Of a stretch of 64,000 bases of DNA, positions 1 to 64,000 are shown piece after piece. Position 1 is the stretch's first letter; every line of letters begins with the position of its first letter. The translations under genes and the position numbers were made by a program. Source of the DNA: Chitinophagaceae bacterium (GTDB lineage: Bacteria > Bacteroidota > Bacteroidia > Chitinophagales > UBA10324); contig CANIPU010000009.1 of the NCBI GenBank assembly GCA_947469485.1, positions 1 through 64,000 on the forward strand, in the 5' to 3' direction. The notes under the pieces were generated by a model that saw only the letters and a list, made by a program, of their open reading frames with translations, was not told the origin of the DNA and ran no database searches.

Positions 1-1184
1 CCTAATGAAGTTTTACCAACTCCCGGAGGACCTGCAAAACATAAAATCGGTGATTTCATGTCGCCTTTTAATTTCAGGACTGCGAGGTATTCGAGAATGC
101 GGTCTTTTATTTTTTCCAAGCCATAGTGGTCGGAGTCGAGAATTTTATCGGCATTTTTTAAATCAAAATTATCGGCCGTATAGGTTTCCCACGGCAGCTC
201 GAGCAACAAGTCTAAATAATTAATAATGACTGAATATTCGGCCGCAGCAGGATTCATGCGGGCGAGTTTGGCAACTTCTTTTTCAAATTGTTCGGAAGCA
301 GTTTTTGGCCAGCTCTTTTTTGAAGCACGCTCTTTCAGGTTTTTAATTTCCTGATCATTTGAATCGCCACCTAATTCTTCCTGTATTGTTTTCATCTGCT
401 GGTGCAGGAAGTAATCGCGCTGTTGCTTTTCAATATCGGTGCGGACTTTAGATTGAATCTGGTTCTTTAGCTCCAACAACTGAATTTCAGTATTGAGGTG
501 TTTCAACACAATCTGCGCTCTTTCTTTCAAATCATTTGCCTCAAGAATCTGTTGTTTTTCTTTTAAATCGATACTGAGGTTAGAAGAAATAAAATTGATG
601 AGGAAGTTGGGCGACTCAATGTTGCGTAACATTAAGTTTGCTTCGGTAGGAATGTTTGGCGATAGTTTAATGACACTACCTGCCATGTCTTTAATGGAAC
701 TAATAGTGGCTTCGAATTCTTTATCGGTTGGAACTTCGGATTCAGTTAAAACATTTACAGCAGCTTTGAAAAAAGGCTCTTCGGTGATTAATTCTTTCAC
801 GCTGAACCGTAGTTTGCCTTGCAGAATTACAGTGGTGCTGCCATCGGGCATGCGGAGCATTTTCAAAATTTTGGCCACTGTGCCTACCTGAGTAAGGTCT
901 TTGAACTGCGGCTCCTCAATGTTGCCATCAGACTGAGATAAAACACCAATCAATTTATCGCCGCTGTGAGCTTCGCGAACAGCTTTTATGGATTTGTCGC
1001 GGCCAACAGTTATGGGCAGAACCACCCCAGGAAAAAGAACTGTATTGCGTAAGGGAAGAATGGGGATAATATCGGGAATTACGAGGTTCTTTGTATCGTT
1101 ATCTTCTTCGATGGATAGTATGGGCAAAAAATCAACTTCTTCTTCGCCACCACCCTGGAGAGACCAGTTTTTAAAATCGTTCAT
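1..1184 (-). CDS. lon: ATP-dependent protease Lon, N-terminal part (truncated by window edge)
   Basis: Lon degrades misfolded and regulatory proteins in the cytoplasm as a ring-shaped AAA+ serine protease. The minus strand reads from an ATG at 1184 without a stop to base 1, about 394 residues, roughly half of a usual Lon of about 800. Visible in order are an acidic N-terminus, the LON substrate-binding domain (from about residue 37, IIPILPLRNTVLFPGVVLP), a coiled-coil stretch (KQQRDYFLHQQMKTIQEELG) and, at the very edge, the Walker A motif GPPGVGKTSLG. The Walker B motif and the Ser-Lys dyad lie outside the window. The gene is divergent from rpoD. The family assignment is secure; completeness cannot be judged. 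Confidence 0.96.
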   Translation of the reverse strand, partial: MNDFKNWSLQGGGEEEVDFLPILSIEEDNDTKNLVIPDIIPILPLRNTVLFPGVVLPITVGRDKSIKAVREAHSGDKLIGVLSQSDGNIEEPQFKDLTQVGTVAKILKMLRMPDGSTTVILQGKLRFSVKELITEEPFFKAAVNVLTESEVPTDKEFEATISSIKDMAGSVIKLSPNIPTEANLMLRNIESPNFLINFISSNLSIDLKEKQQILEANDLKERAQIVLKHLNTEIQLLELKNQIQSKVRTDIEKQQRDYFLHQQMKTIQEELGGDSNDQEIKNLKERASKKSWPKTASEQFEKEVAKLARMNPAAAEYSVIINYLDLLLELPWETYTADNFDLKNADKILDSDHYGLEKIKDRILEYLAVLKLKGDMKSPILCFAGPPGVGKTSL

Positions 1185-1222
1185 TATACTATAGAATTAA
1201 TATTAATTTGAATTGGAAGGTA

Positions 1223-1254
1223 CAACAATAGCAAAAGGACAGCCATAGAACAAA
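1223..1254 (-). promoter_or_regulatory. Candidate lon promoter
   Basis: Read on the minus strand this is TTTG (1254-1251), a 20-base spacer, then TATTGTTG (1230-1223). That is one mismatch from the Bacteroidota -7 consensus TAnnTTTG. The predicted start lies about 30 bases before the lon ATG. Confidence 0.35.
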
Positions 1255-1409
1255 AAAGAACAATTATTTAGTTATACACGACATTAAATCGTGATTGACT
1301 GACAGCCTTTCAATTAATCAGCCAAGAATGGAAAAAAATAATTCGTACATTATCTGAAGAAATATTTTTTCGTGCCAAACATTTATTAGGTATGAAAGGT
1401 TCTGGCAAT

Positions 1410-1417
1410 TATTTTTG
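1410..1417 (+). promoter_or_regulatory. Candidate rpoD promoter, -7 box
   Basis: TATTTTTG matches the Bacteroidota -7 consensus TAnnTTTG exactly and lies 29 bases before the rpoD ATG. No clear TTTG -33 box stands at the usual spacing, so only half of the promoter is supported. The 1185-1446 gap holds nothing else I recognise. Confidence 0.42.
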
Positions 1418-1446
1418 TCCACTTCCCTCAAACCAAACCCTATTGC

Positions 1447-2313
1447 ATGAGACAACTAAAAATTACAAAATCGATTACCAACAGAGAGAGTCAGTCGCTG
1501 GAGAAGTATCTTCAGGAGATAGGAAAAGTTGACCTCTTAACTGCCGAAGAAGAAGTTGATCTTGCCAAAAAGATTAAGCAAGGTGACGAACGCGCTTTGG
1601 AAAAACTGACTAAAGCAAATTTGCGTTTTGTGGTATCGGTGGCTAAACAATATCAAAATCAGGGTCTTTCGTTAAGTGATTTGATAAATGAAGGTAACCT
1701 TGGATTGATAAAGGCAGGACAGCGTTTTGATGAAACACGCGGTTTTAAATTTATATCGTATGCAGTATGGTGGATTCGTCAATCGATATTGCAAGCTTTG
1801 GCTGAACAGAGTCGTATTGTGCGTTTGCCTTTGAATAAAGTTGGTTCGCTGAATAAAATTAACAAGGCTTTTTCGGCTTTAGAACAACAGTATGAGCGTG
1901 AACCGAGTCCGGAGGAACTGGCTGAAGTTTTAGAAATAAATACTGAGGAAGTTGAAACCACATTGGGCATTGCGGCACGACATGTATCAGTTGATGCTCC
2001 GTTTGTTGAGGGAGAAGACAATTCGTTGCTTGATGTAATACCAAATTCAGGAGCATCGGCTACTGATGATGCGTTGGAATACAAAGATTCTTTGCGCAAG
2101 GAAATTGACCGTTCGTTAAGCACACTGACTGACCGCCAGAAAGATGTGATTAAGCTTTATTTCGGAATAGGAGTTGAACACCCAATGTCGCTTGAAGATA
2201 TAGGAGAGCGTTTTAGTCTGACTCGTGAAAGGGTAAGACAAATTAAAGATAAGGCTATAAATAAGTTGAGGGGAGCCACACGGAGTAAGCTATTAAAATC
2301 TTACCTTGGCTGA
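1447..2313 (+). CDS. rpoD: Primary sigma factor RpoD/SigA (Bacteroidota type)
   Basis: This housekeeping sigma factor directs RNA polymerase to TTTG/TAnnTTTG promoters. At 288 residues it lacks the long acidic region 1.1 of proteobacterial sigma-70, as is normal in Bacteroidota. Region 1.2 is at about residues 17-50 ([20 protein letters not shown]). Region 2 holds [20 protein letters not shown] and the -10 recognition segment [17 protein letters not shown]. Region 3 follows. Region 4.2 at the end carries the helix-turn-helix [21 protein letters not shown] -7 box lies just upstream. The next gene starts 30 bases after the stop, so the two may share a transcript. The identification is very secure. 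Confidence 0.97.
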
Positions 2314-2343
2314 AATTTTAAACAACTCAAAATTAAAATAAAA

Positions 2344-2943
2344 ATGAAAACACTTTCACTATCAAAAACAATTGCAGTATCGCTTGGGGCATTGATTGTT
2401 TTGCTTGCAGTAGTATTTACATTAAAAGCAGAGACGCCAATTCTTAATCTTAAGGGAGGATCGAAGCTTGTATATTCAATGCAGTCGGCTTCAGTTACCT
2501 CTGATGCAACTGTTATATTGAATACATTGGCTCCTACTGTTTCATTTAAATGGAAAACTTCTGAGACTGTTTATGGAAAAGTAATTTTTTCAAATGAATC
2601 ATTTAATTCAGGCAGAATGATCTCTTCAAAACTTATTGAAGACCAAAAAGGTGATTACGGATTTTTTTGGATAAGTAAGGTAATGTTTACTGAATTAAGT
2701 GCCGGCAAAACCAGTTTCAATTTAAACGGAAACGAAAAAACTGAAGGGGTTGTTAAGGCAGGCGTTGAACAAATGGAAGTAAGAGTTAACGGAGCTATGA
2801 AGTCAATAGATGTTATTCATGCAAAAACTGTTACCCCTGGAGGCGGAGTTGATTTTTATGTATTGAATGATGTAAATAATCCTTTGATTATAAAAATGAC
2901 AACCACTGCAGGTGGATTTTCATTAACGGAAATTACTGAATAG
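2344..2943 (+). CDS. Hypothetical exported or membrane-anchored protein
   Basis: I do not recognise this 199-residue protein. Residues 9-29 form one hydrophobic stretch (IAVSLGALIVLLAVVFTLKA), so it is either exported or anchored with its body in the periplasm. The rest is soluble and beta-rich, with many Ser, Thr and Gly and no cysteine or obvious catalytic motif. It starts 30 bases after rpoD with no promoter that I can see, so it is probably co-transcribed. A strong terminator follows its stop codon closely, so it ends the rpoD unit. A structural or binding role is only a guess. Confidence 0.75.
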   Translation: MKTLSLSKTIAVSLGALIVLLAVVFTLKAETPILNLKGGSKLVYSMQSASVTSDATVILNTLAPTVSFKWKTSETVYGKVIFSNESFNSGRMISSKLIEDQKGDYGFFWISKVMFTELSAGKTSFNLNGNEKTEGVVKAGVEQMEVRVNGAMKSIDVIHAKTVTPGGGVDFYVLNDVNNPLIIKMTTTAGGFSLTEITE

Positions 2944-2965
2944 TTTTTTCGACAAGAAATTATTG

Positions 2966-2995
2966 CCGCCCCGAAATTTCGGGGCGGTTTTGTTT
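2966..2995 (+). terminator. Rho-independent terminator after the rpoD unit
   Basis: A perfect 22-base palindrome of two 11-base GC-rich arms (CCGCCCCGAAA and its complement) at 2966-2987 is followed by TTTTGTTT. It lies 22 bases after the stop of the exported-protein gene and separates the rpoD unit from ffh. Confidence 0.88.
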
Positions 2996-3053
2996 ATAGC
3001 AAGGAATGAATTTTTTTTGTTGCCTTGAATAAGAATTAAAACCGATTTTAAAA

Positions 3054-4382
3054 ATGTTTGAAAGTTTAAGTGAAAGGTTAGAAGGTGCGTTTAAAACCTT
3101 AAAGGGCGAAGGAAGATTAACCGAACTCAATATTGCTGCTACAGTAAAAGAAATACGCAGAGCATTGGTTGATGCCGATGTAAATTATAAAATAGCAAAA
3201 GAATTTACTGACGCAGTAAAGGAGAAAGCTCTTGGTGAAAAAGTATTGAATGCCATTAACCCCGGTCAGTTAATGGTTAAACTGGTTGCTGATGAACTGA
3301 CTGCCTTAATGGGTGGTAAAACTGCTGACCTTAATTTAAAAAGCAATCCATCAGTAATATTAATGTCGGGCTTGCAAGGTTCGGGTAAAACCACTTTCTC
3401 TGCAAAGCTTGCCAACTATTTAAAAACTAAAAAAAATAAAAGTGTTCTGCTAGTTGCGTGCGATGTTTATCGCCCGGCGGCAATAGACCAGTTAAAGATA
3501 CTTGCCTCACAAATAGGAGTTGAAGTTTATACAGAAGAGGGCAATAACAACCCTGTTCAGATTTCGAATAATGCAATTGCAGTTGCAAAGCAAAAGGGAT
3601 TTAATGTTGTAATTATTGATACTGCCGGCCGCCTTGCTGTTGATGAGCAAATGATGAATGAAATTGCTGCCATCAAAAATTCAGTAAAGCCTGATGAAAC
3701 TCTTTTTGTGGTTGATGCAATGACCGGGCAGGATGCAATTAATACCTCAAAAGCCTTTAATGAGCGATTGAATTTTGATGGAGTTGTATTAACTAAATTA
3801 GATGGAGATACCAGAGGTGGATCTGCGCTGTCAATTAAATATGAAGTAAACAAGCCTATAAAATTTGTTGGTACCGGTGAGAAGATGGAGAACATTGATT
3901 TGTTCCATCCTGACCGTATGGCTCAGCGGATTTTAGGAATGGGTGATATTGTTTCGCTCGTTGAAAAAGCCCAGGAGCAGTATGATGAGAAACAGGCAGA
4001 AATTCTTCAGAAAAAAATCCGTAAAAACCAATTTGACTTCTCTGATTTTTTAAATCAATTGAATCAAATTAAGAAGATGGGGAACATAAAGGATTTGATG
4101 GGTATGATACCCGGAATGGGGAAGGCTATGAAAGACATTAATCTTGACAATGATTCATTCAAGAAGGTAGAAGCAATAATTCTTGCTATGACTCCTGAAG
4201 AAAGAAGCAACCCCGAGGTTTTGAACGGTACCAGAAGAAAAAGGCTTTCATATGGCAGCGGAAATACCATTCAGGAAGTGAATCAATTTATTAAACAGTT
4301 TGACGATATGCGAAAAATGATGAAATCTTTTAATAAAATGAGTTCTTCAGGTCGTCCGTTCAGAGGAATGCCAACGCGTTAA
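3054..4382 (+). CDS. ffh: Signal recognition particle GTPase Ffh
   Basis: Ffh binds 4.5S RNA and signal sequences emerging from the ribosome and delivers them to FtsY at the membrane. The 442-residue protein has the usual length and order. The N domain comes first (MFESLSERLEGAFKTLKGEG). The G domain carries the P-loop GLQGSGKTT at about 105, DTAGR at about 192 and TKLDGDTRGGSALS near 246. The C-terminal M domain is methionine-rich, with GMIPGMGK and a basic Met-rich tail. It follows a strong terminator, so it should have its own promoter, though I found no good consensus in the 60-base gap. The identification is secure. Confidence 0.97.
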   Translation: MFESLSERLEGAFKTLKGEGRLTELNIAATVKEIRRALVDADVNYKIAKEFTDAVKEKALGEKVLNAINPGQLMVKLVADELTALMGGKTADLNLKSNPSVILMSGLQGSGKTTFSAKLANYLKTKKNKSVLLVACDVYRPAAIDQLKILASQIGVEVYTEEGNNNPVQISNNAIAVAKQKGFNVVIIDTAGRLAVDEQMMNEIAAIKNSVKPDETLFVVDAMTGQDAINTSKAFNERLNFDGVVLTKLDGDTRGGSALSIKYEVNKPIKFVGTGEKMENIDLFHPDRMAQRILGMGDIVSLVEKAQEQYDEKQAEILQKKIRKNQFDFSDFLNQLNQIKKMGNIKDLMGMIPGMGKAMKDINLDNDSFKKVEAIILAMTPEERSNPEVLNGTRRKRLSYGSGNTIQEVNQFIKQFDDMRKMMKSFNKMSSSGRPFRGMPTR

Positions 4383-4387
4383 AACAT

Positions 4388-4417
4388 TTTGTTTTTAGGC
4401 TTATCCGAATATCTTTG
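4388..4417 (+). promoter_or_regulatory. rpsP promoter
   Basis: TTTG (4388-4391), an 18-base spacer and TATCTTTG (4410-4417) match both boxes of the Bacteroidota primary-sigma consensus. The predicted start is about 25 bases before the rpsP ATG. This is one of the two best promoter matches in the window. Confidence 0.68.
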
Positions 4418-4447
4418 CGCCTCTTAAAAATTTAACCACACAAAGCA

Positions 4448-4873
4448 ATGTCTGTAAAGATTCGTTTACAACGGATGGGTAGAAAGAAAGCTCCTTTCTA
4501 TCACATCACAATCGCTGATTCTCGTTCGCCGAGAGATGGCCGCTTTATTGAAAACATCGGTAGTTACAACCCGACCACTATTCCTGCAACCATTACTCTT
4601 GATGCCGTTAAGGCATTGGATTGGATGCATAAAGGTGCTCAGCCTACTGATACTGTTCGGCGAATACTTTCTTACAAGGGAGTAATGTTTCAAAAACACC
4701 TTGCCCGCGGGGTAAAAAAAGGGGTGTTGACACAGGAAGTGGCAGACGCTAAAATGGCTGCCTGGACCGAGTCACATAAAAACTCAGTACTTGATGCTGC
4801 TAAAAAAGGAAAACCTGCCCGTAAAAAGAAAAGCAAGAAAGAATCGGCAGCGGCTCCGGCAGCAGCAGAATAA
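4448..4873 (+). CDS. rpsP: 30S ribosomal protein S16
   Basis: S16 is a small-subunit protein needed for 16S rRNA folding. The first 80 or so residues match the family closely ([23 protein letters not shown], then [13 protein letters not shown]). The protein has 141 residues, longer than the roughly 80-90 of many bacteria. The extra part is a Lys/Ala-rich tail ending [16 protein letters not shown], an extension usual in Bacteroidota. It is followed by rimM, its common partner, but a hairpin terminator lies between them. A full TTTG/TAnnTTTG promoter precedes it. Confidence 0.97.
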
Positions 4874-4895
4874 AAATTAAAATTACTAATTTTCA

Positions 4896-4928
4896 GAAAG
4901 CCATCTTTTAGATGGCTTTCTTTATTTT
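4896..4928 (+). terminator. Terminator or attenuator between rpsP and rimM
   Basis: The arms GAAAGCCATC (4896-4905) and GATGGCTTTC (4911-4920) are perfectly complementary around the loop TTTTA and are followed by TTTATTTT. The T-tract ends only about 6 bases before the rimM ATG, so it probably tunes or separates rimM expression. Confidence 0.8.
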
Positions 4929-4934
4929 AAGCCG

Positions 4935-5453
4935 ATGGAGAATGATTTGAAATTGATCAGGATTGGAAAACTATCAAAAGCAAAAGGACTAAAGGGACAT
5001 GTTCAGGCATTTGTAGAACCTGATTATGTTTCACGACTTAAAAAAATTCTGGTTCTATATATAAAATTCAAAGAATCAAGTATCCCCTACTTTGTTGATG
5101 AATATGAAATGGCTGATACAGGTCATTCGCTTTTTTTATTTGAGGGGGTTAACGACCGAACAAAAGCCGAGGCATTGCACGGCAAAGAAATATTTACTGA
5201 AGAAAACAATCTGAAGAAACAAAAAAAATTTGACAGTCTTAATTACCTGATTGGCTATCAGGTAAAAGATGAAACTCTGGGGTTCCTTGGCCTGGTGGAT
5301 GAAGTTTTTGAAATGCCTTCGCATCCGATAGTTCAGGTTTATTATAACGACAAACCAATTATGATTCCTTTGGTTAATGAATACAATCTGGACATTAATG
5401 ACCGGAAGAAAACCATCAGTTTATTATTGCCTGAAGGAATGATGGATTTGTAA
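4935..5453 (+). CDS. rimM: Ribosome maturation factor RimM
   Basis: RimM binds S19 in the 30S head and helps late 16S processing. The 172-residue protein shows the N-terminal RimM barrel (LIRIGKLSKAKGLKGHVQAF) and the C-terminal PRC-barrel half (YLIGYQVKDETLGFLGLVDE, then PSHPIVQV and IMIPLVNEY). Its length is normal. It keeps the classic place after rpsP. However, its ATG lies immediately behind a strong hairpin and T-tract, so expression needs read-through of that terminator or an uncharacterised start overlapping it. No trmD or rplS follows; comEC comes next. Confidence 0.95.
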   Translation: MENDLKLIRIGKLSKAKGLKGHVQAFVEPDYVSRLKKILVLYIKFKESSIPYFVDEYEMADTGHSLFLFEGVNDRTKAEALHGKEIFTEENNLKKQKKFDSLNYLIGYQVKDETLGFLGLVDEVFEMPSHPIVQVYYNDKPIMIPLVNEYNLDINDRKKTISLLLPEGMMDL

Positions 5454-5516
5454 AATTGCCTTTGCTTATTTACAATTTATAAAATTTAATTATCTTACTC
5501 GAAGAATATTTCTTCG

Positions 5517-7619
5517 ATGCATCCGATTAAGCAACGAATTTTTCTAAAACTTATAATTCCATTTGCAGGTGGAATGCTAACTGCCTATGCAAGCAAAATA
5601 TATTTTTCAATATGGTTGACAATCCCAACCTTATTTCTTCTTGCTACTATTTATTATCTAATTCATAAAAAATATTTATTTACTATTCGGTATGGATGGG
5701 TATATGGTTTAGTAGTTAACCTGTTTCTGTTTATTGCAGGTCTTACCCTTTTTTCAAATGAATATGATTTACATAAATCAAATCATTTTATCAATTATAA
5801 AAATGACAAGTACCTGATTATAAAAATTAATGAGCCACCTGTCTTTAAAGAAAAATTTGTTCGCTGCATTATTAAAACAGAAAAAGCCGGAAGCCAAAAA
5901 GACTTTCATAATGCTTCAGGTAATGCAGTTGTTTACTTCAGCAACAACAGAACATCATTAAATTTTAAATACGGAGATTTAGTATTAATTAAAAACAAAC
6001 CATCGGAGCTGGATGCTCCGTCTATTCCATATCAATATGACTATAAGGGTTATCTGGATAAGCGGAATATTCACTTCACTTTTTTTCCAAAGGAAAATGA
6101 TTTCATTTCTCTTAATGAAAATCACGGACTCTTTCTTTTACGAATAGCATACAAATTGCGCGATTGGTGTGTCGCTTGTGTAAAAAAATATGTTGCAGAT
6201 AAAAAAGAGGCAGCCGTCGTTTCGGCATTAACAGTAGGCTATCGCGATGAAATTTCGCAGGATGTTGTTCAATCTTATTCTTCTGCCGGGGTGATACATA
6301 TTCTAGCAGTTTCTGGTATGCATGTAGGATTATTATACCTGTTACTTGAATTTCTATTAAAGTTTTTAAACAGAAATGCGACAACGAAAATCATAAAAGT
6401 TATTATCATTCTTTGCCTGATTTGGTTATTTGCAATGATAACAGGACTGGGAGGTTCTATTGTAAGAGCATCGGCAATGATTAGTCTTTTAATTGTTGGG
6501 CGGAATCTGAAGCGACGAATGGATATTATTGATTCACTTTGCTCATCGGCATTTTTGATTCTCCTGATTTCACCATTTACATTAATAGATGCCGGTTTTC
6601 AACTTTCGTTTTCTGCATTAGTTGGCATTGCGCTTTGGGAAAGAAATTTCAGCCAACTTATTGAATGGCAAAATCCATTGCTTCACTTTATCTGGCAAAT
6701 GTGCAGTGTTAGTATGGCAGCACAACTCGGAGTTTTACCACTTACATTATTTTATTTTAATCAATTCCCATTACTATTTCTTATCGCAAATGTGGTTGGT
6801 GTTCCTTTATCAACCGGTATTTTATATGGTGGTCTGGTGCTTTTTATTCTTGCTCCGTTTGCAGTTATTTCAGAACAAATAGGTGCTGTTTTAAGAGTTT
6901 CAACTCATTTATTAGATGGTTACATTAACTGGGTACAATCGTTTTCATTTTCCACTATTAATATCCCATCCTTTGGTATTGTAAGCCTGCTGCTCACTAC
7001 TCTTTCTTTAATATTCTTTGCTTCATTTATTGAAAATAAAATTCCAAGAAAAATACTCTACAGCATTTCCGCCCTAATGATTGTAATTTTTATTAATACT
7101 ATTTCGAATATAGAATACTTAAAAAAAAGGGAATTGCTTTTTCTTCATTTCGGAAAAGGCAATTTATATGTGTTCAGAGAAAAAAACAATGCGCTGATGC
7201 TCGCTGATGATTCTTTACTAAAAGATAATTACTTCAGTCAATATACCAGCAGCTTTATCAAACACACACCGGTTTCAAACTTACAGGTAATTCCAATCAG
7301 CAGCATTAATGATACTTCCTCCCTTAGCTGGAAAAAGTTTCACTCCTACGGGAGATTTATTTCCTTTTATGGCTTGAAGGGTTTATTAATCAATCCATCA
7401 ATTCAAAAAACAAATTATACAATGAAACTTGACTTTATTATTGGCAAGATTTCTAATTTGAAACAGCCTCAACTTGTATCTGAAATAAAACCAACGAATT
7501 GGATTGCAGATAGTGATGTAAAGAACTTTAATTATAAAGCATTAAAAAACGAATGCGCTTCTTTAAGTTTACCACTTCACTACTTACCAATTGATGGTCC
7601 GTGGATTAAAGAATTTTAA
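5517..7619 (+). CDS. comEC: ComEC/Rec2-family membrane protein
   Basis: ComEC-type proteins form the inner-membrane channel that takes single-stranded DNA into the cytoplasm during natural transformation. The 700-residue protein starts with three hydrophobic segments and a soluble DUF4131 region (about 30-180). The multi-helix competence domain follows, with the signature HILAVSGMHVGLLYLLL near residue 263 and DAGFQLSFSALVGIALWE near 360. The last 170 residues are soluble but lack the HxHxDH metallo-beta-lactamase motif that ends some ComEC proteins. The next gene starts 2 bases after the stop, so the two are likely co-transcribed. DNA uptake is inferred from family; no other competence gene is in the window. 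Confidence 0.9.
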   Translation: MHPIKQRIFLKLIIPFAGGMLTAYASKIYFSIWLTIPTLFLLATIYYLIHKKYLFTIRYGWVYGLVVNLFLFIAGLTLFSNEYDLHKSNHFINYKNDKYLIIKINEPPVFKEKFVRCIIKTEKAGSQKDFHNASGNAVVYFSNNRTSLNFKYGDLVLIKNKPSELDAPSIPYQYDYKGYLDKRNIHFTFFPKENDFISLNENHGLFLLRIAYKLRDWCVACVKKYVADKKEAAVVSALTVGYRDEISQDVVQSYSSAGVIHILAVSGMHVGLLYLLLEFLLKFLNRNATTKIIKVIIILCLIWLFAMITGLGGSIVRASAMISLLIVGRNLKRRMDIIDSLCSSAFLILLISPFTLIDAGFQLSFSALVGIALWERNFSQLIEWQNPLLHFIWQMCSVSMAAQLGVLPLTLFYFNQFPLLFLIANVVGVPLSTGILYGGLVLFILAPFAVISEQIGAVLRVSTHLLDGYINWVQSFSFSTINIPSFGIVSLLLTTLSLIFFASFIENKIPRKILYSISALMIVIFINTISNIEYLKKRELLFLHFGKGNLYVFREKNNALMLADDSLLKDNYFSQYTSSFIKHTPVSNLQVIPISSINDTSSLSWKKFHSYGRFISFYGLKGLLINPSIQKTNYTMKLDFIIGKISNLKQPQLVSEIKPTNWIADSDVKNFNYKALKNECASLSLPLHYLPIDGPWIKEF

Positions 7620-7621
7620 GA

Positions 7622-8398
7622 ATGAGTAATCTTGTTTTATACCAACTGGAAAGCAGAATCGCCTATTTAACACTTAACAGACCAGAAAAGCGCAATGCTC
7701 TTAATCCTGAAATGATAAGCGCATTGAAAGAGGCTTTAACAAAAGCAAGTTCCGATTCTGATGCAAAAGTTATAATCATTCGCAGCAATGGAACAGTATT
7801 CAGTGCAGGAGCTGATCTTGAACATTTACAAAAACTTCAAAATAATTCTTATGAAGAAAATTTAAAAGACAGCAATGATCTTAAAGAACTATTTGAACAG
7901 ATATACAATAATTCTAAAATAATAATTGCGCAAGTTGAAGGTGCTGCAATAGCAGGCGGATGCGGATTGGCAACTGTTTGCGATTTCACATTCGCTGTTC
8001 CTGAATCTAAATTTGGTTATACAGAAGTAAAGATTGGTTTCATTCCTGCAATTGTTATGATTTTTTTATTACGAAAAATCGGGGAAGCAAAGGCAAAAGA
8101 ACTTTTACTTTCCGGAAAACTAATTGATGCAACTCAAGCCCTGCATTTTGGATTAATAAATTCCGTTTTTTCAAAAGAGGAAATCGCCGCTAAGGTGAAA
8201 GACTTTGCAATTGCCATTTGCAACGAAACATCATCCCAATCTCTATCGCTTACAAAAGAAATGATTGGCAAGGTGCAGGAACTTTCATTAGAAGAAGCCC
8301 TGAACTATGCAGCAAATATGAATGCAAAAGCACGAGGCACCGAAGATTGCAAAAAGGGAATTTCTTCATTTTTGAATAAAGAGAGTTTGCAATGGTAA
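7622..8398 (+). CDS. Enoyl-CoA hydratase/isomerase (crotonase) family protein
   Basis: Crotonases act on acyl-CoA thioesters, for example hydrating enoyl-CoA in fatty-acid or branched-chain amino-acid breakdown. The 258-residue protein has the CoA/oxyanion-hole segments FSAGADL (residues 60-66) and GAAIAGGCGLATVCD (107-121). The distal catalytic Glu is present in FGYTEVKIGFIP (E135). The position of the other catalytic Glu of rat hydratase (Glu144) is Gly115. The protein may therefore be a methylglutaconyl-CoA-hydratase-like or other crotonase rather than a standard enoyl-CoA hydratase. It starts 2 bases after comEC. The ETF genes and a hydroxyacyl-CoA dehydrogenase elsewhere in the window would serve the same kind of pathway. 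Confidence 0.88.
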   Translation: MSNLVLYQLESRIAYLTLNRPEKRNALNPEMISALKEALTKASSDSDAKVIIIRSNGTVFSAGADLEHLQKLQNNSYEENLKDSNDLKELFEQIYNNSKIIIAQVEGAAIAGGCGLATVCDFTFAVPESKFGYTEVKIGFIPAIVMIFLLRKIGEAKAKELLLSGKLIDATQALHFGLINSVFSKEEIAAKVKDFAIAICNETSSQSLSLTKEMIGKVQELSLEEALNYAANMNAKARGTEDCKKGISSFLNKESLQW

Positions 8399-8416
8399 TT
8401 ACATCTCCTAATTTCG
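8386..8416 (+). promoter_or_regulatory. Candidate promoter for the Met-rich exported protein
   Basis: TTTG (8386-8389), a 19-base spacer and TAATTTCG (8409-8416) have one mismatch to the -7 consensus. The -33 box overlaps the end of the crotonase gene. The predicted leader is about 14 bases. Confidence 0.45.
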
Positions 8417-8437
8417 CTCACACATAAACCAAAATTC

Positions 8438-9097
8438 ATGAATAGCATAAAAACATTTTTTACAATCCTCCTTTTAATTTCTGCACAAACAATTTTCGCT
8501 CAAAAAGTATTTACAGAGGGTACATTGAAATATAAAGTCAATATAAGCGGTGTTGCTGATCCTCAGGCGCAGGCAATGATGCAAAACATGGTAATGAGTA
8601 CTTTCATAAAAAACGGAAAATTTGCTACTGAAATGGATATGGGAATGATGAAAACCAGAACCATAATGCAATCAGAAGACAAGTATGTAACCTTAATGGA
8701 TATGATGGGGCAAAAGTTTAAATACACTATGGACAAAAAACAATTTGAAGACAAAAAACTAAAAGACGATAATTATGAAGTGACAGTAACAAACGACACC
8801 AAAGTAATTGCCGGATATAATTGTAAAAAAGCGATAATAAAAACGAAGGATGGCAATTCTTTTTTTGCCTACTTCACTGATGAATTAACCCGAGGTGATA
8901 AAGAAAACTACAATGGTCCTTATAGTAAAATTAAAGGAATGCTGATGGAATATTCTATGGAGAAGAAAGGAAACACCATGACTATGACATGCACAAATGT
9001 TGATTTTAAACCTGTTAGTGATGATGTATTTGTTATACCTGAAACAGGTTATACTGAAATGACTATGGATCAGATAATGAAGATGGGAGGAATGTAA
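8438..9097 (+). CDS. Exported methionine-rich protein, DUF4412-like
   Basis: The 219-residue protein has a clear signal peptide (FFTILLLISAQTIFAQ, cleavage after about residue 21). Its mature part resembles the DUF4412/GLPGLI kind of periplasmic proteins: an early EGTLKYKV strand, a central VIAGYNCKKAIIK motif and a later VDFKPVSDDVFVIP. About 24 of 219 residues are Met, several in clusters (AMMQNMVM, MDMGMM, LMDMM). The function of the family is unknown. The Met clusters could bind metal such as copper or be oxidation-sensitive, but this is inference. It has its own candidate promoter and ends in a strong terminator. The family call is moderately sure. Confidence 0.7.
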   Translation: MNSIKTFFTILLLISAQTIFAQKVFTEGTLKYKVNISGVADPQAQAMMQNMVMSTFIKNGKFATEMDMGMMKTRTIMQSEDKYVTLMDMMGQKFKYTMDKKQFEDKKLKDDNYEVTVTNDTKVIAGYNCKKAIIKTKDGNSFFAYFTDELTRGDKENYNGPYSKIKGMLMEYSMEKKGNTMTMTCTNVDFKPVSDDVFVIPETGYTEMTMDQIMKMGGM

Positions 9098-9125
9098 AAT
9101 TCAATGAAATATTATAAACCTGAAG

Positions 9126-9156
9126 GAGTCGCAAATGATTTGCGACTCTTTTTTAT
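9126..9156 (+). terminator. Rho-independent terminator
   Basis: The 10-base arms GAGTCGCAAA and TTTGCGACTC with loop TGA (9126-9148) are followed by TTTTTTTA. It terminates the comEC to Met-rich-protein unit and overlaps the 3' end of the convergent PLP-enzyme gene. Confidence 0.85.
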
Positions 9157-10037
9157 TTCAGGTATTTAGAACTGAATAAACCGCCGGTGTGCAGACACAA
9201 AATTTTACTGTTCGGTGGAAAGAAATTCTTCTTTATCAAATCATTTATACCATAAAATAATTTGCCCGTGTAGACTGGTTCAAGTTGAATGCTGTTTGAA
9301 AATTTAAATTTATATATATACTCCATCAGTTCATTATTCCACTTTGCATATCCGCCGAAATGATAATCGTGTTGAATGCTCCAATGCAAAACATGCTTCT
9401 TTCTAATTAAATCTTTTACAGATTGTTCTAAATAATTTTCACCTTTTAAAACTGCAATTCCGATAATCTTTGCTTTTAAGCCTGCAGATAATGAGAGACC
9501 TGCAAGAGTTCCTCCACTTCCAACTGGTGTAAATACATAATCAAATTCTTCAGCAATTGGCGAAAGAATTTCCGTGCAACCTTTTACTCCCAAATCATTG
9601 CCCCCTCCTTCAGGAATAATAAAATGCTCGCCAAATTGTTGCAATAATTCTTCTTGATATTTTTCTTCTCCTCTCCTTCTGTATTCTTCACGCGAAACGA
9701 AATGCAATTTCATTCCAAATTCTTCAGCCGCTATTAAAACATGGTTAAGTTCAACAGGTTTTTCTCCTCGTATGATACCAATGCAACTAATATTATTAAG
9801 CGAACAAGCTTTGGCTGTTGCAATTATATGATTGCTGAATGCCCCACCAAAAGTGAGAACAGGCAATCCATCTTTATTTGCTTCCTCTAAATTGTATCTG
9901 AGCTTGAATAATTTATTTCCTCCAACAATATCATCAATCAAATCCAGCCTGAGAACTTTCCAAACCACTTGTTTTTCTTTAGTAAGAGAAGTTTCTACCT
10001 GCTGAATTTCAGGTTTGTATGAAGGAAGATTTATCAT
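9153..10037 (-). CDS. PLP-dependent ACC deaminase/D-cysteine desulfhydrase family enzyme
   Basis: Members of this fold-type II PLP family open aminocyclopropane carboxylate or release sulfide, ammonia and pyruvate from D-cysteine. The 294-residue protein keeps the PLP-lysine segment GGNKLFKLRYN (K42), the TFGGAFSNHIIATA loop, the phosphate-binding GSGGTLAGL loop and the late CLHTGGLF motif. Function within the family cannot be read from sequence; with no ethylene-related genes nearby, D-cysteine or a related amino acid is the likelier substrate. Its ATG overlaps the arfB stop by 4 bases, so the two are translationally coupled in a minus-strand block with the nuclease-domain gene. Confidence 0.85.
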   Translation of the reverse strand: MINLPSYKPEIQQVETSLTKEKQVVWKVLRLDLIDDIVGGNKLFKLRYNLEEANKDGLPVLTFGGAFSNHIIATAKACSLNNISCIGIIRGEKPVELNHVLIAAEEFGMKLHFVSREEYRRRGEEKYQEELLQQFGEHFIIPEGGGNDLGVKGCTEILSPIAEEFDYVFTPVGSGGTLAGLSLSAGLKAKIIGIAVLKGENYLEQSVKDLIRKKHVLHWSIQHDYHFGGYAKWNNELMEYIYKFKFSNSIQLEPVYTGKLFYGINDLIKKNFFPPNSKILCLHTGGLFSSKYLK

Positions 10038-10447
10038 TCCTCTCCTGCTGAATATTTTTTTTGCCTCAATTGCTTTTTCTCACCCTGTATTTTTTTACCT
10101 GTCAATCTTTTTTTTCTGGCTCCGGGTGAAACAGAAGTTTTAATTCGCTTTTTGGTTTTCTTCAGGGCATTTATCAGCAAATCTTCTAATTTATTAAAAG
10201 CAATTTTTTTATTGGCAAGCTGACTTCGGTCTTCCTGCACATCAATTTGCAAGATTCCTTGCTCACTCAGTTTGTTTTTTAACTTGTGCAAAATGAGTTT
10301 TCTTTCTTCATCAGAAATTCCAGTACTGTTTAATACATCATAAAACAACTGAATACGCGAACTTACTTTGTTTACATTCTGCCCGCCCTTTCCACTGCTG
10401 CGTGTGGCTTTTATAATTAACTCTGTTAGAATTGTTTTGAAATCCAA
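10034..10447 (-). CDS. arfB: Peptidyl-tRNA hydrolase ArfB (ribosome rescue)
   Basis: ArfB (YaeJ) enters stalled ribosomes and hydrolyses peptidyl-tRNA. The 137-residue protein has the release-factor-like GGQ motif in RSSGKGGQNVNKVSSR (GGQ at 21-23). Its basic C-terminal tail (KKTKKRIKTSVSPGARKKR) is the part that occupies the mRNA channel in the family. No ATG fits: the frame has a stop four codons upstream and the family's N-terminus matches a TTG start at 10447. It lies 10 bases after the nuclease-domain gene and overlaps the next gene by 4 bases. The assignment is secure. Confidence 0.93.
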   Translation of the reverse strand: MDFKTILTELIIKATRSSGKGGQNVNKVSSRIQLFYDVLNSTGISDEERKLILHKLKNKLSEQGILQIDVQEDRSQLANKKIAFNKLEDLLINALKKTKKRIKTSVSPGARKKRLTGKKIQGEKKQLRQKKYSAGEE

Positions 10448-10457
10448 AACAAAATAT

Positions 10458-11090
10458 TTACGACTGACTTTTTCGTCTGCCTATTTCATCGCGTACTGCA
10501 ATGGCCTTTTCATAATCTTCCTTCTCAATATATTTCTGCAGCATTTCATTCAACTCAGCCAGCGATGCTTTTGACAAATCACCTGTGCTTACTCCAGAAG
10601 AAATTTTAGGTTCACTTTTTTTAATTCCTTTCTCTTTTGGCTTAGCTTTTTCTTTTTCACCTTCCTGCTCCTGTTCTTGTTCTTCTATTATTAAACCTGC
10701 AGAGTCGAGTATAAAATCATAAGTATAAATAGGGCAATCGAAACGAATGGCTAATGCAATAGCATCAGAAGTACGAGAATCAATTTCAATCATATCATTA
10801 TCGCGCTGACAAACCAACTGAGAAAAGAAAGTTCCATCCACTAAATTGTTTATGATAATTTCTTTTAAATCAATTGCAAAAGCAGTGCACATACTTTTCA
10901 TAAGGTCGTGAGTAAGTGGCCTGCTTGGATTCATTTTTTCCAAAGCAACTGCAATTGCTTGTGCTTCAAAACCACCTATCACAATTGGCAACCTGCGTAT
11001 GCCACCAACTTCACCAAGAACCACTGCATAAGAATGCGATTGAGTGATACTGTGAGAGAGAGCAACTATTTCCAGTTCTATTTTTTTCAT
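10458..11090 (-). CDS. Bifunctional nuclease-domain protein with C-terminal UVR motif
   Basis: The N-terminal 130 residues form a BFN (DUF151) domain (LPIVIGGFEAQAIAVALEK, RPLTHDL, DSRTSDAIALAIR). Plant members have DNase and RNase activity; bacterial roles are mostly unknown. A Lys/Glu-rich linker at about 138-165 leads to a UVR motif (AELNEMLQKYIEKEDYEKAI, residues about 174-206), the helical hairpin by which UvrB and UvrC interact. The BFN-UVR combination is standard in Bacteroidota. It sits 12 bases after etfA and before arfB on the same strand, so it may belong to the etf transcript. A role in nucleic-acid metabolism is plausible but unproven. Confidence 0.85.
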   Translation of the reverse strand: MKKIELEIVALSHSITQSHSYAVVLGEVGGIRRLPIVIGGFEAQAIAVALEKMNPSRPLTHDLMKSMCTAFAIDLKEIIINNLVDGTFFSQLVCQRDNDMIEIDSRTSDAIALAIRFDCPIYTYDFILDSAGLIIEEQEQEQEGEKEKAKPKEKGIKKSEPKISSGVSTGDLSKASLAELNEMLQKYIEKEDYEKAIAVRDEIGRRKSQS

Positions 11091-11102
11091 CGCCGAAAGA
11101 TA

Positions 11103-12080
11103 TTAAGCTCCTGCTTTAAACTTTTTAAAAGCTTCATTTAATTTAGGAACAACTTCAAACACATCGCCCACAATTCCATAATCTGCTGCTTTAAAGAATG
11201 GCGCTTCGGGGTCTTTGTTTACAACAACGATAACTTTACTTCCGTTTACACCAGCCAAATGCTGTATAGCTCCGCTTATTCCTAAAGCAATATATAAATT
11301 AGGTCGAACAGTTAAACCGGTTTGCCCAACATGCTCCTCATGCGGGCGCCAGTGAATATCAGCCACCGGACGACTACAGGCTGTTGCTGCTCCAAGTATT
11401 GTTGCCATTTCTTCCACCATTCCCCAATTCTCAGGTCCTTTTAATCCACGACCAGCAGAAACAACAACATCTGCATCACTTAAAGTTATTTTACCTGAAG
11501 CCTTTACAACTTCTTTAACTTTCACTTTGTTGTCAGTATTATTTATTGCTACCTCCAGGTTTTCAATTGAGCATTTATTTTCAGTTTTAACCGGAGCAAC
11601 CGTATTAGGTGTTAACGCGATAATTTTATTCTGAGAATGAATTGCATACAATGCAATTGCTTTTCCGCTGAAAACATTTTTTCTGATTTTCATTGAACTG
11701 CCATCCATTCCGGGAAGATCAATGGCCCCTGCAACAAAACCTGCATTCATTTTAGCAGCCAATACAGGTGCAATGGCTTTGCCTGAATAGTTAAATGAAA
11801 AAACAACTGTTGTGCAATTTAATTTTTGTGCAACATCATTTAACACTTTCGCATACAAGCCTGCATCAAAATTTTTAAGCAAATCGTTTGAAACCCTGTA
11901 AACTTTAGTTGCACCGTAATCTCCTAAAGTTTTTAAAACTTCATCACTCAGACCTTCAAAATCAACAACAACAGCTTCGGTATTTAATAGAGCAGCAACT
12001 CGTGCTCCATAACTGACAGCCTCAAAGTTTGACTTCTTAAATACTCCATTTGCACTTTCTGAAAAAACTAATACAGGCAT
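11103..12080 (-). CDS. etfA: Electron transfer flavoprotein, alpha subunit
   Basis: The EtfAB dimer carries electrons from acyl-CoA dehydrogenases to ETF-quinone oxidoreductase. The 325-residue protein has the N-terminal ETF domain. Its C-terminal FAD-binding domain shows VSAGRGLKGPENWGMVEE, HVGQTG, YIALGISGAIQHLAGV and NKDPEAPFFKAADYGIVGD. The length is normal. It follows etfB by 26 bases in the same direction, the conserved order. Together with the crotonase and hydroxyacyl-CoA dehydrogenase elsewhere in the window it points to acyl-CoA oxidation. Confidence 0.96.
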   Translation of the reverse strand: MPVLVFSESANGVFKKSNFEAVSYGARVAALLNTEAVVVDFEGLSDEVLKTLGDYGATKVYRVSNDLLKNFDAGLYAKVLNDVAQKLNCTTVVFSFNYSGKAIAPVLAAKMNAGFVAGAIDLPGMDGSSMKIRKNVFSGKAIALYAIHSQNKIIALTPNTVAPVKTENKCSIENLEVAINNTDNKVKVKEVVKASGKITLSDADVVVSAGRGLKGPENWGMVEEMATILGAATACSRPVADIHWRPHEEHVGQTGLTVRPNLYIALGISGAIQHLAGVNGSKVIVVVNKDPEAPFFKAADYGIVGDVFEVVPKLNEAFKKFKAGA

Positions 12081-12106
12081 TTTATGTTTTATTAATTGAA
12101 ATTTAA

Positions 12107-12847
12107 TTAAATAACTTTTGCTTCGTTATGAAGTAATGAAATCAACTCTCCAACATTGTCAGGACTAATTAATTTAACTCCTGTTTTTTCTTTTGGTAAT
12201 TCATAAGAAAGAATAGAGGTGTGATTTTCGTTTGCAGACGCGGCAACAACTGCAACAGGTTTGGTTCTGGCAGCCATGATTCCACGCATATTAGGAATAC
12301 GAGCCTCTGCCATTCCTTTAGCAGCACTTAGCACAAAAGGAATACTTGCCTCAACTGTTTCATGTCCTCCGGCTATTTCACGATTCAGTGTTGCAACCGT
12401 TCCATTTAATTCCAGACTTGAAGCAAGGGAAACATATCCCCAATCAAGCAACCCCGCAATCATACCTCCGACTTCAGAACCATTATAGTCAATTGTTTCC
12501 TTCCCACATAAAACAATGTCGTAGGGATTGGCTTTTACATATTCTGCTATTTGTTTTGCAACAAACATTGCATCAACAGGTTCAGCATCAATTCTAACGG
12601 CATCATCTGCACCAATTGCTAAAGCCTTACGAATAATTGCATCTGTATCTGCAGCACCAACATTTATTACCGTTACTGAACCTCCAAGTTTTTCTTTAAG
12701 TTCCAATGCGCGAACAAGTGCATACCATTCATCGTATGGGTTTACTATGAAAACGACTTTATCGTTATTAAACTTCGTATTGTTATCAATGAAAGCAATC
12801 TTGGTAGTAGTATCGGGAGCTTTGCTTATACAAACTAAAAACTTCAT
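12107..12847 (-). CDS. etfB: Electron transfer flavoprotein, beta subunit
   Basis: EtfB pairs with EtfA and in most ETFs holds AMP. The 246-residue protein shows the family pattern: MKFLVCISKAPDTTTKI at the start, NPYDEWYALVRALELKE near 38-53, the loop CGKETIDYNGSEVGGMIAGL near 115-134 and the signature AEARIPNMRGIMAAR near 180. The length is normal. It is the first gene of the minus unit etfB-etfA-(BFN)-(arfB)-(PLP enzyme), and a well-spaced promoter lies about 50 bases upstream. Confidence 0.96.
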   Translation of the reverse strand: MKFLVCISKAPDTTTKIAFIDNNTKFNNDKVVFIVNPYDEWYALVRALELKEKLGGSVTVINVGAADTDAIIRKALAIGADDAVRIDAEPVDAMFVAKQIAEYVKANPYDIVLCGKETIDYNGSEVGGMIAGLLDWGYVSLASSLELNGTVATLNREIAGGHETVEASIPFVLSAAKGMAEARIPNMRGIMAARTKPVAVVAASANENHTSILSYELPKEKTGVKLISPDNVGELISLLHNEAKVI

Positions 12848-12895
12848 GTGTAATTTATTAAATGCAGTGAGTGAAAACTGCTATTATGAGGGGCG

Positions 12896-12925
12896 TAAAA
12901 ATAACTGAAAAGTATTATGGGCAAA
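12896..12925 (-). promoter_or_regulatory. Candidate etfB promoter
   Basis: On the minus strand TTTG (12925-12922), an 18-base spacer and TATTTTTA (12903-12896) fit TTTG-N18-TAnnTTTR, the same geometry as the rpsP promoter. The predicted leader is about 40 bases. Confidence 0.5.
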
Positions 12926-13036
12926 ACGATTAAAACAGAATTAAACACTGCCGGAAGTTAATAAACAATACAATTGTATTTATTGGTTAGGAATGATAAA
13001 TATCCCGGAATAAGAAATTACTAAACCTGGTAAAAT

Positions 13037-13462
13037 TTAATTCTTTATGAAATGAATTTCAGTAATTGAACCGGAATTATCATTCTGAAGAATAATTGTT
13101 GAATTTTCAGTAGAAGTGACTCTCCAATTCTTATTTAAATATGGCATTGGACTATTTCCGCTTATTGAAATATTCAATATTGAAGCGCTGTTTTCATTAG
13201 TCCATGACCCCATGCTATTTTCTGTTGCAGTTGATGCAATCATTTTCCCACTTGTTAAAAATGAAAAAGTGTACCCTTCAAAATTTGAAGACCGATCATT
13301 TCCGGCCTCTGAACAATAAATTATTTTCCAAGCTGAAGAGGTGAGCAATTCGGTTAACGAAAAATTTGGATTCGCATCTGTGTCCGGTTTGTTGCATGAT
13401 GAAAAAGCTAATATTACAAATAATGCGAAAAGTACAAATGGGTTTGGGAAGTGCTTTTTCAT
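13037..13462 (-). CDS. Small lipoprotein, lipocalin-like
   Basis: The 141-residue protein has a lipoprotein signal (FALFVILAFSSC, acylated Cys at 23). The mature part has the layout of lipocalin-like small lipoproteins common in Bacteroidota: a LLTSSAWKIIYC first strand, FEGYTFSFLTSGKMIAS, the GSWTNENSASILNIS strand and a final STIILQNDNSGSITEIHFIK. It is probably anchored in the outer membrane facing the periplasm. No ligand or activity can be named. It stands alone, with 190 bases to etfB and a featureless 217-base gap behind its start. The family assignment is tentative. Confidence 0.7.
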   Translation of the reverse strand: MKKHFPNPFVLFALFVILAFSSCNKPDTDANPNFSLTELLTSSAWKIIYCSEAGNDRSSNFEGYTFSFLTSGKMIASTATENSMGSWTNENSASILNISISGNSPMPYLNKNWRVTSTENSTIILQNDNSGSITEIHFIKN

Positions 13463-13679
13463 AATTGATAAATGTTTAATGAAAGGGCCTTATGTTTTTA
13501 TTATTGATTCGAAATATCTATTCACCACAATACTTATTAAACTAAAAGACTCCAAACAGGAATTAATTGGCGCTGAACCGGAAATTTTGAATTTTTCTAT
13601 TCACTTATTAAACATTAAAATATTAACCCAATAAAAATATTCAGTGATACGGATACAGCAATTATTATTGCAGTAAGTA

Positions 13680-14000
13680 ATGAGCAGAATAGAACAGCTA
13701 CAAAAATTTATTGAACAGGATGCCTCTGATGTGTTTTCAAGATATGCACTTGGTCTTGAATATGTTAAACTGGAGAAGCTGACTGAAGCTGAAAAATGCT
13801 TTCAATTTCTATTTGTTCATCATCCAACATATGTTGGCACTTATTATCAACTCGGAAAGCTTTTACAAAAACTGGGCAAGGAAGAAGAAGCAAAATCTGT
13901 TTTTAAAAAAGGAATGCTCCTGACACAAAAATCAGATGCAAAAACATATAGTGAACTTCAAAATGCATTAACAAATCTCGAGTTAGGATTAGAAGATTAA
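13680..14000 (+). CDS. Tetratricopeptide-repeat protein
   Basis: This 106-residue cytoplasmic protein is made of about two and a half TPR units: an N-terminal helix pair (IEQLQKFIEQDASDVFSRYA), LGLEYVKLEKLTEAEKCFQF at about 28-47 and YYQLGKLLQKLGKEEEAKSV at about 59-78. TPRs bind other proteins; the partner is unknown. It has no signal peptide. It is a lone plus-strand gene convergent with an L,D-transpeptidase-like gene. An 18-base AT-rich inverted repeat overlaps its stop codon (13998-14015) but lacks a T-tract. Confidence 0.8.
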   Translation: MSRIEQLQKFIEQDASDVFSRYALGLEYVKLEKLTEAEKCFQFLFVHHPTYVGTYYQLGKLLQKLGKEEEAKSVFKKGMLLTQKSDAKTYSELQNALTNLELGLED

Positions 14001-14022
14001 GAATTTCAATTCTTAGATATTA

Positions 14023-14661
14023 TCAATTTACCATCCAAAGCAAAACAGGTTTACCAGAAGCTTGAAGCATGGAATCCAATTTTATCATAAACTCATTACT
14101 TACAGCAGGGCAACCCCAGCTTTCAGGCGCGCCGACAGGAAATATTTCCTTATCGGGTACTGCATCCCAAGAATGGAGCACGATGGTTCTTTTCAACGCA
14201 TTGGAGTTACTACTATCTAATCCATGCAACAGATATTTTACATGCATGCCCCACTGACTATATCCGCGATCGCTTACCTTGTATTTTCCGAGTGATGAAC
14301 AATGACTTTCGCACACATTGCTGAACTGCGGACTGGTACTACTGGCATCGCTGCTCCAACCATTGCTTCCGCAACCATGAGTTACCAATGCCTTTTGTGT
14401 AACTTTCTGTTTGCTGAAATCCCAAACCATGAATCGGTTTTTACCAGAATGAATACTCATATCCACTACGAAATAAAATGTTGTGTCAAAATTTAATTTC
14501 TTGCAATGAGAAAAGGCCCGTGAGCTTAATTCGTTATATTTTAAACCATCATCAATAACTGCATTTTTATTTGCAGTGCCATTGCTGCAGGAATAAACAA
14601 TCAGTAACTGAAAGAATACAATAATTATAATCTGATAGGTTTTAAAAACCAACTGATTCAT
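14023..14661 (-). CDS. Murein L,D-transpeptidase-like lipoprotein (YkuD_2 family)
   Basis: The 212-residue protein begins with a hydrophobic signal and a likely lipobox (IVYSC, Cys25). The rest matches the L,D-transpeptidase catalytic domain of the YkuD_2 type, with THGCGSNGWSS at about 94-104, the catalytic histidine in VLHSW (H163) and the nucleophile in SWGCPAVS (Cys184). The LGKYKVSDRGYSQWGMHVKY stretch precedes them. Such enzymes cross-link or modify peptidoglycan; here it would face the periplasm as a lipoprotein. The assignment of the fold is good; the exact cell-wall reaction is not known. Confidence 0.87.
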   Translation of the reverse strand: MNQLVFKTYQIIIIVFFQLLIVYSCSNGTANKNAVIDDGLKYNELSSRAFSHCKKLNFDTTFYFVVDMSIHSGKNRFMVWDFSKQKVTQKALVTHGCGSNGWSSDASSTSPQFSNVCESHCSSLGKYKVSDRGYSQWGMHVKYLLHGLDSSNSNALKRTIVLHSWDAVPDKEIFPVGAPESWGCPAVSNEFMIKLDSMLQASGKPVLLWMVN

Positions 14662-14776
14662 GAGAGGGAATGGAATGATGATTTCTGCTAACGAATTCTT
14701 TTTAAAGAAATTATATTCAAAATAAAAAACCCTGTTATTTCCTATAAAAGGTTTAAATAGCCGGAGAAATTTCAGA

Positions 14777-14890
14777 TCACTTTTTTACAAACCGCTTCAC
14801 TTCCATATTACCGTTTTCCATTTGCAGTTTTATAAAGTAAACACCGGACAAAAGTGATTGCAGATTGATGGTGACAGCTTTTGAATCGAA
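14777..14890 (-). pseudogene. Relic of a T9SS type-A sorting domain
   Basis: On the minus strand 37 codons plus a stop read FDSKAVTINLQSLLSGVYFI and then KLQMENGNMEVKRFVKK. This is the typical last part of a T9SS type-A C-terminal sorting domain (the SGVYFIKL and KRFVK-type end). No start codon or upstream protein remains in this frame. The fragment abuts, back to back, a piece of an unrelated type-B sorting domain on the plus strand. I read it as the 3' end of a lost secreted-protein gene. Confidence 0.7.
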
Positions 14891-15137
14891 CGATGATGTC
14901 AAAAATGATCTTTTTTATCCAAACGATATATGCAAAACGGAATACATTCATCTTTTTGTTTATAATCGTTGGGGTGAGTTAATCTATTTCACCGATTTAT
15001 TTAACGATGGTTGGAATGGCACACGCGATGATGTTCCATGTTCAATGGGTGTTTATATTTATGTATGTCGTTATAGAATTATTGATGCTTCATCAGCAAA
15101 TGATATTAAGACAGGGAATGTAACCTTGATCAGATAA
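14886..15137 (+). pseudogene. Relic of a gliding-motility-associated type-B (CHU_C) sorting domain
   Basis: The plus strand encodes NDDVKNDLFYPNDICKTEYI, the core LFVYNRWGELIYFTDLFNDG with the diagnostic NRWGE, GTRDDVPCSMGVYIYVCRY and an end GNVTLIR. This is a nearly complete CHU_C (type-B T9SS) domain of about 83 residues, but the large protein that should precede it is gone. A short open frame starts at 14865, yet its first residues come from the overlapping minus-strand relic. The domain itself is intact to its stop codon and is followed by a terminator. Confidence 0.72.
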
Positions 15138-15140
15138 TAT

Positions 15141-15176
15141 AAAAAAAACCACCCTCAAAACAGAGAGTGGTTTTTT
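15141..15176. terminator. Bidirectional terminator
   Basis: An A-tract, the imperfect arms CCACCCTC and GAGAGTGG around loop AAAACA, and a T-tract make this usable on both strands. It ends the type-B relic on plus and pnp on minus (pnp stop at 15196). Confidence 0.75.
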
Positions 15177-15195
15177 GTATTAAAGCGAGGAACTT

Positions 15196-17331
15196 TTAAT
15201 TCCTCGCTGCTCCTTCAGTTTTCTCTAATAATACTTTACGGCTTAGTTTGTACTTGCCGGTTTTAGCATCAATGTCGAGCAGTTTTACTTTCACCATTTC
15301 TCCTACTTTCAATACGCCATCTAAACTATCTAACCGCTTGTGACTTACTTCAGAAATGTGCAACAGACCTTCCTTACCTGGAAGAATTTCTACAAAAGCA
15401 CCGAACTCTTTAATGCTTTTTACCTTGCCTTCGTAAATGGCTCCAACTTCGGGCAGAGTGGTTAAACCCTTGATGCGAGCAACAGCGGCATCCAAACCTT
15501 CCTTGTTGGTTGATGATATAACTACTTCGCCTCTACCGTCCTTGTCTTCAATGGTTACAATAGTTCCGGTTGAGCGTTGTAATTCCTGAATATTTTTTCC
15601 ACCAGGGCCAATTATTGGTCCTATCATTTCCTGTGGCACATACAATTTCACCATACGCGGAGTAAATGGTTTCAAATCTTCGCGCGCAGCAGGTTGAGCT
15701 TCGTACATCAGATTCAAAATGTGCAAACGGCCTTGGCGCGCTTGCTCCAATGCCTTAGCCATAATTTCAAAACTTAATCCCTGCACTTTTATATCCATCT
15801 GGCAACCGCAAATTCCATTCTTGGTTCCGGTTACTTTAAAATCCATATCACCAAGGTGATCTTCATCACCAAGAATATCTGACAGCACGGCAAACTTTCC
15901 GTTTGCTCCGGTAATTAATCCCATCGCAATACCTGATACATGATTTTTCATTTTCACTCCTGCATCATGCAATGCAATAGATCCTGCACAAACAGTAGCC
16001 ATTGACGATGAACCATTCGATTCAAGAATGTCAGAAACCACACGAATGGTATAAGGATTTTCTTCGCCCTGTGGCAATTGATTTTTTAATGAACGCATAG
16101 CCAGATTACCATGACCAACTTCACGACGGCTTGTTCCACGATTAGGTTTTACCTCACCTGTGCTGAATCCCGGGAAATTATAATGCAACATAAATTTAGA
16201 GTAAAGCATTTCCATTGCTTTGTCAAGCATTTGCTCATCAAGCTTAGTTCCCAATGTTACAGTGGTTAATGATTGTGTTTCGCCACGGGTAAAAACTGCT
16301 GATCCGTGTGCTGATGGAATGTAATCAGGCTCAATCCATATCGGACGAATTTCATCCATCTTCCGTCCATCCAATCTTTTGCTGTCGTCGAGAATCATAT
16401 CGCGCATTACATCATACTCCAGTTCGCTGTAATATTTTTTGGAGAGTTTTAATTGTCCGACTTCGGCCTCAGCATACTGCGCTTTTATTTTATCCTTAAT
16501 GGCAGTAAAACCAGCTTTGCGTTTATCCTTACTTACTCCCGATGCCGCTACTGCATAAACTTCAGTACGATATTCATCATAAATTTTCTTTTTCAAATCT
16601 TCGTCAACAGCAGGCTTCTGATATTCGCGAATGGTTGTTACACCTACTTTAGCTCTCAACTCCAACTGCGCTTTGCAATGAAGTTTTACTGCTTCGTGTC
16701 CGATTTTTATTGCTTCCAGAAAATCTGCTTCCGAAACTTCTTTCGCTTCACCTTCAACCATTACCACACTTGTGGCCGATGCACCAACTAAAATATCGAG
16801 CTCCGCTCTTTCAATATCAGCACGAAGTGGATTCACCACAAACTTTCCATCAATCTTGCAAACGCGAACTTCAGAAATAGGTCCGTTAAACGGAATATCA
16901 GAAACTGAAAGTGCCGCTGATGCAGCCAACGCAGCAAGTGAGTCAGGAGCAATAGTTGGATCTGAAGAAATCATTTGAATCATTACCTGTGTATCGCACA
17001 AATAATCTTCGTTGAAAAGCGGACGAAGCACGCGATCAACAATACGACAGATTAAAATTTCATATTCAGAAAGTTGTCTTTCTCTTTTAAAAAATCCACC
17101 GGGAATCCTTCCGGCAGAAGCAAACTTTTCCTGGTAGTCAACTGAGAGCGGAAAGAAATCCTGCCCTTCTTTTAATTCAGAACTTGCAACAACAGTAGCA
17201 AGCAACATGCAATCGCCCTGGCGAACCACCACTGAACCATGTGCCTGTGCAGCGAGTTTTCCGGTTTCAATGGTTATAGTGCGACCATCGCCACTATCAA
17301 ATGTGTGATTAATTCCTATTTTATTTCCCAT
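15196..17331 (-). CDS. pnp: Polyribonucleotide nucleotidyltransferase (PNPase)
   Basis: PNPase degrades RNA 3' to 5' by phosphorolysis. The 711-residue protein has the two RNase PH-like domains (first: LATVVASSELKEGQDFFPLS with PGGFFKRE; second: GSAVFTRGETQSLTTVTLGT and GNLAMRSLKNQLP), the alpha-helical linker, a KH domain (VPQEMIGPIIGPGGKNIQEL) and a C-terminal S1 domain (GAIYEGKVKSIKEFGAFVEI). Length and order are normal. It follows rpsO on the same strand after 113 bases, the widely conserved rpsO-pnp pair. Confidence 0.97.
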   Translation of the reverse strand: MGNKIGINHTFDSGDGRTITIETGKLAAQAHGSVVVRQGDCMLLATVVASSELKEGQDFFPLSVDYQEKFASAGRIPGGFFKRERQLSEYEILICRIVDRVLRPLFNEDYLCDTQVMIQMISSDPTIAPDSLAALAASAALSVSDIPFNGPISEVRVCKIDGKFVVNPLRADIERAELDILVGASATSVVMVEGEAKEVSEADFLEAIKIGHEAVKLHCKAQLELRAKVGVTTIREYQKPAVDEDLKKKIYDEYRTEVYAVAASGVSKDKRKAGFTAIKDKIKAQYAEAEVGQLKLSKKYYSELEYDVMRDMILDDSKRLDGRKMDEIRPIWIEPDYIPSAHGSAVFTRGETQSLTTVTLGTKLDEQMLDKAMEMLYSKFMLHYNFPGFSTGEVKPNRGTSRREVGHGNLAMRSLKNQLPQGEENPYTIRVVSDILESNGSSSMATVCAGSIALHDAGVKMKNHVSGIAMGLITGANGKFAVLSDILGDEDHLGDMDFKVTGTKNGICGCQMDIKVQGLSFEIMAKALEQARQGRLHILNLMYEAQPAAREDLKPFTPRMVKLYVPQEMIGPIIGPGGKNIQELQRSTGTIVTIEDKDGRGEVVISSTNKEGLDAAVARIKGLTTLPEVGAIYEGKVKSIKEFGAFVEILPGKEGLLHISEVSHKRLDSLDGVLKVGEMVKVKLLDIDAKTGKYKLSRKVLLEKTEGAARN

Positions 17332-17444
17332 GAGAATCTTATTATTTTAAAAAGCAAAGAGTCGAACAGAAGCTTTGAGGCACCTTATTTCGACTCTTCA
17401 AAATGTTTTGAAAAAATATTTTATTTAGTAAATAATTCAACGAA

Positions 17445-17714
17445 TTACTTACGAAGATTTAAATCCTTAATCAATTGACGATAAGAGGTAAGATTGGTTT
17501 CTGATAAATGGTGTAACAATCTTTTGCGCTGACTAACTAATCTCATTAATCCGCGTGCAGAGTTTACATCATTTTTTTGTCCACCTAAGTGACCTGTGAT
17601 ATGCAAAATGCGTTCTGTTAATAATGCAACCTGAACTTCAGCAGCTCCTGTGTTTTTAGCGTTTCCGCCAAACTTGGTTACAATTTCCTGTCTTGTTTCT
17701 TTCGTCAATTTCAT
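17445..17714 (-). CDS. rpsO: 30S ribosomal protein S15
   Basis: S15 is a primary 16S rRNA-binding protein of the platform. The frame stays open further upstream, but the family begins at the ATG at 17714 (MKLTKETRQEIVTKFGGN), giving the standard 89 residues. The rest matches: TGAAEVQVALLTERILHITG, HLGGQKNDVNSARGL, LVSQRKRLLHHLSETN, LIKDLNLRK. A TACATTTG -7 box at 17753-17746 lies about 32 bases upstream and supports this start over the longer reading. pnp follows downstream. Confidence 0.97.
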   Translation of the reverse strand: MKLTKETRQEIVTKFGGNAKNTGAAEVQVALLTERILHITGHLGGQKNDVNSARGLMRLVSQRKRLLHHLSETNLTSYRQLIKDLNLRK

Positions 17715-17745
17715 TTTAAAAGCGTCTTTTCTTTTTTTGGAGTGG

Positions 17746-17775
17746 CAAATGTATATAAATACATCTATAGATAAA
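17746..17775 (-). promoter_or_regulatory. rpsO promoter
   Basis: On the minus strand TTTA (17775-17772), an 18-base spacer and TACATTTG (17753-17746) give an exact -7 box and one mismatch in the -33 box. The leader to the S15 ATG would be about 25 bases. Confidence 0.52.
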
Positions 17776-17792
17776 AACCACCGACGAATAAT

Positions 17793-17800
17793 TATGTTTG
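17793..17800 (+). promoter_or_regulatory. Candidate promoter -7 box for the OsmC-family gene
   Basis: TATGTTTG matches TAnnTTTG exactly, 24 bases before the ATG at 17825. The -33 position is not well conserved. It is divergent from, and about 40 bases away from, the rpsO -7 box. Confidence 0.42.
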
Positions 17801-17824
17801 CGCCCCTAAAACCAAAATAAAGGA

Positions 17825-18238
17825 ATGAAAAGAAACGCAACTGCCATTTGGACCGGTACAGGTAAAGAAGGAACCGGAAGTTTAACTACTCAGAGCAATT
17901 TAATAAAAAACCTTCCATATACCTGGGCTACAAGGTTTGAAAATGCTGCTGGATCAAATCCTGAAGAATTGGTAGCAGCAGCTCATGCTGGTTGTTATTC
18001 AATGAAACTTAGCTTTTTAACCGAAAAAGCAGGATTTAAATCAGATTCAATAGAAACCACCTGCACTGTAAATCTTGATAACGGGGCTATAACAAATTCT
18101 CATATAGTTGTAAAAGCTAAAATAGCTGGTTGTTCGGCTGAGCAATTTGCAGAAATTGCGGCTGACGCAAAAGCTAACTGCCCAATCAGTAAGTCTCTGT
18201 CATGTGAGATTACCTTGGAGGCAACATTAGTTGGATAA
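17825..18238 (+). CDS. OsmC/Ohr-family peroxiredoxin-like protein
   Basis: OsmC proteins reduce organic or inorganic peroxides with two cysteines. The 137-residue protein shows the OsmC pattern: ATAIWTGTGKEGTGSLTTQS, GSNPEELVAAAHAGCYSMKL with the peroxidatic Cys57, and ADAKANCPISKSL with the resolving Cys119. The length is right for the OsmC subgroup rather than the longer YhfA-like proteins. A -7 box lies upstream. queD starts 15 bases after the stop and may share the transcript. Confidence 0.92.
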   Translation: MKRNATAIWTGTGKEGTGSLTTQSNLIKNLPYTWATRFENAAGSNPEELVAAAHAGCYSMKLSFLTEKAGFKSDSIETTCTVNLDNGAITNSHIVVKAKIAGCSAEQFAEIAADAKANCPISKSLSCEITLEATLVG

Positions 18239-18253
18239 TTTATAATTTAACTG

Positions 18254-18610
18254 ATGTTAATTTTTAAGCAATTCAGTTTCGATTCAGCACATTTTCTTCC
18301 GAAAGTTCCGCCTGATCATAAATGCCGTGAAATTCACGGTCATACATATCGGCTGGTTATTTATCTCGAAGGAAATCCGGTTCCGGAACTGGAATGGGTG
18401 ATGGATTTTTCGGAAATTAAAAAAGTGATTACACCTATTATTGATAGCATCGATCATAAATTATTAAATAATATTCCGGGATTGGAAAATCCCACTTGCG
18501 AAAAAATAACCATTTGGTTGTGGGATCAGATAAAACCTAAGCTTCCGATGCTGAAAAAAATTGAATTGAACGAAACGCCAACTTCAGGGGCGGTTTATGA
18601 CGGGAATTAG
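18254..18610 (+). CDS. queD: 6-carboxy-5,6,7,8-tetrahydropterin synthase QueD
   Basis: QueD converts 7,8-dihydroneopterin triphosphate to 6-carboxytetrahydropterin, the first dedicated step of queuosine/7-deazaguanine synthesis after GTP cyclohydrolase I. The 118-residue protein has the zinc histidines in SAHF (H13) and HGHTY (H28, H30), the catalytic Cys24 in DHKCREIHGH, the DHKLLN segment and the late NETPTSGAVY glutamate. A second PTPS-family gene lies at 32574-32981 next to folE. This one, with the KCxxxHGH form and no folE beside it, fits QueD best. queC and queE are not in the window. Confidence 0.9.
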   Translation: MLIFKQFSFDSAHFLPKVPPDHKCREIHGHTYRLVIYLEGNPVPELEWVMDFSEIKKVITPIIDSIDHKLLNNIPGLENPTCEKITIWLWDQIKPKLPMLKKIELNETPTSGAVYDGN

Positions 18611-18693
18611 TTGATTGGTTCATTGGTTCGAAAGTTCAATTGATCTATTATTCAAGTATTCATTTTGAAATTATTAATAGAAATTTTTAATTG

Positions 18694-19161
18694 ATGAAAA
18701 CAATTTTTGATTCGGTTACGAAGGAAGAAATACTAAGACGACTGAATCTGATAACAACTGATTCAATTGGATTATTTGGGGTGATGAGCCCATCGCAAAT
18801 GCTTCATCATTTAACAATGGCTAATCAAATTGCTTTGGGAGAAATTATTCTTCCTGACAAAAGCAGGTTTTTATCCCGAACATTTTTCTGGTGGATGACT
18901 CTCTATAACATGCGCCCTTCCATAAAAAAGTTAAAGAAGAAACCGCTCCGCACTTTTAGGCAAATGGATATTGTGCGGAATAAATTAGAAGTAGAAAGTT
19001 TTGAAAAAGAAAAAGAATTCTTCCTTCAAAAATTAAATCAATTGCTCAACACCAACTCATTTCCTTTAAAGCATCCATTATATGGCCGGATGAATAAAAC
19101 TCAATGGGGTCGTTGGATTTATGTGCACTGTGATTATCACTTTGTGCAGTTTGGGGTTTAA
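18694..19161 (+). CDS. DUF1569 family protein (DinB-like fold)
   Basis: The ATG at 18694 is preferred over the TTG one codon earlier. The 155-residue cytoplasmic protein begins MKTIFDSVTKEEILRRLNLI and carries the family signature WG-like segment followed by MSPSQMLHHLTMANQIALGE (about 30-50). It ends HPLYGRMNKTQWGRWIYVHC and DYHFVQFGV. DUF1569 proteins share the DinB four-helix fold, in which His residues usually hold a metal; here HH at about 37-38 and the late HCDYH would serve. The physiological role of the family is unknown. Confidence 0.8.
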   Translation: MKTIFDSVTKEEILRRLNLITTDSIGLFGVMSPSQMLHHLTMANQIALGEIILPDKSRFLSRTFFWWMTLYNMRPSIKKLKKKPLRTFRQMDIVRNKLEVESFEKEKEFFLQKLNQLLNTNSFPLKHPLYGRMNKTQWGRWIYVHCDYHFVQFGV

Positions 19162-19167
19162 GTTAAA

Positions 19168-20736
19168 TTAATGTTTAATAACAATTTTTTTAACCAAATT
19201 ATTTGCGCCATTTCTAAAGTGTAAAAGATAAATACCGGAAGCAAAATATTTTAAATTAATAATATTATCGTTTTGAATTGTAGGTGAAGAATATATTTCT
19301 CTCCCTAATAAATCAGAAATCTGAATACTGTACGCAGACTCTTTCTCACTAAAAACTGTCAACTGATCAACAACAGGATTTGGATAGAACGAAAAAATGT
19401 CTTGATCATTAATTGGTTTGTCAAGTTCATTAAACAAACATAACAAGTTAACAGAGCCACCTGTTTTAACAATAGTTGGAGTACTAATGAAATTATTTAC
19501 AGTTGATAATATAATTGTTGGAGCACTTACACTTTGCAATACAGGAGAATTTATATTAATAACAGTATGTGATTGGTTACAACCGCTATTGCCATTGCTA
19601 TCGGTTTTAAAAATAAAAAAATCATAAGCTCCCGAACCGAAACTATTTGTCCATCCGCAAACAACATATCCATTATCAGCAGTAGTTCTTACCGAGTTAC
19701 CTTGATCTGACACAGTGCCTCCATATGTTTTTGTCCAAAGCGTATCTCCTACCGGATTAGTTTTTATTAATAATGCATCAATGTTATTTCCTCCCATTCC
19801 AACTGATCCGGTTAGAATGTATCCACCATCATGCGTTTGTTCCACACTCTGACCAAAATCAGTTTCAATGCCCCCATAAGTTTTTGACCAGATGACAGAG
19901 GCATTGGTATCAATTTTTAGTAAAAACACATCATAATTTCCTGCACTATAACTGGTCGTATTACCAACAAGAATGAAATTCCCATCAATGGTAGGTTGAA
20001 TGTTTTGGCAACGCTCTGCTCCTGTTCCGCCAATGGTTTTTGTCCAAAGTGTATCGCCATATATATTTGTTTTTATGAGATAAATATCTTCCTGTCCCGA
20101 ACCGAAACTATTTGTATATCCGGCAATAATAAATCCATTGCTGTTGGTTTCACAAACAGAAAGGGCACTCTGGCCAGCAAATCCTCCATAAGATTTATCC
20201 CATATTTTAATCCCATTGCTATCAGTTTTTAATGCATACAATCTAATGTCAGTACCATTATCTGATTGCCCCACCATAATGTATCCATGATCATTGGTTT
20301 GCTTTCCATAATAACATGCAAGAATATCTGGATTACCATAAATTTTTGTCCATAAAGTATCGCCATTACTGTTTGTTTTTACAAGGTAAATGTGATTGGT
20401 GCTACCATCAAAACTTTTTGCTGAGCCAAAAATCACAAATCCACCATCAGCCGTTTGCATACAATTACCAAAATTATCGATGCCAGTTCCGCCATAAGTT
20501 TTTGTAAAAACTGTGTCACCGTTATTATCAGTACTTATTAAATATAAATCCACACTTCCGGCTCCAATGCTTTGCGTAGTACCCCCTGAAATATAACCCC
20601 CGTCATTAGTTTGTTGAATAACATATCCCATTTCGCTGTTAATTCCACCAATCGTTTTTTGAAATGTTATTTGGGCAGAACAGAAACTACAAGAGCATAA
20701 AATCAAATTGATAATAGTTTTCAACTTTGTATTCAT
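19168..20736 (-). CDS. T9SS-secreted repeat (propeller-like) protein, type-A sorting domain
   Basis: I prefer the ATG at 20736 (MNTKLKTIINLILCSCSFCSAQ, a standard signal peptide) over the ATG at 20751. About seven repeats of 55-58 residues follow, each with a TxDGGYIxxG-type strand (TNDGGYISGG, TADGGFVIFG, TIDGNFILVG, THDGGYILTG, TADNGYVVCG) and a KTYGG turn. This is a pattern expected to make a beta-propeller. The last 80 residues are a type-A T9SS sorting domain (FYPNPVVDQLTVFSEKE to NNLVKKIVIKH). The protein should be exported by T9SS and held at the surface or released. No enzyme motif is seen. Confidence 0.88.
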   Translation of the reverse strand: MNTKLKTIINLILCSCSFCSAQITFQKTIGGINSEMGYVIQQTNDGGYISGGTTQSIGAGSVDLYLISTDNNGDTVFTKTYGGTGIDNFGNCMQTADGGFVIFGSAKSFDGSTNHIYLVKTNSNGDTLWTKIYGNPDILACYYGKQTNDHGYIMVGQSDNGTDIRLYALKTDSNGIKIWDKSYGGFAGQSALSVCETNSNGFIIAGYTNSFGSGQEDIYLIKTNIYGDTLWTKTIGGTGAERCQNIQPTIDGNFILVGNTTSYSAGNYDVFLLKIDTNASVIWSKTYGGIETDFGQSVEQTHDGGYILTGSVGMGGNNIDALLIKTNPVGDTLWTKTYGGTVSDQGNSVRTTADNGYVVCGWTNSFGSGAYDFFIFKTDSNGNSGCNQSHTVININSPVLQSVSAPTIILSTVNNFISTPTIVKTGGSVNLLCLFNELDKPINDQDIFSFYPNPVVDQLTVFSEKESAYSIQISDLLGREIYSSPTIQNDNIINLKYFASGIYLLHFRNGANNLVKKIVIKH

Positions 20737-20767
20737 TAATATTTTATGCATGGCAATTATATCAATT

Positions 20768-20802
20768 CAAATATAACCCTGTATTTTAATACTCAATTCA
20801 AA
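20768..20802 (-). promoter_or_regulatory. Candidate promoter of the T9SS propeller gene
   Basis: On the minus strand TATATTTG (20775-20768) is an exact -7 box. An ATTG at 20797-20794 gives an 18-base spacer and a TTTG at 20802-20799 a 23-base spacer. The predicted start is just before the ATG at 20751 and 27 bases before the preferred ATG at 20736. Confidence 0.5.
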
Positions 20803-21395
20803 CTCCTTGCATCAGGCTTTACTTTGTCTAATACAAACGGATCAACATAATTGCCTATTGCTTCCTTGATTATTAAATCTACTTTTTGAACTTCAGGAAC
20901 TAATTCAAAACCCGGAATGGTTCCTCTGGTGAAAAAGAATTTTCCAAACAACCACGGCCATATTGGATTCGTGTTTCCGAATAAAATAAATCCGCTTCCG
21001 TCTTTCTCTTCTGAAAAATCCAATTGCTCAATGTCTTTTAACGGTAGTGTTTGAAAAACAGATTGATTTTTTTTGGAGAGCATCAGTATTCTTTTATCAG
21101 TTACACAGTACCAGATTTTTTTTCTTCTGGCCGAATCAATAAAGAACCGGAGGATACCGATGTAAAAACCTGCCAGCAAAATACTTATTGAAATCGGCAA
21201 AAAGAAAAACTGCTGATAATAAAATACTGTGAAATTGAAAAACAATCCGAAGCCAATGGCAATGATGCTGATTGGCACCAGTATCATATCTACATCGCGC
21301 AAAAATATTTTTTGTCTTGGAGCACCACTCCAAAGAATATTTTCATTCCCTTTCAGTTTCGAATTAAACAATTGACTTACCGCTGAATTATTCAC
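20793..21395 (-). CDS. Membrane protein with PH-like (YdbS-type) domain
   Basis: No ATG fits. A GTG at 21395 or a TTG at 21416 is the likely start, and the recognisable family sequence begins at KLKGNENILWSGAPRQ. Two membrane helices follow (VPISIIAIGFGLFFNF and LPISISILLAGFYIGI), then a bacterial PH-like domain (YCVTDKRILMLSK, LPLKDIEQLDFSEEKDGSG, ILFGNTNPIWP). Related proteins sit in the inner membrane with the PH-like domain in the cytoplasm; their role is not known. The gene lies behind the T9SS propeller gene's promoter and is divergent from guaA. The membrane/PH layout is clear; function is not. Confidence 0.75.
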   Translation of the reverse strand: MNNSAVSQLFNSKLKGNENILWSGAPRQKIFLRDVDMILVPISIIAIGFGLFFNFTVFYYQQFFFLPISISILLAGFYIGILRFFIDSARRKKIWYCVTDKRILMLSKKNQSVFQTLPLKDIEQLDFSEEKDGSGFILFGNTNPIWPWLFGKFFFTRGTIPGFELVPEVQKVDLIIKEAIGNYVDPFVLDKVKPDARSLN

Positions 21396-21500
21396 GATAC
21401 AAATGTGAAAAATCAAATTCTATTCTTTCTAAAAATAATTCTTTTTGCAAATGGTTAAGTATCAACTTGCTTCAATCTTTCCTATTATTTTCGCGGTCTA

Positions 21501-23063
21501 ATGGAAGAAAAAATTCTGATTCTTGATTTCGGTTCACAGTATACGCAATTGATAGCCCGAAGAATTCGCGAGTTAAATATTTACTGTGAAATTTATCCAT
21601 ATCACCATCCGGTTGAAATTGATGATAGTGTAAAAGGCATCATATTAAGTGGTAGCCCATGTTCGGTACATGATAAAGATTTTCCGTCAGTAAATCTTTC
21701 AGAGTTACTTGGAAAAAAACCAGTGCTTGGCATTTGCTATGGCGCCCAGCTAATTGCCGAACTTGGTGGCGGACAAGTTGTGAAAAGCAATAAGCGCGAA
21801 TATGGTCGTGCGCATTTAAATCATTTACAGGATGATGATGTATTGTTAAAAGATGTTGAGCACGGATCTCAGGTTTGGATGAGTCATGCCGATACAATTG
21901 CAAAAATCCCGGCTCATTTCGAGTTGATTGCTAATACTGAAAGTATTCCTGTGGCAGCCTTCAGAAACAATGATGGTACTTATGCTTACCCGGTTTACGG
22001 TATTCAGTTTCATCCCGAAGTTACGCATACTGTAGAAGGGAAAAAGATTCTCCAAAATTTTTGTGTTAGCATTTGTGGTTGCAATCAGTCGTGGACACCT
22101 GCTTCATTCGTTCATTCAACAGTTGAACAGATTAAAAATAAAGTTGGAAACGATGAGGTAATACTTGCATTATCAGGAGGAGTTGATAGTACTGTTGCGG
22201 CAGGATTAATTCACAATGCTATTGGAAAAAACCTTCACTGCATTTTTGTGAACAATGGATTGTTACGCAAAAATGAATTTGAAAAAGTATTGAAAGCCTA
22301 TGAAGGAATGGGGCTGAACATAAAAGGTGTTGATGCATCAGAACGATTTTTACGCGAGTTGAAAGATGTGGTTGACCCTGAAACCAAACGAAAAATTATT
22401 GGCCGGTTATTTATTGAAGTATTTGATGAAGAAGCTCATTTGCTAAAAGCACGACCTGATATTGGCTTAAAAATAAAATGGCTGGCTCAGGGAACAATTT
22501 ATCCTGATGTTATTGAATCGGTTTCGGTTCATGGTCCATCGGTTACCATTAAATCGCATCACAATGTTGGCGGACTACCGGCTGAAATGAATATGCAGGT
22601 ACTTGAACCATTGCGCTTGTTATTTAAAGATGAGGTGCGAAGAGTTGGTCGTGAATTAAAATTACCTGATGAAATAATAAAAAGGCATCCATTTCCGGGG
22701 CCAGGATTAGCAATCAGAATTATCAGTGATATAACTGCAGAAAAGGTTCGAATACTTCAGGAAGCTGATAATATTTTTATCGAAATGCTTAAGAAAGAAA
22801 ACCTATATGATAAAGTGTGGCAGGCCGGAGTTATTTTGTTGCCTGTGCAATCAGTTGGAGTAATGGGTGATGAACGGACTTATGAGAATGTAATTGCTCT
22901 TCGTGCTGTTGAATCAACGGATGGAATGACAGCAGATTGGTGCCATCTTCCTTACGAATTTCTTGCAAAAGTGAGCAACGATATTATAAATAGTGTGAAA
23001 GGAATTAACAGAGTGGTTTATGATATTTCAAGTAAACCTCCGGCAACAATTGAATGGGAGTAA
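21501..23063 (+). CDS. guaA: GMP synthase (glutamine-hydrolysing)
   Basis: GuaA makes GMP from XMP, ATP and glutamine. The 520-residue protein has the class-I glutamine amidotransferase domain first ([18 protein letters not shown], nucleophile Cys79 in GICYGAQ, the histidine in GIQFHPEV). The ATP-pyrophosphatase domain follows with the P-loop [14 protein letters not shown], then the C-terminal dimerisation domain with [12 protein letters not shown] and the end [18 protein letters not shown]. All expected residues are present and the length is normal. A TATTTTCG box (21486-21493) just upstream is a weak -7 candidate. A lipoprotein gene follows after 22 bases. Confidence 0.97.
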
Positions 23064-23085
23064 TAAATTCAATATTATAGTTGAA

Positions 23086-24327
23086 ATGAATAAACTGTTT
23101 TATCTGCTTTGTATTTTTTCTGCACTCGGGTGTTCAACAACTTCCAAAACAGCTCATGTTTGGCCAAATGATAATCAGTTTATAATATCAGATACATTAG
23201 AAAAGAATATTCCGGAAGAGAAAAAAACAGATCAAAAGCCTGATGATAAAAAATCACTGCATGTTGCTCTTATGCTTCCGTTTTATGCTAATGAAATTGA
23301 ATATGATTCACTTGGAATAGATATAGTTTCAAACACAGAAAAATCAAATTTAGCTATACAATACCTTCATGGAGTTCAGATGGCTTTAGATTCTTTAGAC
23401 CGAGCCGGTATAAAATTAGAAGTGAATATTTTCGATACACAAAAGGATACTAATCGGGTTATTAATTTTATGAATTCATCATTTATAAAAAATGCTGATG
23501 TTATAATTGGTCCGGTTAGTAATACAGAATTGATAGTTGCAGGAAAGCAAATAGATACAAAACATCAGGTCATCTTCTCTCCTCTTTCTTCTTCGCAAAA
23601 TCTTGCATCCGCTAATCCGGGATTTGTATTGGCAAATGCCGGTTTAAAAACACACTGCGAACAGTTAGCGAAATTTATTAATACAAAGTATCCGAACAAA
23701 AAAATAATTATTCTTTATCGTCGCAATGAAGGTGAAAATCAATACGCCACTTACTTTAAATCTGTTTTAAAATCAAAACCGATTGAACTTACTGAAAAAA
23801 GTGACAGCAGTTTTTACCACACAGATGATTTTTTTACCACAATTGATAATAACATTGTAATAATCCCGAGTTTTGATGAAGAATTTGTTAATGTGATTTC
23901 AAAAAAATTATTTGAATTAACCGAAAATTATAAAATCACATTATTCGGAATGCCTACCTGGACTGAAATGGAAACTTTAAGATTTGATTATCTGCAGAAA
24001 TTAAATACGCACATTACAAGCTCTTTTTTTGCCGACGATTCATTAAAAACAAATATTGCTTTTCGGAATAATTACAAAAGCAATTTTTCATCAAGGCCAA
24101 ATGAATACAGTTATCAGGGTTATAATTTGGTATTATTAATAGGAACTCTATGGAAACAATATGGTGATAATTGGTACAATCACCTTCAACAACCTTTGGT
24201 AGGATTAGGCATTAATTATAATTTTCAATCTGTAATATTGAATACTCAAACAACAATTGATTTTATAGAAAACAAACATGTTTATATACTTTCATTTAAA
24301 GACAATAAATTATTCAGGGAAAAATAA
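23086..24327 (+). CDS. Lipoprotein with type-1 periplasmic-binding-protein fold
   Basis: The frame is open further upstream into guaA, but the ATG at 23086 begins a clear lipoprotein signal (LFYLLCIFSALGC, Cys16). After a charged linker the rest resembles a Leu/Ile/Val-type substrate-binding domain: HVALMLPFYANEIEYDSLGI, YLHGVQMALDSLDRAGIKLE, DVIIGPVSNTELIVAGKQ, then a second lobe with IIILYRRNEGENQYATYF and YSYQGYNLVLLIG. Such domains bind amino acids or other small ligands, but no transporter genes are near. It follows guaA by 22 bases, so the two are probably co-transcribed. I see no LysM repeat before the binding domain. Confidence 0.78.
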   Translation: MNKLFYLLCIFSALGCSTTSKTAHVWPNDNQFIISDTLEKNIPEEKKTDQKPDDKKSLHVALMLPFYANEIEYDSLGIDIVSNTEKSNLAIQYLHGVQMALDSLDRAGIKLEVNIFDTQKDTNRVINFMNSSFIKNADVIIGPVSNTELIVAGKQIDTKHQVIFSPLSSSQNLASANPGFVLANAGLKTHCEQLAKFINTKYPNKKIIILYRRNEGENQYATYFKSVLKSKPIELTEKSDSSFYHTDDFFTTIDNNIVIIPSFDEEFVNVISKKLFELTENYKITLFGMPTWTEMETLRFDYLQKLNTHITSSFFADDSLKTNIAFRNNYKSNFSSRPNEYSYQGYNLVLLIGTLWKQYGDNWYNHLQQPLVGLGINYNFQSVILNTQTTIDFIENKHVYILSFKDNKLFREK

Positions 24328-24344
24328 AATTTAAATAAATCTCA

Positions 24345-26744
24345 ATGAAGAAAATATTTCTGATTTTTTCAATCTGCTTTTTTGCAGAACTTTCATATTC
24401 TCAAAACATTAATCTGACCTTACAAAGTCAATTGGATTTTACAAATGCCTATTCGAGTTTGTTCGGATATGTAGATGATTTTGGAAATGAATATGCACTA
24501 CTTGGCACCTGGCAGGGTGTTTCAGTTATAAATGTTACTGACCCTGCAAATCCTGTAATTGTCGCTAATGTTCCTTCAGCTCAACCCGCATCAGGAGCAA
24601 TAGTTTGGCGCGAAATAAAAACATTTGACCATCACGCATATGTTACAAATGAACAGGATAGTGCATTACTTATAATTGATTTAACAAATCTGCCTAACAA
24701 CAACATTTCTTACCATCATTTCTTCAGTAATAATTTAAGAAAAGCACATACCTGCTGGGTAGATGAAAATGGAATTTTATATCTGTTTGGCTTTAATACT
24801 TATTCAGGATTGGCGCAGGCACAAAGAGGCGCAATGATGTTTGATTTAAACATTGACCCCGATAACCCGCAATACATTGCTCAATATAATGGTGCTTACA
24901 TTCATGATGGAATTGTAAGAGGTGATACTCTTTGGGCTAGTGAAGTATATCAAGGAAAACTGGTAATACTTGATGTTACAGATAAAACAAATTTTCAAGT
25001 ATTAGGTCAGGTAACAACTCCTTTGGCATTTACTCATAACTCATGGCCTACTTCTGATAATCATTATTCATTTACAACTGATGAATTATCTAATTCCTCT
25101 CTCACATCTTATGATGTTTCTGATTTAGGAAATATAACAAAACTTGATGAGGCTCAATCAAATCCTGGAAGCAATTCAGTAATACATAATGTCCATTTAT
25201 ATAATAATGATTTTGCAGTTGCCAGTTATTATCGTGATGGTGTTACAATTTTTGATGTATCAGATCCAACAAACATGATAAAAGTTGGTAGTTATGATAC
25301 ATCACCTTTAAGTGGATTTGGTTACGATGGAGATTGGGGAGTATATCCCTACCTGCCTTCTAAAAACATAATAGTATCGGATATGCAGGGTGGGTTATTT
25401 GTATTTGGTGTTAATTACCAAAAGGCCTGCAGAATAAAAGGTGTAGTAACAGATACTTTTACAAATGCTTTATTAAATGGCGTTCAGGTTGAACTGCTTC
25501 AACCTTCAATTATTGATTCTACCAATTACCTTGGAATTTATAACACCGGAGTTTTAAATGAAGGACTTTTTGATATTCAATTTTCAAAACCAGGATATTT
25601 TACAAAAACAATTTTTAATGTTCAATTAGACAGTGCTCAAACTGTAATGCTTGATGTACAATTAGTACCTGATGTACCATTTGATATTTCTATGACTGTT
25701 GTTGATTCTGCTACCGGGCAGCCAATTCCGAATGCTAATGTTTTTATCACTGATAATGTTCAATATAATTTCTCATTCATTGCAGATGCTTCAGGTATAG
25801 TATCAATAACTCAAATTTATACAGCAAATTATTCAATTTATGCCGGTGAGTGGAGTCATGTAACAAGACAGATTGTTTCTCAACAATTAAATCCAACTAC
25901 TACAGGACTTACAATTGAATTACCAAAAGGATATTATGATGATTACTTTTTTGACTTCGGTTGGACTGCCAGTGGAAATGCTTCAACTGGCGAATGGGTA
26001 CGAGGTGTTCCCGTTTTAACAACTAATGGAAATTCAGAGTGCAATCCAGGCATTGATGTATTAAACGATTATGGTTCAGAGTGCTTTATTACCGGAAATG
26101 GAGGTGGTGCAGCAAGTGACGATGATGTAGATGGTGGTGCAGCAATTTTTACATCCCCTGTTTTTGATTTGCAGTCAAGTTTCGATCCCAGAATTAATTA
26201 TTATAGTTGGTTTTATAATGGCGGTGGAACCAGTGCGATTAATGATTCACTAAAAATTTTTATCAGCAATGGTGATTCTACCAAATTAGTTGAATTTACA
26301 TTTTCCGATACAACACAAATGAGTCAATGGCTATTTCACGATTTCAGAATAAAAGATTTTGTGGAACCATCTTCTAATATGCAGTTAATTGTCAGAACAG
26401 CGGACCTTAATACGAGTGGTCATCTGTTAGAAGGAGGTATCGATCTATTTAAAGTAATTGACACAGCAAAATTCAACTCAGTTAGTTATTTAGACGAGAC
26501 AAACTTTGGAGTTAAACTTTATCCCAATCCTACCAATGGCATCTTTATAATTCAAAGTATTCTTTTAAACTCAGACGCTAAAGTTGAAATTACAGAGTTA
26601 ACCGGTCGAATAATATTGAGCGATAAAATTCATAACCAGTTAAATGAATTGACAATTGATGCTTCAGGATTTTCTAAAGGAATCTACTTGATTCGAATTT
26701 TCTCAAACGATCATATTTCCACTGAAAAATTAATTATTCAGTAA
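24345..26744 (+). CDS. Choice-of-anchor B (LVIVD-repeat) protein with T9SS type-A sorting domain
   Basis: The 799-residue protein has a signal peptide (IFLIFSICFFAELSYSQ). Residues about 30-360 carry LVIVD-type repeats (GVSVINVTDPANPVIVANV, YVTNEQDSALLIIDLTNLP, GKLVILDVTDKTNFQVLG, GVTIFDVSDPTNMIKVGSY), the choice-of-anchor-B propeller. A carboxypeptidase-regulatory-like beta sandwich follows (CRIKGVVTDTFTNALLNGVQ) with a second similar unit. Next is a Gly/Asp-rich region near 590 and a final type-A sorting domain (VKLYPNPTNGIFIIQS to STEKLIIQ). It should be exported by T9SS. No catalytic motif is visible; a binding or adhesive role is possible. It starts 17 bases after the preceding lipoprotein gene. 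Confidence 0.87.
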   Translation: MKKIFLIFSICFFAELSYSQNINLTLQSQLDFTNAYSSLFGYVDDFGNEYALLGTWQGVSVINVTDPANPVIVANVPSAQPASGAIVWREIKTFDHHAYVTNEQDSALLIIDLTNLPNNNISYHHFFSNNLRKAHTCWVDENGILYLFGFNTYSGLAQAQRGAMMFDLNIDPDNPQYIAQYNGAYIHDGIVRGDTLWASEVYQGKLVILDVTDKTNFQVLGQVTTPLAFTHNSWPTSDNHYSFTTDELSNSSLTSYDVSDLGNITKLDEAQSNPGSNSVIHNVHLYNNDFAVASYYRDGVTIFDVSDPTNMIKVGSYDTSPLSGFGYDGDWGVYPYLPSKNIIVSDMQGGLFVFGVNYQKACRIKGVVTDTFTNALLNGVQVELLQPSIIDSTNYLGIYNTGVLNEGLFDIQFSKPGYFTKTIFNVQLDSAQTVMLDVQLVPDVPFDISMTVVDSATGQPIPNANVFITDNVQYNFSFIADASGIVSITQIYTANYSIYAGEWSHVTRQIVSQQLNPTTTGLTIELPKGYYDDYFFDFGWTASGNASTGEWVRGVPVLTTNGNSECNPGIDVLNDYGSECFITGNGGGAASDDDVDGGAAIFTSPVFDLQSSFDPRINYYSWFYNGGGTSAINDSLKIFISNGDSTKLVEFTFSDTTQMSQWLFHDFRIKDFVEPSSNMQLIVRTADLNTSGHLLEGGIDLFKVIDTAKFNSVSYLDETNFGVKLYPNPTNGIFIIQSILLNSDAKVEITELTGRIILSDKIHNQLNELTIDASGFSKGIYLIRIFSNDHISTEKLIIQ

Positions 26745-26757
26745 CTAAGATTTTCAA

Positions 26758-27747
26758 TTATTGAATATGGTGTTTCTTGTTTAATGAAAACAAAGCAGGT
26801 GTCCACTCTATTTTTTTTGCAAATGACTTTTGCCGAACTGAACAATTCGTTTTCAAGCAGATAATGCATGATTCAGCTGGAATACAAGGATCAGCATGAA
26901 TAAATATTTCAAGCTCCTGAGGATAATTTTTTCTTAGCATTATTTCAATGCCATTTACAAGAGAATGAGTTTCTGTTAAACTGTAGAAATATGGAAATGT
27001 AACATGGCAATCTATGTGAATATCTGATCCGTATTTAACAATCCTCATATTATGTACATCAATCCAATCATCAGTTCGGTTATTTACAAATTGCTCGGTT
27101 ACAGTTTTCATTAAATCACTATCAGCTTCATCCATTAAAGCTGCTATAGAAGGACGAATAATTCTATATCCGCTGCGTAACATTATCAATCCAAGTATTA
27201 CTGAAAAAATGGTGTCTATTTCTGGCATTCCGGTAATCACTACTATTATTATTCCAGCCACACCAACAAGTGTTGTCAAATTATCGCTTAACAAGTGTTT
27301 GCCTTCGGCAACTAAAAGCAATGAATTTGTTTTCGTTCCCTCCTTAACTAAGATTTTTCCTAAAATAAAATTTACTAGTGCAGTGCCCGAAATAATTATC
27401 AAACCAATATCCATAGCTTGAATAGTCTGTTCGAAAAAAAAATTGTGACAGGCTTTGATAAAAATAAATAGCCCCGCCAAAAAAATTAATATTCCTTCAG
27501 TTACGCTCGCAAGAAATTCAATTTTCCCATGGCCATATGGGTGGTTTTCGTCTTTAGGCTGCGATGAAAGATGAATACTGAATGCAGCAAAAGCGCTCGC
27601 TACAACATTAATGATACTTTCCATCGCATCAGATAAAATAATATTTGAGTGCGTTAAAAAGTAAGAGAAAAATTTGGCAGCAAGTAAAACAATACTTGCT
27701 GCCAGTGATAATTGAATTAATTTTTTTTTGCCCTGAATTAAATTCAT
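26758..27747 (-). CDS. Cation diffusion facilitator family transporter
   Basis: CDF proteins export Zn, Fe, Co, Mn or similar ions in exchange for protons. The 329-residue protein has the six-helix membrane domain with SDAMESIINVVAS in helix 2 and the conserved HPYGHGKIEFLASV loop. It also has an intracellular acidic segment (LMDEADSDLMK) and the C-terminal cytoplasmic domain (DVHNMRIVKYGSDIHIDCHV). The extreme C-terminus adds four cysteines in CIPAESCIICLKTNCS, a possible extra metal site. Metal specificity cannot be told. It lies 15 bases behind the BNR-repeat gene on the same strand. Confidence 0.92.
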   Translation of the reverse strand: MNLIQGKKKLIQLSLAASIVLLAAKFFSYFLTHSNIILSDAMESIINVVASAFAAFSIHLSSQPKDENHPYGHGKIEFLASVTEGILIFLAGLFIFIKACHNFFFEQTIQAMDIGLIIISGTALVNFILGKILVKEGTKTNSLLLVAEGKHLLSDNLTTLVGVAGIIIVVITGMPEIDTIFSVILGLIMLRSGYRIIRPSIAALMDEADSDLMKTVTEQFVNNRTDDWIDVHNMRIVKYGSDIHIDCHVTFPYFYSLTETHSLVNGIEIMLRKNYPQELEIFIHADPCIPAESCIICLKTNCSVRQKSFAKKIEWTPALFSLNKKHHIQ

Positions 27748-27762
27748 GTGGCAATTATACTA

Positions 27763-30700
27763 TTAGCTTTTCATGATTTTACGATAAGCTACTCCTTTAT
27801 CAGTCGTTATCTTCAACCAATATTCACCATTGGGTAAATCAGTCATTCTAAATTGAATTGAATTTGAATTTTCCATTTTAAAATCAGCTATTTCCTGACC
27901 TAACAAATTATAAATAGTAATTTTTGCGTTTACCTGTTTGCTGGCATCAATAGATAACCAATTATGCGTTGGATTCGGATATATCAACCAACTGTTTACC
28001 TCATCAATCACGGCAATTCCAACATTTGAAGAAACAGTTGTTGTAACAACTTTAACACATCCGCTTGCATCAGTAATTGTTACAGAATAACTTCCGGCTG
28101 CTAAGCCAGATATATCCTGTGTATTATCACCAGTAGACCATGCATATGAATATGGCTGAGTTCCACCTTGCGGAGAAAGATTAATTGAACCATTATTCGA
28201 TCCATTGTCCGGAGTTGAAACAACATTTCCTATTAAGGCCGGAGGCTGGGTAATTGTCACCTGAACTGAAGCAATGCATCCTAAGCCATCAGTTACAGTC
28301 ACCGTATATCCTCCGCTTGCTAAATTACTGATACTTGAAGTTGTGGCTCCGTTTGACCAGATGAATGTAAAAGGAGCTGTACCTCCGGTAACAGAGGCAG
28401 TAGCATATCCATTATTCTGAGCAAAGCATATGATATTATCTCCGGTTGCAGAAATTCCCAAAGAAGGACCCACTGTGATGTAATTTAGCTGTATCACCGA
28501 ATCTGAACCCAAAGCGTTTGAAACAACTAATTTAACCTGATAAGTACCTGAGGTATTATATACTACGGTAGCTGTATTTGATGAAGAAGTAGCTGGAGCT
28601 CCTCCCTGAAAATTCCAGGAATAATTATTTGCAAAAACACTTGTACTGGTATATTGAACAATTAATGGCGCGCATCCTCCTGTAACATTTGAAATGAAAG
28701 AAGCCGTTGGAGCTGAAAGTGAAGCAGTATATAAATCGCATTCCCATATACCACGACCATAAGTTGCAGCCCTGATTTTACTCGACCCGTAATGAATCTC
28801 TAATTCATTAACAATAACATTTGGCAGTCCGTCAGTATAAGGTATCCATGAACCGGTATTATCATCTCGATAAAAAACACCTATATCAGTTCCACAATAA
28901 AGAGATTTAGAAGTACTTCCGTTAACATACACTATTGTATTGGCAGGTACATTAGGTAATCCAGTAGATATATTGCTCCATGTTTGACCAGCATTACTGC
29001 TATACATAACTTTATTTGCTGCAGAATATCCTGATAAACTCACCCAAACTTTACTTGGATCGGTATTACTTACTGCTATATAGGTTATTGAACCGGAGGT
29101 TACCGGAATTCCAGAAGTACGGTCAGTGAATGCAGTTCCACCATTAGTAGAAGCATAAAAACGATCCTTCTTAGCACAATAAATATAACTTGTATTTGAA
29201 GTGGCAACTGCAATAGCTTTTATTTTTCCACTTCCAGCAGAAACCGTTCCCAATGCAGTCCACGAAGTTCCACTGTTGGTTGATTTATACACCTTGGTTT
29301 TACCCACATAAAGAGTTGATGAATTTACAGGATCCTGAATGTAAGGAGTTACCCAATCTCCATCTTCGTCTTTAGTTCCGGCCGTTCCACCTGAACCAAC
29401 TATTGGATTATTTCCAAATGAATTTCCACCATTTGTTGATTTATAAATTTCGCCATAATAAAGTTCTCCATACATAGTTTGAGAACTCGCCCATGAAATA
29501 ATTGTTTCCATTCCATCTCCTCCTAAGACTTCTTCCCATGCACCTGAACTATATCGATTCGTTCCATTATCTTGCCAACCAGACATAATAATATTTGCAT
29601 TTGTAGCAGCGCAAGACAATCTATATGGTTGAGCAATTTGCAAACCATCGCTTAAATCCGTAAATGAACTTCCGCTGTTGGTCGTTTTAAAAACCCCTCC
29701 GTCGCAACCAACAAAACAATTACTGGTTCCGGGAGCAAAAATAACTTCATGCACATCAGGATGGATTTTAGCATTGAAACCATAACCTGCTCCATGTATT
29801 GTCCAAGAAGATCCACCGTTTGTAGATTTATAAGTGTTGATACCTCCAACTACAACTGAATTTGCATCTAAAGGAGATGCATCAATTGCCAAATCATACC
29901 ATCCTTGTCCGCCACCGCCACCACCGCTGGTCGAAAATCCAAGTATATCATAAGTACTATTCATCAATGTAAAACTTGTTCCTGAATTTGTTGATTGATA
30001 AAATCCTTCCAATCCATAATCAGTTGTATTGGCGGTAACTGCATATACAATGTTTGAATTGTTTGCAGAAACTGCTATAGCCATTCTATCGACTGAAGAT
30101 GAAAAAACGGATGTTACCTGATTAAATGAAAGGCCACCATTTGTACTCTTATAAAACTTATTAGAACAGGCATAAACTGTATTTGGATCACCTGGTTTAA
30201 ACTGTGCATCCTTAAAATTTCCCGTCGCAACAACATGTGTCCAGTTAGTTCCTGAATTAGTAGATCGGTAAATTCCATCACTAGTTGTTGCAATTAAAAT
30301 CGTGGGGTCATTAGGGTTTATAAGAATTCGGTTTACAGTTTCGCCTGCACTAACCAGAAAGGATAATCCTGTAGTATTCCATGTAATTCCTCCATCTGTT
30401 GTCTTTAAAACTCCAATAGAATATGTATCGCCGGCATCTACATCTCCAGTAGCAAGATACATTATATTTGTATTAACAGGATCTATTGCAATATCAGAAC
30501 ATCCAATAACTGCTAAATCATCGGTATTCGTAGACCATGTGCTTCCTCCATCAGTTGATTTCCATAATCCACCGGAAGGCGCTCCGGCAAAAATTGTATT
30601 GTTATTTCCAGGTAAAAACCGAACAAAATTTATTCTTCCAGCTCCTCCATCAGTCGGAATTTGAGTTGTGGGACCAACTAAGGACCATGTTGAAGATCTT

Positions 30701-31068
30701 GATTGATTTAAAAAGGGTTTAACCTTTGTTAAATATTCGGTATAAGCAATAGAAGGATTAAACCTTTCACCTGTAGATGAAACACGAGGTTCCATAAACC
30801 ACTCCCATCGTTTGAACTGTTCGAATCCTGGTACTTCAAACTGACTTTCTCTTTCTTTCTTTTTTAAAATACCATATTCTTCTTTTAATTCTTTGCCATT
30901 TTGATTCACATAATCAATATAATACTGATTGAATGCATTCTGAACATCAAAAAAGTTCGAATTAGGATCTTTCATCAAATCAATCCAATTTGTTTGGCCA
31001 AAAGAATTGTTAATTGAAAAACTTAAGCACACCAGTAATACTGTAAATAGTTTGCAGAACTTATTCAT
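27763..31068 (-). CDS. Large T9SS-secreted BNR-repeat protein with PKD and SprB repeats
   Basis: The 1101-residue protein starts with a signal peptide (LFTVLLVCLSFSINNSFGQ). Residues about 150-780 hold at least eleven Asp-box/BNR repeats of the kind KSTNGGSSW, KTTDGGITW and KSTNSGTSW, as in VPS10/sialidase-like propellers. A PKD domain follows (GCAPLIVQYTSTSVFANNYS with YSWNF and GTYQVKLVVSN), then two SprB-type repeats (GGTAPFTFIWSNGATTSS and GGTQPYSYAWSTGDNTQD). A type-A T9SS sorting domain closes it (WLIYPNPTHNWLSI to AYRKIMKS). The catalytic residues of sialidases are not evident, so enzymatic activity should not be assumed. It is a likely surface adhesin or ligand-binding protein. Confidence 0.9.
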   Translation of the reverse strand: MNKFCKLFTVLLVCLSFSINNSFGQTNWIDLMKDPNSNFFDVQNAFNQYYIDYVNQNGKELKEEYGILKKKERESQFEVPGFEQFKRWEWFMEPRVSSTGERFNPSIAYTEYLTKVKPFLNQSRSSTWSLVGPTTQIPTDGGAGRINFVRFLPGNNNTIFAGAPSGGLWKSTDGGSTWSTNTDDLAVIGCSDIAIDPVNTNIMYLATGDVDAGDTYSIGVLKTTDGGITWNTTGLSFLVSAGETVNRILINPNDPTILIATTSDGIYRSTNSGTNWTHVVATGNFKDAQFKPGDPNTVYACSNKFYKSTNGGLSFNQVTSVFSSSVDRMAIAVSANNSNIVYAVTANTTDYGLEGFYQSTNSGTSFTLMNSTYDILGFSTSGGGGGGQGWYDLAIDASPLDANSVVVGGINTYKSTNGGSSWTIHGAGYGFNAKIHPDVHEVIFAPGTSNCFVGCDGGVFKTTNSGSSFTDLSDGLQIAQPYRLSCAATNANIIMSGWQDNGTNRYSSGAWEEVLGGDGMETIISWASSQTMYGELYYGEIYKSTNGGNSFGNNPIVGSGGTAGTKDEDGDWVTPYIQDPVNSSTLYVGKTKVYKSTNSGTSWTALGTVSAGSGKIKAIAVATSNTSYIYCAKKDRFYASTNGGTAFTDRTSGIPVTSGSITYIAVSNTDPSKVWVSLSGYSAANKVMYSSNAGQTWSNISTGLPNVPANTIVYVNGSTSKSLYCGTDIGVFYRDDNTGSWIPYTDGLPNVIVNELEIHYGSSKIRAATYGRGIWECDLYTASLSAPTASFISNVTGGCAPLIVQYTSTSVFANNYSWNFQGGAPATSSSNTATVVYNTSGTYQVKLVVSNALGSDSVIQLNYITVGPSLGISATGDNIICFAQNNGYATASVTGGTAPFTFIWSNGATTSSISNLASGGYTVTVTDGLGCIASVQVTITQPPALIGNVVSTPDNGSNNGSINLSPQGGTQPYSYAWSTGDNTQDISGLAAGSYSVTITDASGCVKVVTTTVSSNVGIAVIDEVNSWLIYPNPTHNWLSIDASKQVNAKITIYNLLGQEIADFKMENSNSIQFRMTDLPNGEYWLKITTDKGVAYRKIMKS

Positions 31069-31093
31069 TTATAAAAATTTGATTTTAAGGTTT

Positions 31094-31101
31094 CAAATGT
31101 A
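31094..31101 (-). promoter_or_regulatory. Candidate promoter -7 box of the BNR-repeat gene
   Basis: On the minus strand TACATTTG is an exact TAnnTTTG match, 25 bases before the ATG at 31068. It is the same octamer as in front of rpsO and the DEAD-box helicase gene. No clear -33 box is seen. Confidence 0.42.
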
Positions 31102-31363
31102 TCTTAAAAATATAAAGTTGATACTATTTGTTCATAACAGATATACCTGTTTTATTACCAATGCAAATCAGCATTTAATACACAATAAATATATTCCTGC
31201 TTTATCAATTTCAAAAAACAACAAAGAATATTGCTCAGCAGAAATTAAAGCTATTAACATTCTAAGAACTAATCTAAAATTATTCTATCCAACCAGATAA
31301 AATAAAAATCAACTCTGTTTTATAAATGTTCAAATTCCATAAATCTCAATAAACAGAATAATT
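31102..31363. other. AT-rich intergenic stretch, nothing recognised
   Basis: Between the BNR-gene promoter and the 3' end of the methyltransferase gene I find no tRNA-like sequence, strong hairpin or coding pattern. A small open frame on the plus strand (31007-31300) has the composition of AT-rich noise. Confidence 0.5.
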
Positions 31364-31915
31364 CTATTTCTTCCAACAGACATAAACGAGTGCGGGCGGA
31401 ACATTAATAGGAGCAAATTTCACATCTACCCTATCAAACATACGCTTGAACCGGCCGAGTGTTGATGGGGAATATTGAAACTGAATCATTGCCTTTCCGG
31501 TTTTAAGAATTGAATATGAACCAGCAAGTATTCGAGTAACAGTATTGTTTGGAATAATGGCGAGAGGTAGTGAGGACACCACATAATCGGGAGATCCAAG
31601 GTGATGCTCAGCCAACACCTGAGAAGCTTTTTCGGCTGGACAATTGAAAACAGTTAATCGCTTGTCGTCGATTTTATTCAGGCCCTCCATAAAGTTGTTA
31701 TTTATTTCGAACACTATGAGTTTTGAATCGGGTTGCATTTTTTTAAGCAAAGCACGGGTGATATTGCCAGTGCCAGGACCATATTCAATTATGAGTTTCG
31801 CATGAGTGAAATCAATAGGTTTAATCATTTGATGAATAAGGTACTTAGAACTTGGCCACACGGCTCCAACTTGTTTGTTATCTAAAAACTGACCAAAAAA
31901 CTGAAAGTGCTTCAC
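31364..31915 (-). CDS. SAM-dependent methyltransferase (PmtA/KsgA-like class I)
   Basis: The 183-residue protein starts at a GTG (31915), which gives the family N-terminus MKHFQFFGQFLDNKQVGAVW. It then shows the SAM-binding motif LIIEYGPGTGNITRALLKKM (motif I), LIVFEINNNFMEGL (motif II acidic residue), and SLPLAIIPNNTVTRILAGSY, the position of the catalytic loop. This layout is that of phospholipid N-methyltransferases of the PmtA type and of the related rRNA dimethyltransferases; the small size and the GAVWPSS start favour the former. It is third in a minus-strand group with the PTPS-like and folE genes. The substrate is uncertain. Confidence 0.78.
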   Translation of the reverse strand: MKHFQFFGQFLDNKQVGAVWPSSKYLIHQMIKPIDFTHAKLIIEYGPGTGNITRALLKKMQPDSKLIVFEINNNFMEGLNKIDDKRLTVFNCPAEKASQVLAEHHLGSPDYVVSSLPLAIIPNNTVTRILAGSYSILKTGKAMIQFQYSPSTLGRFKRMFDRVDVKFAPINVPPALVYVCWKK

Positions 31916-31929
31916 TTTATGATTATCGT

Positions 31930-32547
31930 TTATGAATTTAAATTGGCTGATATTAAACGGATGAATTCGGTGCGCGTAGTATTTTCTTCAAACACGCCTT
32001 TGAATGCACTCGTGGTTGCAACACTGTTTTGTTTTTGTACACCTCGCATCATCATACATAAGTGTTTAGCTTCTATAACTACAGCAACCCCTAATGGCTT
32101 TAATGTGCCATCAATGCAATTGAGAATTTCGTGAGTAAGCCGTTCCTGTACTTGCAATCTTCTTGAATAAGCATCTACAATTCTCCCGATTTTGCTCAAA
32201 CCAACAATGTAGCCATTTGGAATGTATGCAACATGTGCCCGACCAAAGAAAGGTAACAGATGGTGTTCACACATACTGTAAACCTCAATATCTTTTACGA
32301 TTACCATTTCGCTGTAATCTTCTTTGAATAAAGCTGATCGCAATATTTCTTCAGGATTCAACTGATTTCCATGAGTGAGAAACTGCAGTGCTTTGGCTGC
32401 TCTTAAAGGTGTTTTTAATAATCCTTCACGATTAACATCTTCTCCAACTTCCGTTAGTATAGATGAATAACTTTCAGTTAGGTGTTCGGTGGTTTGAGGA
32501 TCGAACAATTCGTTTTTGCTGTAACGGCTGATTTTCTTTTTTTGCAT
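31930..32547 (-). CDS. folE: GTP cyclohydrolase I
   Basis: FolE converts GTP to 7,8-dihydroneopterin triphosphate, the entry to folate, tetrahydropterins and queuosine. I choose the ATG at 32547 ([17 protein letters not shown], 205 residues) over a TTG at 32571. Motifs are complete: [19 protein letters not shown], the zinc ligands in [30 protein letters not shown] and [10 protein letters not shown], then [17 protein letters not shown] with the third zinc cysteine. It lies directly behind a PTPS/QueD-family gene, whose substrate is its product, so the pair forms a pathway unit. Confidence 0.96.
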
Positions 32548-32573
32548 AAATGAATTTGCGAAGTAAGTCAATT

Positions 32574-32981
32574 TTATTCACCAAAATACTCGGTGTAAAT
32601 ATTATCAGTTTCCCTGAGTTTTATGCAGTGGAGTTTGCATTCAGTAATGTGAGGTTCAAGTAGCTTCCAAATTTCAATTGAAAGGTTTTCGGTAGTTGGG
32701 AATTTATCAGTCAGTTCAGGCACATCAAGGTTCAGATTTTTGTGGTCGAGTTTATCTAACACTTGCGTTTTAATAATGGCACTTAATTCTTTTACATTCA
32801 TGATAAAACCAGTATCAGGATTCGGATTTCCTTTTACTGTTACAAATAAATCATAATTATGACCATGCCAGTTTTGGTTGGCGCACTTTCCAAAGACTTC
32901 TCTGTTTTTTTCTTCACTCCAGTTTTTATTGATAACCTGATGAGCTGCATTAAAATGTTCCTTTCGTGTTAAGTAAACCAC
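32574..32981 (-). CDS. 6-pyruvoyltetrahydropterin synthase/QueD family protein
   Basis: The 135-residue protein starts at a GTG (32981). It has the zinc histidines H14 (FNAAH), H39 and H41 (NWHGHNYDL), the catalytic-type Cys33 in [12 protein letters not shown], the LDHKNLN segment and the [11 protein letters not shown] glutamate. Compared with the queD at 18254 it has the longer insertion and the KCANxNWHGH form typical of PTPS-like proteins in Bacteroidota. It is immediately upstream of folE and would use the FolE product. It may be a second QueD, a 6-pyruvoyltetrahydropterin synthase or a sepiapterin-type enzyme; sequence alone does not decide. Confidence 0.86.
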
Positions 32982-33022
32982 AATTTTTTTTTGCGAAGAT
33001 AATTATGTCTGTTCAATAGTGA

Positions 33023-33055
33023 ATTGAAAGAATACTATTAAAGACTTTAGATTTG
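33023..33055 (+). promoter_or_regulatory. Candidate mqnB promoter (leaderless or nearly so)
   Basis: ATTG (33023-33026), a 21-base spacer and TAGATTTG (33048-33055), an exact -7 box, lie 4 bases before the mqnB ATG at 33060. A start 4-7 bases after the box would fall on the start codon, giving a leaderless mRNA. Confidence 0.48.
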
Positions 33056-33059
33056 AGGC

Positions 33060-33725
33060 ATGAATATTTTGTTGGTTGCCGCTACAAAGGAGGAGTTAAT
33101 TCCGTTTACAGATAGATATAATATTTCTGTTGAAGGAAACATTTCCACTTCTAAAATTTCAGACCACTCTATTACTATTTTAATTACAGGAGTTGGCATG
33201 GTAGCAACCACTTTCACCCTGACAAAATTACTTTCAAAAAATATTGAATTTGATCTGGCAATTAATGCAGGAATTGCCGGCGCTTTTTTTCCTGATATAA
33301 AAATCGGCGAAGTTGTGAATGTGAATGAAGAATGTTTCGGTGATATTGGAGCTGAGGATGGCGATGAATTTATTTCAACTTTCGACTTAGGATTTGTGCA
33401 ACAAGATGAGTTTCCGTTTACTCATGGAAAATTAATAGGTGAATATATTTTTGAAAATGAGTTAAGAGATGTATCGGGTATTACTGTAAATACTTCACAC
33501 GGAAATAATTCGAGCATTGAAAAAGTGAAAACCAAATTCAATTCATCAATTGAAAGTATGGAAGGCGCAGCCTTTGCTTATTGTTGCTTGCAATTTGAAA
33601 TTTCCTGGATTGAAATTCGGGGCATTTCAAATTTTATCGAACGCAGAGATAAAAGCAAGTGGAATATTCAATTGGCAATTAATAATCTTAACGATTGGTT
33701 AATAAATTTTATTAAAGCTCAATGA
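33060..33725 (+). CDS. mqnB: Futalosine hydrolase MqnB
   Basis: MqnB removes hypoxanthine from futalosine in the alternative menaquinone pathway. The 221-residue protein belongs to the nucleoside-phosphorylase/MTAN fold: MNILLVAATKEELIPF at the start, ITGVGMVATTFTLTKLLS near 45-62, AINAGIAGAFFPDIKIGEVV near 73-92 and the purine-site segment SSIESMEGAAFAYCC near 162-176. The neighbour mqnD, overlapping by 4 bases, fixes the function beyond the generic nucleosidase family. Other mqn genes are not in the window. A promoter lies so close that the transcript may lack a leader. Confidence 0.92.
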   Translation: MNILLVAATKEELIPFTDRYNISVEGNISTSKISDHSITILITGVGMVATTFTLTKLLSKNIEFDLAINAGIAGAFFPDIKIGEVVNVNEECFGDIGAEDGDEFISTFDLGFVQQDEFPFTHGKLIGEYIFENELRDVSGITVNTSHGNNSSIEKVKTKFNSSIESMEGAAFAYCCLQFEISWIEIRGISNFIERRDKSKWNIQLAINNLNDWLINFIKAQ

Positions 33726-34522
33726 CAAAAGTAAAAATTGGCTTAAGTCCATGCCCAAACGACACTTTTATTTTTTATGCGCTTTTGCACAACAAAGTAG
33801 ATTGTGAAGGGTATGAATTTGAACCGGTGTTTGAAGATGTTGAATCGTTAAACGAAAAGGCATTTCAAATTGAATTACCAATTACAAAACTTTCATTTCA
33901 TGCATGGTTGTATTTGCAGGATAAATATTCATTACTTGATTCAGGTGCTGCTTTAGGAAATGCTTGCGGTCCATTATTAATTTCAAAAGAACTATTGAGT
34001 AATGAAGATTTAAAAACTTCAACTGTAGCAATTCCAGGTAAGTACACAACTGCTCATTTATTACTGAAATTATTTTACCCTTACATAACAAACAAAAAAG
34101 AAATTATATTCTCTGAAATTGAAAATGCATTATTAAAGGAAGAAGTATCTGCCGGTGTAATTATTCATGAAAACCGTTTTACTTATCTGTCTAAAGGATT
34201 AAAAAAAATATGTGATTTAGGAGAGCGATGGGAAAATGAAACTCACTCACCTATTCCTTTAGGTGGAATTTTTACCAGAGTCACGGAGGGAACTGATTAT
34301 CATTTGGCAATAAACAGAATTATCAAACGAAGCATTGAATATGCTTGGGACAACATGGATGAAGCTATCCAATTCGTTAAATTACATTCTCAGGAAATGA
34401 GTGAAGAAGTAATGAAGAAGCATATTTATCTATATGTAAATAACTATACTGATTCGTTAGGAGATGATGGAAATAAAGCAATTGAAGTTCTTAAAAATAA
34501 GTTTAATACAGTTTTAAGTTAA
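33722..34522 (+). CDS. mqnD: 1,4-dihydroxy-6-naphthoate synthase MqnD
   Basis: MqnD converts cyclic dehypoxanthinyl futalosine to 1,4-dihydroxy-6-naphthoate. The 266-residue protein has the family start KIGLSPCPNDTFIFYALLH and KLSFHAWLYLQDKYSLLDSG, then the GNACGPLLIS loop, VAIPGKYTTAHLLLKL, AGVIIHENRFTYLSKGL and a late LGGIFTRV. It is a periplasmic-binding-like fold used as a cytoplasmic enzyme. The ATG overlaps the mqnB stop (ATGA), so translation is coupled. Menaquinone made this way serves respiration in Bacteroidota. Confidence 0.95.
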   Translation: MTKVKIGLSPCPNDTFIFYALLHNKVDCEGYEFEPVFEDVESLNEKAFQIELPITKLSFHAWLYLQDKYSLLDSGAALGNACGPLLISKELLSNEDLKTSTVAIPGKYTTAHLLLKLFYPYITNKKEIIFSEIENALLKEEVSAGVIIHENRFTYLSKGLKKICDLGERWENETHSPIPLGGIFTRVTEGTDYHLAINRIIKRSIEYAWDNMDEAIQFVKLHSQEMSEEVMKKHIYLYVNNYTDSLGDDGNKAIEVLKNKFNTVLS

Positions 34523-34543
34523 ACAAACAACGCAATAATTCAT

Positions 34544-36943
34544 TCAAGTAAATTTTTGCCGTTTTGCTATTATATAAACAAAAACATAAGATAAAATTAT
34601 TACGGTAAACGCTGATACAGGCATAAGTATCGCAGCTACTAAAGGAGATAATACTCCCTTCACTGCAAATGAAATCCCTACAACATTATATATAAGTGAT
34701 ATAACAAATATCACCTTGATAATCTTTAAGCCTGATCTTGTAAAACGCAAAATTTCCGGTAAACGCTCTACAATTTTTCCGTCCATAATAACATCAGATG
34801 CCGGTGTAAAATGTGTAATTTTATCTGTTATTGAAATTCCTGCATCAGCTTGTTGCAAAGCTCCTGCATCGTTCAGCCCATCACCAGCCATCACAACTTT
34901 TTTACCTTTCTTTTGTAAATATTCAATGAACTTAAGCTTATCAGCAGGAGATTGATTGAATTTCATTTCATCTTGACTATAAAATTCAGACAAGAATTTT
35001 TTGTCGGCATCATTATCACCTGATAACAAGAATAAAGAAAATCTGTTTCTTAATCTGTTCATTAATTCGCTAAGACCTTTCCTATATAATTGTTTAAAAG
35101 AAAAGTATCCATGAACTTCGTTTTCAATTTTAACGAAAACTGTTTGATTGTTAATGAGAATTCTCTTTTCAGCTCCGACAAAAGCCGCAGAACCCAACAT
35201 GACTTTCTTTCCTTCTACAATTCCAGTAATTCCGTTTCCAGGTGTTTCAACAAAGTCGCGCACTTTTTTAACACCAAAATTTTTCAGACTTTCATACATT
35301 GTTCTGCTAAGGGGATGTGAAGATTGATATGTCAGAGATGCAATGATTGATTTCTGATCTGTTGTTAATTCATCTCCAACAAAATTCAAATCTGATTCAT
35401 CCTGCAATGAAAGTGTTCCTGTTTTATCAAATACAATTGAATCGCATTTTGCCAGAGTTTCTATTACAGCACTATTTTTTACATAGAAACCTGTACGACC
35501 AAGAAAACGAACTACATGACCCATTGTAAACGGAACGGTAATAGCCAAAGCACATGGACAAGCAATAATTAAAACTGCAGTTAAAGCCTGAATTGCTGTT
35601 TTTATATTTTGAGGATACCAGTAAACAAAGGATGTAACTGCAATTAATATTATAACTATTGTAAAGTATTTAGAAATAGTATCTGCCAAACGCGAAATAT
35701 TTTCACCTTTCTTTTTTGTGAATGCATCATTGTTCCAAAGTCTTGTGAGATAACTCTGTGAAACAGTTTGAGAAACTTCCAACTCTATTGCAGAGCCCTT
35801 TTGCCTCCCCCCTGCATAAATGGAATCACCTTTCTTTTTCAAAACAGGCAACGATTCTCCTGTAACAAAACTGTAGTCAATTGAAGCGTGCGGACTTAAT
35901 AAAATTGCATCAGCAGGAATTACTTCTTCGCTATGAATAATAATTTTATCTGTAGGTTTTAGCTTGCTTACCGCAATCGAATTAGTACCTTCTTTACCTT
36001 TTAATTGAACTGCCAGCGGGAAGTATGACTTATAATCTCTTTCGAACGAAAGCGTTTCATAGGTTTTATTCTGAAAAAATCTGCCGAGCAATAAAAAGAA
36101 AATTAAACCACACATTGAATCAAAATATCCTGCACCTGTGTGTGTAATGATTTCAAAACTACTACGAGAAAGCATTGCTAATATTCCCAATGCAATAGGT
36201 AAATCAATATTGAAATACTTTTCGCGCAAACCTTTATAGGCATTTACAAAATAATCCTGCGCTCCATAAACTACAACAGGTATAGCGAGAATCAGATTCA
36301 GGTAACCGAATAAACTTTTCCAGACTGAAGACAAATCATTTTCACCTGCAAGATATTCCGGAAACGAAAGCAGCATAATATTTCCAAAAGCAAATCCTGT
36401 TAATCCAATCTGATAAATTAATCGTCTTGATGTAGTCCTTTTTCCCTTGTTTTCAAGAGCATCCATACTTAATTCAGGTTCATAACCCAATCGAACCATT
36501 AATTCAACTACTTCTCTCAAAGAAGTTTCTTGGTGTATGAAATTAATTGTGACTTCCTTTTTAAGAAAATTCACCTCACTTTTCATTACACCTTTATTAA
36601 GAGTATGCAACCGTTCCAATAAATAAATACAACTGCTGCAATGAATTCTGGGAATTGAAAACTGAACAACAGCATTTTTATTGTCCTTAAATCGATATAA
36701 ATGACTGGCAACAGAGTTATCATCTAAAAATGCAAACCGCCCGTTAGAAGAAGCTTTAACTTTAACCCCGGATTTTTCATTTAGAGAATAATATGAACAC
36801 AAATTATTTTCATCCAGTAATTCAAAAACAAGTTTACATCCCTCACAACAAAAATCCTTATCCTTCAAATGTATTGGGTCACCGAAACACTTATCTCCAC
36901 AGTGATAGCAAATTTTTGCTTCTACTTTCTGAACGGGGATCAT
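34544..36943 (-). CDS. ccoI: Heavy-metal P-type ATPase of the CcoI/FixI type
   Basis: The ATG at 36943 is preferred to a TTG at 36967. The 799-residue protein starts with a cysteine-rich metal-binding domain (CYHCG and CCEGC, residues 12-36), then an HMA-like domain with IHCSSC (Cys102, Cys105), eight expected membrane helices, TGES, the ion-path motif CPC (462-464), the phosphorylated Asp506 in FDKTGTLS, and GDGLNDAGAL. This N-terminal arrangement is that of CcoI/FixI, which supplies copper for cbb3-type cytochrome oxidase. No ccoNOPS genes are present here. It is divergent from a Crp/Fnr-type regulator, with a TGAT-N4-ATCA palindrome 45 bases before its start. Confidence 0.86.
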   Translation of the reverse strand: MIPVQKVEAKICYHCGDKCFGDPIHLKDKDFCCEGCKLVFELLDENNLCSYYSLNEKSGVKVKASSNGRFAFLDDNSVASHLYRFKDNKNAVVQFSIPRIHCSSCIYLLERLHTLNKGVMKSEVNFLKKEVTINFIHQETSLREVVELMVRLGYEPELSMDALENKGKRTTSRRLIYQIGLTGFAFGNIMLLSFPEYLAGENDLSSVWKSLFGYLNLILAIPVVVYGAQDYFVNAYKGLREKYFNIDLPIALGILAMLSRSSFEIITHTGAGYFDSMCGLIFFLLLGRFFQNKTYETLSFERDYKSYFPLAVQLKGKEGTNSIAVSKLKPTDKIIIHSEEVIPADAILLSPHASIDYSFVTGESLPVLKKKGDSIYAGGRQKGSAIELEVSQTVSQSYLTRLWNNDAFTKKKGENISRLADTISKYFTIVIILIAVTSFVYWYPQNIKTAIQALTAVLIIACPCALAITVPFTMGHVVRFLGRTGFYVKNSAVIETLAKCDSIVFDKTGTLSLQDESDLNFVGDELTTDQKSIIASLTYQSSHPLSRTMYESLKNFGVKKVRDFVETPGNGITGIVEGKKVMLGSAAFVGAEKRILINNQTVFVKIENEVHGYFSFKQLYRKGLSELMNRLRNRFSLFLLSGDNDADKKFLSEFYSQDEMKFNQSPADKLKFIEYLQKKGKKVVMAGDGLNDAGALQQADAGISITDKITHFTPASDVIMDGKIVERLPEILRFTRSGLKIIKVIFVISLIYNVVGISFAVKGVLSPLVAAILMPVSAFTVIILSYVFVYIIAKRQKFT

Positions 36944-36987
36944 AAAAATACTTTCATCAAAAATCAAAATAAATTATTGCATGATAC

Positions 36988-37001
36988 ATGATTTTTATCA
37001 A
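36988..37001. promoter_or_regulatory. FNR/Crp-like operator ATGAT-TTTT-ATCAA
   Basis: The inverted repeat TGAT-TTTT-ATCA sits in the gap between the copper ATPase and the Crp/Fnr-family regulator. It matches the FNR consensus TTGAT-N4-ATCAA at 9 of 10 fixed positions. The first 13 bases occur again at 38649-38661 before the persulfide dioxygenase gene. Confidence 0.5.
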
Positions 37002-37059
37002 TCAAAACCATAAAAACAAGACTCATATTGCATTTTTAATTCTTATTGCCGATTAATTT

Positions 37060-37089
37060 ATTGTTCAAACAGATTGTCTCTTAATTTTA
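37060..37089 (+). promoter_or_regulatory. Candidate promoter of the Crp/Fnr-family regulator
   Basis: ATTG (37060-37063), an 18-base spacer and TAATTTTA (37082-37089) fit the TTTG-N18-TAnnTTTR pattern with one mismatch in the -33 box. The predicted leader is about 12 bases to the TTG at 37108, which supports that unusual start codon. Confidence 0.48.
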
Positions 37090-37107
37090 CCAATTAATTC
37101 TAATAAT

Positions 37108-37734
37108 TTGATTAATACTCATACAGCTCAACCAAACCTGCAGCTTTCTGCCTCATTCAAAGAAAATCTGGAGAAATACGGATCAATGAAATCATTTAAG
37201 GAAGGCGATGTAATTCTTAACGAAAATTCATATATAAAATCAATTCCTTTTGTAAAGAAAGGGAGTATAAGAGTAATGCGAACAGATGATGAAGGAAGGG
37301 AGATTTTACTTTATTATATAAAAGCAGGAGAAAGCTGCATAATGTCATTTCTGGGCGGTATACATCAAGAAACAAGCAAGGTAAAAGCCATTGCTGAAGA
37401 AGATGTTGAGATCCAGTTTCTTCCGATAGAAAAACTGAATACCCTAATGAGGGAATCATCAGAATGGACCGACTATATATTCCGGCTTTATCATAAAAGA
37501 TTTGAAGAATTGCTGGAAGTAGTGAATGCTATAGCGTTTAAAAAAATGGATGAGCGAATTTTGAATTTTCTGGAAGAAAAGAAAAAGATGAATGGTTCAA
37601 ATGAAATTAATATCACCCATCAGCAATTATCCGAAGAACTGGGAACTGCCAGAGTAGTTGTTTCAAGGTTGTTGAAACAAATGGAGTTAAATGGAACAGT
37701 CAAATTGTTCCGGAATAAAATTTTGCTTGTGTAA
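37108..37734 (+). CDS. Crp/Fnr-family transcriptional regulator
   Basis: The 208-residue protein has the cyclic-nucleotide-like sensor barrel (about 20-120: FKEGDVILNENSYIKSIPFV, EGREILLYYIKAGESCIMSF), the long dimer helix (about 125-150) and a winged helix (THQQLSEELGTARVVVSRLL, about 165-184). It lacks the four cysteines of FNR; its only cysteine is Cys77 in AGESC, a place where a thiol could sense oxidants or persulfide. The cAMP-pocket RxS motif is also absent. A TTG is the only fitting start near a promoter. It heads a run of sulfur-transfer genes and is divergent from the copper ATPase, which suggests it controls one or both. Confidence 0.88.
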   Translation: MINTHTAQPNLQLSASFKENLEKYGSMKSFKEGDVILNENSYIKSIPFVKKGSIRVMRTDDEGREILLYYIKAGESCIMSFLGGIHQETSKVKAIAEEDVEIQFLPIEKLNTLMRESSEWTDYIFRLYHKRFEELLEVVNAIAFKKMDERILNFLEEKKKMNGSNEINITHQQLSEELGTARVVVSRLLKQMELNGTVKLFRNKILLV

Positions 37735-37796
37735 CATTTGTTGCCAACTATTGGTTTTCACTGATTGAAATTTGCAGTACAAAAAAAACAATCATT

Positions 37797-38006
37797 ATGA
37801 AAACAAACATGGGAACCACAGATCGTATCTTGAGATTATTAGTTGCTGTAATCGTTGCAATTCTTTATGCTACAGATCAAATTACAGGAGCAACTGCCGT
37901 AATTCTTTTAATTCTTTCCGGAGTTTTTATTCTCACAAGTTTTATGAGTTTTTGTCCGTTGTATTTGCCTTTTGGAATAAGTACCAAAAAGAACACAGTT
38001 AAATAA
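37797..38006 (+). CDS. DUF2892 (YgaP-type) small membrane protein
   Basis: The 69-residue protein starts MKTNMGTTDRILRLLVAVIV and has two membrane helices (LLVAVIVAILYATDQI and AVILLILSGVFILTSFMSF) followed by CPLYLPFGI, the DUF2892 pattern. In YgaP of enteric bacteria the same helix pair is fused to a rhodanese domain. Here separate rhodanese genes follow directly, so the membrane part and the sulfur-transfer part appear split. It may anchor or interact with the rhodaneses at the inner membrane; this is inference. Overlapping frames in the same region are shadows. Confidence 0.88.
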   Translation: MKTNMGTTDRILRLLVAVIVAILYATDQITGATAVILLILSGVFILTSFMSFCPLYLPFGISTKKNTVK

Positions 38007-38047
38007 TTCAATTAGAATTTCATTTTAAAATTTACATTTTAATTCAA

Positions 38048-38338
38048 ATGAACATAGAAAAAATAAACAATGCCTACATTGTAGATGTCAGAACTCCCGG
38101 AGAATTTTCAATGGGACATGTTACAGGATCAATTAATATTCCGCTTAATGAATTACCGGAAAGAATCGAAGAGCTGAAATCAATGAACGGAAAAATCATT
38201 TTATGTTGTGCCTCCGGAAACCGCAGCGGTCAGGCACATAGATACTTAATTCAAAATGGTTTTAACGAAGTTCATAATGGAGGTTCGTGGTTAGATGTAG
38301 AATATGAATTTATTAACTCAACAAATAATAATAATTAA
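38048..38338 (+). CDS. Single-domain rhodanese-like sulfurtransferase (first of a tandem pair)
   Basis: Rhodaneses carry sulfane sulfur on an active cysteine. The 96-residue protein has YIVDVRTPGEFSMGHVTGSI and the active loop CCASGNRS with Cys54 as the likely persulfide carrier (CxxxxR). It ends NEVHNGGSWLDVEYE. It has no signal peptide. Its stop codon overlaps the start of the second rhodanese (TAATG), so translation is coupled. The two proteins are clearly related (shared DVR, INIPLN, CCASG and EVHNGGSW motifs), so this is a tandem duplication. It sits between the DUF2892 gene and the persulfide dioxygenase. Confidence 0.92.
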   Translation: MNIEKINNAYIVDVRTPGEFSMGHVTGSINIPLNELPERIEELKSMNGKIILCCASGNRSGQAHRYLIQNGFNEVHNGGSWLDVEYEFINSTNNNN

Positions 38339-38652
38339 TGATAGCAACTATTAAAAGCCTGCTTGGTTTTGGCCCAAAAGCTGATTTTGAAAAACTCTTG
38401 AATGAAGGTGCGGTAATTTTAGATGTTCGCACTAAAGCCGAATATTCAGGTGGACATGTAAAAGGCTCGTTGAACATTCCGCTTAATAATCTCTCCGCGA
38501 GTTTATCGAAGTTAAAAAAGGATAAACCAATTATAACCTGTTGCGCATCAGGTATGAGAAGCGCATCTGCAAAAAGCATTTTAAAATCAGAAGGATTTAA
38601 AGAAGTTCACAATGGAGGAAGCTGGATGAACCTTCGGAAATTTTCTAAATGA
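38338..38652 (+). CDS. Single-domain rhodanese-like sulfurtransferase (second of a tandem pair)
   Basis: The 104-residue protein has a short extra N-terminus (MIATIKSLLGFGPKADFEKL) and then the rhodanese core: VILDVRTKAEYSGGHVKGSL, the active loop CCASGMRS with Cys69, and EVHNGGSWMNLRKFSK. It is cytoplasmic, with no signal. It overlaps the previous rhodanese gene by one base and its stop codon lies inside a candidate FNR/Crp-like operator before the persulfide dioxygenase. The pair could pass sulfur between a donor and the dioxygenase fusion downstream. Confidence 0.92.
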   Translation: MIATIKSLLGFGPKADFEKLLNEGAVILDVRTKAEYSGGHVKGSLNIPLNNLSASLSKLKKDKPIITCCASGMRSASAKSILKSEGFKEVHNGGSWMNLRKFSK

Positions 38653-38662
38653 TTTTTATCAG
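38649..38662. promoter_or_regulatory. Second FNR/Crp-like operator ATGAT-TTTT-ATCAG
   Basis: TGAT-TTTT-ATCA again, identical over 13 bases to the site at 36988-37000. It lies 66 bases before the persulfide dioxygenase ATG and overlaps the stop codon of the second rhodanese gene. This supports a shared regulator for the cluster. Confidence 0.47.
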
Positions 38663-38727
38663 AAGAATAGAATTTGCTGAGTTTAATATTTGCACCAAGT
38701 AATTGAAACAACTCAAAAAATAAATTT

Positions 38728-40119
38728 ATGTTCATTAAACAACTCTACACTAATTGCCTTGCCGAAGCTGCTTATTATATTGAATCAAATGGCGAAGCTG
38801 CTGTAATTGACCCCATTCGTGAAACAGCCCCTTACATTCAGTTAGCTGAAGAGCGTGGTGCAAAAATCAAATACATTTTCGAAACACATTTTCATGCTGA
38901 CTTTGTAAGCGGACATATTGATTTAGCAAAAAAGACCGGAGCAAAAATAATTTTCGGTCCCGGAGCCCAGGCGAAGTTTGAAATTTACAATGCTGCTGAT
39001 AACGAAGTATTCCCATTGGGAAAAATTTCAATTCAAGCTATTCATACACCTGGTCACACACCTGAAAGCACGAGCTATCTGCTGCTCGATGAAAACGGAA
39101 ACGAGCATGCACTCTTCAGTGGCGATGCACTTTTTGTTGGCGATGTGGGGCGCCCTGATTTACTGGATGGAGTTATCATTTCGAAAGAAGAGCAATCGAA
39201 TACTTTGTACGACACACTTAACAATAAAATAAAAACACTGCCCGACCATGTTATTGTTTATCCTGGTCATGGGCCAGGTTCTATGTGTGGTAAAAGCATT
39301 GGAAAAGAAACTGAGAGTACAATTGGAAAAGAAAAGCTGACGAACTATGCTCTTCAACCCATGAGCCGCGAAGAGTTTATGCATGTAATTTTAGCTGACC
39401 AGATTCCGGCGCCTAAGTATTTTGTAAAGAATGCAATAATTAACAGGAACGGTTACGAAAATATTGATGAAGTAATGACGCGCAATGGTCGTGCTCTGAG
39501 TGTTGATGAAGTTAAAAAAGAAATTTCAGCAGGTGCCTTAGTTATTGATGCAAGAAAAGCAGATGATTTTGAAAAAGGTTTTATTAAAGGTGCTATTAAC
39601 ATTGGTATGGATGATTCCTTTGCTGTATGGGCTGGGACTTTAATTGATATCAATCAACGAATAATAATTGTTGCTGAGGCAGACAGGGAGAAGGAAGCCA
39701 TTTTAAGGCTTGCAAGAGTGGGAATGGAAAATGTTGCCGGATTTTTAAATGGCGGAATTCAAAGTTGGTTAGCAGCTGGTGAACCGATTGAAAAAATTGA
39801 ATCAATCAACGCTGACGAATTCGCTCATCAATACAAGGAAGGCAGGGGCATTACACTCGATGTGCGCCGTGTGGCTGAATTTAATGCTGGGCATTTGCAC
39901 GAAGCCAACAACATTCCATTGCGCGATTTGGAAAACAGGTTAAATGAATTGAATGATAAGGCCGAATTTTTAATTCATTGCGCCGGGGGGTACCGTTCAA
40001 TGATTGCAGCATCAATAATGAAGAAGCATGGCTTTAACAGGATAATAAATGTGCAAGGTGGGTTTAATAAAATTAAAGAAACCGGATTATCGCTTGAAAA
40101 ATCAATTTTAGTTAGTTGA
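38728..40119 (+). CDS. Persulfide dioxygenase fused to two rhodanese domains
   Basis: The 463-residue protein starts with a metallo-beta-lactamase fold of the persulfide dioxygenase (ETHE1/CstB) kind: THFHADFVSGH (H54, H56, D58, H63), HTPGHTPES (H110), FSGDALFVGDVGRPDL (D133) and YPGHGPGSMCGKS (H181). This oxidises glutathione or protein persulfide to sulfite. A rhodanese domain at about 260-355 has Ala316 where the active Cys should be (VAEADRE), so it cannot carry persulfide. The last domain (362-460) has an intact loop HCAGGYRS (Cys418). CstB-like proteins elsewhere act in sulfide detoxification. A bidirectional terminator follows. Confidence 0.92.
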   Translation: MFIKQLYTNCLAEAAYYIESNGEAAVIDPIRETAPYIQLAEERGAKIKYIFETHFHADFVSGHIDLAKKTGAKIIFGPGAQAKFEIYNAADNEVFPLGKISIQAIHTPGHTPESTSYLLLDENGNEHALFSGDALFVGDVGRPDLLDGVIISKEEQSNTLYDTLNNKIKTLPDHVIVYPGHGPGSMCGKSIGKETESTIGKEKLTNYALQPMSREEFMHVILADQIPAPKYFVKNAIINRNGYENIDEVMTRNGRALSVDEVKKEISAGALVIDARKADDFEKGFIKGAINIGMDDSFAVWAGTLIDINQRIIIVAEADREKEAILRLARVGMENVAGFLNGGIQSWLAAGEPIEKIESINADEFAHQYKEGRGITLDVRRVAEFNAGHLHEANNIPLRDLENRLNELNDKAEFLIHCAGGYRSMIAASIMKKHGFNRIINVQGGFNKIKETGLSLEKSILVS

Positions 40120-40138
40120 TATTTAGTATTAGGAAATA

Positions 40139-40174
40139 AAAAAAGCCACTCTCGGATTGAGAGCGGCTTTTTTT
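40139..40174. terminator. Bidirectional terminator
   Basis: AAAGCCACTCTC and GAGAGCGGCTTT arms (one mismatch) around loop GGATT, flanked by an A-tract and a T-tract. It ends the sulfur cluster on plus and miaE on minus. Confidence 0.85.
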
Positions 40175-40197
40175 ATTTCCTGATTGAAGAAATTTTT

Positions 40198-40779
40198 CTA
40201 ATGCATTCTATCCCCTCTTACTTCCAATCCTGCAATAATATTTTTTTCAATTTCCAAAAACTCATTCCAGCGCACTTTTACTTTTTCATCCGGAAAATAT
40301 TTTTTTGCCAGTGAAATAAATAACCGGTAATGCCCTGCTTCCGATTCCATAAAGCCGCGATAGAAGGCGCGCATTGTTTCATCTTCCAAACCTTCGCTTA
40401 ATAATTTAAACCGCTCGCAACTTCGAGCTTCAATTAACGCGCTAATTAAAAGCTTGTCGAGCATTCGTTCTTCGGGCGAAATGTTTTTTCGTTCGTTTTG
40501 AAAAAGCTGATTCACATATTCATCTTTCCTCTGTTTGCCTAATTTCAGATTTCTCTTTTTCAATTCAGCTAAAACCTGCCTGAAATGCCCCCACTCCTCA
40601 GTTACAATTGGTGCAAGTTCCTCAACCAATTCCACTCTCTCCGGATATGATTGAATTAAACTGATACATGTACTTGATGCCTTTTGTTCGCAATAGGCAT
40701 GGTCAGTTAATACTTCTTCTAAACTTTTTTCAGCAAGGTTTACCCAGCGTGGGTCAGTCGGTAATTTCAGTCCAAGCAT
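40198..40779 (-). CDS. miaE: tRNA-(ms2io6A37) hydroxylase MiaE
   Basis: MiaE is a diiron monooxygenase that hydroxylates the isopentenyl group of ms2i6A37 in tRNA. The 193-residue protein starts MLGLKLPTDPRWVNLAEKSL and has the ferritin-like diiron ligands spread over four helices: DHAYCEQKA, VTEEWGHFRQVL, ALIEARSCERFKLL and FMESEAGHYRLFISL. This is the full MiaE pattern. The gene stands alone between terminators and tamL; miaA and miaB are not in the window. Confidence 0.92.
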   Translation of the reverse strand: MLGLKLPTDPRWVNLAEKSLEEVLTDHAYCEQKASSTCISLIQSYPERVELVEELAPIVTEEWGHFRQVLAELKKRNLKLGKQRKDEYVNQLFQNERKNISPEERMLDKLLISALIEARSCERFKLLSEGLEDETMRAFYRGFMESEAGHYRLFISLAKKYFPDEKVKVRWNEFLEIEKNIIAGLEVRGDRMH

Positions 40780-40818
40780 TTTATTTAATTAAAATTGAAA
40801 AAAATAAATTTGAAAATG

Positions 40819-43146
40819 TTAAAATGGATATCCGATTGCAATATTAAGAATGAGATTATTTTTTCGCCAAACGGAACTGGCAAAATCAATTTTATTCAAA
40901 ATCCATCTTTCAGTTTCCGGAAGCTCCGGATTTCTTAAAGGCATTGACACATCACCTCTGAAAATAAAATAACTAAAATCCAATCGCAATCCTGCCCCTG
41001 CGCCAATCGCTATTTCTTTATAAAACCTGTTTACATCAATGTTAGCCCCTTCATTATCAGTATTTTTTTTCAGCATCCATATATTTCCTGCATCAGTAAA
41101 GAAAGCCCCCTTCAAAACACCAATTATATGAAACCGATATTCAAGATTTCCTTCCAGCTTTAAATCACCTGTTTGATTATAAAACCCATTACTACCACTT
41201 GATTCCGATGATCCGGGGCCAAGCGAACGAATACGCCATGCACGAATATCATTCGGTCCTCCAACAGAAAACTGACGGATGTACGGCAAAACAGAAGAAT
41301 TGGCAAAGGGTAATCCAATCCCGGTAAAGAAATGGGCAACCAAATTTCTCTTTTTAGTAAAAAGCCAATAATATTTATAATCAAATTCTAACCTCAAAAA
41401 GTTGCTGTACGGAATATTAAATATTAGTGATTGCCCAGTTATTGTATCCTGATTAAATTTAAGTAAATGCATTCCATCATTTAACACCGAGAGTATTCCT
41501 CCGGCCAATTCAAAACCCGATCTCATCACAAAAAAGTTTTTCAGTTTTTCGTAATCCTGATTTGAATAGGTAAAAGTATAATTACATCCGGTTATGAGTT
41601 GATCTGAAAATGTTTGCTTCAATAAAAAATCTGAATTTAAACGGGCACGAAAAGAATCACTTTGAATAATAGGCCTAGTGTAAGTCAGGGATATTCCCGG
41701 TTGGTGCCTTTTTAACTCCTTTACCGGTTCCTTGAAATCATACCCAAAACTAAAATTCTGATTATACAATGAATAAACGCCGGTTTGAAATACTGCACTA
41801 GTAGTAAACGAAATATTTGTATGCTGTTCAGAATATCTTGAAACTTTTTTATGTAAGACAGGAAATAAAACCCGAGGAACAGAAAAATTTATGCTGCTGC
41901 TTGCATTAAATAATAAGCTATCAATTTTTGCAACCGGAATTTCAACTCCTCCAATAGCATTAAAGGTTAAACGGGTTGCATCCTTAATTAGGTTTCGATT
42001 CAAATAGGTAAGCGACAGTGAGTTGCCTAAATTATTTTCAATATTTGTTGCTTTAATTTCTGTAGAAATATTACTCGTTTTGTAAGGAGTCAGCCGGATG
42101 TTGCAATCCAATGAATCAATTCCCACCTGTTGATATTGAATATTAATAAACTTATAGGTCCCTAAATCAGAAATACGATTAATTGTAAAATCATTTTTTC
42201 TAAGAGAATACTTCTCCCCCGGATTAATAAATACAACTCGATACAATCGATTTGGATTCAATATGTTTTTTTCAGCTATAAAATCAATCTTATTATACTC
42301 AATTGTATCCATTTCTGAAACGGAATCAGCAATTATCGGGTTGTATGATTGATTGATAAATACATGTCTGATATTATAAAGTCGTTGAACATCAGAACTA
42401 TCGTTCTCATCAATGTGAACACTTAAATTAACTTTATGATTTACAATTGGCGTATCAACAACATAATAAATTTCATTTCCGTTAAAGCGATACATACCCC
42501 AGTTCTGCATATCTTTTTTTATTCGTTTTCGTTCTTCCTCCATTTTTTCAAAGTCAAGCGGTGAACCAATTTTCAGCACAGAATTCTTGGCTGATTCCAT
42601 CAATAACGCGGTAACAACTTTCTCTCCTTTTACATAATTAATAGTATCGATTGTATACAGAGTATCAGCTTTTACATTGTAGATAGCTGAAACCTTTCTC
42701 CCTTTAACTTTATAATGACTTGAAACAGTTGCATCAAGATAACCCTTAGTATGAAGATAATCCTCCATCAAGTTTGATGAATAATACATCATCATGGAAT
42801 CAAATATCACAGGGGCTTCTCCCACATGTGTCTGAATCCAGTAACTTCTGCCTTTTAATTTTTTCGTTTGAAAAATATTATAAATCCACAGATTCAGTTT
42901 AAATACCCCAAGAGTAGTTTTGTTTGGTTTTTGCTTAGCAAATAATAAAAGTGAAGTTGAAAGTGAATTATTGTTTTCAATGTTCTTTTTAATCTTTTTC
43001 CAGTCAACTTTATCCTGTAAAACAATTTTATTACTCTTTAATAAAAATTTTCCTTTCGGAATATTCCGGGTGGAAATACATGAATTAAATGCAACAGAAA
43101 TAATTGCAAGGAAAATGATACTTATACTTGTCCTGAAAATCTGCAT
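40819..43146 (-). CDS. tamL: TamL-like BamA/TamA-family outer-membrane lipoprotein
   Basis: The 775-residue protein has a lipoprotein signal (IIFLAIISVAFNSC, Cys23), POTRA-like repeats over about 110-360 (for example YSSNLMEDYLHTKGYLDATV and GEKYSLRKNDFTINRISDLG) and a C-terminal Omp85 beta-barrel. The barrel shows the FSVGGPNDIRAWRIRSLGPG motif near 615 and LRLDFSYFIFRGDVSMPLRN near the end. In Bacteroidota, TamL is a lipidated TamA homologue that works with TamB in envelope biogenesis. No tamB is beside it here. Its start codon faces that of an RNA methyltransferase gene 2 bases away, so its promoter must lie inside the neighbour. Confidence 0.88.
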   Translation of the reverse strand: MQIFRTSISIIFLAIISVAFNSCISTRNIPKGKFLLKSNKIVLQDKVDWKKIKKNIENNNSLSTSLLLFAKQKPNKTTLGVFKLNLWIYNIFQTKKLKGRSYWIQTHVGEAPVIFDSMMMYYSSNLMEDYLHTKGYLDATVSSHYKVKGRKVSAIYNVKADTLYTIDTINYVKGEKVVTALLMESAKNSVLKIGSPLDFEKMEEERKRIKKDMQNWGMYRFNGNEIYYVVDTPIVNHKVNLSVHIDENDSSDVQRLYNIRHVFINQSYNPIIADSVSEMDTIEYNKIDFIAEKNILNPNRLYRVVFINPGEKYSLRKNDFTINRISDLGTYKFINIQYQQVGIDSLDCNIRLTPYKTSNISTEIKATNIENNLGNSLSLTYLNRNLIKDATRLTFNAIGGVEIPVAKIDSLLFNASSSINFSVPRVLFPVLHKKVSRYSEQHTNISFTTSAVFQTGVYSLYNQNFSFGYDFKEPVKELKRHQPGISLTYTRPIIQSDSFRARLNSDFLLKQTFSDQLITGCNYTFTYSNQDYEKLKNFFVMRSGFELAGGILSVLNDGMHLLKFNQDTITGQSLIFNIPYSNFLRLEFDYKYYWLFTKKRNLVAHFFTGIGLPFANSSVLPYIRQFSVGGPNDIRAWRIRSLGPGSSESSGSNGFYNQTGDLKLEGNLEYRFHIIGVLKGAFFTDAGNIWMLKKNTDNEGANIDVNRFYKEIAIGAGAGLRLDFSYFIFRGDVSMPLRNPELPETERWILNKIDFASSVWRKNNLILNIAIGYPF
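43103..43130 (+). promoter_or_regulatory. Candidate promoter of the RNA methyltransferase gene, inside tamL
   Basis: ATTG (43103-43106), a 16-base spacer and TATACTTG (43123-43130, one mismatch) lie within the first codons of the opposite-strand tamL gene. The spacer is one base shorter than usual. Some site here is needed, because the two start codons are only 2 bases apart. Confidence 0.33.
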
Positions 43147-43148
43147 GA

Positions 43149-43922
43149 ATGTTTTCTAAACCGCTTGAAAAGTACATTAATTCACTTAGAGTTAAAAAAT
43201 ACCGCGAAGAACATAAATGTTTTGTTGCAGAAGGTGAAAAAATCGTAAGTGAAATTCTTCATTCAGAATTAATTGTAGACAAACTACTTTTTACTGATAA
43301 GTTGAAAGATAGAGGAATGATAATGGGCAAGGTTGCTCAGGAGCATCTTGTGGTTGTAGAAGAACATGAAATGAAAAGAGTTTCTGAACTACAAACCCCA
43401 CCTGCTGTTTTAGCTCTTGTTCAAATACCTGAATACAAAATTGAAATCAATAAGTTGAATAAAGGGTTGCACCTTATATTAGATGGAATTCAGGATCCCG
43501 GAAATATGGGCACCATAATTCGAATTGCCGATTGGTTTGGTATTGAAAATATTTTTTGTTCAGAAAATTGTGTGGATGCATATAATCCTAAAGTTATACA
43601 ATCCAGCATGGGTTCAATAGTTAGGGTTAAAGTATTTGAAAAAAATATAAATGATGTTTTAACTGAAAGTCCATTACCTAAAATTTTAACAGTAATGGAA
43701 AGTGATACTACAATTTACAATAACGATTTTTCAGAAAACGCAATGATTGTAATTGGTAGTGAGGGAAAAGGGGTTTCCGAAGAAGTTAAAAAACTTTGCA
43801 CCCATTCCATTTCAATTCCAAAATTTGGTAAAGCAGAATCACTGAATGCTGCAGTAGCAACAGGAATCATTTGTGCTATACTCTCAGAAAAAAAATTCGG
43901 TGGTAAAAATCCAAACCACTGA
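43149..43922 (+). CDS. TrmH/SpoU-family RNA 2'-O-methyltransferase
   Basis: SPOUT enzymes methylate ribose 2'-OH in tRNA or rRNA. The 257-residue protein has the N-terminal substrate-binding part (YINSLRVKKYREEHKCFVAE) and the knotted SpoU domain with motif 1 LDGIQDPGNMGTIIRIADWF, motif 2 VIGSEGKGVSEEV and motif 3 IPKFGKAESLNAAVATGI. It resembles the Bacteroidota RlmB/TsnR-like group; the modified base cannot be named. The N-terminal motif supports the ATG at 43149, which places it back to back with tamL. msrA follows after 38 bases. Confidence 0.92.
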   Translation: MFSKPLEKYINSLRVKKYREEHKCFVAEGEKIVSEILHSELIVDKLLFTDKLKDRGMIMGKVAQEHLVVVEEHEMKRVSELQTPPAVLALVQIPEYKIEINKLNKGLHLILDGIQDPGNMGTIIRIADWFGIENIFCSENCVDAYNPKVIQSSMGSIVRVKVFEKNINDVLTESPLPKILTVMESDTTIYNNDFSENAMIVIGSEGKGVSEEVKKLCTHSISIPKFGKAESLNAAVATGIICAILSEKKFGGKNPNH

Positions 43923-43960
43923 ACCGTTTCGTAGTTTATATGTTCTTAATAAAACAAACT

Positions 43961-44632
43961 ATGAAAAAAACATTCAGCAAAATACTATTTGCCTTTTTAG
44001 GCCTTACTCAGGTTTCTTGCGCGCAAAAATCAGAAACAAATACAAAAGTTATGAATGAAAAAATAAAATTTGAATCAGATAAACAAAATCCTAACGAATC
44101 AATTGATACTGCAACTTTTGGTATGGGATGTTTTTGGTGCAGCGAAGCCATATTCCTTCAATTGAATGGAGTGGAATCTGTTACTTCCGGATATTCAGGA
44201 GGACAGGTATTAAATCCAACTTATAAAGAAGTTTGTGATGGAACGACCGGACATGCGGAGGTTGTACAGGTTGTTTATAAACCTTCAATTGTAAGCTTCG
44301 ATGAATTACTTCATGCATTCTGGCTTGCACACGACCCAACAACATTGAATCGTCAGGGAGCTGATGTTGGAACACAGTATCGTTCTGTGGTTTTTTATCA
44401 CAATGATTATCAGAAATCGTTAGCTGAAAAATATAAAAAGGAATTAAACGAATCGGGTGCATTTTCGGGAACAGTTGTTACAGAAATATCAGCATTTAAA
44501 AAATTTTATAAAGCGGAAGACTATCATCAGGATTATTATAACTTAAATGGCAGTGCCCCATATTGTCAAATAGTAATTGCACCAAAAGTTGAGAAATTCA
44601 AAAAAGTATTTGAAGGAAAACTAAAGCAGTAA
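43961..44632 (+). CDS. msrA: Peptide methionine sulfoxide reductase MsrA, predicted lipoprotein
   Basis: MsrA reduces the S-epimer of methionine sulfoxide in proteins. I use the ATG at 43961, which begins a lipoprotein signal (KILFAFLGLTQVSC, Cys20); a longer frame from 43940 would blunt it. The catalytic domain is complete: FGMGCFWCSEAIF (Cys57), SGYSGG, YKEVCDGTTGHAEVVQVVY, the HDPTTLNRQGADVGTQYRSV motif and EDYHQDYYNLNG. The enzyme should therefore act in the periplasm, tethered to a membrane. No msrB is adjacent. Confidence 0.93.
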   Translation: MKKTFSKILFAFLGLTQVSCAQKSETNTKVMNEKIKFESDKQNPNESIDTATFGMGCFWCSEAIFLQLNGVESVTSGYSGGQVLNPTYKEVCDGTTGHAEVVQVVYKPSIVSFDELLHAFWLAHDPTTLNRQGADVGTQYRSVVFYHNDYQKSLAEKYKKELNESGAFSGTVVTEISAFKKFYKAEDYHQDYYNLNGSAPYCQIVIAPKVEKFKKVFEGKLKQ

Positions 44633-44671
44633 TAAGAATATATTCTTATAGAAGAAATAGAACATCTTCAT

Positions 44672-44705
44672 AAAAAAAAGCCGCTTCTTATTCAGAAGCG
44701 GCTTT
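44672..44705 (-). terminator. Terminator of the DEAD-box helicase gene
   Basis: On the minus strand a perfect 12-base stem AAAGCCGCTTCT with a 5-base loop is followed by TTTTTTTTA. The plus side lacks a good T-tract, so it mainly serves the minus strand but also separates it from msrA. Confidence 0.8.
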
Positions 44706-44727
44706 CACTATTAATTGTTTTTAATTT

Positions 44728-46110
44728 TTACCAGCGCTTTCTACCACTGCTGCTGTGATTACTTCCACTGCTCGTGCTGCTTCCGCTCCTGCCTTCACCA
44801 CTTGTGTGACTATGACCGCTTCCGCTTCTTTCGCCATTGCGTGTTCCACCACCACTGCTTCTACTACCGGATGAATTACTTCTTCCTCTTCCCGAACCCG
44901 AACGAAATCCCGAGTTAGAATTTCTTCTTTGTGGTGATTGCTTCCGAACAAAATTCAAAGGCATATCATCAAACGATATTGCATACGGATGGTCAGTAAC
45001 AACCGGAATCGGTTTGCCAATCAACTTGTTAATGTCTTTCAATTCTCCTAATTCTTCCGAATCGCAAAACGATAAAGCAACTCCGCTCAATCCTGCTCTT
45101 CCTGTTCTTCCAATACGGTGAACATATGTTTCAGCAACATTGGGCATATCAAAATTTATTACATGCGAGAGTTCATCCACATCAATTCCGCGAGCGGCAA
45201 TGTCAGTAGCTACAAGCACTTTTATTTTTCCGGTTTTAAAATTCGTTAATGCACGCTGCCGGTTATTCTGCGATTTATTTCCATGAATGGCTTCAGCATG
45301 AATGTGCACCCTCACTAATTCCTTCACCACTTTATCAGCACCGTGCTTGGTGCGTGTAAATACCAATGCCGATTTTATTGTTTCATCTTTTAGTATATGA
45401 ATAAGCAGATTCTTTTTCTGCTCCCGCTCCACATAATAAACTCCCTGCGAAATTGCTTCTACAGTGGTCGACTGCGGAGTCACTTCCACTTTTTCAGGAT
45501 TCGATAAAATAGTATCAGCTAACTTTTGAATTTCAGGTGGCATCGTAGCCGAGAAAAACAAAGTCTGCCGTTTGTGTGGCAACTTCGCAATCACCCTTTT
45601 CACATCCTGCAAAAATCCCATGTCCAACATACGGTCAGCTTCATCCAACACAAAAAATTCTATGTGCTGCAGGTTCACATGCCGTTGCTGCATTAAATCC
45701 AATAAGCGACCGGGTGTTGCAATTAAAACATCAATACCATTTCGTAGTGCAATCACCTGTGAGTGTTGCGATACTCCGCCGAATATTACTAAGTTCCGGC
45801 TGTCAACAAATTTTCCGTAAGTCGAAAAACTTTCCTGTATCTGAATCGCCAGTTCCCGTGTTGGTGTCAACACAAGTGCCTTAATGTTGCGGTGCCCTTT
45901 ATCGTTGTGCATGCCAATGTTCAGCAATTGTAAAATCGGAATGGCGAATGCGGCAGTTTTTCCTGTTCCTGTTTGTGCGCAACCCAGCAAATCTTTATGT
46001 TTTAATATAATCGGAATCGCTTGTTCCTGAATGGGGGTTGGTGTAGTGTATCCTGTTGTTTTTAAAGCCTTCAGAATCGGCTCAATTAAATGTAAGTTCT
46101 CGAATGACAT
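44728..46110 (-). CDS. DEAD-box RNA helicase with Ser/Gly/Arg-rich tail
   Basis: RhlE-like ATP-dependent RNA helicase of 460 residues. It has the Q motif ([13 protein letters not shown]), [28 protein letters not shown] in [17 protein letters not shown], and in the second RecA domain [20 protein letters not shown] and [10 protein letters not shown]. Residues from about 390 to the end form a low-complexity Ser/Gly/Arg/His tail finishing GRKRW, likely an RNA-binding extension. A TACATTTG -7 box at 46235-46228 suggests a leader of about 110 bases, as often seen for cold-induced helicases. Function in ribosome assembly or RNA decay is inferred from the family. Confidence 0.94.
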
Positions 46111-46227
46111 AGTACTGTTAATGTAAATTAATTTGTTTTTAGTTTTAAAAATGATTTTAACCGTTTTTGATTGAATATAATATAGAGACGGCTCTTAATA
46201 AGATTTCAATCTGATGTGTTATCGATA

Positions 46228-46235
46228 CAAATGTA
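46228..46235 (-). promoter_or_regulatory. Candidate promoter -7 box of the DEAD-box helicase
   Basis: On the minus strand TACATTTG is an exact consensus match. The closest TTTG is only 12 bases further up, so the -33 box is unclear. The 46111-46353 gap otherwise holds AT-rich sequence without a gene; the predicted 5' leader of the helicase would run through 46111-46221. Confidence 0.42.
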
Positions 46236-46353
46236 GTCTATTAAAAACAAATGCCTTTTATAGCAACTAGTAACTACTTAATATATTATCTACTAAATAA
46301 AGATTGCTCCTTTAAAAGTTGTAATGAAATCCTAAACTAAATACTTTATGCAA

Positions 46354-46956
46354 TCAGGAAATATCATTTTGTGACCAAACAGAATATTTTTTTGTCCAAT
46401 TATTGAAAGGAAATTCCAATCCATAAGAAAATGCAAGCAAGCTTGTTTGAATTGAAATTCTATTTGTTCTGTATTCAAACTGTAAATCGGGTCCAGCTGA
46501 AATTACTTTTCTTAAAGTAAATTCATCTATATGTGGATTATGAAAGGACCTGAAATGTTCTCTTATCCAATAAAAATCAAGCGATGGTGCAAAATAAAAT
46601 TGTTTAAATAATTTCATTTTATAATCAAGTCCTACTCTTATTTTAATATCCCCTTTGTTAAAACTATTAGGCAATTCATATTCAAAGCTGTACGAATGCC
46701 AGTAATCATCGTACTCATAGGGATATACTACTCCAATTGATAAAAATGTCTTTGGACAAATCTTTCGTTCATACTGCAATTCAAATTCGGGAAATATTGG
46801 ATAGCCATTACCTAATTCCGAAATGAAATGCGGTGCACATGTAAACTCAATTCCTACTGGATTTTTCTTATGTATCGAATCAATTTTCGCTTTCTGTGCT
46901 TTTGCTGAAGGTGACATTATTGACAGAAGAAAAATAATTAGAGACAACTTTTTCAT
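46354..46956 (-). CDS. Hypothetical outer-membrane beta-barrel protein
   Basis: I choose the ATG at 46956, which opens a clean signal peptide (KKLSLIIFLLSIMSPSAKAQ), over an ATG at 47007. The 200-residue protein has alternating hydrophobic strands rich in aromatic residues (GIEFTCAPHFISELGNGYPI, FPEFELQYERKICPKTFLSI, IKIRVGLDYKMKLFKQFYFA, DLQFEYRTNRISIQTSLLAF). This is the look of a small outer-membrane barrel of 8 or so strands. It ends without the usual terminal aromatic. No family can be named. It is divergent from the VPS10/BNR-type gene, with 81 bases between start codons. Confidence 0.68.
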   Translation of the reverse strand: MKKLSLIIFLLSIMSPSAKAQKAKIDSIHKKNPVGIEFTCAPHFISELGNGYPIFPEFELQYERKICPKTFLSIGVVYPYEYDDYWHSYSFEYELPNSFNKGDIKIRVGLDYKMKLFKQFYFAPSLDFYWIREHFRSFHNPHIDEFTLRKVISAGPDLQFEYRTNRISIQTSLLAFSYGLEFPFNNWTKKYSVWSQNDIS

Positions 46957-47037
46957 TACTATAAATCTAATTAGCAATTCTGTAAATGAATTAGTTTTTT
47001 CTACCATCTTTGAAGCACCTTCAATTCAAATTTATCA

Positions 47038-50000
47038 ATGAATAAATTTTTCCTAATTACTCTCCTCTCCTTTACTGTTACACTTTCATTTGCTCAAAAA
47101 TCTACTTCCAAAAAAACTGAAGCAAAAACTTTCTCTCTTGAGCAAGATAATTACAGTTTGCTCACACAAAGTTTGCGCTGGCGCTGCATTGGTCCCTTTC
47201 GCGGCGGAAGAAGTTTAGCTGTGTGCGGTGTGCGTGGCAACAATCAGATATATTATTTCGGAGCAGTGGGTGGCGGTGTTTGGAAAACTACCAATGGCGG
47301 AACTGATTGGAGTTGCATCAGCGATACTACTTTCAAGAGCAGCAGTGTTGGAGCAATAACAGTTGCACCAAGTGATGCGAATATTATTTATGTGGGAATG
47401 GGTGAAGCCGAGATCCGGAATAATATTTCCTTCGGTGATGGAATGTATAAATCAACCGATGCAGGCAAAACATGGAAGCACATCGGTCTCGAAAAATCGT
47501 ATGCTATTCAAAACATCGTGGTGCATCCCAAGAATCCTGATTTGGTTTATTGTTCCGCAATGGGGGGAATTTTCGGAGCAAATCCTGAGCGCGGTTTGTA
47601 TCGCAGTAAGGATGGAGGAAAAACATGGCAACTAATTCTCAGCAAGAACGACAGCACAGGTTGTGTGCAGATTGTAATGGACCCTGTAAACACTGATGTG
47701 TTGTATGCTTCGCTGTGGCAGGCGCGCCGTAGTGCTTACGACCTCGTCAGTGGTGGAAACGGCAGCGGACTTTATAAGAGTATTGACGGTGGTGACACAT
47801 GGCAATCACTCTCTCAGAATCCAGGAATGCCGGTAGGCATGTTGGGAAAAATTATGCTAGCGGTTTCTCCTGTTGATAATGATTTGCTTTTTGCTTTAGT
47901 GGAAAATAAAAACGGCGGCTTGTTTAAAAGTTACGATGCCGGAAAAACATGGAGTAAGCTGCCTGATAATGCAAACCTCACACAGCGACCATGGTATTTC
48001 TCACAATTGTTTTGCGATGTAAAAGATCCGCGCACTTTGTATGTGCTTAATGTGCAGGCATGGAAAAGTGTGGATGGCGGAAACACCTGGAAAACCATTA
48101 ACAACAATCACGGCGACAATCACGACTTCTGGCAAAACCCTGATGATGCTGATAACTTTATGATTGGTGATGATGGAGGCGGCGAAGTAACTTTTGATGG
48201 AGGTGCACATTTTACTGAACTTGATTTCCCTACAGCACAGATGTATCATGTAAATCTGTCCAATGATTTTCCGTACCATGTTTATGGCGACCAGCAAGAC
48301 AACAGCAGCATCTGCATTGCATCGCGCACTCGTGGGTATAGTATTGATAAGGATGATTGGTTCTCAGTTGCAGGTGGTGAGAGTGGTTACATAGTTCCCG
48401 ACCCTGATAACTGGAAGATTACTTATGGAGGTGGTTACGATGGTTATCTTGGAAAATATAATTATGAGAATAACCAGAATCAGGATATTTCTGTTTACCC
48501 CGAAAGCACCATTGGAGCTGGTTCAGTAAGTCGCATCAACCGCTTTCAGTGGACTTTCCCGATTTCGATTTCTCCATTCAACTCAAAAATAATTTATGTC
48601 GGCTCACAGTATGTCTATCGCAGTATGGATGCGGGAATGAGTTGGGTAAAAATTTCCGATGACTTAACACGGCATGATTCAACCCGCCTTCAACCGAGTG
48701 GTGGTCCTATCAATAAAGACAACACCGGCGCCGAAGTGTATGCTGATGTTTATGCCATTGCAGAATCCCCATTAACACAAGGAGTAATTTGGGTTGGAAG
48801 TGATGATGGTCTAATTCATGTTTCGATAGACAATGGAAAGAGTTGGGAGAATGTTACACCTCCCACTTCACTTCTTCCTGATTGGGCAATGATTTCTATT
48901 GTGGAACCATCACATTATGATGCAGGATGGTGCTATGTTTCTGCCACTCGATATAAAAGTGACGATACAAAACCGTACCTTCTCAAGACAAATGATTATG
49001 GAAAAACATGGAGCATTATTACAAATGGAATTCCTTCAACGGCATATACGCGATGCATTCGCGAAGACATGCACTATTTAGGTTTGCTTTATGCAGGAAC
49101 TGAAACCGGAATTTATTTTTCTCTTGACAATGGCGCTCAATGGCATTCGTTGCAATTGAATCTTCCAATTACTCCTGTAATGGATATTCAAATTCATTCT
49201 AAAGAAAACGATTTAGTGATAGCAACTCATGGAAGAAGTTTCTGGATTTTAGATGATGTTTCTTATTTATACTCTACCGATTTAACTTATTATTCTGCAA
49301 TGCATCGGAAAGAAATTTTAAAAGCCCCTTCTAAAAACATTGTAAATGAAAAATATTATTCGACTAATTTTTTATTTACACCAAGACCAACTTATCGCAT
49401 GCAAGGTGGAAGTTATCATACTGATTACACAGGAGAAAATGCGCCCAATGGTGTGCTCCTCCGCTACTGGCTGAAGAGTAAACCCGCCAAGGAATTGAAG
49501 TTTATGTTTATCAGAGAGAATTGGGAAGGAAACACTTCGAGTACCGACACCATCATTACTTACAGCAGCACCAAGGATAAAAAAGGCGAGCCAATAAAAA
49601 TCTCAAAAGACTTTTATCAGGAACAAAAAATTGAGCGCAACGGAATTCTTTCTGCCGACAGCGGTCTCAATACTTTTGTGTGGGACATGCGCTACGATGA
49701 CCCCGAACGGATGGATGGTGCCGTGTTGTGGAACGGTTATACTACTGCTAAAGTTGTTCCCGGCGATTACAAAGTCAAGATGTTTATTGGAGATAGTCTG
49801 ATTCAGATTATGCCATTCGAAATAAAAATGGACCCTGCTGTAACAGTCGAAACAGAAGATTTGCAAGCGCAACTCGATTACATAAAAGCCGCGAATAAAA
49901 AATTAAACGAAGTACACAAAGCCGTAAAAGATTTGCGCACCATTCGCTCGCAGGTGAATGATTTTATTTCAGGTGTAACAGATACTGCCGTTGCGCACCA

Positions 50001-50313
50001 ACTCCGCGATTACACAAAAGCAATGCTCGACACTTTGGATTTAATTGAAAACAATTTCGTGAATCTGAAAGCAAAAGCGGGGCAGGATGTTTTGAAATAT
50101 CCCATCGTGCTCAATGATAAAATCTCCGCACTCGCTGGTGGCGCAAACTCTGCCGATGCAAAACCCTCCCCTCAATTCTACGATGCACTCACAGATTTAA
50201 GTGCGCGTGCTGATGTTTATTTAAGAATGATGGAGCGTGTAAAGAAAATTTATGTTCCTGCTTTTAATACTAAGGTAAAGGATATGAATGTTCCGGCAGT
50301 GCAGATGAAATAG
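47038..50313 (+). CDS. Large exported VPS10/BNR-repeat protein
   Basis: The 1091-residue protein has a signal peptide (FFLITLLSFTVTLSFAQ). At least ten Asp-box motifs lie between residues 80 and 720 (KTTNGGTDW, KSTDAGKTW, RSKDGGKTW, KSIDGGDTW, KSVDGGNTW, RSMDAGMSW, VSIDNGKSW, KTNDYGKTW). This is the pattern of VPS10/sortilin-like ten-bladed propellers. The C-terminal 370 residues contain beta-sandwich parts (GLNTFVWDMRYDDPERMDGA, PGDYKVKMFIGDSLI) and a helical end. Such proteins are often labelled glycosyl hydrolase, but I see no catalytic acid set. Unlike the BNR protein at 27.8-31 kb it lacks a T9SS sorting domain, so it is probably periplasmic. Confidence 0.87.
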   Translation: MNKFFLITLLSFTVTLSFAQKSTSKKTEAKTFSLEQDNYSLLTQSLRWRCIGPFRGGRSLAVCGVRGNNQIYYFGAVGGGVWKTTNGGTDWSCISDTTFKSSSVGAITVAPSDANIIYVGMGEAEIRNNISFGDGMYKSTDAGKTWKHIGLEKSYAIQNIVVHPKNPDLVYCSAMGGIFGANPERGLYRSKDGGKTWQLILSKNDSTGCVQIVMDPVNTDVLYASLWQARRSAYDLVSGGNGSGLYKSIDGGDTWQSLSQNPGMPVGMLGKIMLAVSPVDNDLLFALVENKNGGLFKSYDAGKTWSKLPDNANLTQRPWYFSQLFCDVKDPRTLYVLNVQAWKSVDGGNTWKTINNNHGDNHDFWQNPDDADNFMIGDDGGGEVTFDGGAHFTELDFPTAQMYHVNLSNDFPYHVYGDQQDNSSICIASRTRGYSIDKDDWFSVAGGESGYIVPDPDNWKITYGGGYDGYLGKYNYENNQNQDISVYPESTIGAGSVSRINRFQWTFPISISPFNSKIIYVGSQYVYRSMDAGMSWVKISDDLTRHDSTRLQPSGGPINKDNTGAEVYADVYAIAESPLTQGVIWVGSDDGLIHVSIDNGKSWENVTPPTSLLPDWAMISIVEPSHYDAGWCYVSATRYKSDDTKPYLLKTNDYGKTWSIITNGIPSTAYTRCIREDMHYLGLLYAGTETGIYFSLDNGAQWHSLQLNLPITPVMDIQIHSKENDLVIATHGRSFWILDDVSYLYSTDLTYYSAMHRKEILKAPSKNIVNEKYYSTNFLFTPRPTYRMQGGSYHTDYTGENAPNGVLLRYWLKSKPAKELKFMFIRENWEGNTSSTDTIITYSSTKDKKGEPIKISKDFYQEQKIERNGILSADSGLNTFVWDMRYDDPERMDGAVLWNGYTTAKVVPGDYKVKMFIGDSLIQIMPFEIKMDPAVTVETEDLQAQLDYIKAANKKLNEVHKAVKDLRTIRSQVNDFISGVTDTAVAHQLRDYTKAMLDTLDLIENNFVNLKAKAGQDVLKYPIVLNDKISALAGGANSADAKPSPQFYDALTDLSARADVYLRMMERVKKIYVPAFNTKVKDMNVPAVQMK

Positions 50314-50376
50314 AGAAATATTTTCAACTGATATTTCTAAGCTATATCAACCATTTGAAAAATGTAATTTGGCTGT

Positions 50377-51054
50377 ATGAAAAAACAAATAGAAGTTGCA
50401 ACTGTTTTTCTTTTTGCTGTTTTATTTTTTCTAAGTAGTTGTTCAACCACACGATATGTGGTTCCAATAAAAAAAGGTGAACAGCGAATTACAGCCAACA
50501 TCGGTGGACCGCTAATTCATTATAGCGGAATAATTATTCCCGTTCCGCTAACTGCTTTGGGTTATGCTTACGGAGTAAATGATCACTTGACTGCCTTCGG
50601 AAATTTTCATACCACAGCTTTAGCATTCGGAGTTTTTGAACTGGATGCAGGAGTAGTGCAAAATGTTATTCAACAAAAAAAATGGCAACCGGGAGTTTCA
50701 GTAAACGGAGTTGCAAACCTGATGTTTGATAAATGGAAAACAGAATTTCGTTTTTATCCTGAGGTGGATGTGAATGCTTACTGGCATTATCGAAACAAAC
50801 AAAGTTTTGTTTATGCAGGAGTTTCAAATTGGTTTGAGTTGCAAAGCAGCGGAGCAAATGACAGAGTACAAACCACACACTTGCTTCCTTCTTTTTATGC
50901 CGGTCATACTTTCAGCAGAACAAAAATGGATTACTCGCTCGAAGCAAAATGGATTGCGCCTTTCACATACAACAAAGACATTGTGGTGGATTATGTGGGT
51001 GCGGGCAACAGCGGCACATTTGGAATCTATTTTTCACTCTCAAAAAAATTCTGA
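50377..51054 (+). CDS. Hypothetical lipoprotein with beta-barrel-like body
   Basis: The 225-residue protein starts with a lipoprotein signal (ATVFLFAVLFFLSSC, Cys22). The rest is beta-rich with alternating hydrophobic strands (GEQRITANIGGPLIHYSGII, ITALGYAYG-like LTALGYAYGVNDHLTAFGNF, KTEFRFYPEVDVNAYWHYRN, KMDYSLEAKWIAPFTYNKDI) and ends GIYFSLSKKF with a terminal Phe, as outer-membrane strands do. It could be a small lipidated barrel. No family is recognised. The next gene, an alpha/beta hydrolase lipoprotein, starts 3 bases after the stop. Confidence 0.72.
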   Translation: MKKQIEVATVFLFAVLFFLSSCSTTRYVVPIKKGEQRITANIGGPLIHYSGIIIPVPLTALGYAYGVNDHLTAFGNFHTTALAFGVFELDAGVVQNVIQQKKWQPGVSVNGVANLMFDKWKTEFRFYPEVDVNAYWHYRNKQSFVYAGVSNWFELQSSGANDRVQTTHLLPSFYAGHTFSRTKMDYSLEAKWIAPFTYNKDIVVDYVGAGNSGTFGIYFSLSKKF

Positions 51055-51057
51055 ATC

Positions 51058-51951
51058 ATGAAAAATTTGAAACTCATTTTTTTGTTTGTGCTTCTCTCCT
51101 CTTGTCTGCGCATCGACAGCAATCTGTATAACAACGGTGAAAAAATTACAGATTATAAACTCGAAGCATTCACCGGAAAAAAAGAATGCGCCGATCTTCC
51201 ATCCGCATATAATATTACGGACAGTTTAATTCATATTTTTACATTACAATCTGATGATGCCGGAAGCAAGGCTAACATCTATGCGATTTATGTTGGGGAA
51301 ATTTTGCGCATAGCAACTGATACAATAATTCTTTACTGCCATGGAAATAAAAACCACATGGATTATTACTGGAATCGCGAAAAACTTTTGGCAAATGTTG
51401 GAGGTAAAAACCGCTTTGGTGTATTGATGATGGATTATCGCGGATTCGGTTTATCGGAAGGTACACCCAACGAAAGCGGAATGAATGCCGATGTAAATGC
51501 ATGCGAACAATGGTTGAAAGATAACGGACTAACAAGCGACAGATTAATAATGTACGGATATAGTTTGGGAAGCGCTCCCGCAACAAAACTCACTGCTGAG
51601 CCAACTGTTCTCACTCCATGCAAACTCATTCTCGAATCACCATTCGCATCTTCAGATGTGCTGGTTCAGGATGCAACAAAAATTGCAGTGCCTGCTTCGT
51701 ACTTAACAAATCTTTCCATCAACAATGCAGAGGAAATAAAAAATGTGCATCAGCCATTCTGCTGGCTTCATGGAGTAGCAGATGATTTTCTTGCTATCAA
51801 AACAAATGGTGAACTGGTTTTTACCAATCACCCCGGACCAATAAAAATTCCATATCGCATTGATGGTGCCGTACACAATAATGTTCCAACTATCATGGGT
51901 TATGAAAAATATATTTCAGCTTTAGAGAAATTTATTGTTCATGCAGAATAA
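51058..51951 (+). CDS. Alpha/beta-hydrolase-fold lipoprotein
   Basis: The 297-residue protein has a lipoprotein signal (LIFLFVLLSSC, Cys16). It has the alpha/beta hydrolase core: the IILYCHGNKNHMDYYW oxyanion strand near 97, VLMMDYRGFGLSEGTPNESG near 122, the nucleophile elbow GYSLGS (Ser about 168), LESPFASSDVL, and the acid/His region WLHGVADDFLAI with DGAVHNNVP. It resembles the serine-aminopeptidase/BAAT-type esterases attached to the envelope. The substrate is unknown. It is probably co-transcribed with its two neighbours, which are 3 and 11 bases away. Confidence 0.85.
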   Translation: MKNLKLIFLFVLLSSCLRIDSNLYNNGEKITDYKLEAFTGKKECADLPSAYNITDSLIHIFTLQSDDAGSKANIYAIYVGEILRIATDTIILYCHGNKNHMDYYWNREKLLANVGGKNRFGVLMMDYRGFGLSEGTPNESGMNADVNACEQWLKDNGLTSDRLIMYGYSLGSAPATKLTAEPTVLTPCKLILESPFASSDVLVQDATKIAVPASYLTNLSINNAEEIKNVHQPFCWLHGVADDFLAIKTNGELVFTNHPGPIKIPYRIDGAVHNNVPTIMGYEKYISALEKFIVHAE

Positions 51952-51962
51952 TTTTTAGAATA

Positions 51963-52520
51963 ATGGCTGAAGAAAATTTCCTGAACTCTACCATAAAACT
52001 TTTTCGCTACTACAAATCACTAGGTGATAAAACCATTGCTGCATTAAGTGATGAACAATTATATTTTCAACCAACAACCGAATCAAATTCAGTTGCCATT
52101 ATTATTCAACACCTCTCCGGCAATATGCTTTCGCGCTTTACTGATTTTCTGACAACTGATGGAGAAAAAGAATGGCGCAACAGAGATGGAGAATTTGAAA
52201 TGAATAAAATTTCGAAAGAAGAATTAATTTCAGAATGGGAAAAAGGATGGGCTTGTTTATTTAATGCAGTTGAACCGCTAACTGAAGAAGATTTATTGAA
52301 AACAATTTACATCCGCAACGAAGGTCACACAATTACAGAAGCACTACAAAGGCAACTCACTCATTATGCATATCACATTGGTCAATTGGTATACCTTGGT
52401 AAAATTGCGTTGAACGAAAACTGGAAATCACTTTCTATTCCACGCAATAAATCAGCAGACTTTAATAAAGAAAGATTCGATAAGGATAAAGAACGAAAAC
52501 ATTTTACTGACCGGCTTTAA
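51963..52520 (+). CDS. DUF1572 family protein (DinB superfamily)
   Basis: The 185-residue cytoplasmic protein follows the DUF1572 pattern: FLNSTIKLFRYYKSLGDKTI, ALSDEQLYFQPTTESNSVAI, IIQHLSGNMLSRFTDFLTTD, GEKEWRNRDGEFE and later RQLTHYAYHIGQLVYLGK. The histidines in QHLSG and HYAYH match the metal-binding positions of the DinB four-helix bundle. No activity is established for the family. It ends in a strong hairpin shared with dnaK on the other strand. A second DinB-like gene (DUF1569) lies at 18694. Confidence 0.85.
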   Translation: MAEENFLNSTIKLFRYYKSLGDKTIAALSDEQLYFQPTTESNSVAIIIQHLSGNMLSRFTDFLTTDGEKEWRNRDGEFEMNKISKEELISEWEKGWACLFNAVEPLTEEDLLKTIYIRNEGHTITEALQRQLTHYAYHIGQLVYLGKIALNENWKSLSIPRNKSADFNKERFDKDKERKHFTDRL

Positions 52521-52550
52521 TGAACTAAGATTGAAGAGTCTCTATTTCCA

Positions 52551-52589
52551 AAAAAAATCCCCTATGAAATTTCTTTCATCGGGGATTTT
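52551..52589. terminator. Bidirectional terminator
   Basis: Arms AAAATCCCCTATGAAA and TTTCATCGGGGATTTT (one mismatch) around loop TTTC, flanked by A-rich and T-rich runs. It serves the DUF1572 gene on plus and dnaK on minus. Confidence 0.85.
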
Positions 52590-52607
52590 AATTTTCAAAT
52601 CATCAAA

Positions 52608-54530
52608 TTATTTCTTCTCGTCCTTCACTTCTTCATATTCCACATCCTGAACTGAACCTTCTCCTTTTGGTTGACCTTCACCTTCGGCAGTTGGTGCACC
52701 ATCAGCAGTTGGATTTGCTCCTGCATTTTGTGTGGCTTTATAAATATCTTCTGAAGCAGCTTCCCAGGCAGTGTTCATCACTTTCATTGCATCATCAATG
52801 GCGGTGAGGTTACGGTTCTTGTGTGCTTCCTTCAAACCTTCCAATGCTTTTTCAATGGCTTCCTTTTTCTCAGCAGGAATTTTTTCACCGAATTCTTTCA
52901 GTTGTTTTTCAGTGCTGAAAATTAAGCTGTCGGCCATGTTAATCTTGTCGGCTTCTTCGCGTGCTTTTTTATCAGCATCTTCATTCGCTTTTGCATCGGT
53001 GCGCATTTTTTCAATTTCCTCCTTGCTCAAACCGGTTGATGCTTCAATGCGAATGCTTTGTTCTTTTCCAGTGCCTTTATCTTTTGCATTCACTTTTAAA
53101 ATTCCGTTTGCATCAATATCAAAAGTCACTTCAATTTGTGGAACACCGCGCTGTGCAGGTGGTAAATCGCCAAGCATGAATCGTCCGATGGAGCGATTGT
53201 ATTGCGCCATACTTCTTTCACCCTGAAGGCAATGAATTTCAACGGATGGTTGGTGATCAACTGCAGTGGTAAACACTTCTGATTTCTTAGTTGGAATAGT
53301 AGTATTCGCCTCAATCAATTTGGTGAACACACCACCCATTGTTTCAATACCCAATGAAAGAGGTGTAACATCCAGCAACAAAACATCTTTCACATCACCG
53401 GTTAAAACTCCTCCTTGAATCGCTGCACCAATGGCAACAACTTCATCAGGGTTCACTCCTTTCGAAGGTTTCTTGCCGAATAATTTTTCAACTGCTTCCT
53501 GTACTTTCGGTATGCGGGTTGAACCTCCAACTAAAATAATTTCATCAATGTCGCTGGCTTTGTAACCTGCATCTTCCAATGCTTTCTTACAAGGTCCGAG
53601 TGAACGCTCCACCAAGTGATCAGTAAGTTGTTCAAACTTCGCGCGGGTTAATTTTTTCACTAAGTGCTTTGGAACACCATCCAATGCAGTGATGTATGGA
53701 AGATTAATTTCTGTTTCAATAGAACCAGATAATTCAATCTTCGCTTTTTCAGCAGCTTCCTTCAATCGTTGCAAGCCCATAGGGTCTTTGCGGATGTCCA
53801 TGTTTTCTTCTTTCTGAAATTCATCAGCCAACCATTGAATAATGCACTGATCGAAATCATCACCACCAAGGTGAGTGTCACCATTTGTACTTTTTACTTC
53901 AAACACACCTTCACCTAAATCCAGAATAGAAACATCAAAAGTTCCACCGCCTAAATCATAAACGGCAACTTTCATGTCTCTGTGTTTTTTATCTAAACCA
54001 TAAGCAAGTGCAGCAGCAGTTGGCTCATTAATAATGCGGCTCACTTTTAAACCAGCAATTTCACCAGCTTCTTTTGTTGCCTGACGCTGTGAATCGTTGA
54101 AGTAAGCAGGAACAGTAATCACTGCTTCTGTTACTTCTGTTCCCAGATAATCTTCAGCAATTTTTTTCATTTTCTGTAACACCATTGCAGAAATTTCCTG
54201 CGGTGTATACATGCGACCGCTGATGTCAACTCGAACGGTATTGTTATCTCCTTTCTTTGCATCGTAAGCAACATATTTCAATTCGCTTCCAACTTCGTCA
54301 TAACGACGCCCCATAAAACGCTTTATAGATGCAATTGTGTTTTTAGGATTTGTAATTGCCTGACGCTTTGCAGGGTCTCCAACCTTGCGTTCACCATTAG
54401 CCAGAAATGCAACAACCGATGGTGTGGTTCTGCGACCTTCATCATTTGCAATTACCATAGGGTCGTTACCCTCCATTACTGCAACGCAGGAGTTGGTCGT
54501 ACCAAGATCAATACCTATTATTTTTCCCAT
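52608..54530 (-). CDS. dnaK: Chaperone DnaK (Hsp70)
   Basis: DnaK binds unfolded segments in cycles driven by ATP and by DnaJ and GrpE. The 640-residue protein has the ATPase start [69 protein letters not shown] and [12 protein letters not shown]. The substrate domain starts about 390 ([13 protein letters not shown]) and the helical lid and tail end [18 protein letters not shown]. The length is normal. No dnaJ or grpE is adjacent, which is common in this phylum. The promoter region 54531-54651 shows no CIRCE element and no clear TAnnTTTG box. Confidence 0.97.
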
Positions 54531-54651
54531 GTTTTATTAATTTATTTTCCAGCCAATACTCAAGAGTGATGCCATGAGAATCAAAGCGAAATTTTGGCAG
54601 AATTGGAAAGAAGTTCAGACATCTTAATTACTTGGATGTCATTAAGTCGCA

Positions 54652-55677
54652 TTATTGACAGGGTACTCCACTCGATTTAAGGAAATTCAAATGAGCAGTT
54701 TTGCTCAAACAAGCTAAACTGTCAACTGTTTTAGCTTCGAGTTCAATTCCTGAATAGTCTTTAAATGATCTGGAAGAAAATAAACCCAACCCATTTTCAA
54801 TATTAGTATATAACGGTAATGCCTGGCCTTGAGTTAATCCGGTTTGCGCAAGGTTGATTTGATAGTAATTATAGAATTCAGAACCTCCTACACTATATAA
54901 TAAATCAATTCTTCCGGCTACTCGATATACATCCGGATTGTTTCTAATTGCAGAACTCATAAATGCATAAAAATCATCGCTTGGTATTGAATAATTCATA
55001 TCATCTCCACCAGTTATCCTATCAGAAAGCTTGTTTCTGAAAATTACCCAATCAACTATGGTATCTTTTATAAAAGTCCCACTTGACAAATATTCTTTAT
55101 AATGAAACCGAAAAATCAAATCATACATTTTTCCATTTTTAGCAGATTTCCATTCAATCGAATATTTTGATCCTGGAAAAAAGCTCACTTTTTGAGTCCC
55201 GATTGGCTTTGTAATATTAAAATCACTGACAATATCCGTTTCAGAAGTCACTAATGATTCATTATCGGATTTTGAAATCGTTATTTTATAATGTCTTGAA
55301 GGGTCTATTGGAAAATCGGTTCGATATAAAATATTAGGGGTTGAAGCAAATATTCCTGAATCCTTATTGAGATTAATTACTTCTCCATTAATTCTTTCTA
55401 ATGGAATTGTATTAGATAAATTTCCATTGTTGAACTCTAATAAATTCACCGTTAGAGAATCATAGTAAATTGAATCAGGAATTTGTGCAATTGATAATGC
55501 GTTTGTTTTAGGATCTAAAAACGCTTTTTCAATTCTTATATAATTATAATTGGCATCCTTATCGAGCAACCCATAAACTATTGTAACATCTTTCCAATCG
55601 CTGGTTAAATCAAAATCAGTTGAACATGATGGAAGTAAAAAAGATAAAATTAAAAATGCTGAAATAATTTTTTTCAT
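54652..55677 (-). CDS. DUF4249-like lipoprotein
   Basis: The 341-residue protein has a lipoprotein signal (SAFLILSFLLPSC, Cys18). The body is all-beta, with TSDWKDVTIVYGLLDKDANY, NYIRIEKAFLDPKTNALS, LYRTDFPIDPSRHYKITISK and a later SVGGSEFYNYYQINLAQTGL. This is the layout of DUF4249/DUF4270-type lipoproteins common in Bacteroidota, which often accompany SusC/TonB-linked receptors. No TonB-dependent receptor is next to it, which is unusual. It is probably an envelope ligand-binding protein. Confidence 0.75.
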   Translation of the reverse strand: MKKIISAFLILSFLLPSCSTDFDLTSDWKDVTIVYGLLDKDANYNYIRIEKAFLDPKTNALSIAQIPDSIYYDSLTVNLLEFNNGNLSNTIPLERINGEVINLNKDSGIFASTPNILYRTDFPIDPSRHYKITISKSDNESLVTSETDIVSDFNITKPIGTQKVSFFPGSKYSIEWKSAKNGKMYDLIFRFHYKEYLSSGTFIKDTIVDWVIFRNKLSDRITGGDDMNYSIPSDDFYAFMSSAIRNNPDVYRVAGRIDLLYSVGGSEFYNYYQINLAQTGLTQGQALPLYTNIENGLGLFSSRSFKDYSGIELEAKTVDSLACLSKTAHLNFLKSSGVPCQ

Positions 55678-55794
55678 GGGCGGTAAATGTATAAATGTGA
55701 AATTAAATTCAAGTCACTAAAATGTAAATTAATCAATATTGTTTTTTGAGCCATTTTTTCAATAATTTAACATTTATCAATTTTCGAATTTTAC

Positions 55795-55824
55795 TTTGCG
55801 GTGCTGATTGAGCGACTAACTTTG
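55795..55824 (+). promoter_or_regulatory. panB promoter
   Basis: TTTG (55795-55798), an 18-base spacer and TAACTTTG (55817-55824) match both consensus boxes exactly. The predicted leader is about 12 bases to the ATG at 55843, so the upstream GTG at 55801 is unlikely to be the start. Confidence 0.65.
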
Positions 55825-55842
55825 GCACTCATTTTACAAAAG

Positions 55843-56655
55843 ATGGATTTCAAAAAAATAAAAAAAGTCACAACACATGTTCTTCAGGAAATGAAGGATA
55901 AAAGCGTGAAAATTTCAATGCTCACAGCATATGACTTCAGCATGGCAAGAATTGTTGATGATGCCGGTGTAGATGTTATACTGGTTGGTGATTCTGCCAG
56001 CAATGTTATGGCCGGAAACGAAACCACCTTGCCAATTACATTGGATCAAATGATTTACCATGCCTCTTCAGTTGTAAAAGGGGTAAACAGGGCATTAGTT
56101 GTTGTTGATTTACCATTTGGATCATACCAAGGAAATTCAAAAGAGGCGCTGAACAGCACAATTAGAATAATGAAAGAATCCGGTGCACATGCAGTAAAAC
56201 TTGAAGGAGGAAAAGAGGTAAAAGAATCTGTTGATCGAATTGTTTCTGCAGGAGTTCCTGTAATGGGGCATCTGGGATTAACCCCACAAAGTATTTATAA
56301 GTTTGGCACTTATACTGTTCGAGCTACAGGAGATGAAGAGGCAGAAAAATTACTAAGCGATGCTAAAGTTCTTGAAGCTGCCGGATGTTTTGCAATTGTT
56401 CTTGAAAAAATCCCCGCACAGCTAGCGGCTGAAGTAGCAGAAGAGGTTAAAATACCGGTAATAGGAATTGGAGCGGGAAATAAAGTAGACGGACAAGTAT
56501 TAGTACTTCACGATATGCTTGGAATTAACAAGGAATTTAAACCACGGTTTTTACGGCAGTACCTTAACCTTTATGATGAAATGAAAAATGCTGTTGGAAG
56601 ATATATTGATGATGTAAAAAAATCAGATTTTCCTAACGAAAAGGAGCAATATTAA
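55843..56655 (+). CDS. panB: 3-methyl-2-oxobutanoate hydroxymethyltransferase PanB
   Basis: PanB makes ketopantoate from ketoisovalerate and methylene-THF, the first step to pantothenate and CoA. I use the ATG at 55843 (270 residues), since a GTG at 55801 lies upstream of the -7 box. The sequence shows [80 protein letters not shown] and [20 protein letters not shown], all typical. panC and panD are not in the window. The next gene starts at the base after the stop, so expression is linked. Confidence 0.95.
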
Positions 56656-59097
56656 ATGAAGAATATTTTTTTAATCTTATTCTGTCTTACATCTTTTAAT
56701 TCATTTGCCGGAATTAAATCAAGTGGATTCAGAGCTTCAAATGAAAGAAGTGATACCATTGATATTTTGAAATACACCATTTATTTTGATATGAGCAATC
56801 TTGCATCCTATCAAATTTCTGGTAATACCATTATAAAATTTGCTTCAAAACTTAATAATATTTCTCAATTAAATCTTGACTTGTTAAAACTTCCGGTGGA
56901 TAGTATTCTAAATGAAAACAACCAACTCTTAAGTTTTAATTATTCAGATTCATTATTGCTAAAAATTTTTCTGGCTGACACATTAAATATTAATGATTCC
57001 TCCGAAGTAAAAATATTTTACCATGGGCATCCTCAGGCTGATCCTACATGGGGAGGGTTTTATTTTAATCCTCCATATAGTTATAATCTGGGTGTTGCTT
57101 TTGGTGCTATACCACACAACTTTGGTCGTGTTTGGTTCCCTTGTTTTGATAATTTTGTTGAACGCTCACAATATGAATTTTTTATAACAGTTCCGACTGG
57201 AAAAACTGCAACATCAAATGGTCTTTTGATTGACACCTTATCAAATGGAAACAATACAACTACCTGGCATTGGAATTTAAATGAGGCAATTCCTTCATAC
57301 CTTGCTTGTGTTTCTGTCAGCGATTATGCAATTGTTAAAACAAGTTTCGCCGGATTGATTGATACAATTCCGGTTTGGTTAGCTGCTAATCCAAACGATA
57401 CCACTGCAATGAAAAATTCTTTTATTCATTTGGAAGATGCATTTCATGCTTTTGAAAACAGATGGGGACCATATCGTTGGGAAAAAATAGGTTATTCAAT
57501 CGTTCCTTTTAACGGAGGAGCAATGGAACATGCAACTAATATTTCATACCCTTTATTTGGAATCAACGGAAGTACTACTTATGAATCTGTTATGGCTCAT
57601 GAATTGTCACATCATTGGTTCGGGGATTTGGTTACTTGTAGTACAGCTGAAGATATGTGGCTAAACGAAGGCTGGGCAGTGTATTGTGAATTTATTTTTG
57701 CTGAGTGGCTGTATGGGGCTCAAGCATATTCTAATGCAGTAGCAGCGAATCATAATACAACTGTTCACTTCTCAAATTTGAAGGATGGCGGATACTTTCC
57801 ATTATCAGGTATGCCGCAAAATATTACCTATGGAAATACTACTTATAAAAAAGGAGGAGATGTAGCTCATACTCTCAGGGCATACATGGGTGATACATTC
57901 TTTTTTTCATGTATAAAGAATTACCTTCAGGACAATCAATATACATCAAAAAATTCGGTTGAATTCAGAGATTATTTAGAAAATTGTTCTGGAATAAACC
58001 TGCATCCATTTTTTGACGGCTGGGTTTTTGATCCTGGATTTCCTCAGTTCGGAATCGATTCAATCACATCAGAAATTAATGGTGGTTGGAATGATGTATC
58101 TGTATTTATAAGACAGAAATTAAATAATGCTCCTGAATATTTCCAACAAGTTCCTTTCGAAATAACCTTCATGGATTCCAGTTGGAATAAAATTACAGAA
58201 TCACTTAAAGTAAGTGGGCCTTGCACGATTTATAAAACTAAAATTCCTATAAATCCTGATTTTGTTTGTTTGGATTTAAATCAAAAAATTTCTGATTCAG
58301 AAACTGATGATTCAAAAACAATAAAGACTACAGGCTTCAATAATTTTACAAATGCTAAAATGAATTTAAGTATTCAGTCTATTTCTGATTCAGCTTTTGT
58401 AAGAATTGAACATTATTATGTTTATGCTGATGGATTTAAAACTCCGCATCCCGGCTTGCATATTTCGCATGAAAGGTATTGGAAAGTAGATGGAATTTTT
58501 CCTTCAGGATTTGATAGCAAAGCAATAATTATTTATAATGGAACAACGCCTGCACAGGTTTCCCTTTCAAGTGGGGCATACCTCGATGACGAACTAATTA
58601 CTAATTCTGAAGATAGCCTTGTTCTGTTTTACAGATTGAATCCATCGTATGATTGGCAAATTGAATCTGATATTATATTAAATATTCAGGGTAGCACCTC
58701 AAATAAAACAGGACAAATAACCATAAATCATCTAAAGAAAGGTGAATATGCATTTGGTATTCGTCAATGGAATAAGGTTGATTCTATATTGCCATCAATA
58801 ACTGATACATGTACATTGGTTCTGAATTCACCTGAAAAATTGAATTTAGAAGTTGACACAATTTCCATTTACCCTAATCCAGCGGGCAATTCTTTTTTTA
58901 TTAATGGCAACTTAAAATCAATTTCACTAATTGAAATATTTGATGATAACGGAAGAAAATTGGAAGAAAAATTTTTTAATAAAGGTTCAGAAAGTTTAGA
59001 ATTTATTACACAAAATTGGTTGAATGGACTCTATTTTATTAAAGTAAGTACTGCAACCGGTGATTTTGTAGTTAAAAAACTAGTAGTGATAAAATAA
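56656..59097 (+). CDS. M1-family aminopeptidase with T9SS type-A sorting domain
   Basis: The 813-residue protein has a signal peptide (IFLILFCLTSFNSFAG). The first 200 residues form the beta-saddle of M1 peptidases. The exopeptidase motif GGAMEH (about 289-294) and the zinc motif HELSHHWFGD (from about 315) with the distal Glu in LNEGWAVYCEF follow. After the short catalytic part there is an Ig-like region and, at the end, a type-A sorting domain (ISIYPNPAGNSFFINGNLKS to VVKKLVVIK). It should be a secreted zinc peptidase. It starts directly after panB, with which it has no evident link in function. Confidence 0.9.
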   Translation: MKNIFLILFCLTSFNSFAGIKSSGFRASNERSDTIDILKYTIYFDMSNLASYQISGNTIIKFASKLNNISQLNLDLLKLPVDSILNENNQLLSFNYSDSLLLKIFLADTLNINDSSEVKIFYHGHPQADPTWGGFYFNPPYSYNLGVAFGAIPHNFGRVWFPCFDNFVERSQYEFFITVPTGKTATSNGLLIDTLSNGNNTTTWHWNLNEAIPSYLACVSVSDYAIVKTSFAGLIDTIPVWLAANPNDTTAMKNSFIHLEDAFHAFENRWGPYRWEKIGYSIVPFNGGAMEHATNISYPLFGINGSTTYESVMAHELSHHWFGDLVTCSTAEDMWLNEGWAVYCEFIFAEWLYGAQAYSNAVAANHNTTVHFSNLKDGGYFPLSGMPQNITYGNTTYKKGGDVAHTLRAYMGDTFFFSCIKNYLQDNQYTSKNSVEFRDYLENCSGINLHPFFDGWVFDPGFPQFGIDSITSEINGGWNDVSVFIRQKLNNAPEYFQQVPFEITFMDSSWNKITESLKVSGPCTIYKTKIPINPDFVCLDLNQKISDSETDDSKTIKTTGFNNFTNAKMNLSIQSISDSAFVRIEHYYVYADGFKTPHPGLHISHERYWKVDGIFPSGFDSKAIIIYNGTTPAQVSLSSGAYLDDELITNSEDSLVLFYRLNPSYDWQIESDIILNIQGSTSNKTGQITINHLKKGEYAFGIRQWNKVDSILPSITDTCTLVLNSPEKLNLEVDTISIYPNPAGNSFFINGNLKSISLIEIFDDNGRKLEEKFFNKGSESLEFITQNWLNGLYFIKVSTATGDFVVKKLVVIK

Positions 59098-59123
59098 TCT
59101 CAATAAAAAAAATACAAATTAGT

Positions 59124-60017
59124 ATGCAGAACATTACAATAATTGGCGCAGGAACTATGGGGAACGGAATAGCTCATGTTTTTGCATTAAAAAAATTCAG
59201 TGTTACAATTGTTGATGTATCACAACCGGCTTTAGATAAAGCAATTCAAACAATCACGAAAAACTTAGATCGTCAAGTAGCTAAAGGTTCAATAAGTGAA
59301 TCGGATAAATCAAGTGCTTTAAAAAATATTTCAACAAGCACAACTGTTGAGCAAGGCGCCTCAAATGCAGATTTGGTTGTTGAAGCAGCAACTGAAAATA
59401 TAGAACTTAAGCTAAGTATTTTTAGAAAGCTTGATGAAGTATGTGGCCCTGAAACAATTTTGGCTTCGAATACATCATCTATATCTATAACAAAAATTGC
59501 TTCTGTTACAAAGCGACCTGATAAAATTATAGGTATGCATTTTATGAATCCTGTTCCGCTTATGAAATTGGTTGAGGTTATAAGGGGCTATTCAACATCA
59601 GATATTGTTACCGAAAGTATCATGCAGCTTAGCAGCAAACTTGAAAAAATTCCGGTTGAAGTAAATGATTATCCGGGTTTTGTTGCAAACAGAATTCTTA
59701 TGCCGATGATAAATGAAGCCATTTATAGTCTATTTGAAGGGGTAGCTGGAGTAAAAGAAATTGATACAGTTATGAAATTAGGAATGGCGCATCCAATGGG
59801 GCCTTTGCAACTGGCAGATTTTATCGGATTAGATGTTTGCCTTAGCATTTTAAATGTATTGCATTCCGGATTTGGAAATGCCAAATATGCGCCTTGCCCA
59901 TTATTAGTTAATATGGTAACTGCCAATAACCTTGGAATTAAATCTGGAAGGGGGTTTTATGAGTATACACCTGGTTCAAAAGAGTTGGTAGTTGCCTCGG
60001 GATTCAGAAAGAATTAA
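59124..60017 (+). CDS. hbd: 3-hydroxyacyl-CoA (3-hydroxybutyryl-CoA) dehydrogenase
   Basis: This enzyme oxidises or reduces 3-hydroxyacyl-CoA with NAD(P). The 297-residue protein has the dinucleotide fold TIIGAGTMGNGIAHVFALKK, LVVEAATENIELK, the LASNTSSISITKIA strand and catalytic His in GMHFMNPVPLMKLVEVIRG, then VNDYPGFVANRILMPMINEA and the C-terminal dimer domain (DTVMKLGMAHPMGPLQLADF). It is the single-domain type (Hbd/PaaH), not the FadB fusion. With the crotonase and ETF genes of this window it fits butyryl- or medium-chain acyl-CoA oxidation, but it is not in one operon with them. Confidence 0.93.
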   Translation: MQNITIIGAGTMGNGIAHVFALKKFSVTIVDVSQPALDKAIQTITKNLDRQVAKGSISESDKSSALKNISTSTTVEQGASNADLVVEAATENIELKLSIFRKLDEVCGPETILASNTSSISITKIASVTKRPDKIIGMHFMNPVPLMKLVEVIRGYSTSDIVTESIMQLSSKLEKIPVEVNDYPGFVANRILMPMINEAIYSLFEGVAGVKEIDTVMKLGMAHPMGPLQLADFIGLDVCLSILNVLHSGFGNAKYAPCPLLVNMVTANNLGIKSGRGFYEYTPGSKELVVASGFRKN

Positions 60018-60078
60018 TAAAAAATGCAAGAGCTTTTTGAAGACAACTGAATTTGAATTGGTCATAAAATAAATTTAT

Positions 60079-61791
60079 GTGAATATTAAATTGAAAAGCG
60101 ATTTTTATTTTTACTGTTATTCGCTAAAAATAAAACTTGTTCTGAAAAAGCTGCTTACAATTATAATCGTATTAAACATCTGCTGTTTATCTGAACTTTA
60201 TGCAGGTCCTGGTTTTGAATCAGATACAGTATGTGTAGGCAATCCAACATCTTTTACTTTAACCGGAGCAGCAGGGGTAACATTTGTCAGATGGAATTTT
60301 GGCGACTTATCAGTAACAAATGATACTTCAAATAATTTTAACCCAACATATTCCTATCCATACGGCGGTATATTTAGCGTGAAACTTATTTTTTACATCG
60401 GAACAATAAAAGATTCGGTTACTCAAAATGTTTTGTCGCTTGGAATACCTACACCAGGGCTACCTGCCGATTACACATTATGTGCTGGAACTTATGGTCT
60501 TAATGCTAATTACCCGTTTGGAGATAGTTATTTATGGTCAACCGGTGCAACTACTCAAGGAATTCAATACAGCATTCCCGGAATTTATTGGGTGCAGGTT
60601 ACCAATGTTTGTGGTATTGGTAGTGATACATTTAATGTAACATTTATTTATCCACCACCAGCTATGTTACCTACAACTTCCTATTTATGTCCAGGCGGCG
60701 ATGAAGACACATTAGTTGCGGGACCAAATCAACCAAACTATTCATTTCAATGGGCGACAGGTGAAACAACCAATTCAATAATTGTAAATCAAACAGGAAA
60801 TTATTTTGTTCAAATTCATAATCAATGCGGCAATTTAAATGCGTATTGCAATGTTACAAACCTTTTACCTCCAATAGTAGAACTAGGTGCTAATGATACT
60901 GCAATTTGTGGACAAATCTATCTACCCTATGATATTTGGATTCCTTCCTGTGATATTTGTTATTATAATTGGAGCAACGGTGAAACAATGTCTTTTAATT
61001 TAATATCTAATGAAGGTACATTTTGGGCTACTATAACAAATGAATGCGGAATTGCATCTGACACTATTAAAATTGATTCAGTTCCTTACCCTTCATATGT
61101 TTTCGGAAATGATACCACCCTTTGTAATGATGAAACATTATCTTTTAATTTATCATTGGAAGACGGAGATTTTTTATGGCAGGATGGTAGTACTGATTCA
61201 AGTTATTCAATTAACCAGACTGGGGTTTATTATGTAACTCAACATACAATTTGTTCAACTTTGACTGATACTATAATTGTTAAAAAACTTACATTATCCC
61301 TTGATTTTAATATTGGTGATACTCTTCTTTGCAGAGGGGATACTTTGGTTTTAAATGCTACTCAACCTGAAGGAATTTACAACTGGAATACAGGAAGTAC
61401 CGATTCTATTATCAAGATAAATTCTGAAGGTACCTATCACATTTCTGTTTCAAACTATTGCGGTTTGCTAGAAGATGAAGCAACTATTTATTTCGAAAAC
61501 TGTAACTCTTGTATTCATATTCCTACTGCATTTTCTCCAAATCAAGATGGTCACAATGACCAATTCAAAGTAAAGCATGATTGTATTTTAACAAATTATG
61601 AAATACATATTTTTAACAGATGGGGACAAGAACTTTTTTCTTCAAACAATCCTGATGCAATTTGGGATGGAAAATATCAAGGTGAAGATCAACCAATAGA
61701 AGTGTATGTATATGAATTGAAATATTCAAAATCAGATTTAGTTAATATAACTTTTGAATTTTTAAGTGGAAATATTACTTTACTCAGATAG
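60079..61791 (+). CDS. T9SS type-B (gliding-motility-associated, CHU_C) secreted protein
   Basis: The start is uncertain: a GTG at 60079 gives a long N-terminus, and the signal peptide proper is LLTIIIVLNICCLSELYAG. A PKD-like domain follows (SFTLTGAAGVTFVRWNFGDL, YPYGGIFSVKLIFYIG). Then come about five Ig-like repeats of 80-85 residues with a YxWxxGxxT-type strand (YLWSTGATTQGIQYSIPGIY, FQWATGETTNSIIVNQTGNY, YYNWSNGETMSFNLISNEGT, FLWQDGSTDSSYSINQTGVY, YNWNTGSTDSIIKINSEGTY). The end is a type-B sorting domain (PTAFSPNQDGHNDQFKV, IFNRWGQELFSS, GNITLLR). It is expected to be a cell-surface adhesin-like protein. It is convergent with a PorP/SprF gene. Confidence 0.87.
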   Translation: MNIKLKSDFYFYCYSLKIKLVLKKLLTIIIVLNICCLSELYAGPGFESDTVCVGNPTSFTLTGAAGVTFVRWNFGDLSVTNDTSNNFNPTYSYPYGGIFSVKLIFYIGTIKDSVTQNVLSLGIPTPGLPADYTLCAGTYGLNANYPFGDSYLWSTGATTQGIQYSIPGIYWVQVTNVCGIGSDTFNVTFIYPPPAMLPTTSYLCPGGDEDTLVAGPNQPNYSFQWATGETTNSIIVNQTGNYFVQIHNQCGNLNAYCNVTNLLPPIVELGANDTAICGQIYLPYDIWIPSCDICYYNWSNGETMSFNLISNEGTFWATITNECGIASDTIKIDSVPYPSYVFGNDTTLCNDETLSFNLSLEDGDFLWQDGSTDSSYSINQTGVYYVTQHTICSTLTDTIIVKKLTLSLDFNIGDTLLCRGDTLVLNATQPEGIYNWNTGSTDSIIKINSEGTYHISVSNYCGLLEDEATIYFENCNSCIHIPTAFSPNQDGHNDQFKVKHDCILTNYEIHIFNRWGQELFSSNNPDAIWDGKYQGEDQPIEVYVYELKYSKSDLVNITFEFLSGNITLLR

Positions 61792-61831
61792 AGATTATCT
61801 ATAAAATTATAATTCTAAAATTAATTTTTAT

Positions 61832-62842
61832 TTAAAATCTAGGGCAAAAAACTATTTTCTTGTTGAATCTTGGAATACACCCAATATAAATTATAGACAA
61901 CTCGGGCCCTCCCTTTGTTTCACTTACATCAGATAGCTTAGACATATTTAAATCATAATTAAATGCAAAACTCATTTGATCCATATCAAATCTCGTTACA
62001 ATTACAAGAGCATCATTCCACCTATACCATGGTCCTAAATATACACCATATTTACTATTTTTCATTTTGTCTAAATCTATTCTCAGGAAACTTCCAATCA
62101 CAATTTCTTGATTAGATCCTTGAAGAGAATATTGAAATTTCGGGTAAAATTCAAATCTAGAACTTGCATGCAGATTCGCTCCAGCATTAAGTACTAATTT
62201 TCTATAAATTTTTGAAGTGCCATCATCAAAAAAAGATTTTACTGGTTTGTTAACATGAAAAACAGCTGCACCCATTGTAAAACTATTTTGAAACGACGGA
62301 GGAATAAAATTGTAAGTTAATCCTGCGGATAAATCAAAGAATGATAAAGTATTTAAACTAATATTTTCCTGAGTTGGTCCTAAAGGATTGAATACTTGGT
62401 ATTGATCATTAAAAACGAGGTTTGTATAATCAATATTTGCTGTTGAAAATCCAATCATAATTCCACCGCCTAAATAATGATGGTTAAAATTGTCCAAAGG
62501 TCTGTGAATGCTACCTGCAAGGCCAAATTGAGTTGTTGTAAATTTTGAATCGCCAGTCTTATCAACTGATGCATCTATTCCAATTCCAAATAATCCTTTC
62601 TTTTTTGAATTAATTCTTCTGATGTCCCCAGATGCATGAAATGTTTTAAAAGGAACAGTTACACTTCTCCACTGAACTTTATAATTAGCAACAAGTCTAT
62701 AATCACAATTAAAAAATCCTGCATTTGCTGGATTTTGTAATAAAGGTGCAGAATAAAATTGTGAAAAATGTATGTCCTGAGCTTTTAAACCAGAAATTGA
62801 AAGGCATATAAAAAAAACAAAAATCTTTAGCCATCTGATCAT
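61832..62842 (-). CDS. PorP/SprF-family type IX secretion membrane protein
   Basis: PorP/SprF proteins are outer-membrane barrels that work with T9SS to export or attach type-B cargo such as SprB. The 336-residue protein has a signal peptide (FVFFICLSISGLKAQ) and the family start DIHFSQFYSAPLLQNPANAG. Conserved strands follow (YKVQWRSVTVPFKTFHASGD, GLFGIGIDASVDKTGDSKF, HYLGGGIMIGFSTANIDY, KYGVYLGPWYRWNDALVIV), then MDQMSFAFNYDLNMSKLSDV and GPELSIIYIGC. Its ATG overlaps the stop of the upstream type-B protein (ATGA), a pairing typical for dedicated cargo and helper. Confidence 0.93.
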   Translation of the reverse strand: MIRWLKIFVFFICLSISGLKAQDIHFSQFYSAPLLQNPANAGFFNCDYRLVANYKVQWRSVTVPFKTFHASGDIRRINSKKKGLFGIGIDASVDKTGDSKFTTTQFGLAGSIHRPLDNFNHHYLGGGIMIGFSTANIDYTNLVFNDQYQVFNPLGPTQENISLNTLSFFDLSAGLTYNFIPPSFQNSFTMGAAVFHVNKPVKSFFDDGTSKIYRKLVLNAGANLHASSRFEFYPKFQYSLQGSNQEIVIGSFLRIDLDKMKNSKYGVYLGPWYRWNDALVIVTRFDMDQMSFAFNYDLNMSKLSDVSETKGGPELSIIYIGCIPRFNKKIVFCPRF

Positions 62843-64000
62843 CTTATCAAAGTAATATTTCCTTGTTTCCTAATCAATTGTCCGGTGCTGCAAACTGCTT
62901 CTAAATAATAATCAAACACCTCAGGCTCACTTAGTTTTCCATTAAATGTACCATCCCAATTCGCTCCAAAATTAGTACTTTCAAAAACCAATTGTCCCCA
63001 TCTATTAAAAATTCTTAAAAAATTTAATTTTGTAATCCCTACGCCTTCAAGCTGAACCTCATCATTTAAGCCGTCTCCATTGGGTGTAAAGGCATTTGGT
63101 ATAAATAGAACATCGTCATTACAAAAAACATTTATAATAGTTGTATCCTCGTCTTTACAACCATTAATATCAGTTAGCGTAACTGAATATATAGTAGTTT
63201 GAAGTGGACTTGCTATTGGATTATTACAAGTATTGCAACTTAAAGTTGTATCAGGTATCCATAAATAAGTACCAGTTCCAGGATTTGAAATATTATATCC
63301 TGAAAGTTGAGCAGTTGTGCCTACAAAAATTGTTTGGTCCGGTCCTGCTAATACTGTTGGCAAAGGGAAGATGCACACTTCTACATCGCCAGTATCTGCA
63401 AAACAGCCCAATTCATCTGAAACATAAATTGTATAAGTAATTGAATTTACAGGAGTTGCAGTAACACATGAAACTGTGGATGAATCTAACCCTGTAATTG
63501 GTTTCCATTGATAAAAACTAATTGTAGATGAACTTACACAAAGTTGAGAATATTCCCCTTTACAAATACATGTATCATTTGGAAATAAGGCAGTAAAAGG
63601 AAACAAGACAAAAATTTTAAGGGAGTCGGTTCCTTGACAACCAAATATATCAGTTCCAATTACAGTATAAAAAATCGAATCTGCAGGGCAGGCAATTGGA
63701 TTTGGAATAGAATCATTCAATAAATCAGTAGATGGAGTCCATGCATAAAAAATTGCTCCGGTCGCATTTAATTGAGTACAGGTTCCTGAACAAATTTTCT
63801 TATCAATTCCTGCATCAACTATTGGTAAAGGGTGTACTGTAATTAAAACGGTATCATTATTCTTACAACCGTTAGTATCTGTTACAGTTAAAGTATATGT
63901 TGTTGAAATAGACGGAGTAGCAATAGGATTTAATATTGTACTATCGGAAAGAGACGCAGATGGATTCCATAAATAAATTAATGCACTAGAAGAACCATTC
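62839..64000 (-). CDS. Type-B T9SS adhesin-like protein, 5' end beyond the window
   Basis: The minus frame is open from the stop at 62839 to the end of the window, at least 387 residues, with no stop or start to close it. It carries Ig-like units of about 80-90 residues, each with a cysteine-rich CxGxD/DxxGC motif and a YTVYVTD-type last strand (SITYTIYVSDELGCFADTGD, TTIYSVTLTDINGCKDEDTT). It ends in a CHU_C type-B sorting domain (PNAFTPNGDGLNDEVQL, IFNRWGQLVFES, GNITLIR). The Asp/Cys-rich repeats resemble SprB-like surface adhesins. The overlapping PorP/SprF gene downstream is its likely export partner. How large the whole protein is cannot be seen. Confidence 0.88.
   Translation of the reverse strand, partial: NGSSSALIYLWNPSASLSDSTILNPIATPSISTTYTLTVTDTNGCKNNDTVLITVHPLPIVDAGIDKKICSGTCTQLNATGAIFYAWTPSTDLLNDSIPNPIACPADSIFYTVIGTDIFGCQGTDSLKIFVLFPFTALFPNDTCICKGEYSQLCVSSSTISFYQWKPITGLDSSTVSCVTATPVNSITYTIYVSDELGCFADTGDVEVCIFPLPTVLAGPDQTIFVGTTAQLSGYNISNPGTGTYLWIPDTTLSCNTCNNPIASPLQTTIYSVTLTDINGCKDEDTTIINVFCNDDVLFIPNAFTPNGDGLNDEVQLEGVGITKLNFLRIFNRWGQLVFESTNFGANWDGTFNGKLSEPEVFDYYLEAVCSTGQLIRKQGNITLIR

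Follow-up and report, generated by a model that had tools for sequence, protein, structure and literature searches.

Two predicted Crp/Fnr-superfamily operator systems interleaved at a ccoI and persulfide dioxygenase locus of a Chitinophagaceae bacterium

In a Chitinophagaceae genome, the palindrome TGAT-N4-ATCA stands on either side of a Crp/Fnr-superfamily regulator gene and a short sulfur operon. The repeat raises the question of which protein reads the two sites and which genes they serve. A preliminary description of this DNA proposed that the adjacent regulator binds both and controls itself, a copper ATPase and a dioxygenase. The features that bear on the question are given below; "the window" is the whole stretch of DNA analyzed, 64,000 nucleotides long.

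34544-36943, minus strand: ccoI, copper P-type ATPase of cbb3-oxidase assembly (from domains and ccoN linkage in relatives; start codon inferred)
36958-36961, minus strand: TTTG of the predicted -7 element facing ccoI, 36.5 nt from the center of site 1
36989-37000, no strand assigned: putative FNR-type operator 1 (site 1), TGATTTTTATCA, a conserved block in two congeners
37108-37734, plus strand: Crp/Fnr-superfamily regulator (PF00027 and PF13545; helix ARVVVSR with Val183; start codon uncertain)
37731-37744, plus strand: proposed operator of the regulator, GTAACATTTGTTGC, overlapping the regulator stop codon (from comparison of loci)
37771-37774, plus strand: TTTG of the predicted -7 element of the sulfur operon, 36.5 nt from the operator center
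37797-38006, plus strand: 69-aa YgaP-like membrane protein, YgaP-TM (PF11127, E 5.8e-21)
38048-38338, plus strand: rhodanese 1 (PF00581)
38338-38652, plus strand: rhodanese 2 (PF00581)
38650-38661, no strand assigned: putative FNR-type operator 2 (site 2), TGATTTTTATCA, identical in two congeners
38689-38692, plus strand: TTTG of the predicted -7 element facing the dioxygenase, 36.5 nt from the center of site 2
38728-40119, plus strand: metallo-beta-lactamase/rhodanese/rhodanese protein, predicted persulfide dioxygenase (PDO; PF00753, and PF00581 in two stretches)

The repeated TGAT-N4-ATCA motif and its promoter spacing

The 13-mer ATGATTTTTATCA lies at 36988-37000 and at 38649-38661, exactly as first described, and has no third copy in the window. 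Shuffles of the window contained a mean of 0.03 copies, and two copies were reached in none of 100. The rhodanese 2 gene ends within site 2, which takes in its TGA stop codon. Chance frequency had been proposed as a check on the motif, and here the outcome was divided: the core TGAT-N4-ATCA is not significantly over-represented in the window (6 sites compared to 3.1 expected; at least 6 in 14 of 100 shuffles), and its spacing to the promoter, described below, is enriched genome-wide. With 143 sites in the 3.08-Mb genome (one per 21.5 kb), the core is common enough that counts carry no weight, and the window count was dropped as evidence; spacing and conservation do carry weight. A reversed-pattern control (21 sites versus 143) was also discarded, because the reversed pattern holds TAG and is depleted for other reasons.

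Flavobacterial promoters are described as carrying TAnnTTTG at -12 to -5 (PMC9723704). When the genome was scanned for TGAT-N4-ATCA with TTTG 14-42 nt behind it, 85 matches were obtained. The 27-nt gap accounts for 14 of them, compared to an average of 2.5 and at most 5 for the other 28 gaps (only the shortest match on the plus strand was counted, making the counts slightly uneven between gaps). The Poisson P for the 27-nt gap is 5e-7, or 1.4e-5 without the two window sites. Both window sites have this gap, site 1 in the direction of ccoI and site 2 in that of the dioxygenase. This distance places the operator center 36.5 nt from the G of TTTG and, with the box at -12 to -5, near -41.5, the position of a class II activator site relative to start sites predicted from the TTTG box. 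Ten of the 15 gap-27 sites that we examined (the 14 matches and one masked by a nearer TTTG) are intergenic or at a gene edge and five are inside genes; since 6 of 11 sites at neighboring gaps are likewise intergenic or at an edge, location alone does not separate the gap-27 sites from others.

Conservation was assessed in two congeners, genomes of the same genus with regulators 82% identical to that of the window. In the gap between ccoI and the regulator gene, identity is 74/132 and 78/133 outside site 1 and 14/15 inside it; the conserved block reads ATGATTTTT[A/G]TCAAT, so that one half-site is degenerate in the congeners. In the dioxygenase gap, TTTTTATCA is identical at 9/9 positions inside site 2 versus 38/66 outside. 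The core is exact at both window sites, and TTGATAAAAATCAT, read toward ccoI, matches TTGAT-N4-ATCAA at 9/10 positions, the outer bases being imperfect. The exact core, the conserved spacing and the conserved blocks before likely targets bear out the FNR-type label, and the repeated motif is probably functional.

The genes near which the motif recurs point to respiration. The ccoI product has PF12156 (ATPase-cat_bd), HMA, E1-E2 ATPase and HAD hydrolase domains, although HMA scores 23.9 bits, slightly below the cut-off of 24.8. With its ccoN linkage this is the domain combination of CcoI: by their coordinates, ccoI and ccoN adjoin in many relatives, and in the window's own genome a different contig carries ccoN. 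Of 14 readable ccoI homologues, counting the window, 5 have TGAT-N4-ATCA no more than 350 nt away, the two congeners carry TTGAC-N4-ATCA at the position that aligns with it, and 7 have no such box. For ccoN, the box is present within 500 nt in 8 of 14 homologues and missing from 6. The density of the window genome predicts about 0.2-0.3 boxes per set, although densities of other genomes may differ. (The ccoI of two relatives, G002 and G027, and the PDO of G001 were left out because a contig end cuts the locus, giving 14 ccoI loci rather than 16.) In relative G033, the box before ccoI is about 1.3 kb from the regulator gene. Elsewhere in the window genome, one gap-27 site separates a cbb3 ccoNO gene from a UspA gene (contig C34), and another falls between a fasciclin gene, itself adjoining an FNR-like gene, and a cytochrome c-nosZ operon (contig C6). 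Relative G004 has four boxes within 1.6 kb around ccoN and UspA, beside a kinase/REC-CRP pair, with a fifth 1.4 kb away inside the kinase gene. Both cbb3 and nos are classical FNR/FixK targets.

A functionless chance repeat of the 13-mer in AT-rich DNA would fit the lack of significant over-representation in the window and the five gap-27 sites inside genes. We regard it as very improbable, given that no shuffle reproduced the exact pair, that the 27-nt gap is enriched, that the sites are conserved islands within diverged gaps and that the same box accompanies ccoI and ccoN homologues.

The proposed targets fared unequally. The spacing faces ccoI and the dioxygenase, which are likely targets of the motif, and control of the regulator gene itself did not hold up. 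Site 1 is spaced for ccoI rather than for the regulator gene: the regulator side has no TTTG at 14-42 nt in the window, and neither box lies at class II distance from the regulator gene. One congener has a single TTTG on that side, at gap 26. Besides this wrong spacing in the window, a GTAAC palindrome scoring at least 9/10 was found upstream of the regulator in only 6 of 80 named loci (the best 80 of 586), none scoring 10, and we rejected autoregulation via site 1.

The adjacent regulator and a second palindrome

The regulator belongs to the Crp/Fnr superfamily, with a cNMP_binding-type sensor (PF00027) and HTH_Crp_2 (PF13545) both above cut-off. It is neither an FNR nor a cAMP-CRP by its residues. 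Cys77 is the sole cysteine of the 208-aa reading frame, confirming the earlier observation that the cysteines of an FNR [4Fe-4S] cluster are missing. Val183 stands where FNR has Glu and aligns with the Glu of Crp's RETVGR, and in the HMMER alignment the regulator has QETS where Crp has QERS. The Arg of QERS is a phosphate-binding cassette residue in Crp. Cys77 is invariant: all 80 named homologues that have a residue at this position (the best 80 of 586) share it, as do 19/19 of a second set. A CC pair at 83-84 is additionally present in 20 of these 80 homologues and is missing from the window clade. In the predicted structure (mean pLDDT 86.9), Cys77 directly precedes helix 78-85, and residue 183 is close to the start of helix 182-194. 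A sole and invariant cysteine makes a thiol or persulfide signal plausible, and the gene neighbors suggest persulfide sensing.

A different palindrome is linked to this regulator. In most relatives GTAAC-N4-GTTAC lies between the regulator gene and the gene downstream of it, which often encodes YgaP-TM, YeeE or TSUP; the PF11127 protein occurs in 27 of the 80 named loci (the best 80 of 586). Among the 80 named loci (the best 80 of 586), 55 reach a palindrome score of at least 8/10 in the region 3' of the regulator, compared to about 9 in shuffles and 10/80 for upstream regions; an exact-dyad search, which allows no tolerance, saw GTAAC only weakly (4/80 of the same best 80 of 586). The TAA stop codon does not account for the palindrome, as the site is 8-111 nt beyond the stop codon in a number of loci. 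In all we gathered 190 loci: 20 relatives, the 80 named loci (the best 80 of 586), 30 further loci from a search with a match in 173 of 295 genomes, and 60 stretches. Two pairs (L039/L170 and L125/L386) each come from one genome, and 16 loci were left out because the regulator frame was not recognized. By a loose rule that leaves positions -5 and +5 free, 114 of the 174 readable loci have an operator, 100 of these with TTTG at 36.5 +/- 1 nt; the other 60 have none 3' of the regulator gene by this rule. The palindrome at 37731-37744 appears to be the operator of the adjacent regulator, as predicted from these comparisons. In the window genome, GTAAC-N4-GTNRC with TTTG at 25-27 nt gave 5 matches versus 3 on a reversed control. 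Three are intergenic, and all of these precede sulfur or thiol genes: the window operon, a rhodanese-thioredoxin lipoprotein (C7), and a small membrane protein with thioredoxin (C18). The other two are inside unrelated genes.

The operator varies with the recognition helix. Of the 174 readable loci, 126 encode Val at residue 183 and 48 encode Glu, the search pattern for the named loci having admitted only these two residues. Among the 114 loci with an operator, the pairs of residue 183 and the base at -5 are Val/A 81, Val/T 4, Val/G 2, Glu/G 21 and Glu/A 6 (Fisher P = 3.5e-15); the named loci alone (the best 80 of 586) give Val/A 47, Val/T 2, Val/G 1, Glu/G 4 and Glu/A 0. GTGA occurs in either half-site of 26/27 Glu-type operators and 4/87 Val-type operators. 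A quick tree that left the helix out requires at least 7 changes at residue 183. Related loci are not independent, and the tree yields five supported independent contrasts, which agree with the association at 3.7/5 (left half) or 4.6/5 (either half), with none opposed; five contrasts cannot by themselves reach P 0.05. In these loci Val goes with GTAAC and Glu with GTGAC or GTGAT, and the window regulator is of the Val type. This one-residue specificity rule (Val or Glu at 183 versus A or G at -5) is open to test by mutants.

The half-site register and class II spacing common to both operators raise a further explanation, in which Glu-type proteins bind TGAT strongly and Val-type proteins weakly, so that ccoI and PDO integrate oxygen and sulfur signals. 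G at -5 in 2/87 Val-type operators suggests that Val might tolerate G, but A occupies this position in 81/87, and we consider shared sites improbable.

The dioxygenase promoter inside and outside the genus

The PDO has the metallo-beta-lactamase fold and rhodanese domains of a persulfide dioxygenase, from which the enzyme is predicted; no NCBIfam equivalog cut-off was reached among the matches listed. Outside the window genus, its promoter usually carries the operator of the regulator family. Of 24 named loci with a PDO near the regulator (from the best 80 of 586), 23 have a loose-rule operator within 160 nt, 22 by the strict pattern GTRAC-N4-GTNRC (0.27 expected from shuffles), 20 have TTTG at exactly 36.5 nt, and none has a TGAT box. 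Seven other relatives could be added (G013 and G006 were left out, the locus ending inside the gene); six, including G008 of the same family, have the regulator-type operator, one has neither, and none has the TGAT box. In total, 29 of 31 readable loci outside the genus have the regulator-type operator and 0/31 have TGAT-N4-ATCA, in contrast to the window genus, where TGAT-N4-ATCA is found in 3/3, at -78 or -93, and GTRAC in 0/3. Conservation of the motif before orthologous genes, which the preliminary description had named as a check, was therefore partial: it holds in the ccoI and dioxygenase gaps of two congeners and in some ccoI and ccoN homologues, and fails at all 31 of these PDO genes. 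The patterns used matched neither operator within 250 nt of the second dioxygenase paralogue in the window genome (C3:110348).

The simplest reading of these comparisons is that sulfur control of the PDO gave way to respiratory, FNR-type control in the window genus, and the sulfur regulator kept the YgaP-TM/rhodanese operon. At 34-52% identity between the 31 PDO outside the genus and that of the window, the gene may equally have been replaced together with its promoter or kept with a mutated operator.

The original model, in which the adjacent Crp/Fnr regulator binds both TGAT sites and controls itself, ccoI and the dioxygenase, gains from the adjacency of the regulator, from sites in the same register as the operators of its family, and from one congener's TTTG, which faces the regulator gene at gap 26. 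Downstream of the regulator gene, two Glu-type relatives (G018 and G038) also carry GTGAT-N4-ATCAC, a sequence with TGAT-N4-ATCA inside it. Against this, the window regulator is Val-type, not Glu-type, with a GTAAC palindrome of its own; TGAT boxes occur near ccoI and ccoN away from the regulator gene; and regulator-near PDO genes outside the genus have no TGAT box (0/31). We consider this model unlikely, and the adjacent regulator is most likely wrong as the reader of the TGAT sites.

Proposed regulation and known systems

Two other Crp-type regulators were found in the window genome, both Glu-type: a response-regulator-Crp fusion (REC-CRP) encoded near ccoN (helix TATESLIRTL) and a Cys-rich FNR-like protein encoded near nosZ (helix ASIEEIIRTI), whose Glu aligns with the Glu of solved FNR. 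A fourth HTH_Crp_2 match (C4) is DtxR-like by eye. Relative G003, a 98% complete assembly, keeps the dioxygenase box and REC-CRP, and no Cys-rich FNR-like protein or cbb3 ccoN was found in it, which favors REC-CRP as the reader. In G033 the box is present and neither REC-CRP nor the FNR-like protein was found at E 0.001.

From the motif positions, spacing, conservation, helix-operator covariation and different dioxygenase operator that sequence comparison gives, we infer binding, activation, signals and which Glu-type regulator acts. We think it likely that two Crp/Fnr-superfamily operator systems interleave here, an FNR-type one for ccoI and PDO and a GTAAC one for the sulfur operon. In the first, a Glu-type regulator linked to respiration or oxygen, with REC-CRP and the Cys-rich FNR-like protein as candidates, would bind TGAT-N4-ATCA at the class II position, activating ccoI as well as PDO, the latter through its own promoter within the sulfur operon. 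In the second, the Val183 regulator would bind GTAAC-N4-GTTAC at 37731-37744, also at a class II position, and activate the YgaP-TM/rhodanese/rhodanese operon, probably triggered by persulfide acting on Cys77. The PDO of the window genus would then be without its usual GTAAC operator, with an FNR-type one in its place.

A broader reading, which we hold to be evenly balanced, is that a Bacteroidota-wide Crp-family sulfur regulator controls persulfide detoxification, and that in the window genus PDO was switched to an oxygen or respiration regulator by operator exchange at the same promoter position. This reading specifies one invariant sensing cysteine and an operator, GTAAC-N4-GTTAC or GTGAC-N4-GTCAC, set by residue 183. 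Such a switch would couple sulfur detoxification to the high-affinity cbb3 oxidase, which H2S would poison. If true, this would be a natural case of a detoxification enzyme changing its regulator. To our knowledge, redox and sulfur regulation of Bacteroidota is little mapped, and the analysis provides testable DNA sites for two regulators in this phylum. In the open-licence literature searched, with wording that may miss "Crp/Fnr", there was no report of this regulator/operator pair.

The first system resembles the FNR/FixK box and regulon (TTGAT-N4-ATCAA) in its core TGAT-N4-ATCA, its class II spacing, and ccoI, cbb3 ccoNOP and nosZ as neighbors of the box. It differs in having a -7 box TAnnTTTG instead of a sigma70 -10 element and a likely target, the dioxygenase, in sulfur metabolism; the binding protein here is a candidate. 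The closest solved structure to the window regulator is 3dv8, a Crp/Fnr-family protein (E 1.9e-27) with a Cys aligned with Cys77; it differs in its Glu-type helix REVITR, and its entry names no function. NtcA, the cyanobacterial nitrogen regulator, is alike in the helix, RVTVTR aligning with RVxV[ST]R and its Val with Val183. Its site is described as GTAN8TAC at about -41.5 (PMC3898017); GTAAC-N4-GTTAC fits this GTA-N8-TAC pattern as a palindrome and has the same class II position. The two differ in effector domain residues and in gene neighbors (nitrogen versus sulfur), and the window family has the single invariant Cys77. Among persulfide regulators of dioxygenase operons, BigR is described as a repressor, and FisR is described as an activator that depends on sigma54 (PMC7315123, PMC5823870); a related enzyme of the bigR operon is described as needed for growth under hypoxia (PMC5823870). 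As in those systems, the regulator here adjoins dioxygenase, rhodanese and YeeE/YedE-type genes; unlike BigR and FisR, it is a Crp/Fnr-superfamily protein with a predicted class II activator site.

Paired TGAT-N4-ATCA sites elsewhere in the genome

Pairs of the FNR-type core TGAT-N4-ATCA were also found on two other contigs of the window's genome. The sites at C4:14891 and C4:14936 (locus L096), 45 nt apart, are in the 3' end region of a TSUP-like gene, and a YeeE-like gene lies downstream of them (gene names assigned by eye); in the genome search that included the TTTG of the -7 element, neither site had the 27-nt gap of the class II position. On contig C6, sites at 11815 and 11836 (L293:5815 and 5837) lie at a distance of 22 nt from each other, which corresponds to two turns of the helix; they have the fasciclin and FNR-like genes on one side and the cytochrome c-nosZ operon on the other.

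Variation and possible decay in related genes

Cys77 is universal in the compared set of the sulfur regulator family, and within residues 77-84 a CC pair following it is present or absent by clade (ESCIMSFLGG versus ESCSMAYSCC), a sequence difference that may reflect different thiol chemistry. An isolated 39-residue stretch at C34:4213-4329 matches, at 87% identity, the C-terminal end of the Cys-rich FNR-like protein encoded on C6, and is possibly the leftover of a second copy of that gene. In the congener G003, the homologue of the copper ATPase gene ccoI (C12:27113-29508; L036, L203) is split across two frames with internal stops, perhaps representing a decaying gene or perhaps an assembly error. 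A search of the G003 genome for the cbb3 oxidase gene ccoN did not find it.

A receiver-Crp fusion and its adjoining kinase

UspA and cbb3 genes on contig C34 neighbor two adjoining genes:

C34:12275-14224, PAS histidine kinase
C34:14231-15289 (L292), REC-CRP, a response-regulator receiver domain and full Crp-type regulator in one protein

Frames of 340-398 aa similar to REC-CRP are present in many relatives. The pair looks like FixL, FixJ, and FixK merged, with two proteins in place of three.
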